DNA from: Amycolatopsis rubida
GTDB lineage: Bacteria > Actinomycetota > Actinomycetes > Mycobacteriales > Pseudonocardiaceae
Assembly (NCBI RefSeq): GCF_900115345.1
Contig: NZ_FOWC01000001.1
Location: 186,001 to 250,000 of the forward strand
Direction of reading: 5' to 3'
DNA: 64,000 nt
Shown: positions 1 through 64,000 of the stretch, in pieces
How positions within the stretch are numbered: position 1 is the first letter of the stretch
How the letters are laid out: every line of letters begins with the position of its first letter
The notes under the pieces: model-generated
The model's database searches: none
The model's input: the letters and a program-made list of their open reading frames with translations, nothing else
What the model was told of the DNA's origin: nothing
Made by a program: the position numbers and the translations under genes

Positions 1-1012
1 ACCCGTCGTCGGCGTCGCCTTGCCGCGGCGGCCGACCGGAACAGTCCACAATGGCCGCGAGCGCGTCGCACATCGCGCGCAGTTCCAGCCAGGTCGAACG
101 CGGCAGCCGTGAACCGGCTTCCAGCGCGGCGGCGAGGCCCAGCTCCAGCACGAGCCCGTGGTACTCGGTGGCCAGCTCGCGGTTCAGGCCGGAGGTGAAG
201 GTGTTGGCCCGCAGATGAAAGTCCAGCGAGCGGATCGCGTCCGATCGCCACTGGGAAGACTCCGGGTACCAGTCGAACGCGCACGACGCCGCCAGCTGTC
301 CGGCTGCTTCGGCCAGCACGTGGTTGTTGGCCGAAGTGCCCCGGCTCGGGAACGCCGCCAGCCACCGCTGGTGGTGCCAGATCTGCCGCAGCGCTTCGGG
401 ATTGTCCTCGAACAGCCCGGGCGCACCGGACCAGCCGTCCAGCAACCGCCGCGCCCACACCCACGACAGCAGCCGGATCCCCAGCTCGATCCCGCTCAGC
501 CAGTGCACGCCGCGCATCGGCGGGTTGGCCGCCCACCAGGACTTCAGCTGGTCGGCCACGCGGTGCGCGTAGCGGTCGTCGCCGGTCATCCGGTACGCCG
601 CGGCCAGCACGGTCAGGTGCTGATGCCGCGAAGGTTCCCAGATCTGCTTGATGTCGCCGATCGCGTTCTCGTCCCGGTACGGGATCTCGAACGAGTACCG
701 GTCCCCCGGCGCGCGACGGCCGGTCTTCGGATCGAACGCCCAGTCCGGCGCGACCAGATCGTCCCGCGCCACCCCGAAGTACTCGGCGTGCCCGTCCATC
801 AGCCGGTCCGCCGCCGCGACCAGCCGGTCCCGTCCGGTCGCTGGCGCCTCCGGCTCGGCGGGCCAGGCCGGGAACGTCCGGGTCGCGGACCAGACCGGCT
901 GCCGCTGGGGTTCGCCGCGCCACCGCTGTTTGCGCACGACGTCCCCGACGCGGCCGACGATCTCCGCCGGACCCATCGCGGACAGCCGGCGCAGGTACCA
1001 GGACAGGTCCAT
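1..1012 (-). CDS. Heparinase II/III family protein, N-terminal part (runs off the window)
   Basis: About 337 residues are visible, starting MDLSWYLRRLSAMGPAEI; the 3' end lies beyond position 1. The part seen matches the alpha-helical alginate-lyase-like N-terminal domain of heparinase II/III-type proteins, with a WEPSRHQH motif near residue 124, a HWLSGIELGIRLLSW stretch and an NNH motif near residue 230. Such proteins cleave or remodel uronic-acid polysaccharides. No signal peptide is evident. The ATG shares its A with the TGA stop of the upstream oxidoreductase (TGATG), so the two are translationally coupled. Family assignment is fairly sure; substrate and activity are not, because the catalytic C-terminal half is outside the window. 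Confidence 0.82.
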   Translation of the reverse strand, partial: MDLSWYLRRLSAMGPAEIVGRVGDVVRKQRWRGEPQRQPVWSATRTFPAWPAEPEAPATGRDRLVAAADRLMDGHAEYFGVARDDLVAPDWAFDPKTGRRAPGDRYSFEIPYRDENAIGDIKQIWEPSRHQHLTVLAAAYRMTGDDRYAHRVADQLKSWWAANPPMRGVHWLSGIELGIRLLSWVWARRLLDGWSGAPGLFEDNPEALRQIWHHQRWLAAFPSRGTSANNHVLAEAAGQLAASCAFDWYPESSQWRSDAIRSLDFHLRANTFTSGLNRELATEYHGLVLELGLAAALEAGSRLPRSTWLELRAMCDALAAIVDCSGRPPRQGDADDG

Positions 1013-3177
1013 CACCGCTCCAACCGCACCGGCGCACCGGTTTCGAGGCTGCGGTGCACGGCGAGCGTCGCCAGCGTCGTGGAGACGAGCGAGTCGAGGC
1101 TGATCGGCATCGCGACGCCGGTCTTCAACGCGGTGATGAACGCGTCCAGTTCGGCCCGCTGACCCTTGTCGCGGGCCTTCGGCAGCCGCGAGCTGGTCCA
1201 GCGCTTGGGCCCGTATACCGAGGCGCGGACGAAATCGTCGAATTTCAGCACCTTGCCGTCGGCGAGCACTTCCAGCGTTTCCTTGGGAAACGAGGTGCTG
1301 CCGCTGGTGAGGTAGCTGATCGCCGCGGTGGAGCCGTCGGCGTAGCGCAGCAGCACCTGGAGGTCGTGGTTGCCCGGGGTGCCGGTGGCGTAGACCGAAA
1401 CCGGGTCGCTGCCGAGGAACCAGCTGACCGTGTCGATGAAGTGCCCGCCCTCGCCGACGAACCGGCTGCCCTCGGAATCGGCCTGGTTGTACCAGCTGTT
1501 CGCGTCCAGCCTGCCCGCGTTGACCAGGTACCGCACCGAAGCCGGGCCGACGCGCGGGCCGAACTGGTTCTTCGCCTCGACCAGCAGCGGCGCGAACCGG
1601 CGGTTGAACCCGACCTGCAGCCGGTTGTTGCCCGATTCCGCCACCGCGTCCACGACGCCGCGCAATTCCTTCTCCGACAACGCGAGCGGCTTCTCCACGA
1701 AGACCGCCTTGCCCGCCAGTAGCGCGCGCCGCGTCAGCTCGGCGTGCGAGCTGTGCCGGGTCACCACAAAGACCGTGCTGACCTGGTCATCCTCCAGCAG
1801 CGCGGCGACGTCGGTGCTCGCCGAGACGAACCCGAACTTGCGCTTGGCGTTGGCTCCGGACAGCGCCGACGTGGTGACGACGTCAGTCAGCAGCACGCGC
1901 TCGTCCCCGGCCAGGTGCGGGAGGATCATCGACGACGCGTAGTTGCCCGCGCCGATGAACCCGATCCGCAAGTCCCGCAACGGGTTCGGCCGGGTTTCCA
2001 CCGCTGCCGCCGCCGGCACCGCGGAAACCACGCTTTCGTCCTCGGCGGGCGGCGCGTCCGGGTAGCGGAACAGCACCGCGACCGCCTTCAGCTCGCCCTC
2101 GTTGAGCGCCCGGTAGGTCTCGACCGCTCTCGCGAAGTCCGCGGTGTGGCTGATCAGCGGCGTCACGTCGAGCCTGCCCCGTGCGGCCAGGTCGAGGAAG
2201 CATTCGAGGTTGCGCCGTTCCGTCCAGCGCACGTAGCCGATCGGATAGTCGCGGCCCGCCAGCTCGTAGGCCGGGTCGTACCGGCCGGGCCCGTAGGACC
2301 GGGAGAACCGGACGTCGAGTTCCTTTTCGTAGTAAGCGTTCCACGGCAGGTTCAGCGAGATCTTGCCGATGTCCACCACCCGGCCGCGGTCGCGCGCGAG
2401 CCGCGCGGCCAGCTCCACCGGATCGTTCGACGCCCCGCCCGCGGCGAGATACACCTGGTCGACGCCGTAGCCGCCGGACAGCTCGGCCACTGCCTGGTCG
2501 ATCTCCCCGGACGCCGGATGCCCGCAGGCGAGCGCGCCCAGTTCCCGCGCGAGTTCGCAGCGCTGCGCATCCGGGTCCACGCCGACGACCCGCGCGCCAT
2601 TCGCCACCAGCAGTTGCACGACCAGCTGTCCGATCAGGCCGAGCCCGATCACCAGCGTGAGGTCACCGAGCTGCGGTTCGCCGCGCCGGACGCCCTGCAT
2701 CGCGATCGCGCCGACCGTCGCGAACGCCGCCTGCCGCGGCGAAAGCCCGGCCGGCACTTTCGCGTACAGGTTCTTCGGCACCCAGTTCAGCTCGCTGTGC
2801 AGCGCATGCTCATTCCCGGCGCACGCCACGAGATCGCCGACCACGACGTCGTCGATGCCCTCGCCGACCTGCTCGACCACACCGCACAGTGAATACCCTA
2901 GCGGCGTATAGGAATCGAGCTTCCCGGACACCTTGCGATAAGTCGCGGCGAGCCCGTTGGTCGCGACGCTCTGCATGACCTTCGCGACCTGGTCCGGCCG
3001 TGACCGGGCCTTGCCCAGCAGCGACATCCCAGCCTCGGAAACCTTCATCATCTCGGTGCCGGTCGAGATCAGCGAGTACTGGCTGCGGACCAGCACACCG
3101 CCCGGCTTGCACGCCGGCACCGGGACGTCGAGCAGGGCCAGTTCGCCGCTCTTGTAGTTCTGCACTACCTGTTTCAC
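1012..3177 (-). CDS. Bi-domain oxidoreductase: zinc-type alcohol dehydrogenase fused to Gfo/Idh/MocA domain
   Basis: 721 residues. Residues 1 to about 370 are a medium-chain zinc alcohol-dehydrogenase-like domain with a GLGLIGQLVVQLL cofactor loop. From about residue 404 a second Rossmann domain begins (RIGFIGAGNYASSM) and continues as a Gfo/Idh/MocA dehydrogenase with the typical EKPLAL motif. Both halves should bind a nicotinamide cofactor, and proteins of this fused type occur in bacterial polysaccharide clusters. The GTG start overlaps the asparagine-synthase stop by four bases (GTGA). Probable role: a redox step on a nucleotide sugar or polymer precursor; the exact substrate cannot be read from sequence. 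Confidence 0.85.
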   Translation of the reverse strand: MKQVVQNYKSGELALLDVPVPACKPGGVLVRSQYSLISTGTEMMKVSEAGMSLLGKARSRPDQVAKVMQSVATNGLAATYRKVSGKLDSYTPLGYSLCGVVEQVGEGIDDVVVGDLVACAGNEHALHSELNWVPKNLYAKVPAGLSPRQAAFATVGAIAMQGVRRGEPQLGDLTLVIGLGLIGQLVVQLLVANGARVVGVDPDAQRCELARELGALACGHPASGEIDQAVAELSGGYGVDQVYLAAGGASNDPVELAARLARDRGRVVDIGKISLNLPWNAYYEKELDVRFSRSYGPGRYDPAYELAGRDYPIGYVRWTERRNLECFLDLAARGRLDVTPLISHTADFARAVETYRALNEGELKAVAVLFRYPDAPPAEDESVVSAVPAAAAVETRPNPLRDLRIGFIGAGNYASSMILPHLAGDERVLLTDVVTTSALSGANAKRKFGFVSASTDVAALLEDDQVSTVFVVTRHSSHAELTRRALLAGKAVFVEKPLALSEKELRGVVDAVAESGNNRLQVGFNRRFAPLLVEAKNQFGPRVGPASVRYLVNAGRLDANSWYNQADSEGSRFVGEGGHFIDTVSWFLGSDPVSVYATGTPGNHDLQVLLRYADGSTAAISYLTSGSTSFPKETLEVLADGKVLKFDDFVRASVYGPKRWTSSRLPKARDKGQRAELDAFITALKTGVAMPISLDSLVSTTLATLAVHRSLETGAPVRLER

Positions 3178-5078
3178 TGGACTCCTAGCCGCTCGCCGCG
3201 GAGGGCCCCGCGGTACCAGTACTCAAGGGTCAGCACGTGCCAAAGATGTTTCGCGCGGTCCTCGCGCCCGGCGGCGTCCTCGGCCACCAGCCTGCGCAGG
3301 GCGTCGCGCTGCAGGAATCCGGACTCGACCAGTACGCCGTCTTCGATGACCTCCCGCACCAGCGGCGCGAGGTCCCGGCTCATCCACGCCCGCAGCGGCG
3401 CGCTGAACAAGCCCTTCGGCCGGTACACGATTTCATCGGGCAGGATCGCCGTGGCCGCCTTCTTCAACGCCACCTTGCCTTGGCGGCCGGCGATCTTCTC
3501 CCGGCCAGGAACCTGGAACGCCGCCCGGACCACCTCGACGTCCACAAAGGGCGTTCGCACCTCGGTGGAAGCGGCCATGGTGGACCGATCGGTGTAGGTG
3601 AGATTCAAGCCGGGCAGGAACATCCGCGCGTCGGCGAGACACATCCGGTTCACCTGGTCGGTCAGTTTCGTGTCGTAGTAGATGTCGGCGTGCTCGGTGA
3701 GCACATCGTCCACTTCGGACTGAAGATCCGGTGAGACCAGGTCGAGCAGTTCGGCCCGGTCGTACATGGTGTAGCTGCGCCGGAACGCCGTTTCCTCCGG
3801 AAGGTCCGCGAAGGACAGGAACCGCTTCGCGAACCGCACCGACCGGTAGCCGCGGGTGGACGACGCGACCGGCAGCCGGCCGACCGCCGCCCCGATCGCC
3901 CGGCGAGCCACCCCGGGCACCCGTCGGTAGCGCAACGCCAGCAGATTCGCCACATGCTTGCGGTACCCGGCGAACAGTTCGTCCGCGCCCATCCCGGACA
4001 GCAGCACCTTCACACCGGCCTCGCGGGCCGCCGTGCAGATCAGGTACGAGTTGATCGCCGCCGGGTCGCCGATCGGTTCGTCCAGGTGGTGCGTCATCCG
4101 CGGCAGCAGATCCTGCACGTCCGGCGCGATCTCGATCTCGTGCAGGTCCACGCCGAACTGGCGGGCCACGATCCGCGCGTAACGGAGATCGTCCGGCATT
4201 GCCTCGAATTTCGCGTCCTCGGGACGGAAACCGATCGTGTAAGCCGAAATTCCCGGTTGCTCGCGCGCGGCCAGCGCGGTGAGGTAGCTGGAGTCGAGAC
4301 CGCCGGAGAGGAAGGTCGCCACCGGGACGTCGGACAGCAGGTGCTTGCGAGTGGATTCCTCGACGACCGCGTGCAGGTCGACCTCGCCGCGATACGCCGC
4401 GCCTTCCTCGGCGACCTCGCGGAGCGACCAGTAAGTCCCGGCGTCCGTGCTGCCGTCCGGCCGGAACCGCAGCCACGTGCCTGGCGGCAGTTTTTCCGCC
4501 TCGCGGTAGGCACAACGGCTGTCGGGGACCCAGTAGTACAGCAGCGACGCGATCATCGCCGCCTGATCGACGTTCAGGGTGTCGCCGAGTTCGCGAGCCA
4601 GCGCTTTCAGCTCCGACGCGAACACGACCCCGCCTCCGCGCCGCACGAAGAACAACGGCTTGATGCCCAGCTGGTCCCGCACGAGGACCAGCTCACCGGT
4701 GCGTTCGTCGTACACCGCGAAGGCGAACATTCCGCGCAGCCGCGGCAGGCAGTCCGTGCCCCATTCCCGCCAGGCCCGCAGCAGCACCTCGGTGTCGGAG
4801 GTGCCGCGGAACCGGACCCCGGCGGCTTCGAGTTCGGCCCGCAGCTCCGGCGCGTTGTACAGCTCGCCGTTGTAGGTCAGGGCGATACCCTCGGCTGTCA
4901 TCGGCTGCGCGCCCGTTTCCGACAGGTCCACGATGGACAGCCGCCGGTGTCCTAAGTGGACACCTCGGTGGTCGTAGCGGCCGTCGCCGTCCGGGCCCCG
5001 GTGCGCGAGGCACTGGGTGAGCCGGTCGGTGAGCGGGCCGCCCTCCGGCCAGCTGTACGCGCCCGCGATGCCGCACAT
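3174..5078 (-). CDS. Asparagine synthase (glutamine-hydrolysing)-like amidotransferase
   Basis: 634 residues beginning MCGIAGAYSW. Cys2 is the expected N-terminal nucleophile of a class II glutamine amidotransferase domain, and the SGGLDSS pyrophosphatase loop near residue 261 marks the ATP-dependent synthetase domain. The open frame runs upstream to 5474, but that part lies inside the wzz-like gene and Cys2 must follow the initiator, which fixes the start. Family members make asparagine, yet homologues in surface-polysaccharide clusters amidate uronic acids (WbpS type). Its place between Wzz-like proteins and a heparinase-like protein favours the second role; that is inference. It is coupled to the next gene by a GTGA overlap. 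Confidence 0.9.
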   Translation of the reverse strand: MCGIAGAYSWPEGGPLTDRLTQCLAHRGPDGDGRYDHRGVHLGHRRLSIVDLSETGAQPMTAEGIALTYNGELYNAPELRAELEAAGVRFRGTSDTEVLLRAWREWGTDCLPRLRGMFAFAVYDERTGELVLVRDQLGIKPLFFVRRGGGVVFASELKALARELGDTLNVDQAAMIASLLYYWVPDSRCAYREAEKLPPGTWLRFRPDGSTDAGTYWSLREVAEEGAAYRGEVDLHAVVEESTRKHLLSDVPVATFLSGGLDSSYLTALAAREQPGISAYTIGFRPEDAKFEAMPDDLRYARIVARQFGVDLHEIEIAPDVQDLLPRMTHHLDEPIGDPAAINSYLICTAAREAGVKVLLSGMGADELFAGYRKHVANLLALRYRRVPGVARRAIGAAVGRLPVASSTRGYRSVRFAKRFLSFADLPEETAFRRSYTMYDRAELLDLVSPDLQSEVDDVLTEHADIYYDTKLTDQVNRMCLADARMFLPGLNLTYTDRSTMAASTEVRTPFVDVEVVRAAFQVPGREKIAGRQGKVALKKAATAILPDEIVYRPKGLFSAPLRAWMSRDLAPLVREVIEDGVLVESGFLQRDALRRLVAEDAAGREDRAKHLWHVLTLEYWYRGALRGERLGVQ

Positions 5079-5092
5079 GCGCCTGGTTCCCC

Positions 5093-6673
5093 CTAGCTTT
5101 CCTGAACGGGTTTGAGCCGTCTCGTCGGCGCGTCCGGGTCCACCGGCGGACGGGTCCGGTCGAGCGGGCGAAACCGGCGGCCGGGCTTCACCGGCCACTC
5201 GATCGGCTTGGTTTCGTCGCGCAGCTCCAGCTCGACCACCTCGTCCTGTTTCCTCGCGACCACTGCCGCGCGCCCGCGCAACGCCGTGTGCAGCCCGTCC
5301 CAGAGCGTGCCGTCGGTGTGGTCCGTCGGATCCGGATCGACCAGCACCACGCCGAGGATCGGCACGCCGCAGTCGGCGAGCTGCCGCGCGACGGTGTGCA
5401 GCCACTGCGTGTTCGCGAACCCGGCGCGCACCACCAGCACAGTCTCCGCACCGAGCGCCGACAGGTCGGTCCACGCCGTGCCCGGGGCAGCCGTGCCGAC
5501 CCCGACCCGGCGCGCCGCCCGCGCCACCGCGGGGTCACCGGCCTCGACGACCTGGACGGTCCCCTCCACCGGCAGCTTCGACACGTCCTTGCCCGGCAGG
5601 TCGTCCACGAGCACCACCGGCCCGTCCTCGGCCAGCGACCGGCCGAGTTCCACCGCCAGCTCCGCCGCGGTCGCGGCCGCGCCGATCTCCAGCAGCGACA
5701 GCGAAGCCCGGTCCTCCCGCGCCGCCCGCGCGAGCGTGAGCGCGACCCGGCTGGACTCGGTCACCGCCTTCGACCGCCGCCACAGCTTCGCCGGGCCGAT
5801 CGGCTTCACGCCGACCTGCGCGATCACCGAAGCCCCGAGGTGCTGCGAAATTTCGCGGCGCAAGACCGGCCGGTCCCGGACCAACGCGGTCACCGCGGCG
5901 AACGCGAGCCCGAGTGCGAGACCCAACGCCAGCCCGACGCCGGCGGGCGTGCCGTAGGCCTTCAGCTTGGACACCGGCTCGATCGCCGGCGCGTCGACGA
6001 TCTGCGTCCCGGCGATGACCTCCGGCGACCCGATCCCGGCCTGCTGCGCCTGGTTCTGCAGATCGGCGATCTTCGACACCAGGTTCGCGCGCTGGGTGTA
6101 GAGCTGCTCCAGCGCACCCGCGTTGGAGTTGCGTCCCTTCCCGACCTCAGCCGCCGCCTGGTTGTCGATGTCCGCCAGCTGCGCCTGTGCCTGATCCCGC
6201 TGCTGTAGCAACGCCTTCGAACGGCCGGTCGCGGCTGCTTGCGTGCGCTGCGTGTGGTCGGCGATGAACGCGTCCGCGAGCGCCTTGGCCTTCGCGACTG
6301 CGTCGTCCTTCGTCTTCGCCTTGACCGTCACCTGCATGACGTTGTTGGTAAGCCCGAGCCCGGCGTAATCCTTCAGGAAGTCCGACGGCGATTCGGTGCT
6401 GTTGATCCGCTTCAGCGCGGCCGCCGCCATGTTCGCCGTCGACAGCACGGCGACGTCGGTGCGCATCAGCGTGCCGCTGTCGGTCGGCGAATCGTCCGGG
6501 TGGATCACCATGATCTTCGTGACCGCGGTGGGCGGCGCGGGCAGGAAGACCGCCACCGCACCGCCGAGAATCAGCCCGGCCAGCGCCGTCGTCAGCCAGA
6601 ACCGCCGCTTGCGCCGCAGCGCGACCACCAGCCGCTGAAGATCGACCAGCGGCTGGACCTGTCCCGTGCTCAT
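5093..6673 (-). CDS. Wzz-type chain-length determinant with degenerate BY-kinase-like domain (1)
   Basis: 526 residues from MSTGQVQPL. It has one membrane helix near residues 25-45, a periplasmic-type Wzz region with a long coiled-coil stretch rich in Ala and Gln, and a second helix near 241-265. The cytoplasmic half resembles the tyrosine kinase (CpsD/BY-kinase) fold: an ELAVELGRSLAEDGPVVLVDD stretch stands where Walker A and A' would lie, followed by an ILGVVLVDPDP strand. The GKS/T of Walker A is missing, so ATP hydrolysis is doubtful. The open frame extends to 6820, but the ATG at 6673 overlaps the preceding stop (ATGA), which supports the shorter start. Confidence 0.8.
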   Translation of the reverse strand: MSTGQVQPLVDLQRLVVALRRKRRFWLTTALAGLILGGAVAVFLPAPPTAVTKIMVIHPDDSPTDSGTLMRTDVAVLSTANMAAAALKRINSTESPSDFLKDYAGLGLTNNVMQVTVKAKTKDDAVAKAKALADAFIADHTQRTQAAATGRSKALLQQRDQAQAQLADIDNQAAAEVGKGRNSNAGALEQLYTQRANLVSKIADLQNQAQQAGIGSPEVIAGTQIVDAPAIEPVSKLKAYGTPAGVGLALGLALGLAFAAVTALVRDRPVLRREISQHLGASVIAQVGVKPIGPAKLWRRSKAVTESSRVALTLARAAREDRASLSLLEIGAAATAAELAVELGRSLAEDGPVVLVDDLPGKDVSKLPVEGTVQVVEAGDPAVARAARRVGVGTAAPGTAWTDLSALGAETVLVVRAGFANTQWLHTVARQLADCGVPILGVVLVDPDPTDHTDGTLWDGLHTALRGRAAVVARKQDEVVELELRDETKPIEWPVKPGRRFRPLDRTRPPVDPDAPTRRLKPVQES

Positions 6674-8013
6674 CGCGCACCCGCCAGCTCGTCGGTGCGC
6701 TGCTTGGCGGCCGGCTGGTGCTTCGTCCCGCCCGCAAGATGGACTTCCCGGGCCAGCACGGCACCGAGAATTTCGTGCCCGGCGTCCGAGCAAGCCTCCG
6801 AAATCGAAACCAGTTCCCACGCGTTGCGCGAGCCGAGCGACACCACCACGAGCACACCTGCCGTTCCGTCCGGCACGATCGGTTGCGCCCCGGGCACCAC
6901 CTCGATTTCGGTCACCGCGACCTCGACCCGAATCCGGTCGCCGCGCGCGGCGTCAGCGAACTGCTCCGCGACCTTCCGCGCCGAGGCATCCCCGCGCGGA
7001 ACAAGAATCAGCAGCCGCAGCACTCCGTCACGATCCGCGCCTAGCCGCGCGAGCACGCGGCGGTACCGCACCTCGCGTGCCGCGTCGTCCGCCGATGCCG
7101 CCACCTCCGGCAGATTCCACGGCCGGTCGTTCCCGACGGCCTTCCGCCACCACTTCGCCGGTGCGTCCGAGCCCGCCGGGATGTCGATGCTCGCCAGCAC
7201 CGGAGCACCGAGCGCGGCACCGATTTCGCCTTCGGCGCGCGGCCTCCGGTCGGTCCTCGCGCCGAACAGGTAGGCCAGGATCCCGAGCACGAAGAACAAC
7301 ACCGCGCCGCCGACTGTCAACTGCGGGAAGGTCGGCGCGGACGGCGAAGACGGCCGTTCGGACGGGCCGAGCACGACCATGTTGCCCGCGCCGGTCGCCG
7401 CGTCCGCCGCGTTGAGGTTGTTGACCGCCTGCTCCAGCGCCGTCCGCAAGCCCTGCAACGTCGTGCGGGCTTGCACCCCCTCGACGGTGTCGCCGGTTTC
7501 CACGGACTTCGACAGATCGAGGATCCGCTGGTTGGTCTGCGTGATCTGCTGCCGCAGCGCTTCCTTCTGCTGTTGCGCCAGTTGCGCGGCCTGATCGGCG
7601 GAATTTCCGAGCAATTGCGTCGAATACTTCACGAACTCGCCCGCGACCTGATCGGCCAGCTGCTGCGAGCGCTCCGGGCTGGAGCCTTTCGCGGTAATCG
7701 TCACGACATTGCCCTGCGCGACGGACGCGCCGACCGATTTCTGCAAATCCGTCCCGCGAATCCCGAGGCCCAGCGCCGCCGACGCCCGGTCGAGCACGAC
7801 CGAACTCGTCGCCACCTGCGCCTGGGTCAGCAGTTCGTCCGGCTGCCGCGGTCCCTGCAGCAACACACTGGCCTGCGCCTCGTAACCCGGCGACAACACG
7901 GCGGAAGCCCCGGCCCCGACACCCGCGCCGACCACCGCGAGCAGCAGCAACGCTCGCCATCGCCGTCGCACGACCTTCCCCGCGACGGAGAGGCGTATTG
8001 TTTCGTCACTCAA
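6670..8013 (-). CDS. Wzz-type chain-length determinant with degenerate BY-kinase-like domain (2)
   Basis: 447 residues from a TTG start (SDETIRLSVAGKVV) preceded by AGGGGAG; GTG starts at 8043 or 8031 are possible alternatives. Membrane helices lie near residues 17-40 and 230-250, with a Gln-rich coiled coil between them (LAQQQKEALRQQ). The C-terminal half again looks like a ParA/BY-kinase fold (RLLILVPRGDASARK, then GVLVVVSLGSRNAWE) but has no GKS/T P-loop and no tyrosine-rich tail. It overlaps the following Wzz gene by four bases, so the two are probably made as partners that set polymer length. Family is clear; catalytic status is inferred from the missing motif. Confidence 0.78.
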   Translation of the reverse strand: MSDETIRLSVAGKVVRRRWRALLLLAVVGAGVGAGASAVLSPGYEAQASVLLQGPRQPDELLTQAQVATSSVVLDRASAALGLGIRGTDLQKSVGASVAQGNVVTITAKGSSPERSQQLADQVAGEFVKYSTQLLGNSADQAAQLAQQQKEALRQQITQTNQRILDLSKSVETGDTVEGVQARTTLQGLRTALEQAVNNLNAADAATGAGNMVVLGPSERPSSPSAPTFPQLTVGGAVLFFVLGILAYLFGARTDRRPRAEGEIGAALGAPVLASIDIPAGSDAPAKWWRKAVGNDRPWNLPEVAASADDAAREVRYRRVLARLGADRDGVLRLLILVPRGDASARKVAEQFADAARGDRIRVEVAVTEIEVVPGAQPIVPDGTAGVLVVVSLGSRNAWELVSISEACSDAGHEILGAVLAREVHLAGGTKHQPAAKQRTDELAGAR

Positions 8014-8077
8014 AACCAGGTCTCCCCTCACGGGCCGACGCACGGGTCATTGACCCCGTCGCGGCACCGCACCGGTT

Positions 8078-8095
8078 GGTTACACCATCCGGCCG
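8078..8095 (-). promoter_or_regulatory. 18-bp element upstream of the wzz pair (copy 1)
   Basis: GGTTACACCATCCGGCCG on the plus strand. It differs by one base from the element at 10793-10810 upstream of the GDP-mannose dehydrogenase. It lies 65-82 bases upstream of the TTG start of the second Wzz-like gene, in the gap after the glycosyltransferase stop. It may be a promoter part or activator site for the exopolysaccharide genes; its role is inferred from position only. Confidence 0.4.
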
Positions 8096-8120
8096 AACCT
8101 TGTTCGAAACGCGACCCAGC

Positions 8121-9335
8121 TCAACCCAGCGCACGCTCGTACGCCTTGATCAACGCCGCCTGGGAATTGCCCCAGGCGAGCGGTCCGCGCACGCGCTGCT
8201 TGCCGCACTCGCCCATGCGTTCCCGCTGCTCCGGGTCGTCCAGAAGCACGGCGACGAGCTTCGCGAACTCCGCGACGTCGTTGGCCGGGGCGTACAGCGC
8301 CGCCTCGCCCGCCGACACCCGCGCCTCGCGCAATTCGAACGACACCATCGGTTTGCCCATGGCCATGTACTCCATGACCTTGTTCATCGTCGACACGTCG
8401 TTGAGCGGGTTGAGCGGATCCGGCGAAAGGCACACGTCGGCCGCGGACAAATACCGCAGCAGATCCTCGTCCGGCACCCGGCCGGTGAATTCCACCTGTC
8501 CGGACAATCCGAGCCGATGCGACAAGGCGACCATCTCGTCGAACGTGTCGCCCGCGCCGACGAACACCGCGTGCCAGTCGTCGCGGCCCACCTCGTCGCG
8601 CAGGGAAGCGAGCGCGCGCAGAGCGTAGTCCACGCCGTCCTGCGGACCCATCACGCCGAGGTAGCACAGCAGATTCGGCTTGCCGCGCTTGAGTTCCGGC
8701 TCCACCGGCACCTCGTGGAACCGCTCCACGACCGGCGCGCTGCGGACCACGAACACGTCCTCGGGCCGCTTGCCGCCGCGGATCCGCGCGACCTGCCGGT
8801 AGCTCTCGTTGGTGGAGAGCACGACATCCGCGGCGCGATACGTGGAGCGTTCCAACGCACAAACTCCGCGGTAAAGGAAATCCTGCCCGCGGTCGAAGCG
8901 CGACAAATACAGTTCCGGCACCAGGTCGTGCTGATCGAAAATGACCTTCGCGCCCCGTCTTCGCAGCATCCGGGCGACGAGAAAGAGCAGATCCGGCGGG
9001 TTGCAGGCGTGCACGACATCGACCCGGCCGATCTTGCGGGCGAGCCGGACCGTGTGCCACAGCGCGGATCCGTACTCGCGCGCGTACCCGGCGGGCCCGC
9101 CGGTCGCCGCCCGCAGCGGATACCGGTGGATATGCACGCCGTCGAGCACGACCTCGGCTTCGGTGTCCCGTTTCGTGCCCTGCGGGCAAATCACGTGCAC
9201 CGTCATCCCGGCGTCGCGCAGCGTCTGGCATTCCTGCCACACGCGCCGGTCGAACGGCACCGACAGATTCTCCACGAGAATCAGCGCGATCCGGTTCCGC
9301 AGGATTTCGTTTTCGGAAAAGCCTTCACCAGGCAA
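8121..9335 (-). CDS. Family 4 glycosyltransferase (WbuB-like)
   Basis: 404 residues. The N-terminus carries LVENLSVPFDRRVWQE, typical of GT4 enzymes of the WbuB group, and the C-terminal domain has the donor-site region NDVSTMNKVMEYMAMGKPMV. Such enzymes transfer a sugar from a nucleotide donor to a lipid-linked acceptor on the cytoplasmic face during surface-polysaccharide synthesis. The TTG start at 9335 overlaps the end of the dehydrogenase gene by 11 bases, so both belong to one transcript. Later in-frame starts cannot be excluded. Donor and acceptor are unknown; GDP-mannuronate is a candidate because of the neighbour. Confidence 0.85.
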   Translation of the reverse strand: MPGEGFSENEILRNRIALILVENLSVPFDRRVWQECQTLRDAGMTVHVICPQGTKRDTEAEVVLDGVHIHRYPLRAATGGPAGYAREYGSALWHTVRLARKIGRVDVVHACNPPDLLFLVARMLRRRGAKVIFDQHDLVPELYLSRFDRGQDFLYRGVCALERSTYRAADVVLSTNESYRQVARIRGGKRPEDVFVVRSAPVVERFHEVPVEPELKRGKPNLLCYLGVMGPQDGVDYALRALASLRDEVGRDDWHAVFVGAGDTFDEMVALSHRLGLSGQVEFTGRVPDEDLLRYLSAADVCLSPDPLNPLNDVSTMNKVMEYMAMGKPMVSFELREARVSAGEAALYAPANDVAEFAKLVAVLLDDPEQRERMGECGKQRVRGPLAWGNSQAALIKAYERALG

Positions 9336-10659
9336 GGCCGACGTACCCCTCTTCCGCCCGGCGCGCCGCGGCGTCCGGGACGCGGACCAGATCGACCAGC
9401 ACCGGCCCGCTGCCGTGCGGCAGAGCGGCCAGCACCTCCGGGTCCGAGGTGCCGATCAAGCACACCTCGGCGTGGTCGAGTACCTCCCGCACCGACCCGG
9501 CGAGCAGCTGGCCGAGGTGCGGCAGGCGGCTTTCGATGTACTCGCGGTTGGCCCCCATCAGCCGCGACAGGCTGACGTTGGCGTCGTGGATCTTGAGGTC
9601 GTATCCCTTGCCGAGCAACCGTTCCGCGAGTTCGACCAGCGGACTCTCGCGCAGGTCGTCGGTGCCCGGTTTGAACGACAGCCCGAACAGCCCGACCTTG
9701 CGTTTCCCGGTTCGCGCGACCAGTTCGAAGGCGCGGTGGAGATGTTCGGCATTCGACGGCAGCACGTGGGCGAGCAACGGCACCGAGACGTCCGCCTGCC
9801 GCGCGGCGTGGACCAGCCCGCGCAGGTCCTTCGGCAGGCACGAGCCGCCGAACGCGAACCCGGGCCGCAGGTACGCCGGGCTGATGTTGAGCTTGCGATC
9901 GGCCAGGAACACATCCATCACCTGGTGCGAATCGAGCCCGAGCGCACGGCAGATCGCGCCGAGTTCGTTCGCGAAACCGATCTTCACGCCGTGGAAAGCG
10001 TTGTCCGCGTACTTCGTCATCTCCGCGACCGGGATCGGCACGCGGAACACGTCGCCGGGCAGCCCCTGGTACAGCTTCGCCACGACGTCGCCGCTGCCCG
10101 GATCGAACTCGCCGATCACCGTTTTCGGCGGCTGGAAGAAGTCGCGGACGCTGGTGCCCTCGCGCAGGAATTCCGGGTTCACCGCGACACCGAAGTCGAC
10201 CCCCGCGGTACCGCCGCTGTGCTTTTCCAAGATCGGCACGAGCAACCCGAGACAGGTGCCGGGCAGCATCGTGCTCCGGAACACCACTGTGTGCCGAGAC
10301 TCGTTGTCGCCCAATGCTTTTCGTTCTTTTAACGCAGCACCGATCTCCTCGGCGACGCGCTGCAGGTACTCGGTGGAAAGACTCCCGTTGGGCGCGGACG
10401 GCGTACCGACGCACACCAGGGAAACGTCCGTCGCGAGGATCGCTTCGGCCACCTCGGTGGTCGCCCGCAACGCACCGGACGCGACCACCTCCGCGGTCAG
10501 CTCCCCGATCCGTTCCTCGACCACCGGGGCCTTGCCGGCCCTCACGAGATCCACCTTCGCCGGATTGACGTCCACTCCGACGACCTCGTGGCCTTGTCCC
10601 GCCAGGCAAGCCGCGGACACGCACCCGACGTACCCCAGCCCGAAGACGCTGATCTTCAC
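9325..10659 (-). CDS. UDP-glucose/GDP-mannose dehydrogenase family protein, AlgD-like
   Basis: 444 residues from GTG (VKISVFGLGYVG) with GGAGG seven bases upstream; the frame is open to an ATG at 10692 that lacks a good ribosome binding site. The enzyme oxidises a nucleotide sugar twice, to the uronic acid. It has an N-terminal GLGYVG NAD loop, a VGTPSAPNGSL loop, the catalytic GGSCLPKD motif with Cys near residue 274, and a LSFKPGTDDLRESPLVELAE stretch. These features and the GANREYIES segment match GDP-mannose 6-dehydrogenase (AlgD) as I remember it better than UDP-glucose dehydrogenase. It heads the cluster and would feed GDP-mannuronate to the glycosyltransferase. Confidence 0.88.
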   Translation of the reverse strand: MKISVFGLGYVGCVSAACLAGQGHEVVGVDVNPAKVDLVRAGKAPVVEERIGELTAEVVASGALRATTEVAEAILATDVSLVCVGTPSAPNGSLSTEYLQRVAEEIGAALKERKALGDNESRHTVVFRSTMLPGTCLGLLVPILEKHSGGTAGVDFGVAVNPEFLREGTSVRDFFQPPKTVIGEFDPGSGDVVAKLYQGLPGDVFRVPIPVAEMTKYADNAFHGVKIGFANELGAICRALGLDSHQVMDVFLADRKLNISPAYLRPGFAFGGSCLPKDLRGLVHAARQADVSVPLLAHVLPSNAEHLHRAFELVARTGKRKVGLFGLSFKPGTDDLRESPLVELAERLLGKGYDLKIHDANVSLSRLMGANREYIESRLPHLGQLLAGSVREVLDHAEVCLIGTSDPEVLAALPHGSGPVLVDLVRVPDAAARRAEEGYVGLAW

Positions 10660-10736
10660 AACGAAACCTCCGCCCGACCGCTCGCTGCTCATTGGTCGGA
10701 GCGCGGACGGGCTTCGTTACCGGTTCCGCATAACAA

Positions 10737-10770
10737 GGCGGGAACCCGGTTCCTGGCCCGGATTCCCGCC
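10737..10770. terminator. Possible hairpin between the dehydrogenase and chitosanase genes
   Basis: GGCGGGAA (10737-10744) pairs with TTCCCGCC (10763-10770) across an 18-base loop. There is no T-run. It lies over 90 bases past the chitosanase stop and inside the leader of the dehydrogenase gene, so it could equally be part of that leader. Confidence 0.3.
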
Positions 10771-10792
10771 CTGCGCCGCCCACCGGCCCGGC

Positions 10793-10810
10793 GGTTACCC
10801 CATCCGGCCG
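10793..10810 (-). promoter_or_regulatory. 18-bp element upstream of the AlgD-like gene (copy 2)
   Basis: GGTTACCCCATCCGGCCG on the plus strand, 17 of 18 bases identical to 8078-8095 and in the same orientation. It stands 134-151 bases upstream of the dehydrogenase GTG. A GGTTATCC sequence follows at about 10834 in the same orientation. Confidence 0.4.
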
Positions 10811-10879
10811 TATCGGCAGGGGAATTTGCCCACGGTTATCCGAAAAGGGCAGTGATTGCCTTCCGAGGCTTCGAAAAAT

Positions 10880-11566
10880 TCAGTGTCCGCCGACGAACGC
10901 AGTGGCCAGCTTTTCACCCGTGCTCGTGGCCGCGGCGTGGTCTTCGATCGGATTCACCGCCGAGTCCTTGAAGCACACGTAGGTGACGCCGGAGTCGGCT
11001 CCGCCATTCTTCGGGTCCGGGTTGATGCCGAGATCTTTGGCCGTCGCATACGACGCCTCACCGATGATCTTGTTCGGCCCGGTGTCCCCGATGACCGCGT
11101 ACTCGACCTTGCCGTGGTAGATCACCGCGCACGAACCGCCGCCGCGAAGGCCGGAGTTTTCGTAGTTCCAGATACTGCTCGAACCAGGGACGACGAGGTA
11201 GGGCAGCTTGGCGGCATTGAGCGGTTTCCCGTCGGATTGCGGGAAGGCGGTGTCGGGGAGGAAACAGCAGTCGGTGTTCTCGTTGCACTCGGCGGTGCGC
11301 TGGCCGTCGCAGTCGATGTCCATGTCGGCTTTCCAGAAGACCGCCTTCCCCGCGTCGCAGACCGGGACGGTCGCGCTGCCGGAGTCTTCGTCGGTTTTGT
11401 ATGTGCCGGAGGAGATCTGTTTGCAGGACGCCACCCTGGCGAGAATTTGGTCCGCGGTGGGGCCCGCCTGAACCGCTTCCGTCGCGGTGGTCGCCGCGGA
11501 AGCGATCGCGGTGGGCAGGACGGCGGCGGCTATCGCCAGAATCGCGAGCAGGACGACTTTCCGCAT
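10880..11566 (-). CDS. Secreted glycoside hydrolase family 75 chitosanase
   Basis: 228 residues with a clear signal peptide (MRKVVLLAILAIAAAVLPTA, cleavage after ASA near residue 25), so it acts outside the cell. The mature part has the GH75 hallmarks: a DMDIDCDG stretch, AVIGDTGP, and IGEAS with the proposed catalytic Asp and Glu about nine residues apart. Cysteines in the TAECNENTDCCF region may form disulfides. GH75 enzymes hydrolyse chitosan endolytically. A GGGAG ribosome binding site precedes the ATG, and a near-palindrome of the type bound by the chitosan repressor CsnR sits just upstream. It is monocistronic and separate from the exopolysaccharide operon. Confidence 0.9.
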   Translation of the reverse strand: MRKVVLLAILAIAAAVLPTAIASAATTATEAVQAGPTADQILARVASCKQISSGTYKTDEDSGSATVPVCDAGKAVFWKADMDIDCDGQRTAECNENTDCCFLPDTAFPQSDGKPLNAAKLPYLVVPGSSSIWNYENSGLRGGGSCAVIYHGKVEYAVIGDTGPNKIIGEASYATAKDLGINPDPKNGGADSGVTYVCFKDSAVNPIEDHAAATSTGEKLATAFVGGH

Positions 11567-11582
11567 CGACGCTCCCTGTTTA

Positions 11583-11599
11583 TTAGGAAACTTTCCTTA
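11583..11599. promoter_or_regulatory. CsnR-type operator upstream of the chitosanase
   Basis: TTAGGAAACTTTCCTTA is a near-perfect inverted repeat (consensus TTAGGAAANTTTCCTAA as I remember it) centred 25 bases upstream of the chitosanase ATG. In Streptomyces this kind of site binds the ROK-family repressor CsnR in front of chitosanase genes. The site is visible; the regulator is not in this window. Confidence 0.6.
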
Positions 11600-11766
11600 C
11601 GGCGGCGCGCGTTCAGGATGCCGCCGAACGGAGGCGGTCACAACCCGCCACAAGAGGGTGTTTTTTCCCGCCGAAGCAAGCAGTCCGTGAAGACTCACCC
11701 GAATCGAGGGCCCCTGCCGGAATCCAAGTCCGCGAACGAGCCCTTCCCGGACCGGCCGCGGGCGGG

Positions 11767-12399
11767 TTAGCGCCCAGGCCGAGACGCCCAGCGTCCGGGG
11801 AATCGACGCGGCCGGCGGCTCACTGCCTCGGCCCATCGCGAGTTCAGATCCGACCGGATCTCCGTCCGCGACCGCACCAGCGCCGCCCCGCGCACGCCGC
11901 CGACATTCGCGTACACCCGCGTCGCACCGGCCTCGCGCAAATGCGTCAGCACCCGCCGGTCGAATCGGCCCTCCGGCAGCGAAAACCGCCGCACCGGCGT
12001 CCCGCTCAGCTGCTCCAGCAACCGCGGCGCCTCGTCCAGCTCCCGGCGCACCGCGAAAGAACCGTCGAACCGCCGCCAGTCCAACCGGTCCCAGCCGTGC
12101 GACCCGACGTGCATCCCCGCGTCCACCAGTTGCCGCAGCCCGCCTCGGTCGACGTACCCGCGCTCGCCGACCCGGCCGGCCAACGGGAAGAACTCGGCGT
12201 AAAGCCCGCGCTCGACCAGTCGCGGCAACGCGATCTCGACATCTGAGGAGTTCCCGTCGTCGAACGTGAGCTGCGCTCCGCTGCCCGAAACGACGTCCAG
12301 GAGCGCGTCGAACTGCTCCACGGTGATCCACCGCTCGTCCTCGCCGGGATCGAGCGCCCGCTGGGGCTTCCCTATGCCGTGCACCGCAAAGGTGATCAT
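11767..12399 (-). CDS. Polysaccharide deacetylase (NodB-like, carbohydrate esterase family 4)
   Basis: 210 residues. The metal-binding motif LTFDDGNSSD lies near residue 45 and the second motif, HVGSHGWDRLDW, near residue 97. These correspond to the TFDDG and H(S/T)xxH-type motifs, although only the first His of the second motif is conserved as HxxSH. There is no signal peptide, so substrates are cytosolic or lipid-linked intermediates. GGGAGG precedes the ATG at 12399. A 12-bp palindrome, CCGATTAATCGG (12427-12438), stands about 28 bases upstream and may be an operator. Its proximity to the chitosanase is suggestive, but the two have separate promoters. Confidence 0.82.
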   Translation of the reverse strand: MITFAVHGIGKPQRALDPGEDERWITVEQFDALLDVVSGSGAQLTFDDGNSSDVEIALPRLVERGLYAEFFPLAGRVGERGYVDRGGLRQLVDAGMHVGSHGWDRLDWRRFDGSFAVRRELDEAPRLLEQLSGTPVRRFSLPEGRFDRRVLTHLREAGATRVYANVGGVRGAALVRSRTEIRSDLNSRWAEAVSRRPRRFPGRWASRPGR

Positions 12400-12553
12400 C
12401 CGCGCCTCCCGTCCGAAGTACCGTACCCGATTAATCGGATTCGCAAACGGAGTAGCTACCGGCGCTTATCCCATGGTCAACACTGTATTTCCAGCCCAGA
12501 CTAAACACTCCCGCAGGAAAATCGGAATACGTCCACACTCGTAGACAGCTGCT

Positions 12554-12577
12554 ATCTTCACACGTTTGGGTGAAGAT
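12554..12577. terminator. Hairpin directly after the CGNR gene
   Basis: ATCTTCAC (12554-12561) pairs perfectly with GTGAAGAT (12570-12577) across an 8-base loop, starting one base after the stop codon of the CGNR gene. There is no long T-run, so it is a probable rather than certain terminator. Confidence 0.45.
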
Positions 12578-13039
12578 TCAATGATTCCGTTGATAGTGCC
12601 GCCGAGCCTTCTCCCGGTTGCCGCAAGCCGCCATCGAACACCAGCGCGCGCGATTGGCCCGGCTGCGATCGAGCAGGAACAGCTGGCACTCGTCGTTGGC
12701 ACAGGCCCGCAACCGTCCAGGAAGGTCCTTTTCGAGCGCCGCCCAGTCCAAAACCGCTTCGACGGCCAACCGAGCATGCGGCGGCGCCTCCACTGACCAG
12801 TGCAGCCCTTCCGCGGAGACTCCCGGAACCTGCCGCACCCCGTCGAGAAGCGGACGCAACACGACCGGCGAACTGCCCCCGCGCACGACGTCGCGCAGGA
12901 GATCTCGCGCCCGGCGCAGCAGCTCCAGCTCCGCAGCGCTTCCGTCCCCGCCGTGCTCCCGCGCCCACGGCCTGTCCAGCGCGTCCCGTTCCTCGCCGTT
13001 GATCAGCGGCCTGCTGTTGAGCAGGTCGAGCACGTCCAT
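12578..13039 (-). CDS. CGNR zinc-finger domain regulator (ABATE domain)
   Basis: 153 residues. The N-terminal two thirds form the helical ABATE-type region of unknown ligand. The C-terminus has the zf-CGNR signature: CANDEC, then CSMAACGNREKARRHYQR, supplying four zinc-binding cysteines. Proteins of this family are putative DNA-binding stress or detoxification regulators. The gene is divergent from an alpha/beta hydrolase, and one copy of a duplicated TAACC-N18-GGTTA palindrome lies ten bases upstream of its ATG. This suggests it represses itself and the hydrolase; that is inference from arrangement. Confidence 0.85.
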   Translation of the reverse strand: MDVLDLLNSRPLINGEERDALDRPWAREHGGDGSAAELELLRRARDLLRDVVRGGSSPVVLRPLLDGVRQVPGVSAEGLHWSVEAPPHARLAVEAVLDWAALEKDLPGRLRACANDECQLFLLDRSRANRARWCSMAACGNREKARRHYQRNH

Positions 13040-13048
13040 CGAAGCTCC

Positions 13049-13076
13049 TAACCAGATCGAACCCTTTGACAGGTTA
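13049..13076. promoter_or_regulatory. Operator 1 in the CGNR/hydrolase divergent region
   Basis: TAACC at 13049-13053 and GGTTA at 13072-13076, separated by exactly 18 bases. The left arm continues AGATCGAA. The site is ten bases upstream of the CGNR start codon. Confidence 0.55.
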
Positions 13077-13104
13077 ACCCGGCCATGCTTCCATGGCGAG
13101 CACC

Positions 13105-13132
13105 TAACCAGATCAAAACATCAAAGGGGTTA
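13105..13132. promoter_or_regulatory. Operator 2 in the CGNR/hydrolase divergent region
   Basis: A second TAACC-N18-GGTTA site whose left half (CTAACCAGATC) is identical to that of operator 1. It lies exactly 56 bases further on and overlaps the hydrolase ribosome binding site (AAAGGGG), so a bound protein would block translation initiation or transcription of the hydrolase gene. Confidence 0.55.
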
Positions 13133-13135
13133 GTC

Positions 13136-13996
13136 ATGATCCAGCACCGGACGACCGCCGTCGACGGCCACGAGCTCTTCTACCGCGAAGCCGGTCCCGC
13201 CGACGCCCCCGCGATCGTCCTGCTGCACGGGTACCCGACCAGCTCGTTCATGTTCCGGAACCTCATCCCGCTGCTGGCCGGCCGCTACCGCGTGATCGCG
13301 CCGGACCACCTGGGCTTCGGCCACTCCGCCGCTCCTTCGGCCGACGAGTTCGACTACACCTTCGACGCACTCGCCGACCTCACGTCCGGCCTGCTCGACC
13401 AGCTCGGCCTGAACCGCTACGCGGTTTACGTCCAGGACTACGGCGCCCCGATCGCCTGGCGGCTCGCGCTCAAGCACCCCGGCCGGATCTCCGCGATCGT
13501 CACGCAGAACGGCAACGGATACGAGGAGGGCTTCGTCGACTCGTTCTGGACCGGCCTCTGGGCCTACGGCGCGAACCCCGGCCCGGACACCGAACCGGCC
13601 GTCCGCGCCGCACTGAGCTACGACGCCATCCGCTGGCAGTACCTGCACGGCGTCCCCGACCCGAGCCTGGTCAGCCCGGACACCTGGGAGCACGACCACG
13701 CCCGGGTTTCCCGCCCCGGCAACGACGAAATCCAGCTCGCGCTCTTCCGCGACTACCAGAACAACCGCCCGCTTTACCCGCGGCTGCACGAATTCCTGCG
13801 CACCCACGACGTCCCGGTGCTCGCCGTGTGGGGCCGGGGCGACGAGATCTTCGGCCCGGCCGGTGCGGAGGCCTTCGCCCGCGACGCCGGTGACATCGAA
13901 GTGCACCTCATCGACGGCGGCCACTTCCTGCTGGAAAGCCATCTCGACGTCGTCGCGGGCTACTTGCACGGCTTCCTCGGCCGGGTACTGAAGTAG
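13136..13996 (+). CDS. Alpha/beta-fold hydrolase (epoxide hydrolase/haloalkane dehalogenase type)
   Basis: 286 residues from MIQHRTTAVDGHELF; an upstream in-frame ATG at 13085 would run through operator 2 and lacks a good ribosome binding site. It has an HGYPTSSFMFR oxyanion motif, a VQDYGAPIAW nucleophile elbow with Asp rather than Ser, a WGRGDEIF acid region and a GGHFLLESH histidine. An Asp nucleophile points to epoxide hydrolase or dehalogenase chemistry rather than an esterase. It is a soluble cytosolic protein. Probable role: detoxification of a reactive compound sensed by the divergent CGNR regulator. The substrate is unknown. Confidence 0.85.
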   Translation: MIQHRTTAVDGHELFYREAGPADAPAIVLLHGYPTSSFMFRNLIPLLAGRYRVIAPDHLGFGHSAAPSADEFDYTFDALADLTSGLLDQLGLNRYAVYVQDYGAPIAWRLALKHPGRISAIVTQNGNGYEEGFVDSFWTGLWAYGANPGPDTEPAVRAALSYDAIRWQYLHGVPDPSLVSPDTWEHDHARVSRPGNDEIQLALFRDYQNNRPLYPRLHEFLRTHDVPVLAVWGRGDEIFGPAGAEAFARDAGDIEVHLIDGGHFLLESHLDVVAGYLHGFLGRVLK

Positions 13997-14001
13997 CCGG
14001 G

Positions 14002-14121
14002 CTGCCCGGCACCCTCGCGAACGAGCCGCCGACCCGGCCCATCCGTACCGCCACCGAGTACCCGCACACCAATCTCGACCTCACGGTGCGCAAGATCGAT
14101 CCGTACGCGTCGGCTTACTTC
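14002..14121 (+). pseudogene. Coding-like gene remnant, family not recognised
   Basis: In one plus-strand frame this gap reads LPGTLANEPPTRPIRTATEY and continues PHTNLDLTVRKIDPYASAYF without a stop. G or C is at the third position in 36 of the 40 codons, which is coding-like. It has no start codon or ribosome binding site and runs into the antisense of the dimethylargininase 3' end. It may be an internal or C-terminal fragment of a lost gene. I could not name a family. Confidence 0.3.
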
Positions 14122-14960
14122 CGGATCTCCAGCGTGCAGCACTTCGGCCCGCCGCCGGCCTTCCGCAGCTCCGAGATGTCCACATACACCGGCTCGTAAC
14201 CCCGCTCGGCAAGCCGCGCGCCAAGGTCCGTCGCCTCGACCGGCAGCACCACATTGCGGCCGTCGGACACCCCGTTCAGCCCGAAGCACTCGGCGTCGGC
14301 CGCGGTGGCGAGGACGGCGTCCGGGAACATCCGGCGCAGCACGCGCCGCGAGCCCGGCGAGAACGCGTCCGGGTAGTAGCCGACCTGCGCGGTCGTCGTG
14401 TCGGTCGCTTCGGCCAGCACGAACAGCGCGGTGTCCAGGTGGTAGTAGCGCGGGTCGATCAGCTGCAGCGACACGACCGGGACGCCGAGCACCTCCTGCG
14501 CCTCGGCGTGCGCGGCCGGGTCGGTGCGGAAGCCGGTGCCGGCCAGCAGCACCCGGCCGGTCCAGGCGAAATCGCCCTCGGCCTCGTTGATCTTCTCCGG
14601 CATGGTCAGGTCGCGGTAGCCGTGTTCGAGGAACCAGCGGCGGAAGTGCTCCGCCTCGGCGGCGCGCTGCGGGGCGCGGAACCGCGAGCCGAGCACGCGC
14701 CCGTCCACGACGGTGCCCGAGTTGGCCGCGAACACCATGTCCGGAAGGCCGGGTTGCGGGTCGATCTCCTCGACGGTGTGGCCGAGGCGGCGATAGGTGT
14801 CGCGCAGCTCGGTCCACTGCGCGACGGCGACGTCCGCGCTGACCGGCTTCGAGGGGTCCATCCAGGGGTTGATCGCGTAGTCGACGGCGAAATAACGCGG
14901 CGGGCACATCAGGTAACGGCGGGGCGTGGGCACCCGCGGCGGCACAACCTCTCCCTGCAT
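14115..14960 (-). CDS. ddaH: Dimethylarginine dimethylaminohydrolase (amidinotransferase family)
   Basis: 281 residues, near the usual length of DDAH. The family hydrolyses methylated arginines (or arginine) to citrulline. Visible motifs are NEAEGDFAWTG with the substrate-binding acidic residues, a RYYHLDTALFVL segment with the catalytic His, and a C-terminal GGPKCCTLEIRK with the nucleophilic Cys. A dedicated Lrp/AsnC regulator is divergent 75 bases away; the same pairing is found in mycobacteria (Rv2323c-Rv2324 as I recall), where ornithine aminotransferase is also adjacent. That gene is absent here. An arginine-deiminase-like activity is possible. Confidence 0.88.
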   Translation of the reverse strand: MQGEVVPPRVPTPRRYLMCPPRYFAVDYAINPWMDPSKPVSADVAVAQWTELRDTYRRLGHTVEEIDPQPGLPDMVFAANSGTVVDGRVLGSRFRAPQRAAEAEHFRRWFLEHGYRDLTMPEKINEAEGDFAWTGRVLLAGTGFRTDPAAHAEAQEVLGVPVVSLQLIDPRYYHLDTALFVLAEATDTTTAQVGYYPDAFSPGSRRVLRRMFPDAVLATAADAECFGLNGVSDGRNVVLPVEATDLGARLAERGYEPVYVDISELRKAGGGPKCCTLEIRK

Positions 14961-15034
14961 GCAACCAGGCTAAGGTGAACCTAATCTCGCAATCAATCGC
15001 TGTTCACTGCGCATATACGTGCTAAACATTGCGT

Positions 15035-15478
15035 GTGAACACCATCGACCAGCGAATCGTTTCCTGCCTGGTGGCCAACGCGCGCTCCAGCTACGCGGAG
15101 ATCGGCAAGGTGGTCGGGCTGTCCGCGCCCGCGGTGAAACGACGCGTGGACCGGCTGCTGGAAACGGGCGTGCTGCGCGGCTTCACCGCGGTCGTCGACC
15201 CGGAGGCGCTCGGCTGGGGGACCGAGGCGTTCGTCGAGGTGCACTGCCAGGGCAACGTCACGCCCGGCCGGATCCGCGCCCGGCTCGAACCGCTGACCGA
15301 GGTCGTCGCCGCGTACACGGTGTCCGGCGCGGCGGACGCGATCGTGCACCTGCGCGCCGCCGACATCCACCATCTCGAAACCGCCCTCGAACGGCTGCGC
15401 GGACTCGAAATTATCGACCGGACGGTGTCCACCGTCGTGCTGTCCCGGCTGCTGGAGAGGCCGCCGACGCCGTCGTGA
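15035..15478 (+). CDS. Lrp/AsnC family transcriptional regulator
   Basis: 147 residues from GTG (VNTIDQRIVSCLVANARSSY); a TTG six bases upstream is the alternative. The N-terminal winged helix-turn-helix (SYAEIGKVVGLSAPAVKRRV) is followed by the RAM ligand-binding domain (LEPLTEVVAAYTVSGAADAI). Lrp proteins form octamers that respond to amino acids. Because it is divergent from the dimethylargininase gene, the likely target is the shared 74-bp promoter region and the likely effector an arginine-related amino acid. The target is inferred from position. Confidence 0.88.
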   Translation: MNTIDQRIVSCLVANARSSYAEIGKVVGLSAPAVKRRVDRLLETGVLRGFTAVVDPEALGWGTEAFVEVHCQGNVTPGRIRARLEPLTEVVAAYTVSGAADAIVHLRAADIHHLETALERLRGLEIIDRTVSTVVLSRLLERPPTPS

Positions 15479-15534
15479 GTGGCAACCGCGGTTCTAACCG
15501 TGATCGCCACGCACGACCCTGCGATGCTGACCCC

Positions 15535-16296
15535 ATGACCGACCGCATCCACAGCGAGCACGACCAGGGCGTCGCGCTGCTCACCGTCGACGCCCCGAAA
15601 AGCCGCAACGCACTCACCCTCGATCTCTCCGCCGAGCTGGCCGCCGCGGTCGCGCGCGCCGAAGCCGACGAGAGCGTGCACGCCGTGATCGTTACTGGTG
15701 CCCCGCCGGCGTTCTGCGCGGGCGCGGATCTCACCGCGCTCGGCAAGGCCGACGCCGAAGGACTGCGTTCGGTGTACGCGGGCTTCCTCGCTGTCGCGGA
15801 ATGCACCCTGCCGACGATCGCAGCGGTCGGCGGTGCCGCTGTCGGCGCTGGTCTGAACCTCGCGCTGGCCGCCGATGTCCGTCTCGTGGGACCGCACGCC
15901 AAATTCATCCCGCGATTCCTCGAACTCGGTTTGCACCCCGGCGGCGGCATGACCTGGATGTCGCAACGCATCCTCGGTCCGCAGCAGGCGTCCGCGATGG
16001 CGTTGTTCGGCGAAACCCTTACCGCGGAATCCGCGGTAAAGGCAGGGTTCGCGCTGCGCTTTGTGGACGGCGACCACGACGCATTGGTCCAGGCCGCCCG
16101 CGACCTCGCCGCCCCGGCGGTCGCCGCTCCGCGCGAAGTAGTGCTGTCCACCAAGCGGACTATGCGGCAGACGAGCGGCCTGACCGAGCACGCCGCCGCG
16201 GTCGACGCCGAGCTTGCTCCGCAGCTGGAATCGCTGGCCGCACCGGCATTCGCTGAGCGATTGGCGGCGATGAAAGCGCGCATCAGCGGCCGCTGA
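15535..16296 (+). CDS. Enoyl-CoA hydratase/isomerase family protein
   Basis: 253 residues from ATG. It carries the crotonase fold signatures: FCAGADL for the first oxyanion strand, GGAAVGAGLNLALAADVRL for the second oxyanion site and CoA pocket, and FLELGLHPGGG, where the Glu may act as base. It would act on enoyl-CoA thioesters in the cytosol. It follows the Lrp gene in the same direction after 56 bases, but no functional link is evident. The exact substrate cannot be read from sequence. Confidence 0.85.
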   Translation: MTDRIHSEHDQGVALLTVDAPKSRNALTLDLSAELAAAVARAEADESVHAVIVTGAPPAFCAGADLTALGKADAEGLRSVYAGFLAVAECTLPTIAAVGGAAVGAGLNLALAADVRLVGPHAKFIPRFLELGLHPGGGMTWMSQRILGPQQASAMALFGETLTAESAVKAGFALRFVDGDHDALVQAARDLAAPAVAAPREVVLSTKRTMRQTSGLTEHAAAVDAELAPQLESLAAPAFAERLAAMKARISGR

Positions 16297-16582
16297 GCAC
16301 GGCCGCGCACAAATTCCCACATTCCGGGAACCCTCAACCTGGAGCAAACTGCTGGTCAGTGCCCTGCGGGCGGCAAGAGACGTGCGTCACTCCGGACGAC
16401 GGCCCGATTCCCCCTACCATCGAGGGGACCCCGGCGGGCATTCGGTCTGCGCACCCCACACTTGACCGCTCTCCGACCGCGGCCAGAGGTGTGGCGAGTA
16501 ACCTCGGAAGCAGGCCTCGGCGGGCTCCCCGGGGAGCCGACCCTGGCCCGCAGCACGCCGGGAGAGAGGGATTCCCTGACCC

Positions 16583-18511
16583 ATGAGCACCAGTGCGAAC
16601 GGCAGCGCGGCCGGGAACGGGCAAGGCGCGCTGACCGCGTCCCGCTCCACCGAGGTGAACAAGCTGGACCGGGTGGTCATCCGGTTTGCCGGCGACTCGG
16701 GTGACGGGATGCAGCTGACCGGTGACCGGTTCACCTCGGAGGCCGCGGCGTTCGGGAACGACCTGTCGACCATGCCCAACTTCCCGGCCGAGATCCGGGC
16801 GCCACAGGGCACCATCCCCGGCGTCTCGTCCTTCCAGGTGCATTTCGCCGACTACGACATCCTCACGCCGGGCGACCGGCCGGACGTGCTGGTCGCGATG
16901 AACCCCGCCGCGCTCAAGGCGAACGTGCGCGACGTCCCGCACGGCGGGACGATCATTCTCAACACCGACGAGTTCTCCAAGCGGAACCTGGTGAAGGTCG
17001 GCTACGAGACCGACCCGCTCGACGACGATTCGCTGACGCCGTTCCAGGTGCACCGGGTCGCCATGTCGACCCTGACCCAGGGCGCGCTCGCCGACACCGG
17101 CCTCGGCAAGAAGGACGCCGAACGCTGCAAGAACATGTTCGCGCTCGGCCTGCTGTCGTGGATGTACCACCGGCCGACCGAGGGCACCGAGCGGTTCCTG
17201 CGCGAGAAGTTCGCGAAGAAGCCGGACATCGCCGAGGCGAACATCCTTGCCTTCCGGGCAGGCTGGAACTACGGCGAGACCACTGAATCGTTCGCGACCA
17301 CCTTCGAGGTCGCGCCCGCCAAGCTGGACAAGGGCACCTACCGGCAGATCACCGGGAACACCGCGCTGGCGTACGGGATCGTGGCCGCCGGACAGCAGTC
17401 CGGCCTGCAGATCCTGCTCGGCACGTACCCGATCACCCCGGCCTCGGACGTGCTGCACGAGCTGTCCAAGCACAAGAACTACGGCATCATCACCTTCCAG
17501 GCCGAGGACGAGATCGCCGGCATCGGGGCCGCGCTCGGCGCCTCCTACGGCGGGGCGCTGGGCATCACGTCCACGTCCGGGCCGGGCGTCGCGCTCAAGT
17601 CGGAGACCATCGGCCTCGGCGTGATGACCGAACTGCCGCTGGTGATCATCGACGTGCAGCGCGGCGGGCCGTCCACCGGCCTTCCGACCAAGACCGAGCA
17701 GGCCGACCTGCTGCAGGCGATGTTCGGCCGCAACGGCGAATCGCCGGTGCCGATCATCGCGCCGCTCTCGCCCGCCGACTGTTTCGACGCGGCGATCGAG
17801 GCCACCCGGATCGCGCTGAGGTACCGCACGCCGGTGCTGCTGCTGTCCGACGGCGCGATCGCCAACGGTTCCGAACCGTGGCTGGTCCCGAATGTCGCGG
17901 ACTTGCCGGATCTGCGCGTGGAATTCGCGTCGGAACCCAACTCCGACAACGGATCCGGCGAGTTCTGGCCGTATGTGCGCGACCCGGAGACGCTCGCGCG
18001 GGCGTGGGCCATCCCCGGCACTCCCGGGCTGCAGCACCGCATCGGCGGGCTGGAGAAGGCCGACGGCACCGGGCACATCTCCTACGACCCGGACAACCAC
18101 GACAAGATGGTGCGGCTGCGCCAGGCGAAGATCGACGGCATCGACGTGCCGGACCTGGAGGTCGACGACCCGTCCGGCGAGGCACGCGTGCTGGCGCTGG
18201 GCTGGGGTTCGTCCTACGGCCCGATCGGCGCGGCCTGCCGCCGCGTGCGCAAGCTCGGAATGCCGATCGCGCAGGCGCATCTGCGGCATCTCAACCCGTT
18301 GCCGCACAACCTCGGCGAGGTGCTCGCCCGCTACGACCGGGTCGTGGTCCCGGAGATGAACCTGGGCCAGCTCGCGCTGCTGCTGCGGGCGAAGTTCCTG
18401 GTGGACGTGCACTCCTACACGAAGGTCGCCGGCCTGCCGTTCAAGGCCGAGGAACTGCAGAACGTGTTCGCCGACATCATCGCCAACCTCGTTCCGGAGG
18501 GCGTCAAGTGA
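16583..18511 (+). CDS. korA: 2-oxoglutarate:ferredoxin oxidoreductase, alpha subunit (gamma-alpha fusion)
   Basis: 642 residues. The first ~200 residues are the gamma domain (FAGDSGDGMQLTGDRFTSEA) that contacts CoA; the rest is the alpha domain (GNTALAYGIVAAGQQSGLQI, then LLGTYPITPASDVLHEL). With KorB it converts 2-oxoglutarate and CoA to succinyl-CoA with ferredoxin as electron acceptor, an alternative to the dehydrogenase complex in actinobacteria. GGGAGAGAGGGA precedes the ATG. The 286-base leader contains the perfect palindrome GGCTCCCCGGGGAGCC (16522-16537), possibly regulatory; no other gene is seen there. It overlaps korB by four bases. Confidence 0.93.
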   Translation: MSTSANGSAAGNGQGALTASRSTEVNKLDRVVIRFAGDSGDGMQLTGDRFTSEAAAFGNDLSTMPNFPAEIRAPQGTIPGVSSFQVHFADYDILTPGDRPDVLVAMNPAALKANVRDVPHGGTIILNTDEFSKRNLVKVGYETDPLDDDSLTPFQVHRVAMSTLTQGALADTGLGKKDAERCKNMFALGLLSWMYHRPTEGTERFLREKFAKKPDIAEANILAFRAGWNYGETTESFATTFEVAPAKLDKGTYRQITGNTALAYGIVAAGQQSGLQILLGTYPITPASDVLHELSKHKNYGIITFQAEDEIAGIGAALGASYGGALGITSTSGPGVALKSETIGLGVMTELPLVIIDVQRGGPSTGLPTKTEQADLLQAMFGRNGESPVPIIAPLSPADCFDAAIEATRIALRYRTPVLLLSDGAIANGSEPWLVPNVADLPDLRVEFASEPNSDNGSGEFWPYVRDPETLARAWAIPGTPGLQHRIGGLEKADGTGHISYDPDNHDKMVRLRQAKIDGIDVPDLEVDDPSGEARVLALGWGSSYGPIGAACRRVRKLGMPIAQAHLRHLNPLPHNLGEVLARYDRVVVPEMNLGQLALLLRAKFLVDVHSYTKVAGLPFKAEELQNVFADIIANLVPEGVK

Positions 18512-19572
18512 CCGCCATCGATCTCGGGCTGCCGCAGTTGGGCGGCATCGACCTGGTGCCGACCACCGACGAACCGCAGAAGGCCAAGGACTACAAGTCC
18601 GACCAGGAAGTGCGCTGGTGTCCCGGCTGCGGCGACTACGTGGTGCTCAACGCCGTGCAGTCGTTCCTGCCGACACTCGGGCTCAAGCGCGAGAACATCG
18701 TCTTCATCTCGGGCATCGGCTGCTCGTCGCGGTTCCCGTACTACCTCAACACCTACGGCATGCACTCGATCCACGGCCGCGCGCCGTCGATCGCCACCGG
18801 TCTCGCCACCACGCGCCCGGACCTGTCGGTGTGGGTCGTCACCGGAGACGGCGACGCGCTGTCCATCGGCGGCAACCACCTGATCCATGCGTTGCGGCGC
18901 AACGTGAACATCAAGATCCTGCTGTTCAACAACCGGGTCTACGGGCTGACCAAGGGCCAGTACTCGCCGACGTCCGGCCAGGGCATGGTCACCAAGTCGA
19001 CGCCGATGGGTTCGCTGGACACGCCGTTCAACCCGCTGTCGCTGGCGATTGGCGCGGAGGCGTCGTTCGTGGGCCGCGCGATGGACTCCGACCGCAAGGG
19101 CCTCACCGAAGTCCTTGAAGCGGCGGCGAAACACCGCGGTTCGGCGCTGGTGGAGATCTACCAGAACTGCCCGATCTTCAACGACGGCGCGTTCGATGTG
19201 TTGAAGGACAAGGACGAAGCCGCCTCCCGGTTGATCCCGCTCCGCGCGGGCGAGCCGATCCGCTTCGGCCCGGAGGGCGAGTTCGGCGTCCGCCGCGGCG
19301 ACTGGGGCGGCCTGGACGTCGGCAAGGTCGCCGAGATCGGCGAGGAAAACCTCGTGGTGCACGATCCGTCGATCGCGGACACGTCCTACGCCTTCGCGCT
19401 TTCCCGCCTCGGCGACCAGAACCTGAGCCACGTCCCGACGGGCATCCTGCGCCAGGTCGAACGCCCCACCTACGACGACGCCGCGCGGGCCCAGGTCGAG
19501 CAGGCGCGCGAGACACGGAAGCCGGACCTGCAAGGATTGTTGCGAGGCAAGGACACCTGGACTGTCGCTTAG
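18508..19572 (+). CDS. korB: 2-oxoglutarate:ferredoxin oxidoreductase, beta subunit
   Basis: 354 residues from GTG, overlapping the korA stop (GTGA). It binds thiamine diphosphate and an iron-sulfur cluster: WCPGCGDY provides cysteines, CSSRFPYY follows, and GDGDALSIGGNHLIHA with NN about 25 residues on is the TPP motif. It catalyses decarboxylation of 2-oxoglutarate and passes electrons to ferredoxin. No ferredoxin gene is adjacent. The gene ends directly in a strong inverted repeat whose first base is the last base of the stop codon. Confidence 0.94.
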   Translation: MTAIDLGLPQLGGIDLVPTTDEPQKAKDYKSDQEVRWCPGCGDYVVLNAVQSFLPTLGLKRENIVFISGIGCSSRFPYYLNTYGMHSIHGRAPSIATGLATTRPDLSVWVVTGDGDALSIGGNHLIHALRRNVNIKILLFNNRVYGLTKGQYSPTSGQGMVTKSTPMGSLDTPFNPLSLAIGAEASFVGRAMDSDRKGLTEVLEAAAKHRGSALVEIYQNCPIFNDGAFDVLKDKDEAASRLIPLRAGEPIRFGPEGEFGVRRGDWGGLDVGKVAEIGEENLVVHDPSIADTSYAFALSRLGDQNLSHVPTGILRQVERPTYDDAARAQVEQARETRKPDLQGLLRGKDTWTVA

Positions 19573-19635
19573 TCCACATAAGACAGCGGCCGCCATTTCC
19601 CGAACCGGGGGTGGCGGCCGCTGTCTTATGTGGAC
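19572..19635. terminator. Strong hairpin terminator after korAB
   Basis: Perfect 24-base arms (19572-19595 and 19612-19635, starting GTCCACATAAGACAGC) around a 16-base loop. It starts within the korB stop codon. Since the next intact gene is convergent, it could stop transcription from both sides. Confidence 0.8.
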
Positions 19636-19705
19636 ACTTCTGCCAGCAGCCCGCGAACAGTCACCTTGGCGGTGCGGCGCACTACGCCGGTGAAGTCGGC
19701 GCGCA

Positions 19706-19860
19706 TCACGGCGGCGGCTGCTACGGGCCTCGCTGGGGATTGACCAGCCCCGCCAAAGCTGCCGCGCCCAGGCCGGGACAAAGCAGTGGCGGCCCGGCTG
19801 TGGGCCGAGGCCGAACGGCTCACCGGCATCTCGGTCAAGGACCTTGGGGCTGCCAGCTGA
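19706..19860 (+). pseudogene. C-terminal fragment of a short-chain dehydrogenase (retinol-dehydrogenase-like), frameshifted
   Basis: Read in one frame, GGCYGPRWGLTSPAKAA resembles the C-terminal GxYYGPxG region of retinol-dehydrogenase-like SDRs. Shifted by one frame, the sequence continues LPRPGRDKAVAARLWAEAER then LTGIS, the usual end of those proteins, and stops at 19860. The N-terminal Rossmann domain is absent, so this is a decayed 3' remnant. The rest of 19636-19919 shows nothing recognisable. Confidence 0.5.
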
Positions 19861-19919
19861 TTCCAGCTACGACAAAGGCCGCCGTCCCAGCGGGGCAGCG
19901 GCCTCGGTCTCAAGTGGAC

Positions 19920-21344
19920 TCAGTGCAGCGGACGGAACCCGACTCGCTCGGCATCGGCGGCACTGCGGAACCAGACCTCAGCCACCATCTTCGGGAACTG
20001 CGGCGAATCCTCCCCGCAATACCGCAACGCCGTCACGCTCGCCTTCACCGTGAAACCCTCCGCCGGACGACCGCCGCCCGGCCGCGGCATCGCCGAACCC
20101 GGGCCGAACGGTCCCGGCGGCACCACGTCATCCGCGGTCTGCCGCGCAGGCGGTGGCTCCGGAGCGGCCATCGCGGCCTGGTTCGGCTGCACGGACGGCT
20201 CGAACAGCGAACCGCTGTGCCCACCGGCGAGGTCCGGTTCGCGGCGCTCCACCGGACGCATCGACGGCTGGATCGGCCGCGGCGGGTCGAAACCGCCGCG
20301 CGGGGATTCACGGCGCTGTCGCTTCGGCAAGCCCTGGCCGCCTTCCGCGGTGTCCTCTGTGGACTCAGCGGCGGACTCGACGCCCGGGATCAGGTGGTCG
20401 GTCGACGAATCCTCTTCGAGGTGGCCGACGGCCGGTTCGGCGGGTTCCTCGAACGGCGACCGCTGCGCCGTGTCCGGCTGGTTGAACCAGTCCGGTTCGG
20501 GTTCGGTCGCACGACCCGGGCCCGGACGGAACAGCGAGACCGGCTCGGACTCCGAAGCGGTGCTGTCCACCGGAGCCGGGTCGAGTCGTCGCTCCAAAGA
20601 GGACGGACCGTCGGCCGGTTCGGCGAGCTGCCGGCTCGGCTCCTGTTCGGCGAGACTCTCCGGCTCGGCGTGGTCCGCGGCGGGAACGTCGGCCGGTTCC
20701 GGAATCCGGTGATAGCCGCTGTCGTGCTCGTCCACCGGTTCGGGAATCCGGTGATAGCCGCTGTCCTGCTCGTCCGCCGGTTCCGCGACGCGGTGGTAGC
20801 CGCTGTCGTGGTCCTCGGCCGGTTCCGCGATGCGGTGCGAACCGGTGTCGACCGGCTGCAGGTACTCGGTGGCCGCGGCGCGGTAGGCAGAACCAGAGTC
20901 CTCCGGAACGCTCTCAGCCGGTGCACTGTCGAAAAGCCCGTTCGCCGCTTGGTGTTCGCGAGCCTCGGCCTGCGCGAACGCCTCATCGACGTCGTCCTCA
21001 GGAGATTCCGTGGTGTCCACTGCGGAGGCAGCCGCCGGTTCCGGAGCCGTGCGGTACTCGGCGTCGTACTCGGCTTCTGGCTCGAAAGCGCTCGTCGCCT
21101 GGATGACTTCCGTCTGAGCGTGCTCGCGGCGGTCTCTGGTCCAGTCCTCCGCGGGCGGCAGCACCGCGGTGCGCGCGGGTGTACTGGCCGCGGCGCGTGC
21201 CGTGTCGGCGTGCGCGCTCGCCAGTTCCGTTTCCAGTTCGCGTACCCGCTTGCGCGCCGGACGTGCCAGCACCAGCCAAGCGATGACCGCACCGACGATG
21301 AAGGCCAGCAGGCTCCAGAGCCACACCTGCCCGAAAATGGACAT
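19920..21344 (-). CDS. Membrane-anchored protein with C-terminal sunset domain (ArfC-like)
   Basis: 474 residues. A single membrane helix at residues 8-27 (LWSLLAFIVGAVIAWLVLA) is followed by a short coiled coil, then about 350 residues of acidic, Pro/Glu/Ser-rich, probably disordered sequence. The last ~45 residues (ASVTALRYCGEDSPQFPKMV, then AEVWFRSAADAERVGF) resemble the sunset domain found in mycobacterial ArfC. Near residues 175-220 there are four close copies of a DSGYHR(V/I)(A/P)EP repeat. It lies 12 bases after the polyprenyl synthase gene, probably co-transcribed. Function is unknown; a role at the cell envelope is a guess from topology. Confidence 0.65.
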   Translation of the reverse strand: MSIFGQVWLWSLLAFIVGAVIAWLVLARPARKRVRELETELASAHADTARAAASTPARTAVLPPAEDWTRDRREHAQTEVIQATSAFEPEAEYDAEYRTAPEPAAASAVDTTESPEDDVDEAFAQAEAREHQAANGLFDSAPAESVPEDSGSAYRAAATEYLQPVDTGSHRIAEPAEDHDSGYHRVAEPADEQDSGYHRIPEPVDEHDSGYHRIPEPADVPAADHAEPESLAEQEPSRQLAEPADGPSSLERRLDPAPVDSTASESEPVSLFRPGPGRATEPEPDWFNQPDTAQRSPFEEPAEPAVGHLEEDSSTDHLIPGVESAAESTEDTAEGGQGLPKRQRRESPRGGFDPPRPIQPSMRPVERREPDLAGGHSGSLFEPSVQPNQAAMAAPEPPPARQTADDVVPPGPFGPGSAMPRPGGGRPAEGFTVKASVTALRYCGEDSPQFPKMVAEVWFRSAADAERVGFRPLH

Positions 21345-21356
21345 TTCTCGCCCCTT

Positions 21357-22400
21357 TTAGAACGTTCGCGCGACCAGGTAGTCGGCGACCGACTCGCAAG
21401 CGTCGCGCGCAGGGGAAGCGGGCAGCGAGGCGAGCTCGGCACGTGCTCGGGAAGCGTAGTCGGAAAGAGTTTCGCGCGCGCGTTCGAGGCCGCTGCAACG
21501 GCGCAGCAGGTCGAGCGCCTCGGCGACCAGGTCGTCGTCGGTGATCGGCCCGGCGAGCAGCTCGACGAGCCGCGGGTCGGTGCCCGGATCGGCCAGCGCG
21601 TACAGCATCGGCAGCGTGCGAACGCCCTCCCGCAGGTCAGTGCCCTGGGCCTTGCCCAGTTCGACCGAGGGCGACGCGATGTCGATGATGTCGTCGGAGA
21701 TCTGGAAGGCCGCGCCGATGATGTCGCCGAAGCGGCGCAGCGCCTGGATGTGCTCCTCCGCCGCATCGGACATCATGCCGCCGAAGCGCCCGGACGTCGC
21801 GATCAGCGAACCGGTCTTCTGCGCGATGACGGTGAGGTAGTGCTCGACCGGATCGTCGCCGGGGCCAGGACCGACGGTCTCCCGCATTTGCCCGCTGACC
21901 AGCTCGCCGAACGTCTCGGCGATGATCCGCGCGGCGTCCGTGCCGAGGTCGGCGACGAGCCGCGAAGCGTGCGCGAAGAGGTAGTCGCCGGTGAGGATCG
22001 CGACGGTGTTGTCCCAGCGCGAGTTGACGCTCTCCGCGCCGCGCCGCATGGTCGCCTCGTCCATGACGTCGTCGTGGTACAGCGTCGCCAAGTGCACCAG
22101 CTCGACCGCGGCGGCCGCGATCAGCACCTGCTCGCCCTGCTTCGGCCCGAACTGCGCCGACAGCAGCGTGAACAGCGGACGAAAACGTTTGCCCCCCGCT
22201 TCGACCAGGTGCAACGCCGCGTCGTGCACAGCGGGCACGTCACTCTTCACGACGTCCCGCAGCATCGTCTCGACCTCCGCCAGCCCGCCCGCGATGGCGC
22301 GCAGCAAGGGCTCGTCCTGGATCTGCAGCCCGACGGTCGCGCGCAGGTCCTCGACAGCGCCATCCCGGGCCGGCCCCGGAGGTGGTGAAGACACAGACAC
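21357..22400 (-). CDS. Polyprenyl diphosphate synthase (menaquinone side chain)
   Basis: 347 residues from GTG (VSVSSPPPGPARDG) with GGAG upstream; the open frame reaches 22529 but that part is not conserved. Trans-prenyl synthase motifs are complete: GGKRFRPL for isopentenyl diphosphate binding, first Asp-rich motif LYHDDVMDEATMRR, second Asp-rich motif QISDDIIDI. It elongates an allylic diphosphate to a long all-trans chain in the cytosol. In M. tuberculosis the corresponding gene grcC1 neighbours menJ and menG, and here the same genes lie just across the nuo operon, so the product is probably the menaquinone tail. Confidence 0.9.
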   Translation of the reverse strand: MSVSSPPPGPARDGAVEDLRATVGLQIQDEPLLRAIAGGLAEVETMLRDVVKSDVPAVHDAALHLVEAGGKRFRPLFTLLSAQFGPKQGEQVLIAAAAVELVHLATLYHDDVMDEATMRRGAESVNSRWDNTVAILTGDYLFAHASRLVADLGTDAARIIAETFGELVSGQMRETVGPGPGDDPVEHYLTVIAQKTGSLIATSGRFGGMMSDAAEEHIQALRRFGDIIGAAFQISDDIIDIASPSVELGKAQGTDLREGVRTLPMLYALADPGTDPRLVELLAGPITDDDLVAEALDLLRRCSGLERARETLSDYASRARAELASLPASPARDACESVADYLVARTF

Positions 22401-22654
22401 GTCGGCTCCGCTCTCTCGTGGCGCTCGTCGCCAGTCGGTTACCCCCTTCAGGGTAGTGGTTGCCCCGCAACCTGCCTTTACCCGCTGTCCTGCGGAAACG
22501 GTGACGAACGCGACACTGCCGCCCCCCATGCCCGCCAGCCCACGAACGGGTTGATCCGCGATCCCGGACGGGTGATCGCCGCCCGAGGACGCAACAGGCG
22601 ATTCGGACCTGCGGATAGTCCTGGGGAGGCAGCATCAGCAGCGAGGAGACGACC

Positions 22655-23305
22655 ATGATCATCAAGCGCACCGCACTGGCCGGCGCAGCCCTGGCCACCG
22701 CCGGTTTGCTCGCCGCTGCCGGGACCGCCGCCGCGGACACCCCGGCCGGAGTCGCCGACATCGGCAACGCGAACTTCACGAAGGCCGGAGCCACGATCTC
22801 CATCCCGACGCAAGCTCCGTGCGCGGTAGAAGGCCTGACGAGCGCCTCCGCGACCGCGGCATCCCAACCCGGCGTCCGCTTCGGCGGCGGCACGTCGTCC
22901 TGCACGACAGAGGTCACCGACCCGGCGAACGACGTCACCACCACGACGTCGACTGCCACCGGCAACAACTTCGAGCTGTCAGCCCTGGTTAGCTCCGGCG
23001 GCAAACGCATCCGCATCTCGTCGTACACGGTGACCTGCAAGGCGACCCAGAGCGGCACCAACGCCAACTGGACCCTGAGCGGCCTCAGCGGAATCAGCGG
23101 CCTGCCTTCACCGATCCCCGCGAACTACACCAAGCCGCTGACGAAATCGGACGGAACGCTGCTGGCGAATGCGGTCTTCAACAGCCAAACGCTCCCCGGC
23201 GACGGCAGCATGACCCTGACGATGCTGCGCATCGACTTCGCCCCCGCGTCGGGCGCTTCGGGTTCGGTCACTGTCGGCCACACCGCCTGCGCCCCAACGC
23301 CCTGA
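22655..23305 (+). CDS. Secreted hypothetical protein
   Basis: 216 residues with a signal peptide (IIKRTALAGAALATAGLLAA, probable cleavage near residue 28 after AAA-D). The mature part is Thr/Ser/Ala-rich with four cysteines in two distant pairs (CAVE/SSCTTE and TVTCK/HTAC), consistent with a small exported beta-rich protein. GAGGAG precedes the ATG. I recognise no family. Neighbours are a divergent polyprenyl synthase and the convergent nuo operon, and neither suggests a function. Confidence 0.7.
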   Translation: MIIKRTALAGAALATAGLLAAAGTAAADTPAGVADIGNANFTKAGATISIPTQAPCAVEGLTSASATAASQPGVRFGGGTSSCTTEVTDPANDVTTTTSTATGNNFELSALVSSGGKRIRISSYTVTCKATQSGTNANWTLSGLSGISGLPSPIPANYTKPLTKSDGTLLANAVFNSQTLPGDGSMTLTMLRIDFAPASGASGSVTVGHTACAPTP

Positions 23306-23309
23306 AGTA

Positions 23310-23357
23310 CGTGAGGGTTCCCCTCACGACCCGCCACCGTCCGGGAAGGGCCCCTTC
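23310..23357. repeat. Short palindromes after the secreted-protein gene
   Basis: CGTGAGG-GTTCC-CCTCACG (23310-23328) and GAAGGGCCCCTTC (23345-23357), followed by ATTCCCTCAAGGGCCCTTCACG. The GTGAGGG/CCCTCAC and ATTCCCTC words recur in the palindrome at 59979-60041. The rest of the 463-base gap 23306-23768 up to the repeat at 23604 contains no gene that I can support. Confidence 0.45.
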
Positions 23358-23603
23358 ACAGCCTTAGATTCCCTCAAGGGCCCTTCACGAACCTCGGCAT
23401 CTCCCCCGCGGGCCGTCGGCAGGTGGCGAAACCCCTGCGGGCGCAATTGGCGAGGTACGCGCGGAGTCGTTCCTGGCCGATGGCCGCAGTCCGCCCACAG
23501 CCCCGCGGCCCGGCCGGTGCTACGCATCGCCGCACACAACAGACCTCACAGGGGCGCTAACCCCGACCGCAGCCAATGCACCCATCCCACCCAGTCAGCC
23601 ACA

Positions 23604-23768
23604 CTCCCCCGCACCCCGATACGAAGCCAAAACGCGGACGGCGGGTGCTTGTCAAGGCATCTTTCCCGCCTTGACAAGCACCCGCCGTCCGTCGTCGCAC
23701 TCAACTTCGGGGTGCCCACGCACCCACCGAGGCGCAATGTCGCCGCCAGGCGACGAGCCGCCGCCCGA
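23604..23768 (-). repeat. Stop-codon-proximal repeat element, copy 1 (after nuoN)
   Basis: Starts CTCCCCCGCACCCCGATACG and ends AGGCGACGAGCC next to the nuoN stop. The same blocks, in the same order and orientation, occur at 40181-40288 after menJ. GCACCCCGATACGAAG (23611-23626) and CTTCGGGGTGC (23705-23715) form an outer inverted repeat, and this copy holds an extra 57-base hairpin between them. Confidence 0.65.
23635..23691. terminator. Hairpin with perfect 24-bp arms downstream of nuoN
   Basis: Arms 23635-23658 (starting CGGACGGCGGGTGCTTG) and 23668-23691 are perfect reverse complements around a 9-base loop, ATCTTTCCC. It lies between convergent genes, so it can end the nuo transcript and the one from the opposite side. 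Confidence 0.7.
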
Positions 23769-25349
23769 TCAGGAAGCGAACCCTCCAGCCCCAGCCCAAT
23801 CCAACGCAAAGGCAGGCAGAACCCCGAGCACCAAAGTCACCACAACACCCAACGTAATAGCCGCAGTGGTAAACCCGCCCGGCACAGTCACGGTAGGACC
23901 ATCAGCAGCAGGCTCCGAGAAATACATCAACACGATGACCCGCAGATAGAAGAACGCAGCCACCGCACTGAACACCAGCGCGACAACCACCAACGGCGCC
24001 ATCCCATCCGACAACGCCGCCGAGAACACCACGAACTTCCCGACAAACCCGCTGGTCAACGGAATCCCCGCCAACGCAAGCAAGAGGAATGTAAACACCC
24101 CGGCCAGCAACGGCGACCGCTTAGCCAGCCCAGCCCAAGCGGACAGATGCGTAGCCTCCCCGCTGGAGTCGCGAACCAGGGAAACCACGCCAAATGCAGC
24201 CAGCGTAGTGAACCCATAAGCCAGCAGATAGAACAGCGTGCTGGACAACCCATCCTCGGTCATCGCAATCGCACCCACGAGCAAGAACCCGGCGTGCGCC
24301 ACAGACGAGTAAGCAATCATCCGCTTAACATCCGTCTGCGTCAGCCCGAGAATCGCTCCGAGCGCCATCGAAATAATGGCCACGGCCCACATAACCCCGC
24401 GCCATTCCCAGCTGGTCGAGGAAAACCCGACGCTGAGCACCCGCAGAATCGCCCCGAACGCGGCGACCTTCGTGCAGGCAGCCATAAACCCGGTAACCGG
24501 AGTAGGCGCGCCCTGGTAGACGTCCGGCGTCCAAGTGTGGAACGGCCCCACCGACCCCTTGAACAGCAGACCCACCACGAGCAAGCCGAGACCAGCGAAC
24601 AGCAACGTGTCCGACCGGTCCGACCCGGCAGCGGCATGCGCGATGTCAGCCAGCTTCACCGAGTCCGCGTACCCGTACAGCAACGCCAGCCCGTAGAGGA
24701 AGAACGCCGAAGAGAACGCCCCCAACAGGAAGTACTTCACCGCGGCTTCCTGCGAAATCAGCCGACGCCGCCGGGCCAGCCCGCACATCAGATACAACGG
24801 CAGCGAAAGCACTTCCAACGCGATGAACATCGTCAAAAGATCATTCGCCGCGCAGAACGTCATCATCCCGCCGAGCGCGAACAGCGTCAGCGGAAACACC
24901 TCGGTCTGCGACGTCGTAGCCGCACCGGCCTGCGCGCGGTCCTGGACCGTGCCCGGCCGGATCGCCGCCTGGGCCACGAACGCGCCGCCCGCCTCGACCT
25001 TCCGGTCCGCGATCAAGAACACCGCGCCGAGGCCGAGCAACAGCAATGTGCCCCACAGGAACAGCGACGGCCGGTCGACCGAAATCGAGCCGGAGAAGGT
25101 CGTCGTACCGGCCTTCGACGAAGAAGAACCAGTCGCGTACAGGATCAGCGAAACCCCTGCGGCGAGGATCGCGACGAGGGAGATCGTGACCTGGATCCCC
25201 CACCGCGTCGCCTTCGGCGCGAACGCTTCCACCAGCACGCCGATGCACGCGACGCCGAAGACGATCAGCATCGGCAGCACGGCCGCGTAGTCGACCGAAG
25301 GCACTTCCAGCGGTGCTGCCGGCGCTTGCGCCAGGAACATGTCGAGCAC
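23769..25349 (-). CDS. nuoN: NADH-quinone oxidoreductase subunit N
   Basis: 526 residues from GTG. It is a multi-spanning antiporter-like subunit of complex I (Mrp family) and one of the three large proton-pumping modules. Typical features are about 14 hydrophobic helices, the KGSVGPFHTWTPDVYQGAPT region with a conserved Lys, and CTKVAAF. It is the last gene of the nuo operon, three bases after nuoM. Its stop is followed directly by a repeat element and a strong hairpin. Confidence 0.95.
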   Translation of the reverse strand: MLDMFLAQAPAAPLEVPSVDYAAVLPMLIVFGVACIGVLVEAFAPKATRWGIQVTISLVAILAAGVSLILYATGSSSSKAGTTTFSGSISVDRPSLFLWGTLLLLGLGAVFLIADRKVEAGGAFVAQAAIRPGTVQDRAQAGAATTSQTEVFPLTLFALGGMMTFCAANDLLTMFIALEVLSLPLYLMCGLARRRRLISQEAAVKYFLLGAFSSAFFLYGLALLYGYADSVKLADIAHAAAGSDRSDTLLFAGLGLLVVGLLFKGSVGPFHTWTPDVYQGAPTPVTGFMAACTKVAAFGAILRVLSVGFSSTSWEWRGVMWAVAIISMALGAILGLTQTDVKRMIAYSSVAHAGFLLVGAIAMTEDGLSSTLFYLLAYGFTTLAAFGVVSLVRDSSGEATHLSAWAGLAKRSPLLAGVFTFLLLALAGIPLTSGFVGKFVVFSAALSDGMAPLVVVALVFSAVAAFFYLRVIVLMYFSEPAADGPTVTVPGGFTTAAITLGVVVTLVLGVLPAFALDWAGAGGFAS

Positions 25350-25352
25350 GGT

Positions 25353-26945
25353 TTACTTGCCTCCCTGCACGGCAGACAGCGTCGCCTGCACCGACGGGGT
25401 GATCGTGTCGAGCATCGGCTTGGGATAGAAACCCAGTCCGATGATCAGGATGACCATGGGCGCGAGGATCGCGATCTCGCGTTTGCCCAGGTCCGTAATG
25501 GCCTTGCGAGCGCCGAGTTCCGGCGCGATCGCGGTGCCCGGTCCCCCTCCACCGCCCTCAACGGAGGCGCGAAGCGCCACTGGTTCACGAAGGCCCACCA
25601 GGGCATCACCGCGAACCGGGCCTTGCATGATCCGCTGGTACAGCCACAGCACGTAAGCCGCGGCGAGCACCATGCCCACGGTCGCGATGATCGTGTACAC
25701 CGGCTGGTCCACAAAGGACCCCAGCAGCACGAGGAACTCGCTGACGAACGAGTTGGTTCCCGGCAGCGACAGTGCGGAAAGCCCGGCCAGCAACAGCATT
25801 CCGCCGAGCAGCGGGGTCACCTTCGCCATGCCGCCGTAGTCCGAGATCCGGCTCGACCCGCCGCGCATCACGATCAGGCCGATCACCACGATCAGCATCC
25901 CGGTCGAGAGGCTGTGGTTCAGCATGTACGACACCGAGCCGACCATCGCCTGCTCGTTGAAGGTGAAGATGCCCAGCGCGATGAACCCGAAGTGGGCGAT
26001 CGACACGTAGGCGATGAACCGCTTCATGTCCCGCTGCCCCGCAGCGAGGATCGAGCCGTACAGCACACCGATCACCGACAGGATCAGCACCAGCGGAGCA
26101 AGCGCCTTGCTGCCCTCCGGGAACATCGGCAGGCAGTACCGCAGGAAGCCGAAGGTGCCGACCTTGTCCAGCACGCCGACCAGCAGCACCGCGACCCCGA
26201 TCGGAGCCTGGCCCGCGGCGTCCGGCAGCCAGGTGTGGAACGGGACCAGCGGAGCCTTGATCGCGAACGCGAGGAAGAAGCCGAGGAACAGCCAGATCTG
26301 CGTGCCGGTCGGCGCGTCGCGCACCACCGTCACCAGCGTGGCCCAGTCGAACGTGCCCTTGCCGCCGAGCTTGTCCGAGGCCAGCGAGTACGCCCCGATC
26401 GCCGAGGCCAGCATGATCAGGCCGCCGAGGAACGAGTACAGGAAGAACTTCACCGCCGCGTACTGCCGCCTTCGCCCGCCGTAGCCGCCGATCAGGAAGT
26501 ACATCGGGATCAGCATGATCTCGAACAGCACGTAGAAGAGGAACACGTCGGTCGCCGCGAAGACGCCGATCGTGATCGCCTCCTGCAGCAGGATCAGCGA
26601 CAGGAACCCGCCCGCGCTGCGGCCCGCGGGCAGTTTGTCGGTGAGCCCGAGCGCGCCGACGACGATCGGCACCAGGAGTGCGATCACCGCGATCATGATG
26701 AGCGAGATGCCGTCGGTGCCGAACGAGAGGTGGATGCCGAAGTTCGGGATCCAGTCCATCGTGGTGGCCTGCTGGATGCGCTCGCCCGAGGGCGAGTAGC
26801 TCGCCCAGAACGGGATGATCAGCAGGAACTCCACAATGGACACGGCGAGCGCCGTGGCGACCGCGGCCCGGTCGTTCCCCTTGAGGAACGCCAGCACCAG
26901 CGAGCCGGCCAGCGGCAGCAGGATGAGCGCCAGAAGCCAAGTCAT
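25353..26945 (-). CDS. nuoM: NADH-quinone oxidoreductase subunit M
   Basis: 530 residues, an antiporter-like membrane subunit of complex I that carries one proton channel. The conserved KAPLVPFHTWLPDAAGQAP segment contains the channel Lys, and a glutamate occurs in the early YVLFEIMLIPMYFLIG helix. A Pro/Gly-rich loop of about 30 residues near residue 460 (EGGGGGPGTAIAPEL) interrupts the C-terminal part and looks like a lineage-specific insertion. One base separates it from nuoL. Confidence 0.95.
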   Translation of the reverse strand: MTWLLALILLPLAGSLVLAFLKGNDRAAVATALAVSIVEFLLIIPFWASYSPSGERIQQATTMDWIPNFGIHLSFGTDGISLIMIAVIALLVPIVVGALGLTDKLPAGRSAGGFLSLILLQEAITIGVFAATDVFLFYVLFEIMLIPMYFLIGGYGGRRRQYAAVKFFLYSFLGGLIMLASAIGAYSLASDKLGGKGTFDWATLVTVVRDAPTGTQIWLFLGFFLAFAIKAPLVPFHTWLPDAAGQAPIGVAVLLVGVLDKVGTFGFLRYCLPMFPEGSKALAPLVLILSVIGVLYGSILAAGQRDMKRFIAYVSIAHFGFIALGIFTFNEQAMVGSVSYMLNHSLSTGMLIVVIGLIVMRGGSSRISDYGGMAKVTPLLGGMLLLAGLSALSLPGTNSFVSEFLVLLGSFVDQPVYTIIATVGMVLAAAYVLWLYQRIMQGPVRGDALVGLREPVALRASVEGGGGGPGTAIAPELGARKAITDLGKREIAILAPMVILIIGLGFYPKPMLDTITPSVQATLSAVQGGK

Positions 26946-26946
26946 G

Positions 26947-28854
26947 TCAGGAGAACCTCACCAGCAGAAGGGCCGCGAGAAGCAGGAACGTGCCGCCGAG
27001 CATGGACAGTGCGTAGGACCGCACGAATCCGGTCTGCATCCGGCGCAACCGCCCGGACCCGCCGCCGAGTGCTGCGGCCAGGCCATTCACCGCGCCGTCG
27101 ACGCCGCGGTTGTCCACGTACACCAGCGCCCGCGCCAGCCAGGTGCCCGGACGGGCGACCAGGGTTTCGTTGAGCGCGTTGCCGTACAGGTCCTTGCGCG
27201 CCGCGCGGACCGGCCAGGCCACCCGCTCTGGGCGTTCGACCGGAACGCCGCGCGAAGGCCGGAACAGCCAGACCGCCAGCAGCACGCCGAGCGCGGCCAG
27301 CACCAGCGTCGCCGCCGGGACCGTCCACGACGGAATCGGGGTGTGCTCGGCCTCCGCGTGCTCGCCGACCACCGGGGCCAGCCAGTTCACGAACCGGTTG
27401 CCCAGCGCGAAGAACGCACCGGCACCGACCGAGCCGACCGCCAGGATCGCCATCGGGATCCACATGATCGGCTTGGACTCGTGCGGGTGGAAGTCGCGCC
27501 CGTCGGTGCTCTTGATGTCCTTCCAGCGCGCCTTGCCGAAGAAGGTCATCATCATCAACCGCGTCATGTAGAACGCGGTGAGCCCGGCGCCGAGCACCGT
27601 CGCGAGGCCGAAAGCCCAGCCGCGCCAGCCTTCCTGGCCGAACGCCGCCTCGATGATCGCGTCCTTGGTGTAGTACCCGGTGAGGAACGGGAAGCCGATG
27701 ATCGCCAGGTAGCCGAGGCCGAAGGTGACGAAGGTGATCGGCATCTTCTTGGCCAGCCCGCCGAACTTGCGCATGTCGACCTCGTCGTTCATGCCGTGCA
27801 TGACCGAACCGGCCCCGAGGAACAGCCCGGCCTTGAAGAAGCCGTGCGCCACCAGGTGCATGATGCCGAGCGCGTAGATGCCCGGCCCGAGGCCGACCGC
27901 CAGCATCATGTAGCCGATCTGGCTGACCGTCGAGTACGCGAGCACCTTCTTGATGTCGTCGTAGGCACAGCCGACGATGCACCCGAGCAGCAGCGTGACC
28001 GCGCCGACGAGCGTGACGACCAGCCGTCCGTCCGGCGTCGCGGTGAAGATGACGTTGGAGCGGGCCACCAGGTACACGCCCGCGGTGACCATCGTCGCCG
28101 CGTGGATGAGCGCCGACACCGGGGTCGGGCCTTCCATCGCGTCCGGAAGCCACGCCTGCAGCGGGAACTGACCGGACTTACCGCAGGCGCCCAGCAGCAG
28201 CAGGATCGCGATGGCGGTGATCGCGCCCGGCGGGATCTTGCCCTGCGCGACGCCCTCGAAGACCTGCGCGTAGCCGGTCGACCCGACGTACTTGAACATC
28301 AGGAAGATCGCCAGTGCGAGCCCGACGTCGCCGACGCGGTTCATCAGGAACGCCTTCTTCGCCGCGGTCGCCGCGGACGGGCGGTTCTGATACCAGCCGA
28401 TCAGCAGGTACGAGGCGAGACCCACGCCCTCCCAGCCGAGGTACAGCGTCACGAAGCTGTTGCCCAGCACCAGGATCAGCATCGAAGCGACGAACAGGTT
28501 CAGGTACGCGAAGAAGCGGTACCGGCCCTCGTCGTCTTCCATGTAGCCGATCGAATAGAAGTGGATCAGCATGCCGACGCCGGTGATCAGCAGCACGAAC
28601 GTCAGCGACAGCGCGTCGATGCGCAGCCCGAAGTCCACTTGCAGCTGGGTCACCGGGATCCAGGAGTAGACCTTGGTGTCGGTGACCGAGTGGCTGTCGG
28701 TGGAGAAGAACAGGATCACGGCGTACACAAAGGCGAGCGTGACGGTGGCACTGCCGAGCAGGTGCCCCCACGCTTTCGCGCGTTTTCCGGATAGCAGCAG
28801 AACCAGGGCGCCGAGGGCGGGAAGGGCCACCAGCAGCCACGATGATGCGGTCAC
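26947..28854 (-). CDS. nuoL: NADH-quinone oxidoreductase subunit L
   Basis: 635 residues from GTG. It is the distal antiporter-like subunit, with a long C-terminal lateral helix expected to brace the membrane arm. Conserved segments include [17 protein letters not shown] with the key Glu, [20 protein letters not shown] and [17 protein letters not shown]. The length is within the usual NuoL range. The gap to nuoK is 12 bases. Confidence 0.96.
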
Positions 28855-28866
28855 TCGGTCGTCTCC

Positions 28867-29166
28867 CTAGTACTTCAGCAGGTTCGTGTCGTCGACCGAA
28901 GCCGAGCGGCGAGTCCGGAAGATGGCCATGATGATCGCCAGCCCCACCACGACTTCGGCGGCCGCGACCACCATCACGAAGAACGCCATCACCTGCCCGT
29001 GCAGCCCGCCGTTGATGCGGGCGAAGGTGACCAGGGTCAGGTTCACCGCGTTCAGCATCAGCTCGATGCACATGAACACGACGATCGCGTTGCGGCGGAC
29101 CAGCACGCCCACCGCGCCGATGCAGAACAGCAGCGCGGACAGCAGCAGGTAGTAGCTCGGGGTCAC
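28867..29166 (-). CDS. nuoK: NADH-quinone oxidoreductase subunit K
   Basis: 99 residues from GTG, overlapping the nuoJ stop by four bases (GTGA). It is a small three-helix subunit at the root of the membrane arm. It carries the conserved membrane glutamates in [15 protein letters not shown] and [13 protein letters not shown], which are part of the hydrophilic proton axis. The length is normal for the family. Confidence 0.96.
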
Positions 29167-30041
29167 TTTCCTTCCCCTTCTTCTTCCTCGGCGGGCTCGG
29201 CCTTTTCCGTGCCGCCGACCAGTGCGTGCGCGTCGGGCTTGGGGCCCTCGCCGGAGATGAGCTTGCGCTCGCGCATGAGCCGGATCGCCGAGGTGGATTC
29301 GATGATCTCCGACAGCGACTCCGGCGCGACCGAACCGTCCGGCAGCAGCGCCGGGGTCGACACCGAGCTGGCGGTGGCGAACACGCCGGGGCCGGGCAGC
29401 GGCGACGGGCGGTCGTGCTCGCCGCGGAAGCGCAGCTTGACCAGTTCGCGCTGGGAGAGCTTGGTCTTGCCGCTGCGGCCGGTGAAGGCCAGCACCATCG
29501 CGCCGAGCGCGGCGGTGATCAGCAGCGCCGAGGTCAGCTCGAACGGGAACAGGTACTGGGTGAAGATCAGCCTGCCGAGACCGCCGGGGCCGCCGCCGGT
29601 CTGCTGGTACGGGTCGAGCGGCTGGGCCGGGGTCACGTTCACCATCGCGCGGAACACGCCCGCGGCGATCAGCGCGGCGAGCCCGATGCCGAGCACCCCC
29701 GCGGCGAGCCGCTGCCCGCGCAGCACCTCGACCACCGAGTCCGAGCTGTCCCGGCCGACCAGCATCAGCACGAACAGGAACAGCATCATGATCGCGCCGG
29801 TGTAGACGATGATCTGGGTGAACCCGAGGAACGGCGCGGACTGCGTCATGTACAGCGCGCCGAGCGTCAGCATCGTGAGCACCAGCCACAGCGCCGAGTG
29901 CACGGCGTTGCGGGAGAAGATCATCCCGAGCGCGCCCAGCAGCGAGAGCGGGCCGAGGATCCAGAACGCGATGGCCTCGCCGGTCGTCACGGACGCTTCG
30001 ACGCCGGACGCCGGGGCCTGCGCGAGAAGGGCGGCGATCAC
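29163..30041 (-). CDS. nuoJ: NADH-quinone oxidoreductase subunit J
   Basis: 292 residues from GTG. Five N-terminal helices form the conserved part ([31 protein letters not shown] with the pi-bulge helix). The last ~100 residues are a hydrophilic, charged tail rich in Glu, Pro and Lys, an extension common in actinobacteria but absent in E. coli. GTGA overlaps join it to both nuoI and nuoK. Confidence 0.95.
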
Positions 30042-30583
30042 TTCTTCGCCTCCTGCTGCTGCGCGTTCGCGGCCAGCTCAGGACCGTTCACGTAGTAGTC
30101 CTGCTCGTTGTCGCCGAGCCGCATCGGGTGCGGCGGCTGCTCCATGCCCGGCAGCAGCGGGGCGAGCAGGTCTTCCTTGGTGTAGATGAGCCGCTGCCGG
30201 TCGTCGTCGGCCATCTCGTAGAAGTTGGTCATGGTGAGCGACCGGGTCGGGCACGCCTCGATGCACAGGCCGCAGCCGATGCAGCGCAGGTAGTTGATCT
30301 GGTAGTCCGCGCCGTAGCGCTCGCCGGGCGAGTACCGCGCCTCTTCGGTGTTGTCGCCGCCCTCGACGAAGATCGCGTCCGCCGGGCACGCCCACGCGCA
30401 CAGCTCGCAGCCGACGCACTTCTCCAGCCCGTCCGGATGCCGGTTGAGCTGGTGGCGGCCGTGGTAGCGCGGTGCGGCCGGGGCGCCCGCCTCGGGGTAC
30501 TCCTCGGTCGCGACCTTCTTGAACATCATCCCGAAGGTGACGCCGAATCCCTTGATGGGATTGAGGAAGTCAGTTGCCGCCAT
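30038..30583 (-). CDS. nuoI: NADH-quinone oxidoreductase subunit I (two 4Fe-4S clusters)
   Basis: 181 residues. Two ferredoxin-type motifs, [15 protein letters not shown] and [15 protein letters not shown], bind the N6a and N6b clusters that pass electrons toward NuoB. The N-terminus is amphipathic and lies on the membrane. Its start overlaps the end of nuoH by 14 bases and its stop overlaps nuoJ. Confidence 0.97.
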
Positions 30584-31916
30584 CTTCCGTTCCTTCCTGT
30601 GCGGCCGCCGCGGTGACGCCGGCCGGCTTGCGCCGCGCGGCCTTCGCCTCCGCCTTGGCCAGCGCCTTCTGCCGCGGCGTCGCGTCCGGGACCCGCAGGT
30701 CGAGCGGCGGCAGCGGGGAGCCGCTTCCGGCCAGGTCCACGTAGTCCGATTCGGGCAGCTTCTTGTCCGGCAGCGCGAGGCTCAGCAGCACGAGCACCAC
30801 CAGCACGACGCCGACGCCGATGAGGATCTGCGGCCAGCTCCACTGGACCGTCTTGATCGCGACCACGACCACGATCCACACCAGGTTGACCGGGACCAGG
30901 ACCTTCCAGCCCAGCCGCATGAACTGGTCATACCGCAGCCGCGGCAGCGTGCCGCGCAGCCAGATGAAGCCGAACAGCAGGATGAACGTCTTGGCGAAGA
31001 ACCAGAGGATCGGCCACCAGTTCTGGTTCAGCGCGGAATCGTCGCCGACGAACGGGAACCGCCAGCCGCCGAGGAACAGCGTGGTGCAGAACGCGGAGAC
31101 GATCACCATGTTGACGTACTCGGCGAGGAAGAACATCGCGAACTTCATCGAGCTGTACTCGGTGTGGAACCCGCCGACCAGCTCGGATTCGGCCTCCGGA
31201 AGGTCGAACGGCGCGCGGTTCGTCTCGCCGACCATCGAGATCACATAGATCACGAAGCTCGGGATGAGCATGTAGAAGTACCAGCCGTGCGCCTGCGCCT
31301 GCACGATCTCCGACGTCTGCAGCGAACCGGAGTACAGGATCACCGCGACGATCGACAGGCCCATCGCGATCTCGTAGGAGATCACCTGTGCCGCCGAGCG
31401 CATGCCGCCGAAGAGCGGGTACGGCGAACCGGAAGCCCAGCCCGCCAGCACGATGCCGTACACACCGACCGACGAGCAGGCGAGGATCACCAGTACGCCG
31501 ACCGGGAGGTCCATCAGCTGCAGCACTGTGCGGTGCCCGAAGATCGACACGACCGGACCGAACGGGATGGCCGACAGCGCGATCAGCGCGGGGACCGCGG
31601 ACAGCACCGGCGCGAGGAAGTACACCTTGCGGTCGGCGGTGTCCGGGATGATCTGCTCCTTGAACGGGAGCTTGATCGCGTCGGCGAGCGACTGCAGGTA
31701 GCCGCCGGGGCCGACCCGGTTGGGGCCGGGCCGGTTCTGCATCCGGCCGATCGCCTTGCGCTCCCACACGATCAGGAAGATCGTCAGGACCGGCCCGATC
31801 AGCAGGACCACGACCGCCTTGATCAGGACGAGCCACCAGGGGTCCTCGGCGATCAGCCGGGCCCGTTCGGCGGCGTCCGGATATTCGGCGAGGAACTGCG
31901 TGAGCTGCGGGCTCAC
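30570..31916 (-). CDS. nuoH: NADH-quinone oxidoreductase subunit H
   Basis: 448 residues from GTG. It is the membrane subunit that forms the quinone chamber with NuoB and NuoD. The diagnostic segment [20 protein letters not shown] and the [11 protein letters not shown] loop are present. A hydrophilic C-terminal tail of about 60 residues, Ala/Lys-rich, extends past the last helix. The GTG overlaps the nuoG stop by four bases. Confidence 0.96.
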
Positions 31917-34371
31917 TGGTCACCTCCGGAGATCTGCACGAGCGCGCCGTGTCCGGCGGCGAGTGCGGCGCGGACGGCCGAGCCGTCGGAGTTGCCGGGC
32001 AGCCACACGACGCCGTCCGGCAGGTCGGCGACCTCGACCGGCAGGGTGATCGACCCGCGCTCGTTCGACACCCGGACCGTCCCGCCGAGTCCTTCGGCGG
32101 TCTTCGCCGAAAGCCGCGCGACCGGCGGCCGCTGGGTGCCCTTGAGGTGCGGTTCGTCGTCCTGCAGCGAGCCGTTGTCGATCAGCTGCCGCCAGGTGGC
32201 GAGCACTGCCTTGCCGTTCGGGACCGGGGCCGCGGCGGCGGCCACCGACGGCGCGGCGGCCGTGGGGGCGACCGGCGCGAGCTTCGCGAAGTCGCCCGCG
32301 GCGGCGGCCGGGGTCTGGGTGAACAGGTCGGCGTCCATTTCGACGGCCAGGGTGTCGAGCACCCGGCCGTCGGAAAGGGAGCCGGTGCCCTCCAACGTCG
32401 CGGCGAAGTCGCGGCGGCGGCCCTCCCAGTTGAGGTAGCTGCCGGACTTCTCGACCGCCGGGGCGATCGGCAGGACCACGTCGGCCCGTTCGGTGACCTC
32501 GCTGGCGCGCAGTTCCAGGCTGACCACGAACCCGGCGTTGTCCAGCGCGCGGCGGGCCAGGTCCGGGTCGGGCAGGTCGTTCGGGTCCACGCCGCCGACC
32601 ACCAGCGCGTCCAGCTGTCCGCCGGAAGCGGCCTGGAGGATGCCGGTGACGTCGCGGCCCGGTTCGGCCGGAAGCTCGGCGCCCCACTGCTTGCCGACCT
32701 CGGCGCGGGCCGCCTCGTCGGCGGTCGAGCGGCCGCCGGGAAGAAGCGTGGGCACACAACCGGTTTCGAGCGCACCCCGGTCGCCCGCGCGGCGCGGGAT
32801 CCATGCCAGCCGGGCTCCGGTGCGAGCGGTCAGCCGCAGCAGCGCGGAGAACAGGCCGGGGACTTCCGCGGCCCGCTCGCCGACCAGGATCACCGCGCCC
32901 TCGCCGCTGAGCGCCGCGTCGACGTCGGCCGCGTGCTGCGCGATGCCGTCCACCGCGGCCGCTTCGCCGCCGGGAACGCAGGCCAGCAGTTCGCCGAAGG
33001 TCTTGCGCACCGAGGAGGTCGTCCACTGTCCCAAGTGGACGACGCGCGTGCGGTTCTTGCGGGCCGCCTTGCGCAGCCGCAGGAACACGATCGGCGCTTC
33101 GTCCTCGGGCTCGAACGCCACGCACAGCACCGTTTTGGCCCGCTCGATCTCGCCGAACGTCACACCGGTTTCCGGCGTGCTGCCCACGACCGTCGAACCG
33201 AGGAACGCCAGCTCCTCGTCCGAGTGCGCGCGGGTGCGGAAGTCGATGTCGTTGGTGCGCAGGGCGATCCGGGCGAACTTCGAGTACGCGTAGGCGTCCT
33301 CGACAGTCAACCGGCCGCCGGTGAGCACCGCGGCGCCCTTGCCCTCGCGGGCCTTCAGCAGCCCGGCCGAGGCAGTCCGGAGCGCGTCGGTCCAGGACGC
33401 TTCTTCCAGTTCGCCGTTCTCGTTGCGGACGAGCGGCCGGCGGATCCGGTCACCGGCCTGCACGTAGCGGAACGCGAACCGGCCCTTGTCGCACAGCCAC
33501 TCCTCGTTCACCTCCGGGTCGTCGCCGGCCAGCTTGCGCTGGACCTTGCCGCGCCGGAAGTCGGTGCGCTCGGCGCAACCGGACGAGCAGTGCTCGCACA
33601 CGCTCGGCGAAGACACGAGGTCGAACGGCCGCGACCGGAACCGGTACGCCGCGCTGGTGAGCGCGCCGACCGGGCAGATCTGGATCACGTTGCCGGAGAA
33701 GTAGCTCTGGAACGGTTCGCCACCGGTGGTGCGCGAGGCGAGGTCCAGCACGTCGGCGGTTTCCGCGGTGCCGATCTGCTGGTGCGCGCCGCGTTCGAGC
33801 AGCGCGATGAACGGGTCGCCGGCGACCTGGTCGGAGAACCGGGTGCAGCGCTGGCACAGCACGCAGCGTTCCCGGTCGAGCAGCACCTGCGACGAGATCG
33901 GCAGCGGCTTCGGGAACGTGCGCTTGGTGTCCACGAACCGCGATTCCGCGCGGCCGTGCGCGAGCGCCTGGTTCTGCAGCGGGCATTCGCCGCCCTTGTC
34001 GCAGATCGGGCAGTCCAGCGGATGGTTGATCAGCAGCAGCTCCATCACGCCCTGCTGCGCCTTGTCCGCGACCGGCGAGGTGAGCTGCGTCTTGACCACC
34101 ATGCCGTCGGCAACGGTCATCGTGCACGAGGCCTGCGGCTTCGGCATCGGACGGCCGCCCATTTCGACCTCGACCAGGCACTGGCGGCAGGCGCCTGCCG
34201 GGTCGAGCAGCGGATGGTCGCAGAACCGCGGGATGCTCGTGCCGAGCCGCTCGGCGGTGCGGATCAGCAGCTCGCCCTTGGGCGCGATGACCTCTTCGCC
34301 GTCGATGGTCAGCTTGACGTGCCCTTCGGGGACCGGAGTCTCCGTGGTTTCGGGCTTGTCGGGGGCGATCG

Positions 34372-34375
<4 letters not shown>
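31913..34375 (-). CDS. nuoG: NADH-quinone oxidoreductase subunit G
   Basis: 820 residues. The N-terminal domain carries the 2Fe-2S ligands ([15 protein letters not shown]), the 4Fe-4S set ([15 protein letters not shown]) and [11 protein letters not shown] further CEHCSSGC with a later Cys near [10 protein letters not shown] corresponds to the extra N7 cluster seen in some bacteria. The rest is a molybdopterin-oxidoreductase-like domain that has lost catalysis. The Ala/Pro-rich linker near residue 710 looks unstructured. ATGA overlaps join it to nuoF. Confidence 0.95.
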
Positions 34376-35651
<1,276 letters not shown>

Positions 35652-35652
<1 letters not shown>

Positions 35653-36515
35653 TACTTCTTCTCCACTTCTGGAAGCGGAACGTCCTGCGCGCCCGGTGCG
35701 GTCCAGCCGCGGTCGGCGGCGAGCTGCGCGCCGCGCAAAGTCTCGACCGCTTGCGACGGACCGTCCACGGCACTGCGGTAAGCCGCCTCGTCCTCAGGCC
35801 AGAACCCGGCGAGCTGCCGCTCCGCGCCCTTGAAGTCGGTCAGCGCCGCACCGCGCGTCGGAGCGGGCTTCTTGCCTGCCTGCAACGCGTCCACGAGTGC
35901 GACCGCCTGCTCCGGCGTCTGGTTGTCGAAGTACTCGTAGTTCACCTGGATGACCGGACCGAGGTCGCAGGCCGCGAGACATTCCGCGTGCTCCAGGGTG
36001 ACCGAGCCGGCCTCGCCCGGCGTGCCCGCGGTTTCCTCGTGCCCCAGCGGCTTTTCCTCGGAACCGAGATGCGTCTGGAGCTTCTGGTAGATGTCGTCGC
36101 CACCCAGCGCCGCGCACAGCGTGTTGGTGCAGACGCTCACCAGATGCTCGCCGCACGGACGGCGCTTGTACATGGTGTAGAACGTCGCGACCGCGCTGAC
36201 CTCGGCGTCGGTCAGGTCGAGATGCCGCGCGCAGAAGGCGATGCCTTCCTGGCTCACGTAGCCCTGCACCGACTGCACCAGGTGCAGCATCGGCAGCAGC
36301 GCCGAACGCGACATCGGGTACCGGGCGATGATTTCCTTCGCCTCGCGGTGCGTGTCGGCGTCGAACACGTCCACCGCCGGTGTGTCGGCGAGAAGGTCCT
36401 CGGCCAGCGACGGGTCGGGCGCGATCGCGGCGACATCGGTGTCGGCTCCCGCGGCCGCGTACGTCTTCGTCGCGTCGCGCGGCCCCGGCTCCGGGACTGC
36501 GGTCGGGTTCGTCAT
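35652..36515 (-). CDS. nuoE: NADH-quinone oxidoreductase subunit E, with C-terminal extension
   Basis: 287 residues, longer than the ~165 of E. coli NuoE. The thioredoxin-like 2Fe-2S domain occupies about residues 55-215, with [11 protein letters not shown] and CLAACDLGP supplying four cysteines. About 55 residues precede it and about 75 follow ([20 protein letters not shown]), which I read as a lineage-specific extension. It passes electrons within the NADH module. ATGA links it to nuoD. Confidence 0.95.
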
Positions 36516-37843
36516 CGGTCAACTCCCCCCAGAACCGGGTCGATCGAGGCGATCACGACGACCAGGTCGGCGACCAGGCCGCCTTCGGCCATCGCGGGCA
36601 TCGCCTGCATGTTCACGAAACTCGGCTCCCGCAGGTGCACCCGCAGCGGACGGGTGCCGCCGTCGGACACCAGGTGCGCGCCGAGTTCGCCGCGCGGCGA
36701 TTCGACCGGCGCGTAGACCTGGCCCGGCGGCACGTGGAAGCCCTCGGTGACGAGCTTGAAGTGGTGGATCAGGGATTCCATCGACTGGCCCATGATCTTC
36801 TTGACGTGGCCGAGCGAGTTGCCCATGCCGTCGCTGCCGATGGACAGCTGCGCGGGCCAGGCGATCTTCTTGTCCTCCACCATGACCGGGCCCGGCTCGG
36901 CCATCTTCGCGACCTGCTTCATGATCCGCAGGCTCTGGTGGATTTCCTCCAGCCGCAGCAGGTACCGCGCCCAGCTGTCCGCGTCGGTCGAGGTCGGCAC
37001 GTCGAACTCGAGTTCGTCGTAGCGCGAGTAGGGCTCGGTCTTGCGCAGGTCCCACGGCAGGCCCGCGGCGCGCAGCACCGGGCCGGTGATGCCGAGTTCG
37101 AGGCACGCGTCCAGCGGCAGCACGCCGACGTCCTTGAGCCGGTTCCGCCAGATCGGCTGACCGGTGAACATCTTGTCGTACAGCGGAAGCCGCTTGTCCA
37201 TGAGCTTGCAGAAGTCGAGGACCTTTTCCGTCCAGTCCTCGGGGAAGTCCTGGGCGAGCCCGCCGGGCCGGATGAACGCGTGGTTCATCCGCAGGCCGGT
37301 CAGGTACTCCAGCAGGTGCATGGCTTCTTCGCGCTCGCGGAAGCCCAGCGTCATCGCGGTGGTGGCGCCGAGGTCCATGCCGCCGGTCGCGATGAACACC
37401 AGGTGCGAGGTGATCCGGTTCAGTTCGAGAAGAAGCACGCGCAGCAGTTCCGCACGCGGCGGGGCCTTGATGCCCAGCAGTTTCTCGACGCCGAGGCAGT
37501 AGCACATCTCGTTCGACAGCGGGGCGAGGTAGTCCGCGCGGGTCACGAAGGTGACGCCCTGGGTCCAGTTGCGGAACTCCGCGCTCTTCTCGATGCCGGT
37601 GTGCAGGTAACCGACGACCGCGCGCAGCTGCGTGACCGTTTCGCCTTCCATCTCCAGCACGAGCCGGAGCACGCCGTGCGTGGACGGGTGCTGCGGGCCC
37701 ATGTTGATGACCATGCGGTCGTCGTGCTGGGCGTCGCCGAGAACTTCGTCCCAGTCCCCGCCGGAGACGTGGTAGACGGGGCCTTCGGTGGTGTCCCGGA
37801 CTTCCGCGTACTCGGCTTCCGTCGTTTCTTCGTTGATGGTCAC
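36512..37843 (-). CDS. nuoD: NADH-quinone oxidoreductase subunit D
   Basis: 443 residues from GTG, with GGAGG eight bases upstream. It resembles the large subunit of NiFe hydrogenase but without metal cysteines. The [11 protein letters not shown] segment includes the His near the quinone headgroup, and the conserved VESPRGELG segment lies near the C-terminus. The start overlaps the stop of a 23-codon frame created by a tandem duplication that separates it from nuoC, the only long gap (134 bases) in the operon. Confidence 0.96.
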
Positions 37844-37911
37844 GAGTGCGACCTCCGCTGGTGTCGACAGGGTCGGGATTTCCGCGCCCGACGTGGCAGA
37901 TCACGGCTCAT
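37840..37911 (-). CDS. Candidate coupled small reading frame 2 (23 codons) before nuoD
   Basis: ATG at 37911, preceded by GAAGG, opens a 23-codon frame ([17 protein letters not shown] and six more) whose TGA overlaps the nuoD GTG as GTGA. The peptide is basic and probably not functional in itself. The frame may carry ribosomes to the nuoD start. It results from the 70-bp duplication at 37861-38000, and translation is not proven. Confidence 0.35.
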
Positions 37912-38000
37912 GAGTAGGACCTTCGCTGGTGTGTCGACAGGGTCGGGATTTCCGCGCCCGACCTGGCAGATCACGGCTCATGAGTAGGACCTTCGCTGGT
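37861..38000 (-). repeat. 70-bp tandem duplication at the nuoC-nuoD junction
   Basis: 37861-37930 and 37931-38000 are identical except for one base (G at 37893, C at 37963). Each copy carries a Shine-Dalgarno sequence and an ATGA, and each resembles the nuoC 3' end plus the nuoD ribosome binding site. Partial copies flank the pair on both sides (CGACCTCCGCTG at 37849 and GGGATTTCCGCGCCC after 38008). Confidence 0.9.
37901..37981 (-). CDS. Candidate coupled small reading frame 1 (26 codons) after nuoC
   Basis: The ATG overlaps the nuoC stop (ATGA) and has GAAGG eight bases upstream inside nuoC. The 26-codon frame begins [17 protein letters not shown] and ends 11 bases past the ATG of the second small frame, so the two overlap. 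It is probably a by-product of the duplication that keeps ribosomes moving; a function for the peptide itself is unlikely. Confidence 0.35.
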
Positions 38001-38739
38001 CCGGCGGCGGGATTTCCGCGCCCTTGTATTCGACCGGGATCCCGCCGAGCGGGTAGTCCTTGCGCTGGGGGTGGCCGTCCCAGTCGTCCGGCATGAAGAT
38101 GCGGGTCAGCCCGGGGTGGCCGTCGAAGATGATGCCGAACATGTCGTAGGCCTCGCGCTCGTGCCAGTCCGCGGTCGGGTAGACCGGGACCAGCGACGGG
38201 ACGTGCAGGTCGTCCATGTCCATGGTGACTTCGAGCCGGATCCGGCGGCGGTAGGTCATCGACAGGAAGTCATAGACCGTGTGCATTCGCTGCGGGACGT
38301 CCACGCCGTAGTCGACGCCGGTGACCGCCACCAGCATTTCGAAGCGCAGGCCTGGGTCGTTGCGCAGCACTGTGGCGATGGCGGCGAGGTGCTCGCGGCT
38401 GACGTAGAAGGTGATCTCGCCGCGGTCCACGGTGGTCTGGAGGACCGCCGACGCCGGGATCTTGTTGTCCGCCAAGGCGGCCATGAACTCGTCGGCGAAC
38501 TCGTCGAACCAGCCGCCGTACGGGCGCTCCGCGGGCGGCGGGCTGTAGGCGGGCAGCCGCAGGCCGCCGTAACCGGAGGTGTCCCCGCTGCCGCGGACAC
38601 CGAACATGCCCTTGCGCTCGCGGCCGGCGACGACCGGTTCGGCCGCGCCGGGGCCGTGCGCTTCGAGTCCTGCTTCGGGCCGCTCCGCGCTGGACTGCGG
38701 GCCGCCGGTCTCGGGAGTCTCTTCGGGGTTCTCAGGCAC
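37978..38739 (-). CDS. nuoC: NADH-quinone oxidoreductase subunit C
   Basis: 253 residues. The first ~75 residues are Pro/Glu/Gly-rich and probably disordered. The conserved 30-kDa subunit domain follows and ends with [20 protein letters not shown], then [20 protein letters not shown], the family signature. It sits beside NuoD in the quinone-reducing module. The last codons (DQRRSYS) lie inside the sequence that has been duplicated downstream. Confidence 0.95.
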
Positions 38740-38745
38740 CGGTGC

Positions 38746-39294
38746 TCACTTCTTCGCGTACTTGATCGAGGACGGGATCAGCTCGGTACGGGCCCCGCTG
38801 GCCGCGCGGATCGCGGCGCGGCGGGCGTTGATCGGCTCGTCCTGGATCTTGGCGTGCAGCTTGAGGATCGCGTCGAGCAGCATTTCCGGCCGCGGCGGGC
38901 AGCCCGGCAGGTACATGTCGACCGGGACGATGTGGTCGACGCCCTGCACCACGGCGTAGTTGTTGAACATGCCGCCGGACGAGGCGCAGACGCCCATCGA
39001 GAGGACCCACTTGGGCTCGGCCATCTGGTCGTAGATCTGGCGCAGGACCGGGGCCATCTTCTGGGTCACCCGGCCGGCCACGATCATCAGGTCGGCCTGC
39101 CGCGGCGTCGCGGAGAACCGCTCCATGCCGAAGCGTGCGATGTCGTAGCGCGAACCGCCGACCGACATCATCTCGAACGCGCAGCAGGCGAGCCCGAAGG
39201 TGGCGGGCCACAGCGAGTTCTTGCGTGCCCAGTTGACCAGCCCCTCAAGGCTGGCCAGCAGGATGCCGTTGGGGAGTTTTTCTTCGAGGCCCAT
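38746..39294 (-). CDS. nuoB: NADH-quinone oxidoreductase subunit B (N2 cluster)
   Basis: 182 residues. It holds the terminal 4Fe-4S cluster N2, which donates electrons to menaquinone. [10 protein letters not shown] gives the adjacent cysteine pair, VCASSGG the third ligand and [12 protein letters not shown] the fourth. The length is normal. It is four bases after nuoA and six before nuoC. Confidence 0.97.
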
Positions 39295-39298
39295 GGGT

Positions 39299-39709
39299 TC
39301 AGTTCCAATCCAGGCCGCCGCGCCGCCACACGTAGGCGTACGCGAACCCGACCGTCACGATGAACAGCACGATCTCCACCAGGCCGAAGACACCGAGAGC
39401 GTTGGCGTTCACCGCGAACGGGTAGAGGAACACCATCTCGATGTCGAACAGGATGAAGAGCATGGCCGTGATGTAGTAGGCCACCGGCATCCGGCCGCCG
39501 CCGACCAGCGGCTGCGGCGACGGTTCGATACCGCACTCGTAGGCAGCGGTCTTCGCGCGGTTGTACCGCTTCGGCCCGACGAGCGGACCCAGCAGCACGG
39601 AGAACACGGCGAACCCCGCCGCGAGCACGAAGAGCAGAACGAGCGGCAGATACACGTTGAGTCCGGGCGCCGCCGGTCCGGGATCGGCCTGCGCCAGCAC
39701 GGGCACCAT
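39299..39709 (-). CDS. nuoA: NADH-quinone oxidoreductase subunit A
   Basis: 136 residues from the ATG at 39709 ([11 protein letters not shown]); a GTG six bases upstream and an ATG at 39787 are alternatives, the latter adding 26 non-hydrophobic residues. Three membrane helices and the conserved [17 protein letters not shown] loop with Cys, then [13 protein letters not shown] with the Asp-Glu pair, identify NuoA. It is the first gene of the 14-gene operon, with two Rex-type palindromes upstream. Confidence 0.93.
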
Positions 39710-39857
39710 CAGCACGGGGTCTTCGCCATCCTTTCCGCGCCGCTGCGGGTTGTTCTCGGGTGGTGGTCCGAGTTCTCGGTTGCGCACCCTAAGGGAGCTG
39801 GGTCACACCGCCGAGGGTCAGGGCGCCCTTACGGCCCGTGGCCGGACCACGGCCTGC

Positions 39858-39875
39858 TTGTGAAATAGTTCACAA
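39858..39875. promoter_or_regulatory. Rex operator 1 upstream of nuo
   Basis: TTGTGAAATAGTTCACAA is a perfect TTGTGAA-N4-TTCACAA palindrome, the operator sequence known for the NADH/NAD+ sensor Rex in Streptomyces. It is about 150 bases upstream of the chosen nuoA start. The position fits redox repression of NADH dehydrogenase. Confidence 0.8.
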
Positions 39876-39889
39876 GCCACTCCTCGCGG

Positions 39890-39907
39890 TTGTGAAGCGA
39901 TTCACAA
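39890..39907. promoter_or_regulatory. Rex operator 2 upstream of nuo
   Basis: TTGTGAAGCGATTCACAA, a second perfect palindrome, 32 bases centre to centre from the first (about three helical turns). Dimers bound at both sites would face the same side of the DNA. Confidence 0.8.
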
Positions 39908-40180
39908 AGCATGGGGGGAGTGTAGGACGTGAGTCACACTCTTGTCCCGAGGGGTTGCGGACTAAGGCGGACCTAACTCGACCGGACGGTGCTCGGAGCC
40001 CACCCCTGCCCGCGATGGCGAGACCAGCGGTAAAGGTCAATTCAAGAACCGCGCCGAGCACGAGGTCCGACTCGATCTTGTGACGTATCACACTGACCGG
40101 CCGGACAACCGATTGCTCCACCCGGGTAACCACACCGGCCTCCCGCGGCCGATGCACCCGGCGATCGAGGCGCCCAGTCC
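39908..40180. other. Intergenic stretch upstream of nuo without a recognised gene
   Basis: No frame here has a credible start, ribosome binding site or family match. It contains GAGTGT and CACACTC half-sites near 39918-39942 and a TGTGA-CGTA-TCACA inverted repeat (40079-40092), whose four-base spacer is too short for the usual Crp or Rex spacing. It probably holds the distal part of the nuo promoter region. Confidence 0.5.
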
Positions 40181-40288
40181 CTCCCCCGCACCCCGATACG
40201 AAGCCTCCCTGCCCGTCCGCACAATCAACCTTCGGGGTGCCCACGAAGACCGGGCCAATGTCACCCCCCAGGCGACGAGCCCCCCGAC
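40181..40288 (-). repeat. Stop-codon-proximal repeat element, copy 2 (after menJ)
   Basis: Shares with the copy after nuoN the blocks CTCCCCCGCACCCCGATACG, CTTCGGGGTGCCCACG, AATGTC and AGGCGACGAGCC in the same order, and likewise ends at the gene's stop codon. The outer arms are GCACCCCGATACGAAG (40188-40203) and CTTCGGGGTGC (40230-40240). It lacks the inner 24-bp-arm hairpin. Confidence 0.65.
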
Positions 40289-41581
40289 TCAGCGCGGACT
40301 GGGCGTAACCCGGGCCAAAGCCGCGATCAACCGATCCACCCCGTCGCCGCCGCGGGCGTCGTAACACCCGGAAAGCCCCTTGTACACCAAGGGAAGGATC
40401 TTGTTGACCCGCAACCCGTACTTGGTCGCCGCGTGCATGATCTTCGGCTTGCCGATCAGCTTCGCGAACACGTTCCCCAGCCGGTAGTACCCGCCCATCA
40501 GCTCGCCGACCGCGCGCGGATACCCCTCCAGCGCACGTTCCCGCGACGGGCCTTCCGGCCGAGCCAGCGCCTGCACCACAGCCTCGGCCGCGAGCTGCGC
40601 CGACTCCATCGCCGCGGAAATGCCCTCGCCGTTGAACGGGCTCACCATCCCGCCCGCGTCACCGAGCAGCAGCAGGCCGTCGCGGTAGTGCGGCGTCCGG
40701 TTGAACCCCATCGGCAACCCGGCCCCGCCGACCTTGCCGATCGCGTTTTCCTCGCGGTAGCCCCATTCCTCGGGCGTGCCGTCGAGCCACTGGCGCAGCA
40801 GCGCGCGGTAGTCGGTGTTGCGGAAGGAGGCAGACGTCGACAGCATCCCCAGCCCGACGTTGACCGTCCCGTCGCCGAGCGGGAACGCCCAGCCATAGCC
40901 AGGCAGCAGCTTCGGGTCCCGCGGATCGGACCGGTCCCACAGCTCAAGATGACCCTCGATGAACGGATCATCGTGCTTGGGGCTCTTGTAGTACCGCCGA
41001 ACCGCGACCCCCATCGGCCGCTTCTCGTTCTTGTCGATGCCGACGCTCAACGCGAGCCGAGCCGACACCCCATCGCAGGCCAGCACCAGCGGCGCCCGGT
41101 AGGTGACCGGCGTCTTCTCCGGACCGACCTTCGCTTCCACCCCGACGACCCGGCCGGACGCATTCGTGATCGCCCCGGTGACCGTGGTCCGCTCGTACAA
41201 CCGGGCCCCAGCCTTCACCGCGGTCTTCGCCAGCAGGTCATCGAAGTCCTGCCGAGTACGAGACACCCCGTACGGCGGGTAGTCAGTGAGATCCGGCCAA
41301 TCGAACTCAAGCGTCAGATCACCGGTGAGAATCCGCAGCCCCCGGCTACGCACCCAGCCCGCTTCCTCGCTGGTGTCGAGACCAAGATCGATCAACTGCT
41401 TCACACCGCGGGGCGTGAGCCCGTCCCCGCACACCTTCTCGCGCGGAAAGACGGTCTTCTCCAGCAGCAGCACGTCCACCCCGGCCCGGGCGAGGTAGGT
41501 GGCCACCGTCGAACCAGCCGGTCCCGCCCCGACCACGATCACTTCGGCGTCGTGGTCCGGGTTGCGGCGCGAGGTCGTCAT
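40289..41581 (-). CDS. menJ: Geranylgeranyl reductase family protein, probable menaquinone reductase MenJ
   Basis: 430 residues from the ATG at 41581; the frame stays open to 42112 but overlaps menG. It is a flavoprotein: VIVVGAGPAGSTVATYLARA binds FAD, KVCGDGLTPRGVKQL is the family motif near the active site, and LLGDAGGMVSPFNGEGI binds the FAD ribityl part. MenJ reduces one double bond of the menaquinone isoprenoid tail in mycobacteria. Its place next to menG and near the polyprenyl synthase matches that context. The alternative is a geranylgeranyl reductase for another lipid. Confidence 0.85.
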   Translation of the reverse strand: MTTSRRNPDHDAEVIVVGAGPAGSTVATYLARAGVDVLLLEKTVFPREKVCGDGLTPRGVKQLIDLGLDTSEEAGWVRSRGLRILTGDLTLEFDWPDLTDYPPYGVSRTRQDFDDLLAKTAVKAGARLYERTTVTGAITNASGRVVGVEAKVGPEKTPVTYRAPLVLACDGVSARLALSVGIDKNEKRPMGVAVRRYYKSPKHDDPFIEGHLELWDRSDPRDPKLLPGYGWAFPLGDGTVNVGLGMLSTSASFRNTDYRALLRQWLDGTPEEWGYREENAIGKVGGAGLPMGFNRTPHYRDGLLLLGDAGGMVSPFNGEGISAAMESAQLAAEAVVQALARPEGPSRERALEGYPRAVGELMGGYYRLGNVFAKLIGKPKIMHAATKYGLRVNKILPLVYKGLSGCYDARGGDGVDRLIAALARVTPSPR

Positions 41582-41646
41582 ACACCCGAAAATACAGCGT
41601 GGCGCGGCCACACCCGTTGAGGGCGGGGAAGGGCAGGAGGGCGGGG

Positions 41647-42336
41647 TCAGGCGGGCTTGCGCGCGCGGTGGATCGCGACGACGCCGAAGGTGAGGTTCAG
41701 CCACTCCACCTCGGTCCATCCGGCACTCGCGATGATCTCGCCGAGCCCGCGCTGATCGGGCCAGGCGAGCATCGATTCGGCCAGGTAGGAGTAGGCCTCG
41801 GGGTTGGTCGAGGACCGGCTGCCGACCCAGGTCAGCAGCTTGAGGATGAACCGCCGGTAGACGAACCGGATCGGGGCGAAGGTGGGCGTCGACACCTCGC
41901 AGATCACCAGCCGGCCGCCCGGTTTGACCACCCGCAGGATCTCGGCGAGCGCGCCCTTGGTGTCGACGAAGTTCCGCAGCGCGAGGGAGATGGTGACGGC
42001 GTCGAAGCTGTTGTCGGCGAACGGCAGGCGCATCGCGTCCGCGGCGATCATCGGCACCTTCCGGTGCAGCCCCGCCTTGAGCATCCCGACCGAGAAGTCG
42101 GCGGCGAGGCACCAGGCTCCGCCGCGCGCGTACTCGACGGTGGACACCCCGGTGCCCGCCGCCAGGTCGAGCACCTTCTCCCCCGGTTTGGCGTCCAGCA
42201 CGCGCGCGGTGGCGGTGCGCCAGCGCCGGTCGAACCCGAACGTCATGAACGAGTTCGCCCGGTCGTAACCGGACGCGACGCCGTCGAACATCGCGGCGAC
42301 ATCGCGGGGATCCTTGTCCAGGCTGGCTCGGGGCAT
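41647..42336 (-). CDS. menG: Demethylmenaquinone methyltransferase
   Basis: 229 residues, UbiE/COQ5 family. It transfers a methyl group from S-adenosylmethionine to demethylmenaquinone, the last ring step. Motifs: [20 protein letters not shown] at the N-terminus, [15 protein letters not shown] for SAM binding, and [20 protein letters not shown]. As no ubiquinone genes are present and actinobacteria use menaquinone, menG is the right name. It is followed by menJ after 65 bases. Confidence 0.93.
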
Positions 42337-42346
42337 AGGTCCGAGA

Positions 42347-43003
42347 TTAGTCCGTCCGTGCCGCGCGGTCGCGCGGGAGCAGGACGCTGGCGGCGACCAG
42401 CCAGGCGAGCCCGCCGAACCGGCCGACCGGGATCAGCGGGTACAGCGCGGGGGTCAGCAGCGACAGCGAGGCGAGCACCGCGGCCGCGGCGACCACCAGC
42501 CCGGCGACCGACATCCAGCGCGGCAGCAGGTTCAGAAACAGCGCGGGCACCGCGATCCCGGCGATCAGCAACGCCAGCGGCACCACGAAGCCGGGCCCGC
42601 CGGCAGCGAACGCGAGGCTGGTCAACGCCCGCGCCACCGCGGGTGTCTCGCTGGACTGCGCGGCGGTCCAGGTGATCAGACCGCTCATCGCGAGCGCGGC
42701 CGCGGACAGCACGCCCCCGGTCAGCCCGATCACCGCACCCGGTGCCGCGACCCCGATCCGCCGCTGTCTGCGGTAGGCCGTCGCCGCCCAGACCGCCAAC
42801 GGAACCGAGGCGCCGAACACCGCGAACGCGAGCAACTGCACGACGCCGTGGTTGCCGCCGAGATACGCGGCGACCTCAGCCGCGCTGGAATCCGGACGCG
42901 TCCCCGCCGCCCCGAGCACCGCCGAGGCGACGGTCAGCACCCCGAACGCCAAGGCCGGTGCCAGCAACGGCGGGCCGCCCTGCTGTCGAGTCCTGGTCGT
43001 CAT
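42347..43003 (-). CDS. Multi-pass membrane protein of unknown function
   Basis: 218 residues from ATG with GGAGG seven bases upstream. About six hydrophobic segments are visible ([40 protein letters not shown], then others), joined by short loops; it has no soluble domain. No family name can be given. It is divergent from a MarR regulator with two palindromes between them, so it is probably the regulator's target, as with MarR-controlled efflux or membrane-stress proteins. It ends ten bases before the menG start. Confidence 0.75.
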
Positions 43004-43020
43004 GGCAAACCTCCAGGTCA

Positions 43021-43035
43021 ATTAGTTTCACTAAT
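43021..43035. promoter_or_regulatory. Palindrome 1 in the MarR divergent region
   Basis: ATTAGTTTCACTAAT: ATTAGT and ACTAAT are perfect inverted arms around TTC. It lies 18 bases upstream of the membrane-protein start codon. Confidence 0.55.
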
Positions 43036-43039
43036 AGAA

Positions 43040-43059
43040 CGATTACACTGGTGTAATCG
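43040..43059. promoter_or_regulatory. Palindrome 2 in the MarR divergent region
   Basis: CGATTACACTGGTGTAATCG: CGATTACAC and GTGTAATCG pair perfectly around TG. This is the size and AT-rich-arm layout of a MarR-family operator. It lies 25 bases before the MarR start. Confidence 0.65.
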
Positions 43060-43084
43060 ATTGTCAAGCGATACGGTTCAGGGC

Positions 43085-43543
43085 ATGCAAGGACCTCCGC
43101 AGTTCGGCAGCGCCTTCCTGCTGGCCCAGCTGGGCGCACACGCGACCCAGCGCTTCGCCGAACGCGTCGCGGACCTGGGCCTGACCCCGCCCCAGACCGG
43201 CCTGCTCCGGGCGATCGCGCGGCGGCCCGGCGAGAGCCAGCAGGTGCTGGCCGCGGAACTGGGCACGCCGCCGACCCGGCTGGTCGCCCTCGTCGACGGC
43301 CTGGAACAGCAGGGGCTGATCGAGCGCCGCCGCAATCCGCAGGACCGCCGCCTCTACGCGGTTTTCCTGAGCGACAAAGGCCAGGAAACGATGGCCGAAC
43401 TAGCCAAGGCCGCGACAGCACACGAAAACGAGCTGATGTCCGCACTGTCCACAGAGGAACGCGCCGTGCTGCGCGACCTGCTGGCCCGCGTCGCCGCCGG
43501 CCACGACCTCAGGCCCGGCGTCCACCCCGGCTACCGCACCTGA
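43085..43543 (+). CDS. MarR family transcriptional regulator
   Basis: 152 residues from ATG. The winged helix-turn-helix is clear: LTPPQTGLLRAIARRPGESQ, QVLAAELGTPPTRLVALVDG, then the wing IERRRNPQDRRLYAVFLSDK. MarR proteins are dimeric repressors released by small ligands or oxidants. The two palindromes in the divergent gap are the expected operators, so it probably represses itself and the membrane-protein gene. It is convergent with the glycosyltransferase gene after 11 bases. Confidence 0.9.
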   Translation: MQGPPQFGSAFLLAQLGAHATQRFAERVADLGLTPPQTGLLRAIARRPGESQQVLAAELGTPPTRLVALVDGLEQQGLIERRRNPQDRRLYAVFLSDKGQETMAELAKAATAHENELMSALSTEERAVLRDLLARVAAGHDLRPGVHPGYRT

Positions 43544-43554
43544 CCCTCCCGCAG

Positions 43555-44658
43555 TCAGCCGAGGGCGGCGAGCATTCCCCGCACCGAGGCCGGCCAGGCG
43601 AACTCCTCGGCCCGCGCCCGAGCAGCCGCCCGCCGGATCTCCTCGGGACTGTCCAGCAATCCGGTCACCGCGCTGGCGAACGCGGGCGCGTGATCCTCGA
43701 CCGCCGCCCCGCACCCGGGTCGCACGATCTCCCGCAACGCCGACGACGCCGAAACCACCACCGGCGTCCCGGAAGCGAGCGCCTCCAACGCCGCCAGCCC
43801 GAACGTCTCGTGCGGTCCCGGAGCGAGCGAAACATCCGCGCTGGCCAGCAATCGAGCCACCTCGCCTCGCCCGGCCAAGAAGCCGAGGAACGTCACCGGC
43901 AACCCCCGGGCCCGCCGTTCCAGCGCCCGCCGCCGAGGCCCGTCGCCCGCGATCACCAACCGCACGCGAGCCCCGGACTCCGTCAGCTCAGCGACCGTAT
44001 CCACGCTCCGCTCAACGTGTTTCTCCGGCGACAACCGCCCACAATGGACAATCAACGCGTCAGCGCCACCAGCCAACGCCGAGCGCCACCCGGAATCCCG
44101 CATCGACGGCGCGAACGTCGCCAGATCCACTCCCAACGGCACTCGCCGGACGTTAGGCGCGGCAATCCGCTCGAACTCCGCGTGCGCGAACGCCGTAGTG
44201 CACACCACCGTGTCGTACGACGCCGCCATCCGCCGGTTGGCGGCGTCCGCGACGTGCCGGGCCATCGCCCCGGGCAGCAAAAACTGCTCCAGCAACCGGT
44301 CCAGCCGCTCGTGCGAAATGACCATGCTGGGCACGCCATTCCGCCGCGCCCAAACACCCATCCCCCGCAAGGTCAGCCGGTCGGACACCTCCAGCCGGTC
44401 CGGCTCCAGCCGCCGCAACACCGCACGGACCCGCTGCGGATCGACCGCGCGATACCCGCCGGTGCCGGGAATTCGCAAGGCGGGCAACGAATACCGGCAC
44501 ACACCCGTGGGCAGGCTTTCCACCGCGTACCGCCGCCCCGGTACGACCAGCGTCACCCGATGCCCGCTGGCGACGTACCCCGCGCCAAGGTGGTTCAGCG
44601 CGGTCCGCAGTCCGCCGGACCGCGGTCCGTAGAAGTTCGCCAGCTGGACGATGTGCAT
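43555..44658 (-). CDS. Family 4 glycosyltransferase
   Basis: 367 residues. The N-terminal acceptor domain begins HIVQLANFYGPRSGGLRTAL with the glycine-rich loop; the donor domain has HCGRLSPEKHVERSVD and GPHETFGLAALEALASGTPV with the catalytic EX7E-like glutamates. Only three bases separate it from the MgtA-like gene, so the two are co-transcribed and may add successive sugars to a glycolipid. M. tuberculosis has no second GT4 beside mgtA that I recall. Donor and acceptor are unknown. Confidence 0.87.
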   Translation of the reverse strand: MHIVQLANFYGPRSGGLRTALNHLGAGYVASGHRVTLVVPGRRYAVESLPTGVCRYSLPALRIPGTGGYRAVDPQRVRAVLRRLEPDRLEVSDRLTLRGMGVWARRNGVPSMVISHERLDRLLEQFLLPGAMARHVADAANRRMAASYDTVVCTTAFAHAEFERIAAPNVRRVPLGVDLATFAPSMRDSGWRSALAGGADALIVHCGRLSPEKHVERSVDTVAELTESGARVRLVIAGDGPRRRALERRARGLPVTFLGFLAGRGEVARLLASADVSLAPGPHETFGLAALEALASGTPVVVSASSALREIVRPGCGAAVEDHAPAFASAVTGLLDSPEEIRRAAARARAEEFAWPASVRGMLAALG

Positions 44659-44661
44659 GGC

Positions 44662-45780
44662 TCAAGCCGCACGCGCGACTCGGCCCTGTACCGCTTCGTA
44701 GTGCCCGACCAGCTCCCGGCACACCGCGGGCCACGTCCGGCCCAGGACCACTTTCCGCGCCTTTTCGCCAAGCCGGGCCCGCAACGCCGCCTCCCGCAGG
44801 TCGTCGACCTTGGTGACCAGCGCCGGGCCGAACGACTCCCGGTCGGCAGGCAGCAGATAACCAGTCCGGCCAGGCAGCACGAGATCCTTCGGACCGCCAG
44901 CGTCGGGCGCGAGCACCGGCAGCCCGGACGCCATCGCCTCCTGCACCGCCTGGCAGAACGTCTCGTGCGGCCCGGTGTGCACGAACACGTCGAGGCTCGC
45001 GTACGCCACCGACAGCTCGTCGCCGTACTTCGCACCCAGGAACGCCGCTCCGGGCAACCGTTCCCGCAACGACGGCAGCTCCGGTCCGTCGCCGACGACG
45101 ACCACGCGCACTCCCGGCATTCCGGCCAGCACGGTCAGCCGGTCGACCTCTTTCTCCGGCGCGAGCCGTCCGACGAACCCGACCAGCAGCTCGCCGTTCG
45201 GCGCGAGTTCCGCGCGCAGCGCCGGATCCGCGTGCGCCGGGGAAAACCGGCTGATGTCCACGCCGCGCGCCCAGCGGTGCACGCGCGGGACGCCGTGCAG
45301 CTTCAGCTGTTCGATCGAGTCCGACGACGGCGCGAGCGTCCGGTCGGCCCGCGAGTGCAGGCGGCGCACCCAGCGCCAGGCCGCCCGCGCGCCGATGCCG
45401 AAGCCGTACGACGTGGCGAAGCCGGCGATGTCGGTCTGGTAGACGGCGATCGAGGGCACGCGCAGCCGTCTGGCCGCGGCGAGCCCGCGCGCGCCGACCA
45501 CGAACGGCGAGGCCAGGTGCACGACGTCCGGGCCGAATTCGGCCAGCGCGGTCAGCACGGTGCGCGTCGGCAGGCCGATCGGCAGCGAGTTCACGCCGGG
45601 GAAGTCCAGCGCCGGAATGCGCACGACCGGCGCGCCGCGGTAACTCGCCGGGCCCGGCCCCGGCGCGACGACCAGCACGTCGTGCGCGGATTCGACCAGG
45701 TGCTCGACGACCCGCAGCACGGAATTCGTCACGCCGTTCACCTGGGGCAGGAAACTTTCGGTGACTATGGCGACTCGCAC
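44662..45780 (-). CDS. mgtA: GDP-mannose-dependent alpha-mannosyltransferase, MgtA-like
   Basis: 372 residues from GTG ([20 protein letters not shown]); the frame is open to 45900 but that part is not family-like. It has [14 protein letters not shown] in the donor domain and [20 protein letters not shown] with the GT4 glutamates. MgtA adds mannose to a glucuronosyl-diacylglycerol anchor in corynebacteria and mycobacteria, a cell-envelope glycolipid. The match at the N-terminus and its position between DUF3592 and menG agree with Rv0557. The acceptor here is not proven. Confidence 0.85.
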
Positions 45781-45956
45781 CGCGTCACTGTCGCAAAACC
45801 GCAGGCAGGGCGGGCCAATCCCGCGTAACCGACCGGCCAACGGTGGCGAAACACTCCGCAGCGTCCGCGCTCGGGCGCCGACCGTCGAAGAATTCGCCAC
45901 GACATGTCATCTGCCGGTCGCGTCCCGGACACCAGCAACGCCCAGACTAAGCAGGC

Positions 45957-46790
45957 ATGACCCTCTTGTCCTCCAGGCCGTCGCGGCCCGTGGAACCCGG
46001 GCTGCTCTCCCGAGCGCTCGAGGTCGCGGGGCGGCTGGCGAACGACGCCACCGACGTGATCACCGCGACCGCCGGCCGCGGCGCGCACCCGGCGACGCTG
46101 GATTCGCCGTTCGACTGGGTCACCGACACCGATCGGATCCTGGAACGGCACACCCGCCGTGTGCTGACCGCGGAGTTCCCCGGGATCCCGGTGGTAGGCC
46201 ACGAATTCGGCGCCGACCACGGCGCGGACGTCGCGGAGTACCGCTGGGTGGTCGATTCCGTGGACGGCACCGCGAACTACGTCGCCGGAGTGCCTTGGTG
46301 CGCCTACAGCCTCGCCCTGGTCGACGCGAGCGGCCCCGTGGTGGGTGTGGTCGCTGACCCGTACCGGGCGCAGATCTACGCCGCTGCCCGCGGACGGGGA
46401 GCCCGCGCGAACGGGAAACCGCTGAAGCTGGTCGACCGCGCGGGTACCGCCGGGTCGATCGTCTGCACCGAACTGGCGCGCAAGGGACCGTGGCCGGGAA
46501 TGGGCGAGTTCATCGAACGAGCGGCGGCCGCGCACGCGGGAGTGCGGGTGCTGGGGTCAGCCGCGCTGTCGATCGCCCAGGTCGCGCTCGGGCACGCGGC
46601 CGCGGCGGTGTTGCACAGCTACCACGAATGGGACGTCGCGGGGTCGGTCGCGATGGCGATCGAAGCAGGTGCGGTGGTGCTGGACAAGCACGGCGAGGAC
46701 GCCGCTTTGCCTACGGACGGACTGCTGGTCGCCGCGCCGGGGGTCGCGGACGAGGTGCTTGGCTGGTGGCAGGAAACCGTCGGCACGTAG
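45957..46790 (+). CDS. Inositol monophosphatase family protein
   Basis: 277 residues. It is a metal-dependent phosphatase with WVVDSVDGTANYVAGVPWCA (the DPIDGT motif, with Ser for Pro) and the C-terminal HEWDVAGSVAMAIEAG motif. The usual GEE metal-binding motif reads GHEFG, with one Glu replaced by His. Possible substrates are inositol phosphate, histidinol phosphate or another sugar phosphate. It is divergent from mgtA, and the 176-base gap shows no clear operator. The family is sure, the substrate is not. Confidence 0.85.
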   Translation: MTLLSSRPSRPVEPGLLSRALEVAGRLANDATDVITATAGRGAHPATLDSPFDWVTDTDRILERHTRRVLTAEFPGIPVVGHEFGADHGADVAEYRWVVDSVDGTANYVAGVPWCAYSLALVDASGPVVGVVADPYRAQIYAAARGRGARANGKPLKLVDRAGTAGSIVCTELARKGPWPGMGEFIERAAAAHAGVRVLGSAALSIAQVALGHAAAAVLHSYHEWDVAGSVAMAIEAGAVVLDKHGEDAALPTDGLLVAAPGVADEVLGWWQETVGT

Positions 46791-46832
46791 GGGGCCGTGA
46801 GTGCTGATGCCGATTCTGACCGGGACAAACGC

Positions 46833-47294
46833 TCACGAGCGTCCCGCCTTCGCAGGCTCCGCCGCGGACCGGTCCCGCTTGATCAGCCTGCGCAGCCACC
46901 ACAGCAGCGGGCCCGCGACCAGCCACGTGATCAGCACCGTCATGCCCACTGGCAGCAGCGTCAACGTCGCGGTCCGGCCGGCGACCCGGGTCAGGTCCGG
47001 GTTGGTCGCGTCGTACTCGATCGCCACCAGCTGACCGGCGGCGAGGCCCGACGGGTACAGCACCCCGGTCGCCGGGCTGTGCACGATGCCGTCCGGCGTC
47101 TGGTACTGGATGATCGTGCGGTCGAAGGCCACCGACTCGACCGTCGCGTTCGCCGTGCCCAGGTGTGATTCGATCGCGCTGTCGTTGCGGAACGCGGCGA
47201 AAACCAGGCTCACGCACATCACGGTGAGCAGCACAGCTACGCCCAACACGGCGAACCACGCGATCCGCCGTGCCTTCACGCTCCTGGCTGCCAC
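46833..47294 (-). CDS. DUF3592 domain membrane protein
   Basis: 153 residues with two membrane helices (IAWFAVLGVAVLLTVMCVSL and TLTLLPVGMTVLITWLVAGP) flanking an extracytoplasmic domain of about 75 residues containing IQYQTPDGIVH and YPSGLAAGQLVAIEYDATNP, the DUF3592 pattern. It corresponds in type and position to Rv0556 between menD and mgtA. The function is unknown; the domain resembles a small beta-rich module. Confidence 0.8.
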   Translation of the reverse strand: MAARSVKARRIAWFAVLGVAVLLTVMCVSLVFAAFRNDSAIESHLGTANATVESVAFDRTIIQYQTPDGIVHSPATGVLYPSGLAAGQLVAIEYDATNPDLTRVAGRTATLTLLPVGMTVLITWLVAGPLLWWLRRLIKRDRSAAEPAKAGRS

Positions 47295-47303
47295 ACCGAG
47301 AGT

Positions 47304-47972
47304 TTAGTCGGGTGCGCCGACCGGCTCGGCACTCGGCAGCCAGTGCGCCCGGTACAGCATGTGCAGGTTGTCCGCGTTCACCAGCACTCCGCACGTCAGA
47401 TCGACCTCGGCGCACGCGTGGTGCGGTGATTCCTCTCCAGGAGCCGAACCCGGCGCGCGGAACGCGAGGTCGAAGAAATACTCGGCCGCGTGCCGGAAAA
47501 CCGGTGCACTGCCGGTCAGGAACATCGTGTCGGCGTGAATCCGGTCGTACAGCCGGTCCCGGGTTCGCCAGTACGGCCGCTCCACCGGACGTCGCTCAGC
47601 CGGGATCCGCACCGTATGCGGCCGGGCGGGGCCGAGCGCGGCCCTGATCCGCGGCCACCGCGAAACGCGCAACTGCGCGGTGTGGTGGCTCAGCACCAGA
47701 TCCAGCGGACGACCGGTGCGCTCCGGTTCGGCCGGGATCCGGCCAGCGCGCAGCGGGAGGTGGATGATCGTGTGCCGCGATCGCGCGGCCAGCAGCGACA
47801 GCACTCCGATCTGGTACGCCGCCCGGCGATCGACGTACATCTCCGTGTGCCACTCGCATTCGAACAACAGCGCGGTGTCCAGAACAGGATCAGGGCGCAG
47901 CACCCGCCATTCCCGGCCGTCGAGCCGAGCATGGCGGAGCTGCGCCCGCACCTTCATCGCTCGCCGGGCCAC
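47304..47972 (-). CDS. Hypothetical protein
   Basis: 222 residues from the GTG at 47972, chosen because AAGGAGG lies five bases upstream; the open frame reaches 48023. It is rich in Arg and His, with no signal peptide or membrane helix. Visible segments are LLFECEWHTEMYVDRRAAYQ, HADTMFLTGSAPVFRHAAEY and a C-terminal CAEVDLTCGVLVNADNLHML. I recognise no family. It lies nine bases before the DUF3592 gene and after the M1 peptidase gene, in the same direction. Confidence 0.65.
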   Translation of the reverse strand: MARRAMKVRAQLRHARLDGREWRVLRPDPVLDTALLFECEWHTEMYVDRRAAYQIGVLSLLAARSRHTIIHLPLRAGRIPAEPERTGRPLDLVLSHHTAQLRVSRWPRIRAALGPARPHTVRIPAERRPVERPYWRTRDRLYDRIHADTMFLTGSAPVFRHAAEYFFDLAFRAPGSAPGEESPHHACAEVDLTCGVLVNADNLHMLYRAHWLPSAEPVGAPD

Positions 47973-48030
47973 CGGATCCTCCTTAGCAAGAGCGGAACTC
48001 TCCAGGATCCCGCGGCCCGGCAAGCGAATT

Positions 48031-49545
48031 TCAGTGCTGGCCTGCCTCCGCCAGCGCGCGATGGTTCGCCTGGATCTGGTCCCACGCCTTCGGCTTCGCG
48101 TGCGCGGCGAACGTCCTCGCCGCCGCGACCGTCCCGTTAGGACCGACGGCGGGCTTCCCCTTGGTGTACAGCCAGGTCTGGAACAGCTCCTGCAACGGCT
48201 TGCCCGACACCTTCTCCGCGAGCGCGATGAAGTCCGGGATCACCGCCGCCTTGCCTGCCTTCGCGACCTGCCACTGCCGCAGGATCGAGAAGAACGCGTC
48301 ATCACCGACCGTCTTGCGCAACGCCTGCACGGCCATCGCGCCCCGGTCGTACACCGCGCGGTCGAACTGCTTCGGCTCGCCCGGGTCGCCCGGCAGGACC
48401 TGCCAGAACGGGTCGTCGGCGGCGTAGGAGTCGTACGCGTACTGCGCGAGTTCCGCGGTCGTGCCCTCGCCCTGGTGCTCGGACCACAGGTACTCGGCGT
48501 AGGAGGCGAAGCCCTCGTTCAGCCAGATGTCGCTCCACTTGCCGAGCGAAACGTTGTCGCCGAACCACTGGTGCGCGTTCTCATGCGCGATCAGCGTGGT
48601 GTTGGAGCCGGCGGCGAAGTTGCGCGCGCCGTAGGTCGGCCGGGTCTGGTTTTCCAGTGAGAAGGTGATCCCGCTGGTCACGACGCCGCCCTCGGCCTCG
48701 AACGGATACGGCCCGAACTGCGACGCCAGGAACTCGTCGACCTCCGGCGTCCGCTCCACGCTCGCCTTGGCCGCGTCGAGCGAATCGCCGAGATCGGCAC
48801 CGTAGGCGGTGATGAACGGCTTGCCGTCCGGGGTGGTGGACTGGACCACGTCGTACTTGCCGACGATGAACGACGTCAGGTAGGTCGCCTGCGGTTTGGT
48901 GCTGCGCCAGTTCCACCGCGTCCAGCCGGCCCGCTGTTTGGTCTTCTTCACGAGCGTGCCGTTCGTGATCGCGGAGAGACCGTCCGGGGCCTCGATCGAC
49001 ACGTCGTAGGTCGCTTTGTCGGTGGGGTGGTCGTTGGAGGGGAACCACCACTGCGCGCTCTGCGGCTCGTCGACGCCGAGCGCCCCGAAAGCACCCTTCT
49101 TCCAGGTGTTCAGTCCGCCGGCCTTCTCCGTCGACGGGCTGTCGGAGTAGCTCACGACGACCGTCGCGGACTGGCCCTTGAGCAGCGGCTGCGCCGGGGT
49201 GATCACCAGCTCGCCGTCGCCGTTCTGGTTGGTGAACTGCGCGGGCCGGTTGTTCACCAGCACCTTCGACGCCTTGAGCGCGAAGTCAAGGTCGAAGCGC
49301 GACAGGTCCTGGGTCGCGGTGAGCAGCAGCGTCGTGGTGCCCGACAGGACGTCGGTTTCCGGCTGGTAGCTCACGCGGATGTCGTAGTGCTGCACGTCGG
49401 TGCCGCCGTTGCCGGCGTTCGGGTAGTACGGGTCGCCGACGCCGGGCGCGCCCGGTGCCGGCACTGCCGAAGCGGTGCCTGCCAGCAGCACCGTCGCGAC
49501 TCCAGCCGCAACCGCCCCGATTCCGGCCCGAGTTCTCGATCGCAT
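48031..49545 (-). CDS. Secreted M1 family metallopeptidase
   Basis: 504 residues from ATG with TTGGAGG upstream. A signal peptide (residues 1-27, AGVATVLLAGTASA) sends it out of the cell. The aminopeptidase N-like beta domain comes first, then ITFSLENQTRP (the GxMEN-type substrate motif) and HENAHQWFGDNVSLGKWSDI followed by WLNEGFASY, which give HExxH plus the distal Glu for zinc. It is shorter than full-length aminopeptidase N and lacks the large C-terminal domain. Probable role: extracellular peptide hydrolysis. Confidence 0.9.
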   Translation of the reverse strand: MRSRTRAGIGAVAAGVATVLLAGTASAVPAPGAPGVGDPYYPNAGNGGTDVQHYDIRVSYQPETDVLSGTTTLLLTATQDLSRFDLDFALKASKVLVNNRPAQFTNQNGDGELVITPAQPLLKGQSATVVVSYSDSPSTEKAGGLNTWKKGAFGALGVDEPQSAQWWFPSNDHPTDKATYDVSIEAPDGLSAITNGTLVKKTKQRAGWTRWNWRSTKPQATYLTSFIVGKYDVVQSTTPDGKPFITAYGADLGDSLDAAKASVERTPEVDEFLASQFGPYPFEAEGGVVTSGITFSLENQTRPTYGARNFAAGSNTTLIAHENAHQWFGDNVSLGKWSDIWLNEGFASYAEYLWSEHQGEGTTAELAQYAYDSYAADDPFWQVLPGDPGEPKQFDRAVYDRGAMAVQALRKTVGDDAFFSILRQWQVAKAGKAAVIPDFIALAEKVSGKPLQELFQTWLYTKGKPAVGPNGTVAAARTFAAHAKPKAWDQIQANHRALAEAGQH

Positions 49546-49636
49546 GGTTCCTCCAAGGTGGCCAATGCGACCGAACGTATCCACGTGCGCACCCCACAGG
49601 TACGTCCGAACGACGGGTTCTTACCCACTGGGAAGA

Positions 49637-49981
49637 TCACCCGGATTCGGCGATCCACCACGCGATGGCGATCGGGATGCCGTACAGGATCGGGCCCGCG
49701 TACAGCCCCGGCCACGGTCCCCAGCCGCGCCGCACGGCCAGTCCGGCCATCGCGAACGACCCGGCGATCGCCGCGAACCAGCCGACCCACGGCAGCGAAG
49801 CGACCGCCTGTTGCCCGGCCGCGCTGCAGATCGCCCGGCTGTCCCCGGCGAAGCAGGTGTCGCTGGCCATCACCAGAAACGACGAGAAGTACGAGCACAC
49901 CAGCCCGATCAGCGCCAGCGCCGCCACTGCCGCGCTGAACCAGGCCCACCGGCCTCGCGGGCGCAGGTCCGCCTCGTTCAC
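49637..49981 (-). CDS. Small membrane protein, hypothetical
   Basis: 114 residues with three hydrophobic segments (AWFSAAVAALALIGLVCSYF, ASLPWVGWFAAIAGSFAMAG, GLYAGPILYGIPIAIAWW). A loop between the first two holds two cysteines (DTCFAGDSRAICSAAG) that could form a disulfide. No family is recognised. It lies 32 bases after menD in the same direction and may be co-transcribed. Confidence 0.65.
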   Translation of the reverse strand: MNEADLRPRGRWAWFSAAVAALALIGLVCSYFSSFLVMASDTCFAGDSRAICSAAGQQAVASLPWVGWFAAIAGSFAMAGLAVRRGWGPWPGLYAGPILYGIPIAIAWWIAESG

Positions 49982-50013
49982 GAAATCCCCCGTTTTTCAC
50001 CGGCCCCCGCCGG

Positions 50014-51690
50014 TTAAACCGTCCCCACCGCTTCGGCGACCGCGGACTTCAGCCGCGCGTGGAGATTCCGGTGCTGTGCCCGGTCGACCCGGACCTCGAC
50101 GACCCGCAGGCCCGGCGCGGGCTGCAACGCGGCACGGAACTCTTCGACCGTCTCGGCCACCACGTGCGGTACCCGGTAGCCCGCGCAAAGCGCACCCAAA
50201 TCCGCGCCGTGCGGGGTGCCGAAGACGCGCTCGAAGCTCGCCGAGTGTTCCGGCGCGCCCTGCTCCAGCAGCGAGAAAATGCCGCCGCCATCGTCGTTCA
50301 GCACCACGATCGTCAGGTCCGGCAACTGCTCCGCGGGCCCGGTGAGCAGGCCGGACGCGTCGTGCAGGAACGTCAGGTCGCCGAGCAGCGCGTACGACGG
50401 CGCGCGGTGCACGGTGGCCGCGCCGATGGCCGTCGAGACCGTGCCGTCGATCCCGGCGACGCCGCGGTTGCGGTGCACCAGGACGTCCGGACGCAGCCGT
50501 CCGGCCAGCGCGACGTCACGCGTCGGGTTCGAGGAACCGACCACCAGCAGCGCGCCGTCCGGCAACGCGTCGACCAGCTCTGTCGCCACCCGGACGCCGC
50601 TCGGCCACGGCTCGGCGGCCAGCGCCGTCGCGACCGCTTGGCTGGCCGCAGCGTCCGCGCGCTGCCAGCTCGCCAGCCACTCCGGGTCCGCGGGCTTCGT
50701 CGGTTCGGCAAACCACTGCCCGACCTGACGGACGTTGTGCGCCGGCGCGGGCCAGTCCGAATCCGGACGCACCAGCAGCACCTCGACCTCCGGGTCCGAC
50801 AGCACCTTCTGGACCTGCCGGAACACCGTCGGACGGCCGAGACACAGCACCTGCTCGGGACGGTGCCGCGAGATGAATTCCTCAACGCCCAGCAGCCAGG
50901 CACCGGACGACATCGCGGTCGCGCCGGACAAGCCGAGCCCGCCGGTCTCCGAAACCACCGGCCAGCCGTGCTGTTCGGCCCATTCGCTGGCCGCCTGCGC
51001 GCCGGTGTCGCACGCGATCACCAGGCCGTGCCGCGCCGAGGGCACCACGAACGAGGGCAGCGCGCCGAAGTCCGGCAGCTCGGTCCAGCGTTCACCGTCC
51101 GGGCGGCCTTCGAGCGATTCGTACCACTCGCCGTGATCGTCGAGATCCGGCACCAGCGGTTCGCGGAACGGGATGTTCAGGTGCACCGGCCCGCAGCGCC
51201 ATTCGCCGTACGCGGCGTTCCACGCGCGGCAGATCTGGCTGCGCCAGTAGGAGTTCTGCCCGGCCCGGCGCTCGGCGACAGCCAGCTCGTCGAAGTAGCG
51301 GACCGCGTCGCCGTACAGCTCGTACTGGTTGATCACCTGGCTCGCGCCGGCCGAACGCAGCTCCGGCGGACGGTCGGCGGTGAGCACGATCAGCGGCACG
51401 CCCGCCCGGTCGGCCTCCAGCACGGCCGGGTGGAAGTTCGCCGCCGCGGTGCCGGAGGTGCAGACCACCGCCGCCGGACGGCCGGTGCGCGCCGCGATGC
51501 CGAGCGCGAGGAACGCCGCGCCGCGCTCGTCGATGCGGACGTGCAGCTTCAGCCGTCCCGACGCGGCGGCGTCGTAGAGCGCGATGGACAGCGGCGCGTT
51601 GCGAGATCCTGGACACAACACCACGTGCGACACGGTGTTGCGGACGAGTTCGTCGACGATGACCCTGGCCTGCGCGGTGGAGGGGTTCAC
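50014..51690 (-). CDS. menD: SEPHCHC synthase (2-succinyl-5-enolpyruvyl-6-hydroxy-3-cyclohexene-1-carboxylate synthase)
   Basis: 558 residues from GTG. This thiamine-diphosphate enzyme joins 2-oxoglutarate-derived succinic semialdehyde to isochorismate, the first dedicated step of menaquinone synthesis. VVLCPGSRNAPLSIAL and HVRIDERGAAFLALGIA (with the catalytic Glu) mark the Pyr domain; LLGDLTFLHDASGL and VVLNDDGGGIF mark the TPP-binding domain. It is divergent from menB across 57 bases, a shared promoter region. Its 2-oxoglutarate use links it in substrate to KorAB. Confidence 0.95.
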   Translation of the reverse strand: MNPSTAQARVIVDELVRNTVSHVVLCPGSRNAPLSIALYDAAASGRLKLHVRIDERGAAFLALGIAARTGRPAAVVCTSGTAAANFHPAVLEADRAGVPLIVLTADRPPELRSAGASQVINQYELYGDAVRYFDELAVAERRAGQNSYWRSQICRAWNAAYGEWRCGPVHLNIPFREPLVPDLDDHGEWYESLEGRPDGERWTELPDFGALPSFVVPSARHGLVIACDTGAQAASEWAEQHGWPVVSETGGLGLSGATAMSSGAWLLGVEEFISRHRPEQVLCLGRPTVFRQVQKVLSDPEVEVLLVRPDSDWPAPAHNVRQVGQWFAEPTKPADPEWLASWQRADAAASQAVATALAAEPWPSGVRVATELVDALPDGALLVVGSSNPTRDVALAGRLRPDVLVHRNRGVAGIDGTVSTAIGAATVHRAPSYALLGDLTFLHDASGLLTGPAEQLPDLTIVVLNDDGGGIFSLLEQGAPEHSASFERVFGTPHGADLGALCAGYRVPHVVAETVEEFRAALQPAPGLRVVEVRVDRAQHRNLHARLKSAVAEAVGTV

Positions 51691-51747
51691 CGGCAGACCC
51701 CCGCTTGAGCGCGCTCTCGTCCAGAGGCGGCATCAGGCACAGCGATC

Positions 51748-52698
51748 ATGTCCACAGGTCCTATTCTCCCAAACGTGGATGACGCCCGAGTTTCCGAGCT
51801 GTTCGACCCCGCCGCCTGGTCCGAGGTCGAAGGGTTCTCCTTCACCGACATCACCTACCACCGTTCGCGAGATGCCCGCTCCGGCAAACGGGTGGTCCGG
51901 ATCGCTTTCAACCGTCCGGAGGTCCGCAACGCCTTCCGCCCGCACACCGTCGACGAGCTCTACCGGGCGCTCGACCACGCCCGGATGAGCTCGGACGTCG
52001 GGTGCGTCCTGCTCACCGGCAACGGCCCGTCGGCCAAGGACGGCGGCTGGGCGTTCTGCTCCGGCGGTGACCAGCGTATTCGCGGACGCTCCGGGTATCA
52101 GTACGCGAGCGGGGAGACCTCGGACACGGTCGACCCGGCGCGGGCGGGCCGGCTGCACATCCTCGAAGTCCAGCGGTTGATCCGTTTCATGCCGAAACCC
52201 GTGGTCGCCGTGGTGCCCGGCTGGGCGGCGGGCGGCGGGCATTCGCTGCACGTCGTGTGCGATCTCACCCTCGCCTCGGCCGAGCACGCGCGGTTCAAGC
52301 AGACCGACGCCGACGTCGGCTCGTTCGACGCCGGCTACGGTTCGGCGGGCCTCGCCCGGCAGGTCGGGCAGAAATTCGCACGCGAGATCTTCTTCCTCGG
52401 CCGCGACTACACCGCCGAGCAAATGCACCGGATGGGCGCGGTCAACGAGGTCGTGCCGCACGCCGACCTGGAGCGGGTCGCGCTCGACTGGGGCTGGACG
52501 ATCATCGGTAAGTCGCCGACCGCGCAGCGGATGCTGAAGTACGCCTTCAACGCGATCGACGACGGGATGGTCGGGCAGCAGCTGTTCGCCGGTGAGACGA
52601 CCCGGCTGGCGTATATGCAGGACGAGGCGGTCGAAGGCCGCGACGCGTTCCTGGAGAAGCGCGACCCGGACTGGTCCGGCTACCCGTACTACTACTGA
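51748..52698 (+). CDS. menB: 1,4-dihydroxy-2-naphthoyl-CoA synthase
   Basis: 316 residues. It is a crotonase-fold enzyme that cyclises o-succinylbenzoyl-CoA. FCSGGDQRIRG is the substrate loop, WAAGGGHSLHVVCDLTLASA the oxyanion site, and DADVGSFDAGYGSAGLARQV carries the Asp/Ser typical of MenB; the C-terminus ends SGYPYYY. The length and the SGGDQ loop separate it from ordinary enoyl-CoA hydratases. menE follows 34 bases downstream in the same direction. Confidence 0.96.
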   Translation: MSTGPILPNVDDARVSELFDPAAWSEVEGFSFTDITYHRSRDARSGKRVVRIAFNRPEVRNAFRPHTVDELYRALDHARMSSDVGCVLLTGNGPSAKDGGWAFCSGGDQRIRGRSGYQYASGETSDTVDPARAGRLHILEVQRLIRFMPKPVVAVVPGWAAGGGHSLHVVCDLTLASAEHARFKQTDADVGSFDAGYGSAGLARQVGQKFAREIFFLGRDYTAEQMHRMGAVNEVVPHADLERVALDWGWTIIGKSPTAQRMLKYAFNAIDDGMVGQQLFAGETTRLAYMQDEAVEGRDAFLEKRDPDWSGYPYYY

Positions 52699-52732
52699 CC
52701 CCGTGAGCGACAACCCCCGCTGAGGCTCCCTA

Positions 52733-53872
52733 GTGCACCCCTCCTGGCTAGACGGCACCGCCGCCGCCCTCACCGCCTTGGACGTCGCCCTCGCCGCCGC
52801 CCTCGATGGCGGCCCCGCGGTCCTCCCCCTGAACTCCGCCGACCCGTCGGCCCCCGCGCTGCTCGAAGCGATGGCCCCGGAGCAGCCGGTCGAGCCGGAC
52901 ACCGCCGTGGTGATCGCCACCTCCGGGTCCACCGGAGCGCCGAAGGGAGTGCTGCTGTCGCCGCGCGCACTCGTCGCGTCCGCGACGGCCACGCACGCCC
53001 GGCTCGGTGGCCCCGGACACTGGCTGCTCGCCACGCCCGCGCACTACATCGGCGGCCTGCAAGTCCTGATCCGAGCACGGCTGGCAGGCACGAAACCTGC
53101 GTTCCTGACCGGCACCGGCTTCCGCCCGGACGAGTTCGCCGCCGCGGCCGCGCCCGTGCTGGCGGAGAACGGCCCGCGCTACACCGCGCTCGTGCCGACC
53201 CAGCTAGTCCGGCTCCTCGACGACGGCGGCACGGGCCTGGCTGCCGCGAGGGCCTTCGACGGCATCATCCTGGGCGCCGCTGCTACGTCGCCGAAGCTGC
53301 GCGCGCAAGCGGCCGAGGAAGGCGTGCGGATCGTCCCCTCGTACGGCATGAGCGAGACCGCCAGCGGCTGCGTCTACGACGGCGTCCCGCTCGACGGCGT
53401 CCGCGTGGAGCCCGACGCCGATGAACGGCTGTGGATCTCCGGCCCGGTGCTGTCGCACGGCTACCGCCTCTCCCCGGAACTGACCGCGGAGTCGTTCCGA
53501 AACGGCTCTTTTCGCACCTCCGACCGCGGCCGCCTGCTGCCCGACGGCCGGGTCGAGGTGCTCGGACGGGCGGACGACGTCATCAACACCGGCGGGGTCA
53601 AGGTGTCGGCTGCCGCGATCGAACGCCTGCTCGGCGCGCAGCCCGGGGTGCGGGACGCCTGTGTCGTCGGCATTCCCGATCCGCAGTGGGGCGAGGCGGT
53701 GGTCGCGATGGTGGTGGCTTCGACGGACGAGGCCGTGCTGCGGGCCGCGGTCCGGGCTGAGCTGGGTGCTGCCGCGACGCCGAAACGCATCGAGTTCGCC
53801 GACGCGCTCCCGTTGCGCGGCCCGGGAAAGACCGACCGGCAGGCAGTGGCCGCCGCCCTCCGGGCACGCTGA
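52733..53872 (+). CDS. menE: o-Succinylbenzoate-CoA ligase
   Basis: 379 residues from GTG, shorter than E. coli MenE (about 450), as usual in actinobacteria. It is an adenylate-forming enzyme with ATSGSTGAPKGVLLSPRAL as the P-loop, SYGMSETASGCVYDG as the second core motif, and a C-terminal GPGKTDRQAV with the catalytic Lys. It activates o-succinylbenzoate for MenB. The N-terminal ~40 residues are very Ala-rich. It shares an operon with menB. Confidence 0.93.
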   Translation: MHPSWLDGTAAALTALDVALAAALDGGPAVLPLNSADPSAPALLEAMAPEQPVEPDTAVVIATSGSTGAPKGVLLSPRALVASATATHARLGGPGHWLLATPAHYIGGLQVLIRARLAGTKPAFLTGTGFRPDEFAAAAAPVLAENGPRYTALVPTQLVRLLDDGGTGLAAARAFDGIILGAAATSPKLRAQAAEEGVRIVPSYGMSETASGCVYDGVPLDGVRVEPDADERLWISGPVLSHGYRLSPELTAESFRNGSFRTSDRGRLLPDGRVEVLGRADDVINTGGVKVSAAAIERLLGAQPGVRDACVVGIPDPQWGEAVVAMVVASTDEAVLRAAVRAELGAAATPKRIEFADALPLRGPGKTDRQAVAAALRAR

Positions 53873-53931
53873 CCGCCACGCCCCGCACCTGGGCCCCGGA
53901 TCGACCGCCTTGCAGCGCAACCCCGGTTCGT

Positions 53932-53970
53932 CCGTGCGGGGCACCCGGACGGAATCAGGTCCCCGCACGG
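53932..53970. terminator. Possible hairpin after menE
   Basis: CCGTGCGGGG (53932-53941) pairs with CCCCGCACGG (53961-53970) around a 19-base loop, 60 bases after the menE stop. There is no T-run. It may separate menBE from menA. Confidence 0.4.
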
Positions 53971-54013
53971 CTTGTGGCCGGGCACCGAACGGGTGAAGAT
54001 CGCATGGCGTTGA

Positions 54014-54892
54014 ATGGACCCCATGGCGACAGTCAGTGAGTGGATCGAAGGCGCTCGGCCGAGGACGCTGCCGAACGCGATCGCGCCGGTCGTGGCGGGC
54101 GTCGGAGCGGCGATCGCGCTCGACGCGTTCTCCTGGTGGCGTTCGCTGCTCGCCTTGCTGGTCGCGCTGTCGCTGATCATCGGCGTGAACTTCGCCAACG
54201 ACTACTCCGACGGTATCCGCGGCACCGACGAACACCGCGTCGGCCCGCTGCGTCTCGTCGGCTCCGGCGCGGCGAACCCGAAGGCCGTGCTGCGTGCCGC
54301 TTTGACGTCCCTGGGCCTCGCCGGCGTGCTGGGCCTGGCGCTCGTCGCGTTGAGCGGACACTGGTGGCTGCTCGCGATGGGCGCGCTGTGCATCCTCGGC
54401 GCGTGGTTCTACACCGGCGGCAAAAAGCCTTACGGCTACTACGGTCTGGGCGAGATCGCGGTCTTCGTGTTCTTCGGCCTGGCCGGCGTCCTCGGCACGG
54501 TTTACGTCCAGGCCGGCCGGGTCAGCTGGGACGCACTGGGCTGCGCGGTGGCGGTCGGCTCGTTCTCGATGGCGGTGCTGGTCGCGAACAACCTGCGTGA
54601 CATCCCCACCGACATCGAGTCCGGCAAGCACACCCTCGCGACCCGCATGGGCGACGGCGGCACCCGAAAGCTCTACCTGACTCTGGTGACAGTTCCCTAC
54701 GCGCTCACCGTGCTGATGGGGATCTGGCACCCGCTGCTGTTCATCACCTTCGTGACCGCGCCGCTGCTGCTGAAGCCGATCATGGCCGTCGGCGGTGGCG
54801 GCAAGGGCCGGGAGTTGATCCCGGCCCTGCGCGACACCGGCATGGCGATGCTGGCCTGGGCGGTGCTGAGCGCGGTCGCTCTGGCGCTCTAG
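54014..54892 (+). CDS. menA: 1,4-Dihydroxy-2-naphthoate polyprenyltransferase
   Basis: 292 residues; a second ATG nine bases on (MATVSEW) is an equally good start. It is an integral membrane prenyltransferase of the UbiA family that attaches the polyprenyl tail to dihydroxynaphthoate. The first Asp-rich motif reads [15 protein letters not shown] and the second lies in [16 protein letters not shown]; about eight helices are visible. The stop codon shares CTAG with that of the convergent aldehyde dehydrogenase, so the two genes overlap by four bases. Confidence 0.94.
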
Positions 54893-56328
54893 CGACCCGC
54901 CGCGATCGCCTGCCACTCCACGAACTCCGCCAGCCCGTGCGAGCCGTACTCACGGCCGACTCCGCTCGCCTTGAACCCGCCGAACGGAGCGTTCCCGTGC
55001 CGCGGCGCGCCGTTGACGTGGAACGTGCCTGTCCGCACGGCGCGCGCGATCTCGACGCCGTGCTCCGCGTCGGCCGTCCACACGCCGCCGCTCAAGCCGT
55101 AGCCGGAGTCGTTCGCGAGCCGGATCGCCTCGTCCTCGGTGTCGAACGGGATGACCACGAGCACCGGCCCGAAGATCTCCTCACGCGCGATCCGCATGTC
55201 GTTCGCGACGTCGGCGAATACCGTCGGACGCACGTAAAACCCGTCCGCCAGCTCAGGATTCGCGAGCGGCGCGGTACCGCCCGCCGCGATCCGCGCACCC
55301 TCTTCGACGCCTAGCCGCAGGTACGACAACACCCGCTCGTACTGGTCGCGGCGCACGATCGGCCCGACGAACGTGTCCGGCTTCGCCGGGTCGCCGACCA
55401 CGAGCCCGTCGGCCATTTCCGCCAGCGCGGCCACGACCTCGGCGTACCGCTCGCGTGCCGCGAAGATCCGCGTGTGGGCCACGCACATCTCGCCGTTGTT
55501 GGCGAACGTCGCGCTCTGGATCCCCTCGGCCACGGTCTTCGGGTCCGCGTCCGCGAGCACGATCGCCGCGGACTTTCCGCCGAGTTCCAGCCCGACGCGC
55601 TTGAACTGCTCTCCCGCGAGCGACGCGATCCGCCGTCCGGCCGCCGTCGAGCCGGTGAACGAGATCTTGTCGACGCCGGGGTGCGTCACCAGGTACTCGC
55701 TCACGTCGCGGTCGGCCGCGAACACGCTCACCACACCCTCGGGGAATCCGGCCTCCGCGAAGATCTCCGCCAGCACCATCGCGTCGAGCGGGGTTTCCGG
55801 CGCCGCCTTCAGCAGCACCGGGTTACCCGCCAGCAGAGCCGGAATCAGCTTCACCAGCGCGGCCGAGTGCGGCGAGTTCCACGGGATCACCGCCGCCACC
55901 ACGCCGACCGGCGCGGCGCGCACGATCGTCCGGTTGCCTGCCTCGTCGATCAGCGTCTCCTCCCAGGCGAACTCGCGCGCGGTCTTGAGCCACGCGGCCG
56001 TGCGCTCCGGGAGGTTGTGCTGAGTCCAGCCGGTGAACCAGCTCGGCGACCCGTTCTCCGCGGTGATCAGCTCGGCGATCTCGTCGGCCCGAGCGGCGTG
56101 CAGGTCGTTGAACCGCTCGACCAGGCGCAGACGCTCGGCTAACGGCGTTCTCACCCACGGTTCGAGTGCCCGGCGAGCCGCCGCCACCGCACGGTCGACG
56201 TCGGCCTTCGAAGCTTTCGGCGCGGTCCCCACCAGCGCACGGTCGTGCGGCGAACGGATTTCGAAGGTGTCGGTCGTCGCCGGCCCGGTCCAGCGGCCGC
56301 CGAGGAAGAGCTGGTCGTAAGTGCGCAT
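54889..56328 (-). CDS. Aldehyde dehydrogenase family protein
   Basis: 479 residues, the standard length. It oxidises aldehydes to acids with NAD(P)+. It has [20 protein letters not shown] for cofactor binding, [12 protein letters not shown] with the general-base Glu, [13 protein letters not shown] with the nucleophilic Cys, and [18 protein letters not shown] precedes the ATG. Three copies of a GTTAACNGRACAC-type box lie between it and a divergent TetR regulator, which probably represses it. The substrate is unknown. Confidence 0.92.
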
Positions 56329-56345
56329 CGGGATCTCCTGCCGAG

Positions 56346-56422
56346 GTTAACGGAACACTGCTCTCTTGTTCCCAAAGTTAACAGGACACCGATCTTTTAT
56401 CAAGAGAGCAGTGTTCTGTTAC
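56346..56422. promoter_or_regulatory. Three-box operator region between the aldehyde dehydrogenase and TetR genes
   Basis: GTTAACGGAACAC (56346-56358), GTTAACAGGACAC (56377-56389, same strand, 31 bases on) and the inverted GTGTTCTGTTAC (56411-56422). In addition AACACTGCTCTCTTG (56354-56368) and its perfect reverse complement (56401-56415) form 15-bp arms. This is a dense TetR-type target. Confidence 0.65.
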
Positions 56423-56432
56423 ACTTCGAAGC

Positions 56433-57080
56433 GTGCCCGAGTTCCAGCGCGCCCGCAGCCCCGAGCAGGTGGAAGCCCGCCGCGAGGCGATCCTCGACGC
56501 GGCCGAAGAGCTGATGACAGAGTCGTCCGTCGGCGAAGTCAGCATGCGCGAGCTGGCCCGCCGGGTAGGCCTGTCGGCGTCGAACGTCGCGCGCTACTTC
56601 CCCACGCGGGAGGCCGTCTACCTGGAGGTGCTCGACCGCGCTCGCGGCGCGTGGCTCGACTCGCTCACCCTCGACGGCGACCTGTCGGAGGTCGCCGCGA
56701 CCCTCGCCCGTTCACTCGCGACGCGACCGGTGCTGTGCGAACTGATCAGCGTGCTGGCGAACGTGCTGGAGCGCAACGTCTCGACGGAGATCGCGCGGGA
56801 TTACAAGCTGCGGTCGGCGAAGCACAACGCCCGTACCGCCGACCTGCTGCACGCCGCGCTGCCAGCGCTTTCCGCGGAGACCGCGCAAGAACTGTCGTCC
56901 GCGATCTTCATGCTCACCGCGGGAATGTGGCCGCTGGCGCACCCGAACGAAGCCGTCCAAGAAGCCGTCAAGGACCCCCGCCTGGCCGGCTCCCGCCTCG
57001 ACTTCGAGGACCGGTTGCGCCGGTTGATCGTCGTGCTGACGCTGGGCTACCAGGACGTCAGGCGTCGAATCGGCCAGTGA
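56433..57080 (+). CDS. TetR family transcriptional regulator
   Basis: 215 residues from GTG. The N-terminal helix-turn-helix ([40 protein letters not shown]) is typical. The ligand domain contains [20 protein letters not shown], seen in TetR_C subfamily members. It is divergent from the aldehyde dehydrogenase, whose promoter holds three repeat boxes, so this is its probable repressor. The 3' end overlaps the convergent Cds1-like gene by 23 bases. Confidence 0.9.
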
Positions 57081-58134
57081 GCAGGAACTCGTCGAACCGC
57101 GCCCGATACGGTGCCAGGTCGATCCCGTGCTCGCCGAGCCATTCATCCGAGTAGTACGTGTTCGCGTACCGCTCGCCGCCGTCGCACAGCAGCGTCACCA
57201 CCGAACCCGCCTGGCCTTCCGCCAGCATCCGCGAGATCAGCTGGAACGCGCCGTACAGGTTGGTTCCGGTCGAGCCGCCCGCCCAGTGCCCGGTGCGCTC
57301 CCGCAGCAAGCGGATCGCCGCCAGGGAACCGGCGTCGGGCACCTGGAACATCTCGTCGATCACGCCGGGCACGAAGGACGGTTCGCAGCGCGGTCGTCCG
57401 ATGCCTTCGATCCGCGACGGCATCCCGGTCGCGTAGTCCGGCGCACCGGTTTCCCACGCGCCGTAGAACGACGAGTTTTCCGGGTCCACCACGCAGATCT
57501 TCGTGGTGTGCCGCTTGTACCGGACGTAGCGGCCGAACGTCGCGCTCGTCCCGCCGGTGCCCGCGCCGACGACGATCCACGACGGCACCGGGTGGCGTTC
57601 GGCGCGCATCTGCGCGAACACCGATTCGGCGATGTTGTTGTTGCCGCGCCAGTCCGTCGCGCGCTCGGCGTAGGTGAACTGGTCGAGGTAATGCCCGTTG
57701 CACTCGGCGGCCAGCCGCTCGGCCTCGGGGTACATCGCCGGCGCCGCGTCGACGTAATGACATTCGCCGCCGTAGAACTCGATGAGCGCGATCTTTTCCT
57801 TGCTCGTCCGCCGCGGCACCACGGTCACGAACCGCAGGCCGAGCATTCGCGCGAAGTACGCCTCGGACACCGCGGTCGAGCCGCTGGACGCCTCGACCAG
57901 CACGGTGTCCGGGCCGATGTGCCCGTTGACCAGGCCGTACAGGATCAGCGAGCGTGCGAGCCGATGCTTGAGCGAGCCGGTCGGATGCACCGACTCGTCC
58001 TTCAGGTAAAGGTCGATGCCCCATTCCGGGGGCAGCGGGAAAACGTGCAGGTGGGTGTCGGCGCTGCGGTTGGCGTCGGCCTCGATGATCCGGACTGCTT
58101 CGCGAACCCAGGCGCGGGCGTGTGGTTTGTTCAT
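57058..58134 (-). CDS. PLP-dependent cysteine synthase family protein, Cds1-like
   Basis: 358 residues. It is a fold-type II pyridoxal-phosphate enzyme: [12 protein letters not shown] holds the Schiff-base Lys, [13 protein letters not shown] is the phosphate-side loop, and [15 protein letters not shown] binds the PLP phosphate. Length and layout resemble Cds1 of M. tuberculosis (Rv3684, cysteine desulfhydrase releasing H2S) as I recall. A plain cysteine synthase or cystathionine beta-synthase-type function remains possible. The start overlaps the DUF4229 stop (ATGA), so it is translated after it. Confidence 0.82.
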
Positions 58135-58421
58135 GCTGCGGAGTCGTCGGCCGGGGTCTCGCCGCGCAGCTGCGAACGCAGCTGGGCACGTGCACGCGCG
58201 CGGGATTCGTTGCGCTTGGCCAGGCCGGCCGTCACGCGCTGGTTCAGGCCGCGCAGGAGCAGCAGGCCAAGCGGAAGGCCGACGACGAGCCCGATCAGCG
58301 AAGAGACCAGCAGCGGCACGCCGACCAGCGAAAGCACGACCGCGACCACCGCGACGAGCGCGAACCGCGCGATCAAGTACACCGTCAGGTCACGGGGAAG
58401 GTGGTCCGGTGTCTCGCTCAC
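58131..58421 (-). CDS. DUF4229 domain small membrane protein
   Basis: 96 residues from GTG with two hydrophobic helices ([20 protein letters not shown] and [20 protein letters not shown]), then a basic tail rich in Arg and Ala. It matches the DUF4229 pattern, an actinobacterial family of unknown function, and corresponds in place to Rv0530A. It is coupled to the Cds1-like gene by an ATGA overlap. Confidence 0.8.
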
Positions 58422-58432
58422 ACCGAAACAGG

Positions 58433-58906
58433 CTACGCCCCGCTCGCCGGGTCCTCGTCCAGGCCCGCGTTGTTGGGGCGGCCCTCGAACCGGGTGGAGA
58501 GCACCACCGTCGTATTGGTGCGGCCGACGCCGGGGATGCGGCGCAACCTGCCGAGGGTGAGCTCCAGCTCGTCGACCGTCGAAACCCGCACCTTCACGAC
58601 GAAGGCCTCGTCGCCCGCGACCGCGTAACAGCTCTCCACCTCGGGCAGTTCGCCGAGCGAAGCGGCGACGTCCTCGTCGGTGGCGGTGTCGGTGGGATGG
58701 ATGCCGACCAGCGCGGTGACGCCGAGTCCGACCGTGTTCGGGTCGACCATCGCGTGGTAGCCGGTGATCACGCCCGCCGCCTCAAGCTTCCCGACGCGTT
58801 CGTGCACCGACGACGCGGAGAGCCCCACCGTCCGGCCGAGGTCGGCGTAGGTAGCCCGGCCGTTGGCCCGCAGCTCGGCGATGATCTTCCGGTCCAGCTG
58901 ATCCAC
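58433..58906 (-). CDS. Lrp/AsnC family transcriptional regulator
   Basis: 157 residues from GTG (VDQLDRKIIAELRANGRATY). Winged helix-turn-helix YADLGRTVGLSASSVHERVG, then an AsnC-type RAM domain (ELPEVESCYAVAGDEAFVVK). The last ~15 residues are a short acidic tail. It lies 11 bases upstream of the DUF4229-Cds1 pair in the same direction, so it may control those genes in response to an amino acid, possibly cysteine. The effector is inferred from the neighbour only. Confidence 0.9.
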   Translation of the reverse strand: MDQLDRKIIAELRANGRATYADLGRTVGLSASSVHERVGKLEAAGVITGYHAMVDPNTVGLGVTALVGIHPTDTATDEDVAASLGELPEVESCYAVAGDEAFVVKVRVSTVDELELTLGRLRRIPGVGRTNTTVVLSTRFEGRPNNAGLDEDPASGA

Positions 58907-59269
58907 TGGCTCATTATGCGGCGCGCCCGTGCGGGAGGCGCATCGCCGGTAGGCCCCGGATTGTCTCCTGCGTCACAGCAACCTCGGCGCCGGCCGCCGC
59001 CCAGCCTCGGCCTTTGCTCAGTCTTTACCCGGATCTCGGCACAACCTGTTGGAAAATGCCTGGTCAGCGGGCCGTGAACGGGCACTGGGCGATCCTGAGA
59101 ATCTGCTGAGTTATGTCCCTTTTGCACTTTAAGGGCTCTTTACCCAAGGACAACCGTTCGAGTACCCGACGGGTGAAGTGCCACGATTGCCGCGTTGGCC
59201 ACCCGGGCGCGACGGGCGAAACCGCCCGATGCCCCCGGTATAGCAAGTTGGGCGTTAAGGAGGCGGAAA
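58907..59269. other. Divergent regulatory region upstream of bldC and the Lrp gene
   Basis: 363 bases without a credible gene. A CGGGCG-AAAC-CGCCCG hairpin (59213-59228) lies about 40 bases before bldC, and a CCCTT/AAGGG pair frames 59117-59135. The stretch is less GC-rich around 59100-59160 (GAGTTATGTCCCTTTTGCAC), as expected for a promoter. The long leader suggests control at the RNA or promoter level. Confidence 0.4.
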
Positions 59270-59482
59270 ATGACCGCAACCATGGGCGGACGGTTGCTCA
59301 CCCCGGGTGAGGTGGCCGCTCTGTTCCGGGTGGACCCGAAGACCGTGACCCGCTGGGCCACCGCGGGCCGGATCGGCTCGATCCGGACGCCGGGCGGACA
59401 CCGCAGGTTCCGCGAGTCCGAGGTGAACGACCTTCTGGCCGAGCTCACCACGGACGCGAGCGAGCCGACCCGCAAGATCTGA
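59270..59482 (+). CDS. bldC: BldC-family MerR-like developmental regulator
   Basis: 70 residues from ATG with AAGGAGG seven bases upstream. The single MerR-like winged helix (LLTPGEVAALFRVDPKTVTR, then WATAGRIGSIRTPGGHRRFR) closely matches Streptomyces BldC in length and sequence. BldC binds direct repeats cooperatively and controls the switch from vegetative growth to development. No effector domain is present. A strong hairpin follows the stop. Confidence 0.94.
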   Translation: MTATMGGRLLTPGEVAALFRVDPKTVTRWATAGRIGSIRTPGGHRRFRESEVNDLLAELTTDASEPTRKI

Positions 59483-59502
59483 CCCGCGGGTCTCGAACAC
59501 GC

Positions 59503-59561
59503 CGAAGGGTCGTGACTGGCAAGGGGTGCCTCCCGCATCGCTTGCCGGTCACGACCCTTCG
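59503..59561. terminator. Hairpin terminator after bldC
   Basis: Arms 59503-59523 (CGAAGGGTCGTGACTGGCAAG) and 59541-59561 pair over 21 bases with one G-T mismatch around a 17-base loop, starting 20 bases after the bldC stop. Confidence 0.75.
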
Positions 59562-59758
59562 CCGCGTTCCGGCAGTTTCTCCGCGACCCACCACCCCCGA
59601 GATCGCGCCGGTTTCCGGACTGAGCGATTCGCCCGGCCCCCAGGCCGGGCGAATCGGGAGGGAAGAAACCGGCTCCCCGGCGATCTCGGCGCCTCGGCGG
59701 AGCCGAGGCCATCAAACAGAGCTAACCTGGGGGGCCAGCACGACGGAAGGACCCGGGC

Positions 59759-59944
59759 ATGATTCCTTTGCTCGCAGCGGTGGGCGCGATCACCATCGCC
59801 GTTCTGTTGTGGCGGGCACTCGGCGCACAGCGGATCAGCGTCCCGCAGCGCCGCCCGGCCGTCGCTCCCGACGACGATCCCGAATTCCTGCGCAAGCTCT
59901 CCGAGGAGCAGCGCAACCGCCGCCCGGACGACACCGACTCCTGA
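59759..59944 (+). CDS. Small single-helix membrane protein, hypothetical
   Basis: 61 residues. An N-terminal hydrophobic helix (IPLLAAVGAITIAVLLWRAL) is followed by a hydrophilic tail rich in Arg, Asp and Glu (PEFLRKLSEEQRNRRPDD). GGAAGG precedes the ATG. No family is recognised. Codon use is like its neighbours (G/C at third positions), which supports it as a real gene. The stop is followed after 34 bases by a large palindrome. Confidence 0.6.
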   Translation: MIPLLAAVGAITIAVLLWRALGAQRISVPQRRPAVAPDDDPEFLRKLSEEQRNRRPDDTDS

Positions 59945-59978
59945 CCCTCTCTCACCGGCGGGCCCTGCCGGGCGCAGC

Positions 59979-60041
59979 AGCTGTACGTGAGGGGAACCCT
60001 GAGGGAATCTGATTCCCTCAGGGTTCCCCTCACGTACAGCT
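59979..60041. repeat. 63-nt perfect palindrome between convergent genes
   Basis: Arms of 31 bases (59979-60009 and 60011-60041, starting AGCTGTACGTGAGGGGAACC) are perfect reverse complements around a single T. It ends 21 bases before the stop of the ParA-like gene. It probably acts as a two-way terminator and may also belong to a genomic repeat family. Confidence 0.85.
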
Positions 60042-60062
60042 AGCTCGTGCGGCGGGCGAGGC

Positions 60063-61367
60063 TCAGCGGTACCCCTGCCCGCCGAACCCGTCAGCCACGG
60101 TCGCCGCCAGTTCCAGCAGCGCCAACCGGGTGTCCCCGCCGAGGCGCTCCAACTCGATCTCCGCGCCCTCTTCCAAGTGCGCGTCGAACGGGATCCGGCA
60201 CACCGAACGCACCTTCGCGCCGAAGTGCGCGGCCAGCTTGTCCAGGTCGACCGAACTGCCCTTCGGGCGCACCGAGTTGATCACCACGACCGAGCGTTTC
60301 ACCAGGTCGCCGTAGCCGTGCGCCTCCAGCCAGTCCAGCGTCGCCGAGGCGCTGCGGGCCCCGTCGACCGAACCCGAGGACACCACCACCAGCGAGTCCG
60401 CGACGTCGAGGACGCCCTTCATCGCCGAGTGCATCAAACCGGTGCCGCAGTCGGTGAGCACGATGTTGTAGAAGTGCTCAAGCAGGTTCACCGTGCGCCG
60501 GTAGTCGTTCTCGGAGAACGCCTCCGACACCGCCGGATCCTGTTCGCTGGCCAGGATTTCCAGCCGGCTCGACCCCTGCGACGTGTACGACCGGACGTCG
60601 CTGTAGCGCGTGATCTTGTCCGCGTCGCGCAGCAGATGCCGCACGGTCGCGGTGGTCTCGATGGCGATCTTCTGCGACAGCGTCCCGCGGTCCGGGTTCG
60701 CGTCCACCGCCACCACGCGGTCGCCGCGCAGGGACGCGAAGGTCGCGCCGAGCGTGGTCGTGGTCGTGGTCTTGCCGACGCCCCCCTTGAGGCTCAGCAT
60801 CGCGATCTTGTAGCACCCGCGCAGCGGCTGGTTGACCCGCGCGATCAACTCGCGTCGACGCGTGTCCGCCGGGCTCTCCCCCGGGTTGACCAGCTTGCCG
60901 CTGCCCAGGTACACCGCCTTGCGCCAGCCGGACTGGGGCGTGCGCTTCTGCTGTTTCACCAGGTGCGCGGTGGCCAGCTCGTCCGCGCTGGACGCCGGCT
61001 GCGGGAGTCCGCCAGCAGGAGCGCCCGGCACAGGAACCGCACCTGGGGCGGGAACCGGCGTGCCGGCCGGAGCGGCGGGCGGCTGCTGGTATCCAGGCGG
61101 GGCGGCGTGCTGCGGCTGATGCTGCTGCGCGGGCGGCTGCAACGGCGGCAGGTTCTGGTCGTAATGCGGCTGGTAGCCGCCCGGCTGCGGCAGTGGCTGG
61201 TACGCGCCCTGCGGCGGCGGGTCGACGACCTGCGTCGGCTGCGCGTCGTACGGCCCGGTCGCGGGGTGCGGCGTCGAGTCGGTGCGTTCCTCGGAGAACA
61301 TGGCAGCCGGTTCCTGGGCCTGCTCGGACTGCTGTTCCCCGGCAGTCTCTTCACTGGGTCCGGTCAC
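60063..61367 (-). CDS. ParA/MinD-like ATPase with Pro/Gln-rich N-terminus
   Basis: 434 residues from GTG with GGGAGG upstream; the open frame goes on to 62594, but that part is antisense-like and overlaps ccsB. The first ~130 residues are Pro/Gln-rich and probably disordered. The deviant Walker A motif LSLKGGVGKTTTTTTLG lies near residue 190, followed by VVAVDANPDRGTLS and NIVLTDCGTGLMHSAM. It is similar in layout to EspI-type and Rv0530-type proteins. It follows ccsB by 86 bases. The cargo or partner is unknown; a positioning or secretion-regulating ATPase is plausible. Confidence 0.85.
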   Translation of the reverse strand: MTGPSEETAGEQQSEQAQEPAAMFSEERTDSTPHPATGPYDAQPTQVVDPPPQGAYQPLPQPGGYQPHYDQNLPPLQPPAQQHQPQHAAPPGYQQPPAAPAGTPVPAPGAVPVPGAPAGGLPQPASSADELATAHLVKQQKRTPQSGWRKAVYLGSGKLVNPGESPADTRRRELIARVNQPLRGCYKIAMLSLKGGVGKTTTTTTLGATFASLRGDRVVAVDANPDRGTLSQKIAIETTATVRHLLRDADKITRYSDVRSYTSQGSSRLEILASEQDPAVSEAFSENDYRRTVNLLEHFYNIVLTDCGTGLMHSAMKGVLDVADSLVVVSSGSVDGARSASATLDWLEAHGYGDLVKRSVVVINSVRPKGSSVDLDKLAAHFGAKVRSVCRIPFDAHLEEGAEIELERLGGDTRLALLELAATVADGFGGQGYR

Positions 61368-61453
61368 CGTTGCCAACCTCCCGGGTACGTCGAAGGGCCC
61401 CTGGCGACGACGGTAGTCGCCCGAGGCCCGGTCCGGGCGGTGGACCCCCCGGC

Positions 61454-62446
61454 TCAGCTCACTCCGGCATAGGAATGCAGTCCGGCGGTAACCAGGTTGA
61501 CGAAGAACAAGTTGAAGATCGTCACCGAGAATCCGACGATGTTGATCACCGCGGCACGGGTGCCGCGCCAGCCCGCGGTGGCGCGGGAGTGCAGGTATGC
61601 CGCGTAAACGACCCACGCGATGAACGCGACGGTCTCCTTCGGGTCCCAGCCCCAGAACCGGCCCCACGCGGCCTCGGCCCACACCGCGCCGCACAGCACG
61701 CCGAAAGTGAAGATCGGGAACGCCACGATGGTGGCCCGGTAGGCGATCCGGTCGAGCACGTCGGCGGCGGGCAGCTTCGGGCCGAAACCGGCGAACTTGG
61801 CCGGGTTGCGGTCGTGCGCGGTGCGGAAGAGGTACAGCACGCTCGCCACGCCGGGCACCAGGAAAACGCCGGAGCCGATGATCGCGGCGGACACGTGGAT
61901 CACGAGCCAGTACGACTGCAGCGCGGGCACGACCGGCGCGGCCACGGTGTACAGCATCGTGCCGTTGATGAACATCAGGATCACGACGGGCAGCAGCAGG
62001 AAGCCGGTGAGGTGGCGGACCGGGAACTTCTTGATCACCACGAGCCAGGCGACGACGGTGATGAAGGTGACCGCCATGCCGTACTCGTACATGTTGCCCC
62101 ACGGCGCGCGGTGCACCGCGAGTCCGCGCAGCACGATCGCCGACAGCTGCAGCAGCGCGCCGAGCACCAGCAGCGCCGCGCCCATCCGGCCGATCCGCTC
62201 GGCGCGGCCGATCGCGCGCGGGGCCTCGGGCTCGGCCGGGACGTCGCCGTCTTCGATCCCGGCGTCGCCGGAGTCCGGTCCGCCCGCGCCGACCAGCACA
62301 CGCTGGCGGCTGCGCTCGGCGGCGAGCCGGCCCTTGGCTCCGAAAGCCTGCTCGAAGAGCGTGAACAGCAGCGCCAGCACGTAAATCGCCACTGTCGTCG
62401 TGTACAGCAGGTCGCTGTACTGCGAGAGAGTCTCGTTGATTTCCAT
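61454..62446 (-). CDS. ccsB: Cytochrome c biogenesis protein CcsB (CcsA/ResC family)
   Basis: 330 residues with about eight membrane helices. WGRFWGWDPKETVAFIAW near residue 260 is the tryptophan-rich heme-handling motif of the family, and conserved His residues lie in the neighbouring helices (VIHVSA, LHSRATAGW). With ResB it exports heme and attaches it to apocytochrome c outside the membrane (system II). An early cytosolic loop (residues ~35-80) is Arg/Glu-rich. Three bases separate it from resB. Confidence 0.93.
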   Translation of the reverse strand: MEINETLSQYSDLLYTTTVAIYVLALLFTLFEQAFGAKGRLAAERSRQRVLVGAGGPDSGDAGIEDGDVPAEPEAPRAIGRAERIGRMGAALLVLGALLQLSAIVLRGLAVHRAPWGNMYEYGMAVTFITVVAWLVVIKKFPVRHLTGFLLLPVVILMFINGTMLYTVAAPVVPALQSYWLVIHVSAAIIGSGVFLVPGVASVLYLFRTAHDRNPAKFAGFGPKLPAADVLDRIAYRATIVAFPIFTFGVLCGAVWAEAAWGRFWGWDPKETVAFIAWVVYAAYLHSRATAGWRGTRAAVINIVGFSVTIFNLFFVNLVTAGLHSYAGVS

Positions 62447-62449
62447 GCC

Positions 62450-64000
62450 TCAGCTGCCCTTCCGGCCCGTGACCAGCCGTTCGCTGATCCGCTGGAATTC
62501 CTCGCCGTATCCGGCTTGATCCGTGCGCGCGAGCCCCGCGACTTCGATCACGGTACTCGCGCCATCGTCGCGGCCCGGCCGCACCCGCACCCACACGCGA
62601 CGCCGCTTGACCAGCAACGACGCCCCGAGCCCGGCGAACATCACGATCGCGAAGCCGAGCACGTAGCCCTGCGTCGGATCATGCGAGATCTGCAGGTTGA
62701 CCCAGTTGTTGACGCCGTCGAAGCGGACCTTGGTGCCGTCGTCGAGCGTCAGTTCCTGGCCGACCGCGAGGTTCTTGCGGGCGACCCGCTTGAGCCTGCC
62801 GTCCTGGACGCGGGACTGGTCGACCGAGAACACCGACTGGCCGCGGCCCGCGTCGAGGCCGAGGTCGCCGCGCAGCACGTCGACGGCGACCATCGGGTTG
62901 TTCAGCTGCGGGGCGGTCGAGGTGAGCACGCCGCCGTGGATGAACGAGGACGGCGCGAAGAGGCCGGTGATCGCGAGCTGCTTGGTGCGCCGCTGGACCT
63001 CGTCGGTGATGCCGGGCTGGTCGAACTTCGTCGCGCCCTCGGACAGCATCGTCGCCGGGTTGCTGAACATCCACTGGGTGTTCTGGGTGCGCTTCTCGCC
63101 GTTCGGGAAAGTCACCGTGAACTGCGGCGAATAACCGTTGCCCAGCAGGTAAACCCGGTCGCCGACGGTGCGCAGCGGCTCGTTGACCTCCAGGTCGTAC
63201 GGCTTCCACGTGCCGGCCCGCAGGTCCTCGCCGGACTGGTACTCGATGTGCGAGTGGTAGTAGTCAGCCTGGTTCGTGGCGGTGTAGCGGGCGGTGAAGT
63301 CGTTGACCTTCACGCAGAACGGGTCGAGGTCGGTGCCGTCGACGCGCAGGCCCGCTTCGAACGAGTCGTAGTTGTAGATGCCCGAGTTGCAGAACTGGCC
63401 GCCATTGGCCTGCACGATGACCTGGCCCTCGTAGCTGTAGAGCTTGCCGAGGGCGAAGAAGATGATCAGGCCGAGCATGCCGAAGTGGAAGAGCAGGTTG
63501 CCGGTCTCGCGCAGGTAGCCACGTTCGGCCGAGACGCTGAACCCGCCGCCGTCCTCCTCGCGCTCGACGCGCCGCCAGCCGGACAGCTGCTTGCGCACGT
63601 CCTCGCGGATCGTCTCCGGCGTGCGCGCGGTGCGGGCGATCCGGTGGTGCGGCATGCGCGCGAGATTGCGCGGCGTCAGCACCGGCTTCGCCCGCATTTG
63701 CTTGAAATACTCGAAGCTGCGCGGCGTGAGACAGCCGATCAGCGAGATCATCAGCAGGATGTAGATCGCGGAGAACCAGACGCTGGAGTAGACGTCGTAG
63801 AACTCCAGCTTGTCGAGCAGCGAACCCCACCAGCCGTGCGCGCTGATGTACTCGTCGACCTTCGGCGCGTTCAGCCGCCGCTGCGGCAGCAACGCGCCGG
63901 GAAGCGCGGCGAGCGCCAGCAGGAACAGCAGCACCAGCGCGGTGCGCATGGACGTCAGGCCGCGCCAGGTGTTGCGCAGGAAAGCCAGGACCTGCTTGGC
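62450..64000 (-). CDS. resB: Cytochrome c biogenesis protein ResB (5' end outside the window)
   Basis: 517 residues are visible. The first 17 (AKQVLAFLRNTWRGLTS) precede an in-frame ATG at 63949, but family members continue upstream of this point, so the true start is beyond 64000. Membrane helices include RTALVLLFLLALAALPGALL and SAIYILLMISLIGCL, then NLLFHFGMLGLIIFFAL, a large extracytoplasmic domain with two cysteines (FCNSG, DPFCVK) and a final helix. It forms the system II heme-ligation complex with CcsB. Confidence 0.92.
   Translation of the reverse strand, partial: AKQVLAFLRNTWRGLTSMRTALVLLFLLALAALPGALLPQRRLNAPKVDEYISAHGWWGSLLDKLEFYDVYSSVWFSAIYILLMISLIGCLTPRSFEYFKQMRAKPVLTPRNLARMPHHRIARTARTPETIREDVRKQLSGWRRVEREEDGGGFSVSAERGYLRETGNLLFHFGMLGLIIFFALGKLYSYEGQVIVQANGGQFCNSGIYNYDSFEAGLRVDGTDLDPFCVKVNDFTARYTATNQADYYHSHIEYQSGEDLRAGTWKPYDLEVNEPLRTVGDRVYLLGNGYSPQFTVTFPNGEKRTQNTQWMFSNPATMLSEGATKFDQPGITDEVQRRTKQLAITGLFAPSSFIHGGVLTSTAPQLNNPMVAVDVLRGDLGLDAGRGQSVFSVDQSRVQDGRLKRVARKNLAVGQELTLDDGTKVRFDGVNNWVNLQISHDPTQGYVLGFAIVMFAGLGASLLVKRRRVWVRVRPGRDDGASTVIEVAGLARTDQAGYGEEFQRISERLVTGRKGS

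Follow-up and report, generated by a model that had tools for sequence, protein, structure and literature searches.

The nuoC-nuoD junction of Amycolatopsis rubida, between two genes for respiratory complex I, is occupied by a short tandem duplication, raising the question of where the inserted DNA came from and whether ribosomes can still be handed from nuoC to nuoD across it. Seven of the nine named loci among the NuoD relatives belong to Amycolatopsis, the closest being A. dendrobii DR6-1 (99%), and comparison with relatives offered a way into both parts of the question.

Tandem copies and small frames in A. rubida

Tandem Repeats Finder reported a repeat at 37850-38000 with a period of 70 and 2.2 copies, whose score of 274 led the 48 rows, the next being 198. 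Reading of the minus strand likewise gave the two 70-bp copies with one mismatch that the first-pass annotation had placed between nuoC and nuoD, the differing letters being G at 37963 and C at 37893 (minus-strand letters). The remainder of that description was confirmed by the sequence and the list of open reading frames, namely two small frames of 26 and 23 codons, Shine-Dalgarno (SD)-like sites before the starts, and overlaps of 4, 11 and 4 nt along the chain nuoC, mini-ORF 1, mini-ORF 2 and nuoD (see the table). The middle joint (37901-37911) measures 11 nt in place of the usual 4 because copy 1, at 70 nt, carries 2 additional nucleotides, which shift mini-ORF 1 to the next stop, 11 nt into mini-ORF 2; the last joint, between mini-ORF 2 and nuoD, has the 4 nt. 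Since an in-frame GTG opens a 44-codon version of mini-ORF 2, a one-step route that skips mini-ORF 1 is also possible.

Features of the nuoC-nuoD junction of A. rubida, in window coordinates
Feature	Coordinates	Strand	Remarks
nuoC	37978..38739	minus	ends in ATGA (37978-37981); NCBIfam NuoC, 366.3 bits
nuoD	36512..37843	minus	GTG start; NCBIfam NuoD, 554.8 bits
70-bp copy 1	37931..38000	minus	begins within nuoC 3' end
70-bp copy 2	37861..37930	minus	one mismatch vs copy 1 (37893)
mini-ORF 1	37901..37981	minus	26 codons; start/nuoC stop overlap 4 nt
mini-ORF 2	37840..37911	minus	23 codons; stop inside nuoD GTGA (37840-37843)
44-codon version of mini-ORF 2	37840..37974	minus	in-frame GTG at 37974, 3 nt past nuoC stop
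SD-like GAAGG	37990..37994	minus	precedes mini-ORF 1; from sequence
SD-like GAAGG	37920..37924	minus	precedes mini-ORF 2; from sequence
SD-like GGAGG	37852..37856	minus	precedes nuoD; from sequence

The window, meaning the whole stretch of 64,000 nucleotides that was analysed, sits in a 1.8-Mb contig of a draft assembly of 45 contigs, and a draft of this kind could carry a second copy as an assembly artefact. This is extremely unlikely here, as the copies differ at one base, there is a 2-nt difference between the copy junction and the last one, and other genomes also have two to four units, one of them (G063) in one contig. Elsewhere in the window, a 42-bp repeat (20687-20827, 3.4 copies) runs in frame, as 14 codons of the DSGYHRI.EP type, within a minus-strand ORF at 19920-21344.

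Junctions of relatives and the chance of bridging

The survey covered 249 parsed nuoC-nuoD junctions. The GTDB family of A. rubida, Pseudonocardiaceae, supplied 210, of which 80 were from its own genus, and the other 39 came from different families in the same order. All 80 genus genomes were included, every one of which matched the junction, together with 60 of the 62 genomes of genus g30 (two had no NuoC match), 30 further family genomes taken from the best-scoring matches, 40 picked for spread, and 39 of 40 genomes from other families (G397 was left out); a sample of this composition gives a share of relays that should not be read as a rate. The nuoD starts were inferred, the path in G366 and G367 uses an upstream GTG, and four g30 loci that missed the second motif were kept on the strength of the first.

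Direct junctions, with the nuoD start at the nuoC stop (-4, -1 or 0), accounted for 185 of the 249, and relays, in which one to four small frames span a spacer of 13-232 nt, for another 60. Relays were found in 9 of the 80 genus genomes (71 direct), 20 of the 60 g30 genomes (39 direct, 1 neither), 6 of the 30 further family genomes (24 direct), 19 of the 40 chosen for spread (20 direct, 1 neither) and 6 of the 39 from other families (31 direct, 2 neither). Four junctions fitted neither class: G443 (+11), G496 (+2), G364 and G321. The G364 locus (L291), with an 83-nt spacer after nuoC and no bridging frames, is the only clear exception in the whole set. In G321 (L195), scored as 'none', nuoC runs past its usual end after a frame change just upstream, which may be genuine or an error in the sequence, and the ATGA letters are still present. 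Two other arrangements were seen at single junctions or in single genera: the 217-nt spacer of G177 (L207) is one 74-codon frame with 4-nt overlaps at both ends, and genus g27 (L226, L227, L228, L273, L274) has a different junction repeat, in frame inside one mini-ORF (PPKYVFPLEAR-type).

The direct genus junctions all overlapped by 4 nt (68 GTGA and 3 ATGA), and this overlap is kept in the nearest relatives of A. rubida, giving good support to the earlier proposal that an ancestral ATGA/GTGA overlap of nuoC and nuoD was later expanded. Overlapping stop and start codons, as expected of termination-reinitiation coupling, were present at the A. rubida junction and across the surveyed relays, where 122 of 130 joints were exactly 4 nt. 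The first-pass annotation had named the gap in close relatives as the comparison to make, and connected frames crossed all nine genus spacers. Tandem copies whose frames do not connect, which it had named as the refuting case, were not found among the parsed tandem-unit genomes; the single unbridged spacer is that of G364, from another genus of the family.

The two neighbouring junctions served as controls. Gaps at nuoB-nuoC ranged from -8 to +7, plus one 'far' (n = 60: 30 Amycolatopsis and 30 g30), and nuoD-nuoE was at -4 in 22 of the 24 measurable loci (the others at -14 and +3), 39 loci having ended before that junction and 8 named loci possibly repeating genomes already counted. Within this limited sample, relay-type inserts were found neither at nuoB-nuoC (60) nor at nuoD-nuoE (24).

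Small frames might connect without selection if the junction is merely prone to slippage, since stops are few in G+C-rich DNA and a duplication spanning the junction brings its own start and stop. We compared the spacers with a null in which they were shuffled, their length varied one base either way, and chained by the same rule as the real data; another null shuffled them at fixed lengths. Shuffled non-fused draws bridged at a mean rate of 0.49. Among the origins, of which about 21 were grouped by eye (G364 was treated separately despite the likeness of its end to one group), 20 of 21 were bridged, with P = 1.9e-5 for at least 20 when one event was counted per origin and fusions were left out. 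Treating in-frame fusions as coupled and multiplying over the first 10 origins gave a product of 0.012 under the permissive rule and 0.001 under a strict 4-nt rule. Because about half of the non-fused shuffled spacers bridge and the fusion-inclusive product is 0.012, the claim of coupling is carried by the ensemble of origins and not by A. rubida alone. These same two figures speak for neutral slippage, but the bridging of nearly every origin, the predominance of 4-nt joints and the lengths found in the unit family (47, 50, 59, 62, 65, 68 and 71, all 3n-1, as 4-nt joints need) argue against it, and we regard it as unlikely.

Origin of the repeat unit

The unit of A. rubida belongs to a family, grouped by eye, that 19 of the 140 genomes parsed in two genera carry (6 of the genus and 13 of g30). 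Six of the nine genus spacers are of this one type (G000, G022, G055, G063, G073 and G077), and other types fill the remaining three (G005, G028 and G067). Tandem relays have four units in G284 (59 bp), three in G276 (50 bp) and two each in G315 (38 bp) and G063 (62 bp). When a sequence-only model of the unit was run against the family, 340 of 390 genomes gave a match; among the matches listed, most were the nuoC tail alone, but genus g30 also showed tandem rows, and G113 had a second match. In G209 (L246) the model matched two contigs, at positions 23-72 and 24-72 with 24.8 and 22.8 bits.

Four parts make up each unit: start site and head, nuoC-tail DNA in another frame as the core, a linker, and an SD-bearing nuoC end. 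Of 17 units measured, one per genome, 16 had a linker of 11 nt (G267 was mis-cut). The corresponding stretch of nuoC, taken with a fixed cut but with cores that line up, has 7 nt, and this common addition of 4 nt points to a single origin for the units of both genera. Each unit was nevertheless closest to the nuoC tail of its own host, with a mean rank of 2.2 against 8 expected, a closeness that none of 20,000 permutations attained; the result held when permutation was confined to genera. A single origin across two genera together with closeness to the own nuoC tail would be explained by exchange or conversion with that tail. On a tree of the flanking nuoC and nuoD DNA the presence of the unit was patchy, needing at least five changes, and the unit was absent from the rows nearest to A. 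rubida (G048, G016, G018, G036 and G033); both repeated precise loss and local transfer fit this pattern. The earlier view of an expansion at the junction thus stands as to the ancestral overlap and is refined as to timing, as the unit predates the A. rubida genome and is common to a second genus, and only its doubling looks recent.

The units of the two genera have in common an arginine-rich core (RAR.SR), which might suggest that the mini-ORF products are functional, either as a small protein or as a regulatory leader peptide. However, this core is the nuoC-tail DNA in another reading frame, bridging peptides from separate origins were unrelated by eye, and most parsed relatives are without the unit, making a function of the peptide improbable.

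A dispersed repeat was rejected for the A. rubida genome, where near-full unit matches were the two copies and the nuoC tail only (E <= 0.01) and searches gave weak, partial matches besides the junction. Matches listed for other genomes outside the junction were also partial and weak. The closest known kind is the mycobacterial interspersed repetitive unit (MIRU), which is reported to hold a small frame that is coupled to the adjacent gene at -4 nt (PMC12548453) and to occur as three 77-bp units at senX3-regX3 of H37Rv (PMC4213456). Compared by layout, the nuoC-nuoD array has the same short repeats, also in tandem, and the same internal frame coupled at -4 nt, and may work like a MIRU. MIRUs, as described there, are interspersed and apparently mobile, whereas the nuoC-nuoD unit lacks dispersal over many loci in the A. 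rubida genome, is found at its own junction only and looks built from it; we therefore do not class it as one.

Probable translational coupling across the junction

Reinitiation is reported to lose efficiency sharply as the distance grows in gene pairs of E. coli and Haloferax, with a reduction of 80-90% or complete loss at +38 nt in three E. coli pairs, and pairs overlapping by 4 nt are described as enriched among subunits of heteromeric complexes (PMC10666635). The nuoC-nuoD relays have the 4-nt overlaps of such ATGA/GTGA termination-reinitiation pairs but stretch the junction to as many as five consecutive overlaps (G284; three in A. rubida). Another parallel is the short upstream ORF that delivers ribosomes (PMC12548453): the proposed role is again delivery and not the peptide, but the nuoC-nuoD frames lie between two operon genes, in tandem, and appear to be born from their junction. 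We found no description of a nuoC-nuoD relay in the literature searched.

Because nearly all sampled relatives with inserts show the same end-to-start joining, the small frames likely pass ribosomes between the genes, and the relay may, as the first-pass annotation proposed, preserve stoichiometry. To judge from sequence, the intervening DNA would likely break the hand-over from nuoC to nuoD if the small frames were absent. Each small frame is predicted to take over the ribosomes that end the previous frame and to hand them to the next start, the peptides themselves being presumably dispensable. The array would have originated by a tandem duplication reaching across the nuoC tail into the nuoD start, its copy number changing and its units being homogenised through exchange with the nuoC tail, and lengths that disconnect the frames would be removed by selection. 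The best reading, based on sequence comparison, is thus a minisatellite born at the junction and tolerated for the coupling of translation that each unit likely maintains; for A. rubida we consider it probable that an older junction unit was recently doubled and that its small frames keep nuoD translationally coupled to nuoC. Points counted against coupling include, besides the high rate of bridging by chance, the unbridged spacer of G364, the 11-nt joint of A. rubida, and the GTG that would bypass mini-ORF 1.

Expression of nuoD could instead be set by a structured RNA or an internal promoter between the two genes, as copy 1 contains a short inverted repeat (GGTCGGG/CCCGACC) and promoter activity is reported for the MIRU array in senX3-regX3 (PMC4213456). 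Folding gave no signal in eight units (z-scores from -0.80 to +1.53), no Rfam match exceeded its cut-off (Actino-pnp was sub-threshold, at 18.5 bits vs 47.7), and a simple consensus, covering the sigma-70 promoter type alone, found no sigma-70-like or terminator-like site in 37700-38200, so that such an element is quite improbable.

Given coupling, the number of units might itself matter. Each added mini-ORF may cost a share of the reinitiating ribosomes, and the gain or loss of units would then tune the NuoD:NuoC ratio stepwise, a rheostat that we consider rather unlikely; if true, complex I would be tuned in a heritable, reversible way by nothing more than the operon's own junction. Translational coupling through the small frames, the reading we prefer, makes this junction a natural experiment, opened in about 21 by-eye origins and crossed by end-to-start frames in 20, where hand-over and scanning of ribosomes between operon genes can be directly tested against each other. 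It also suggests how tandem repeats may grow within the operon of a multi-subunit complex without breaking the operon.
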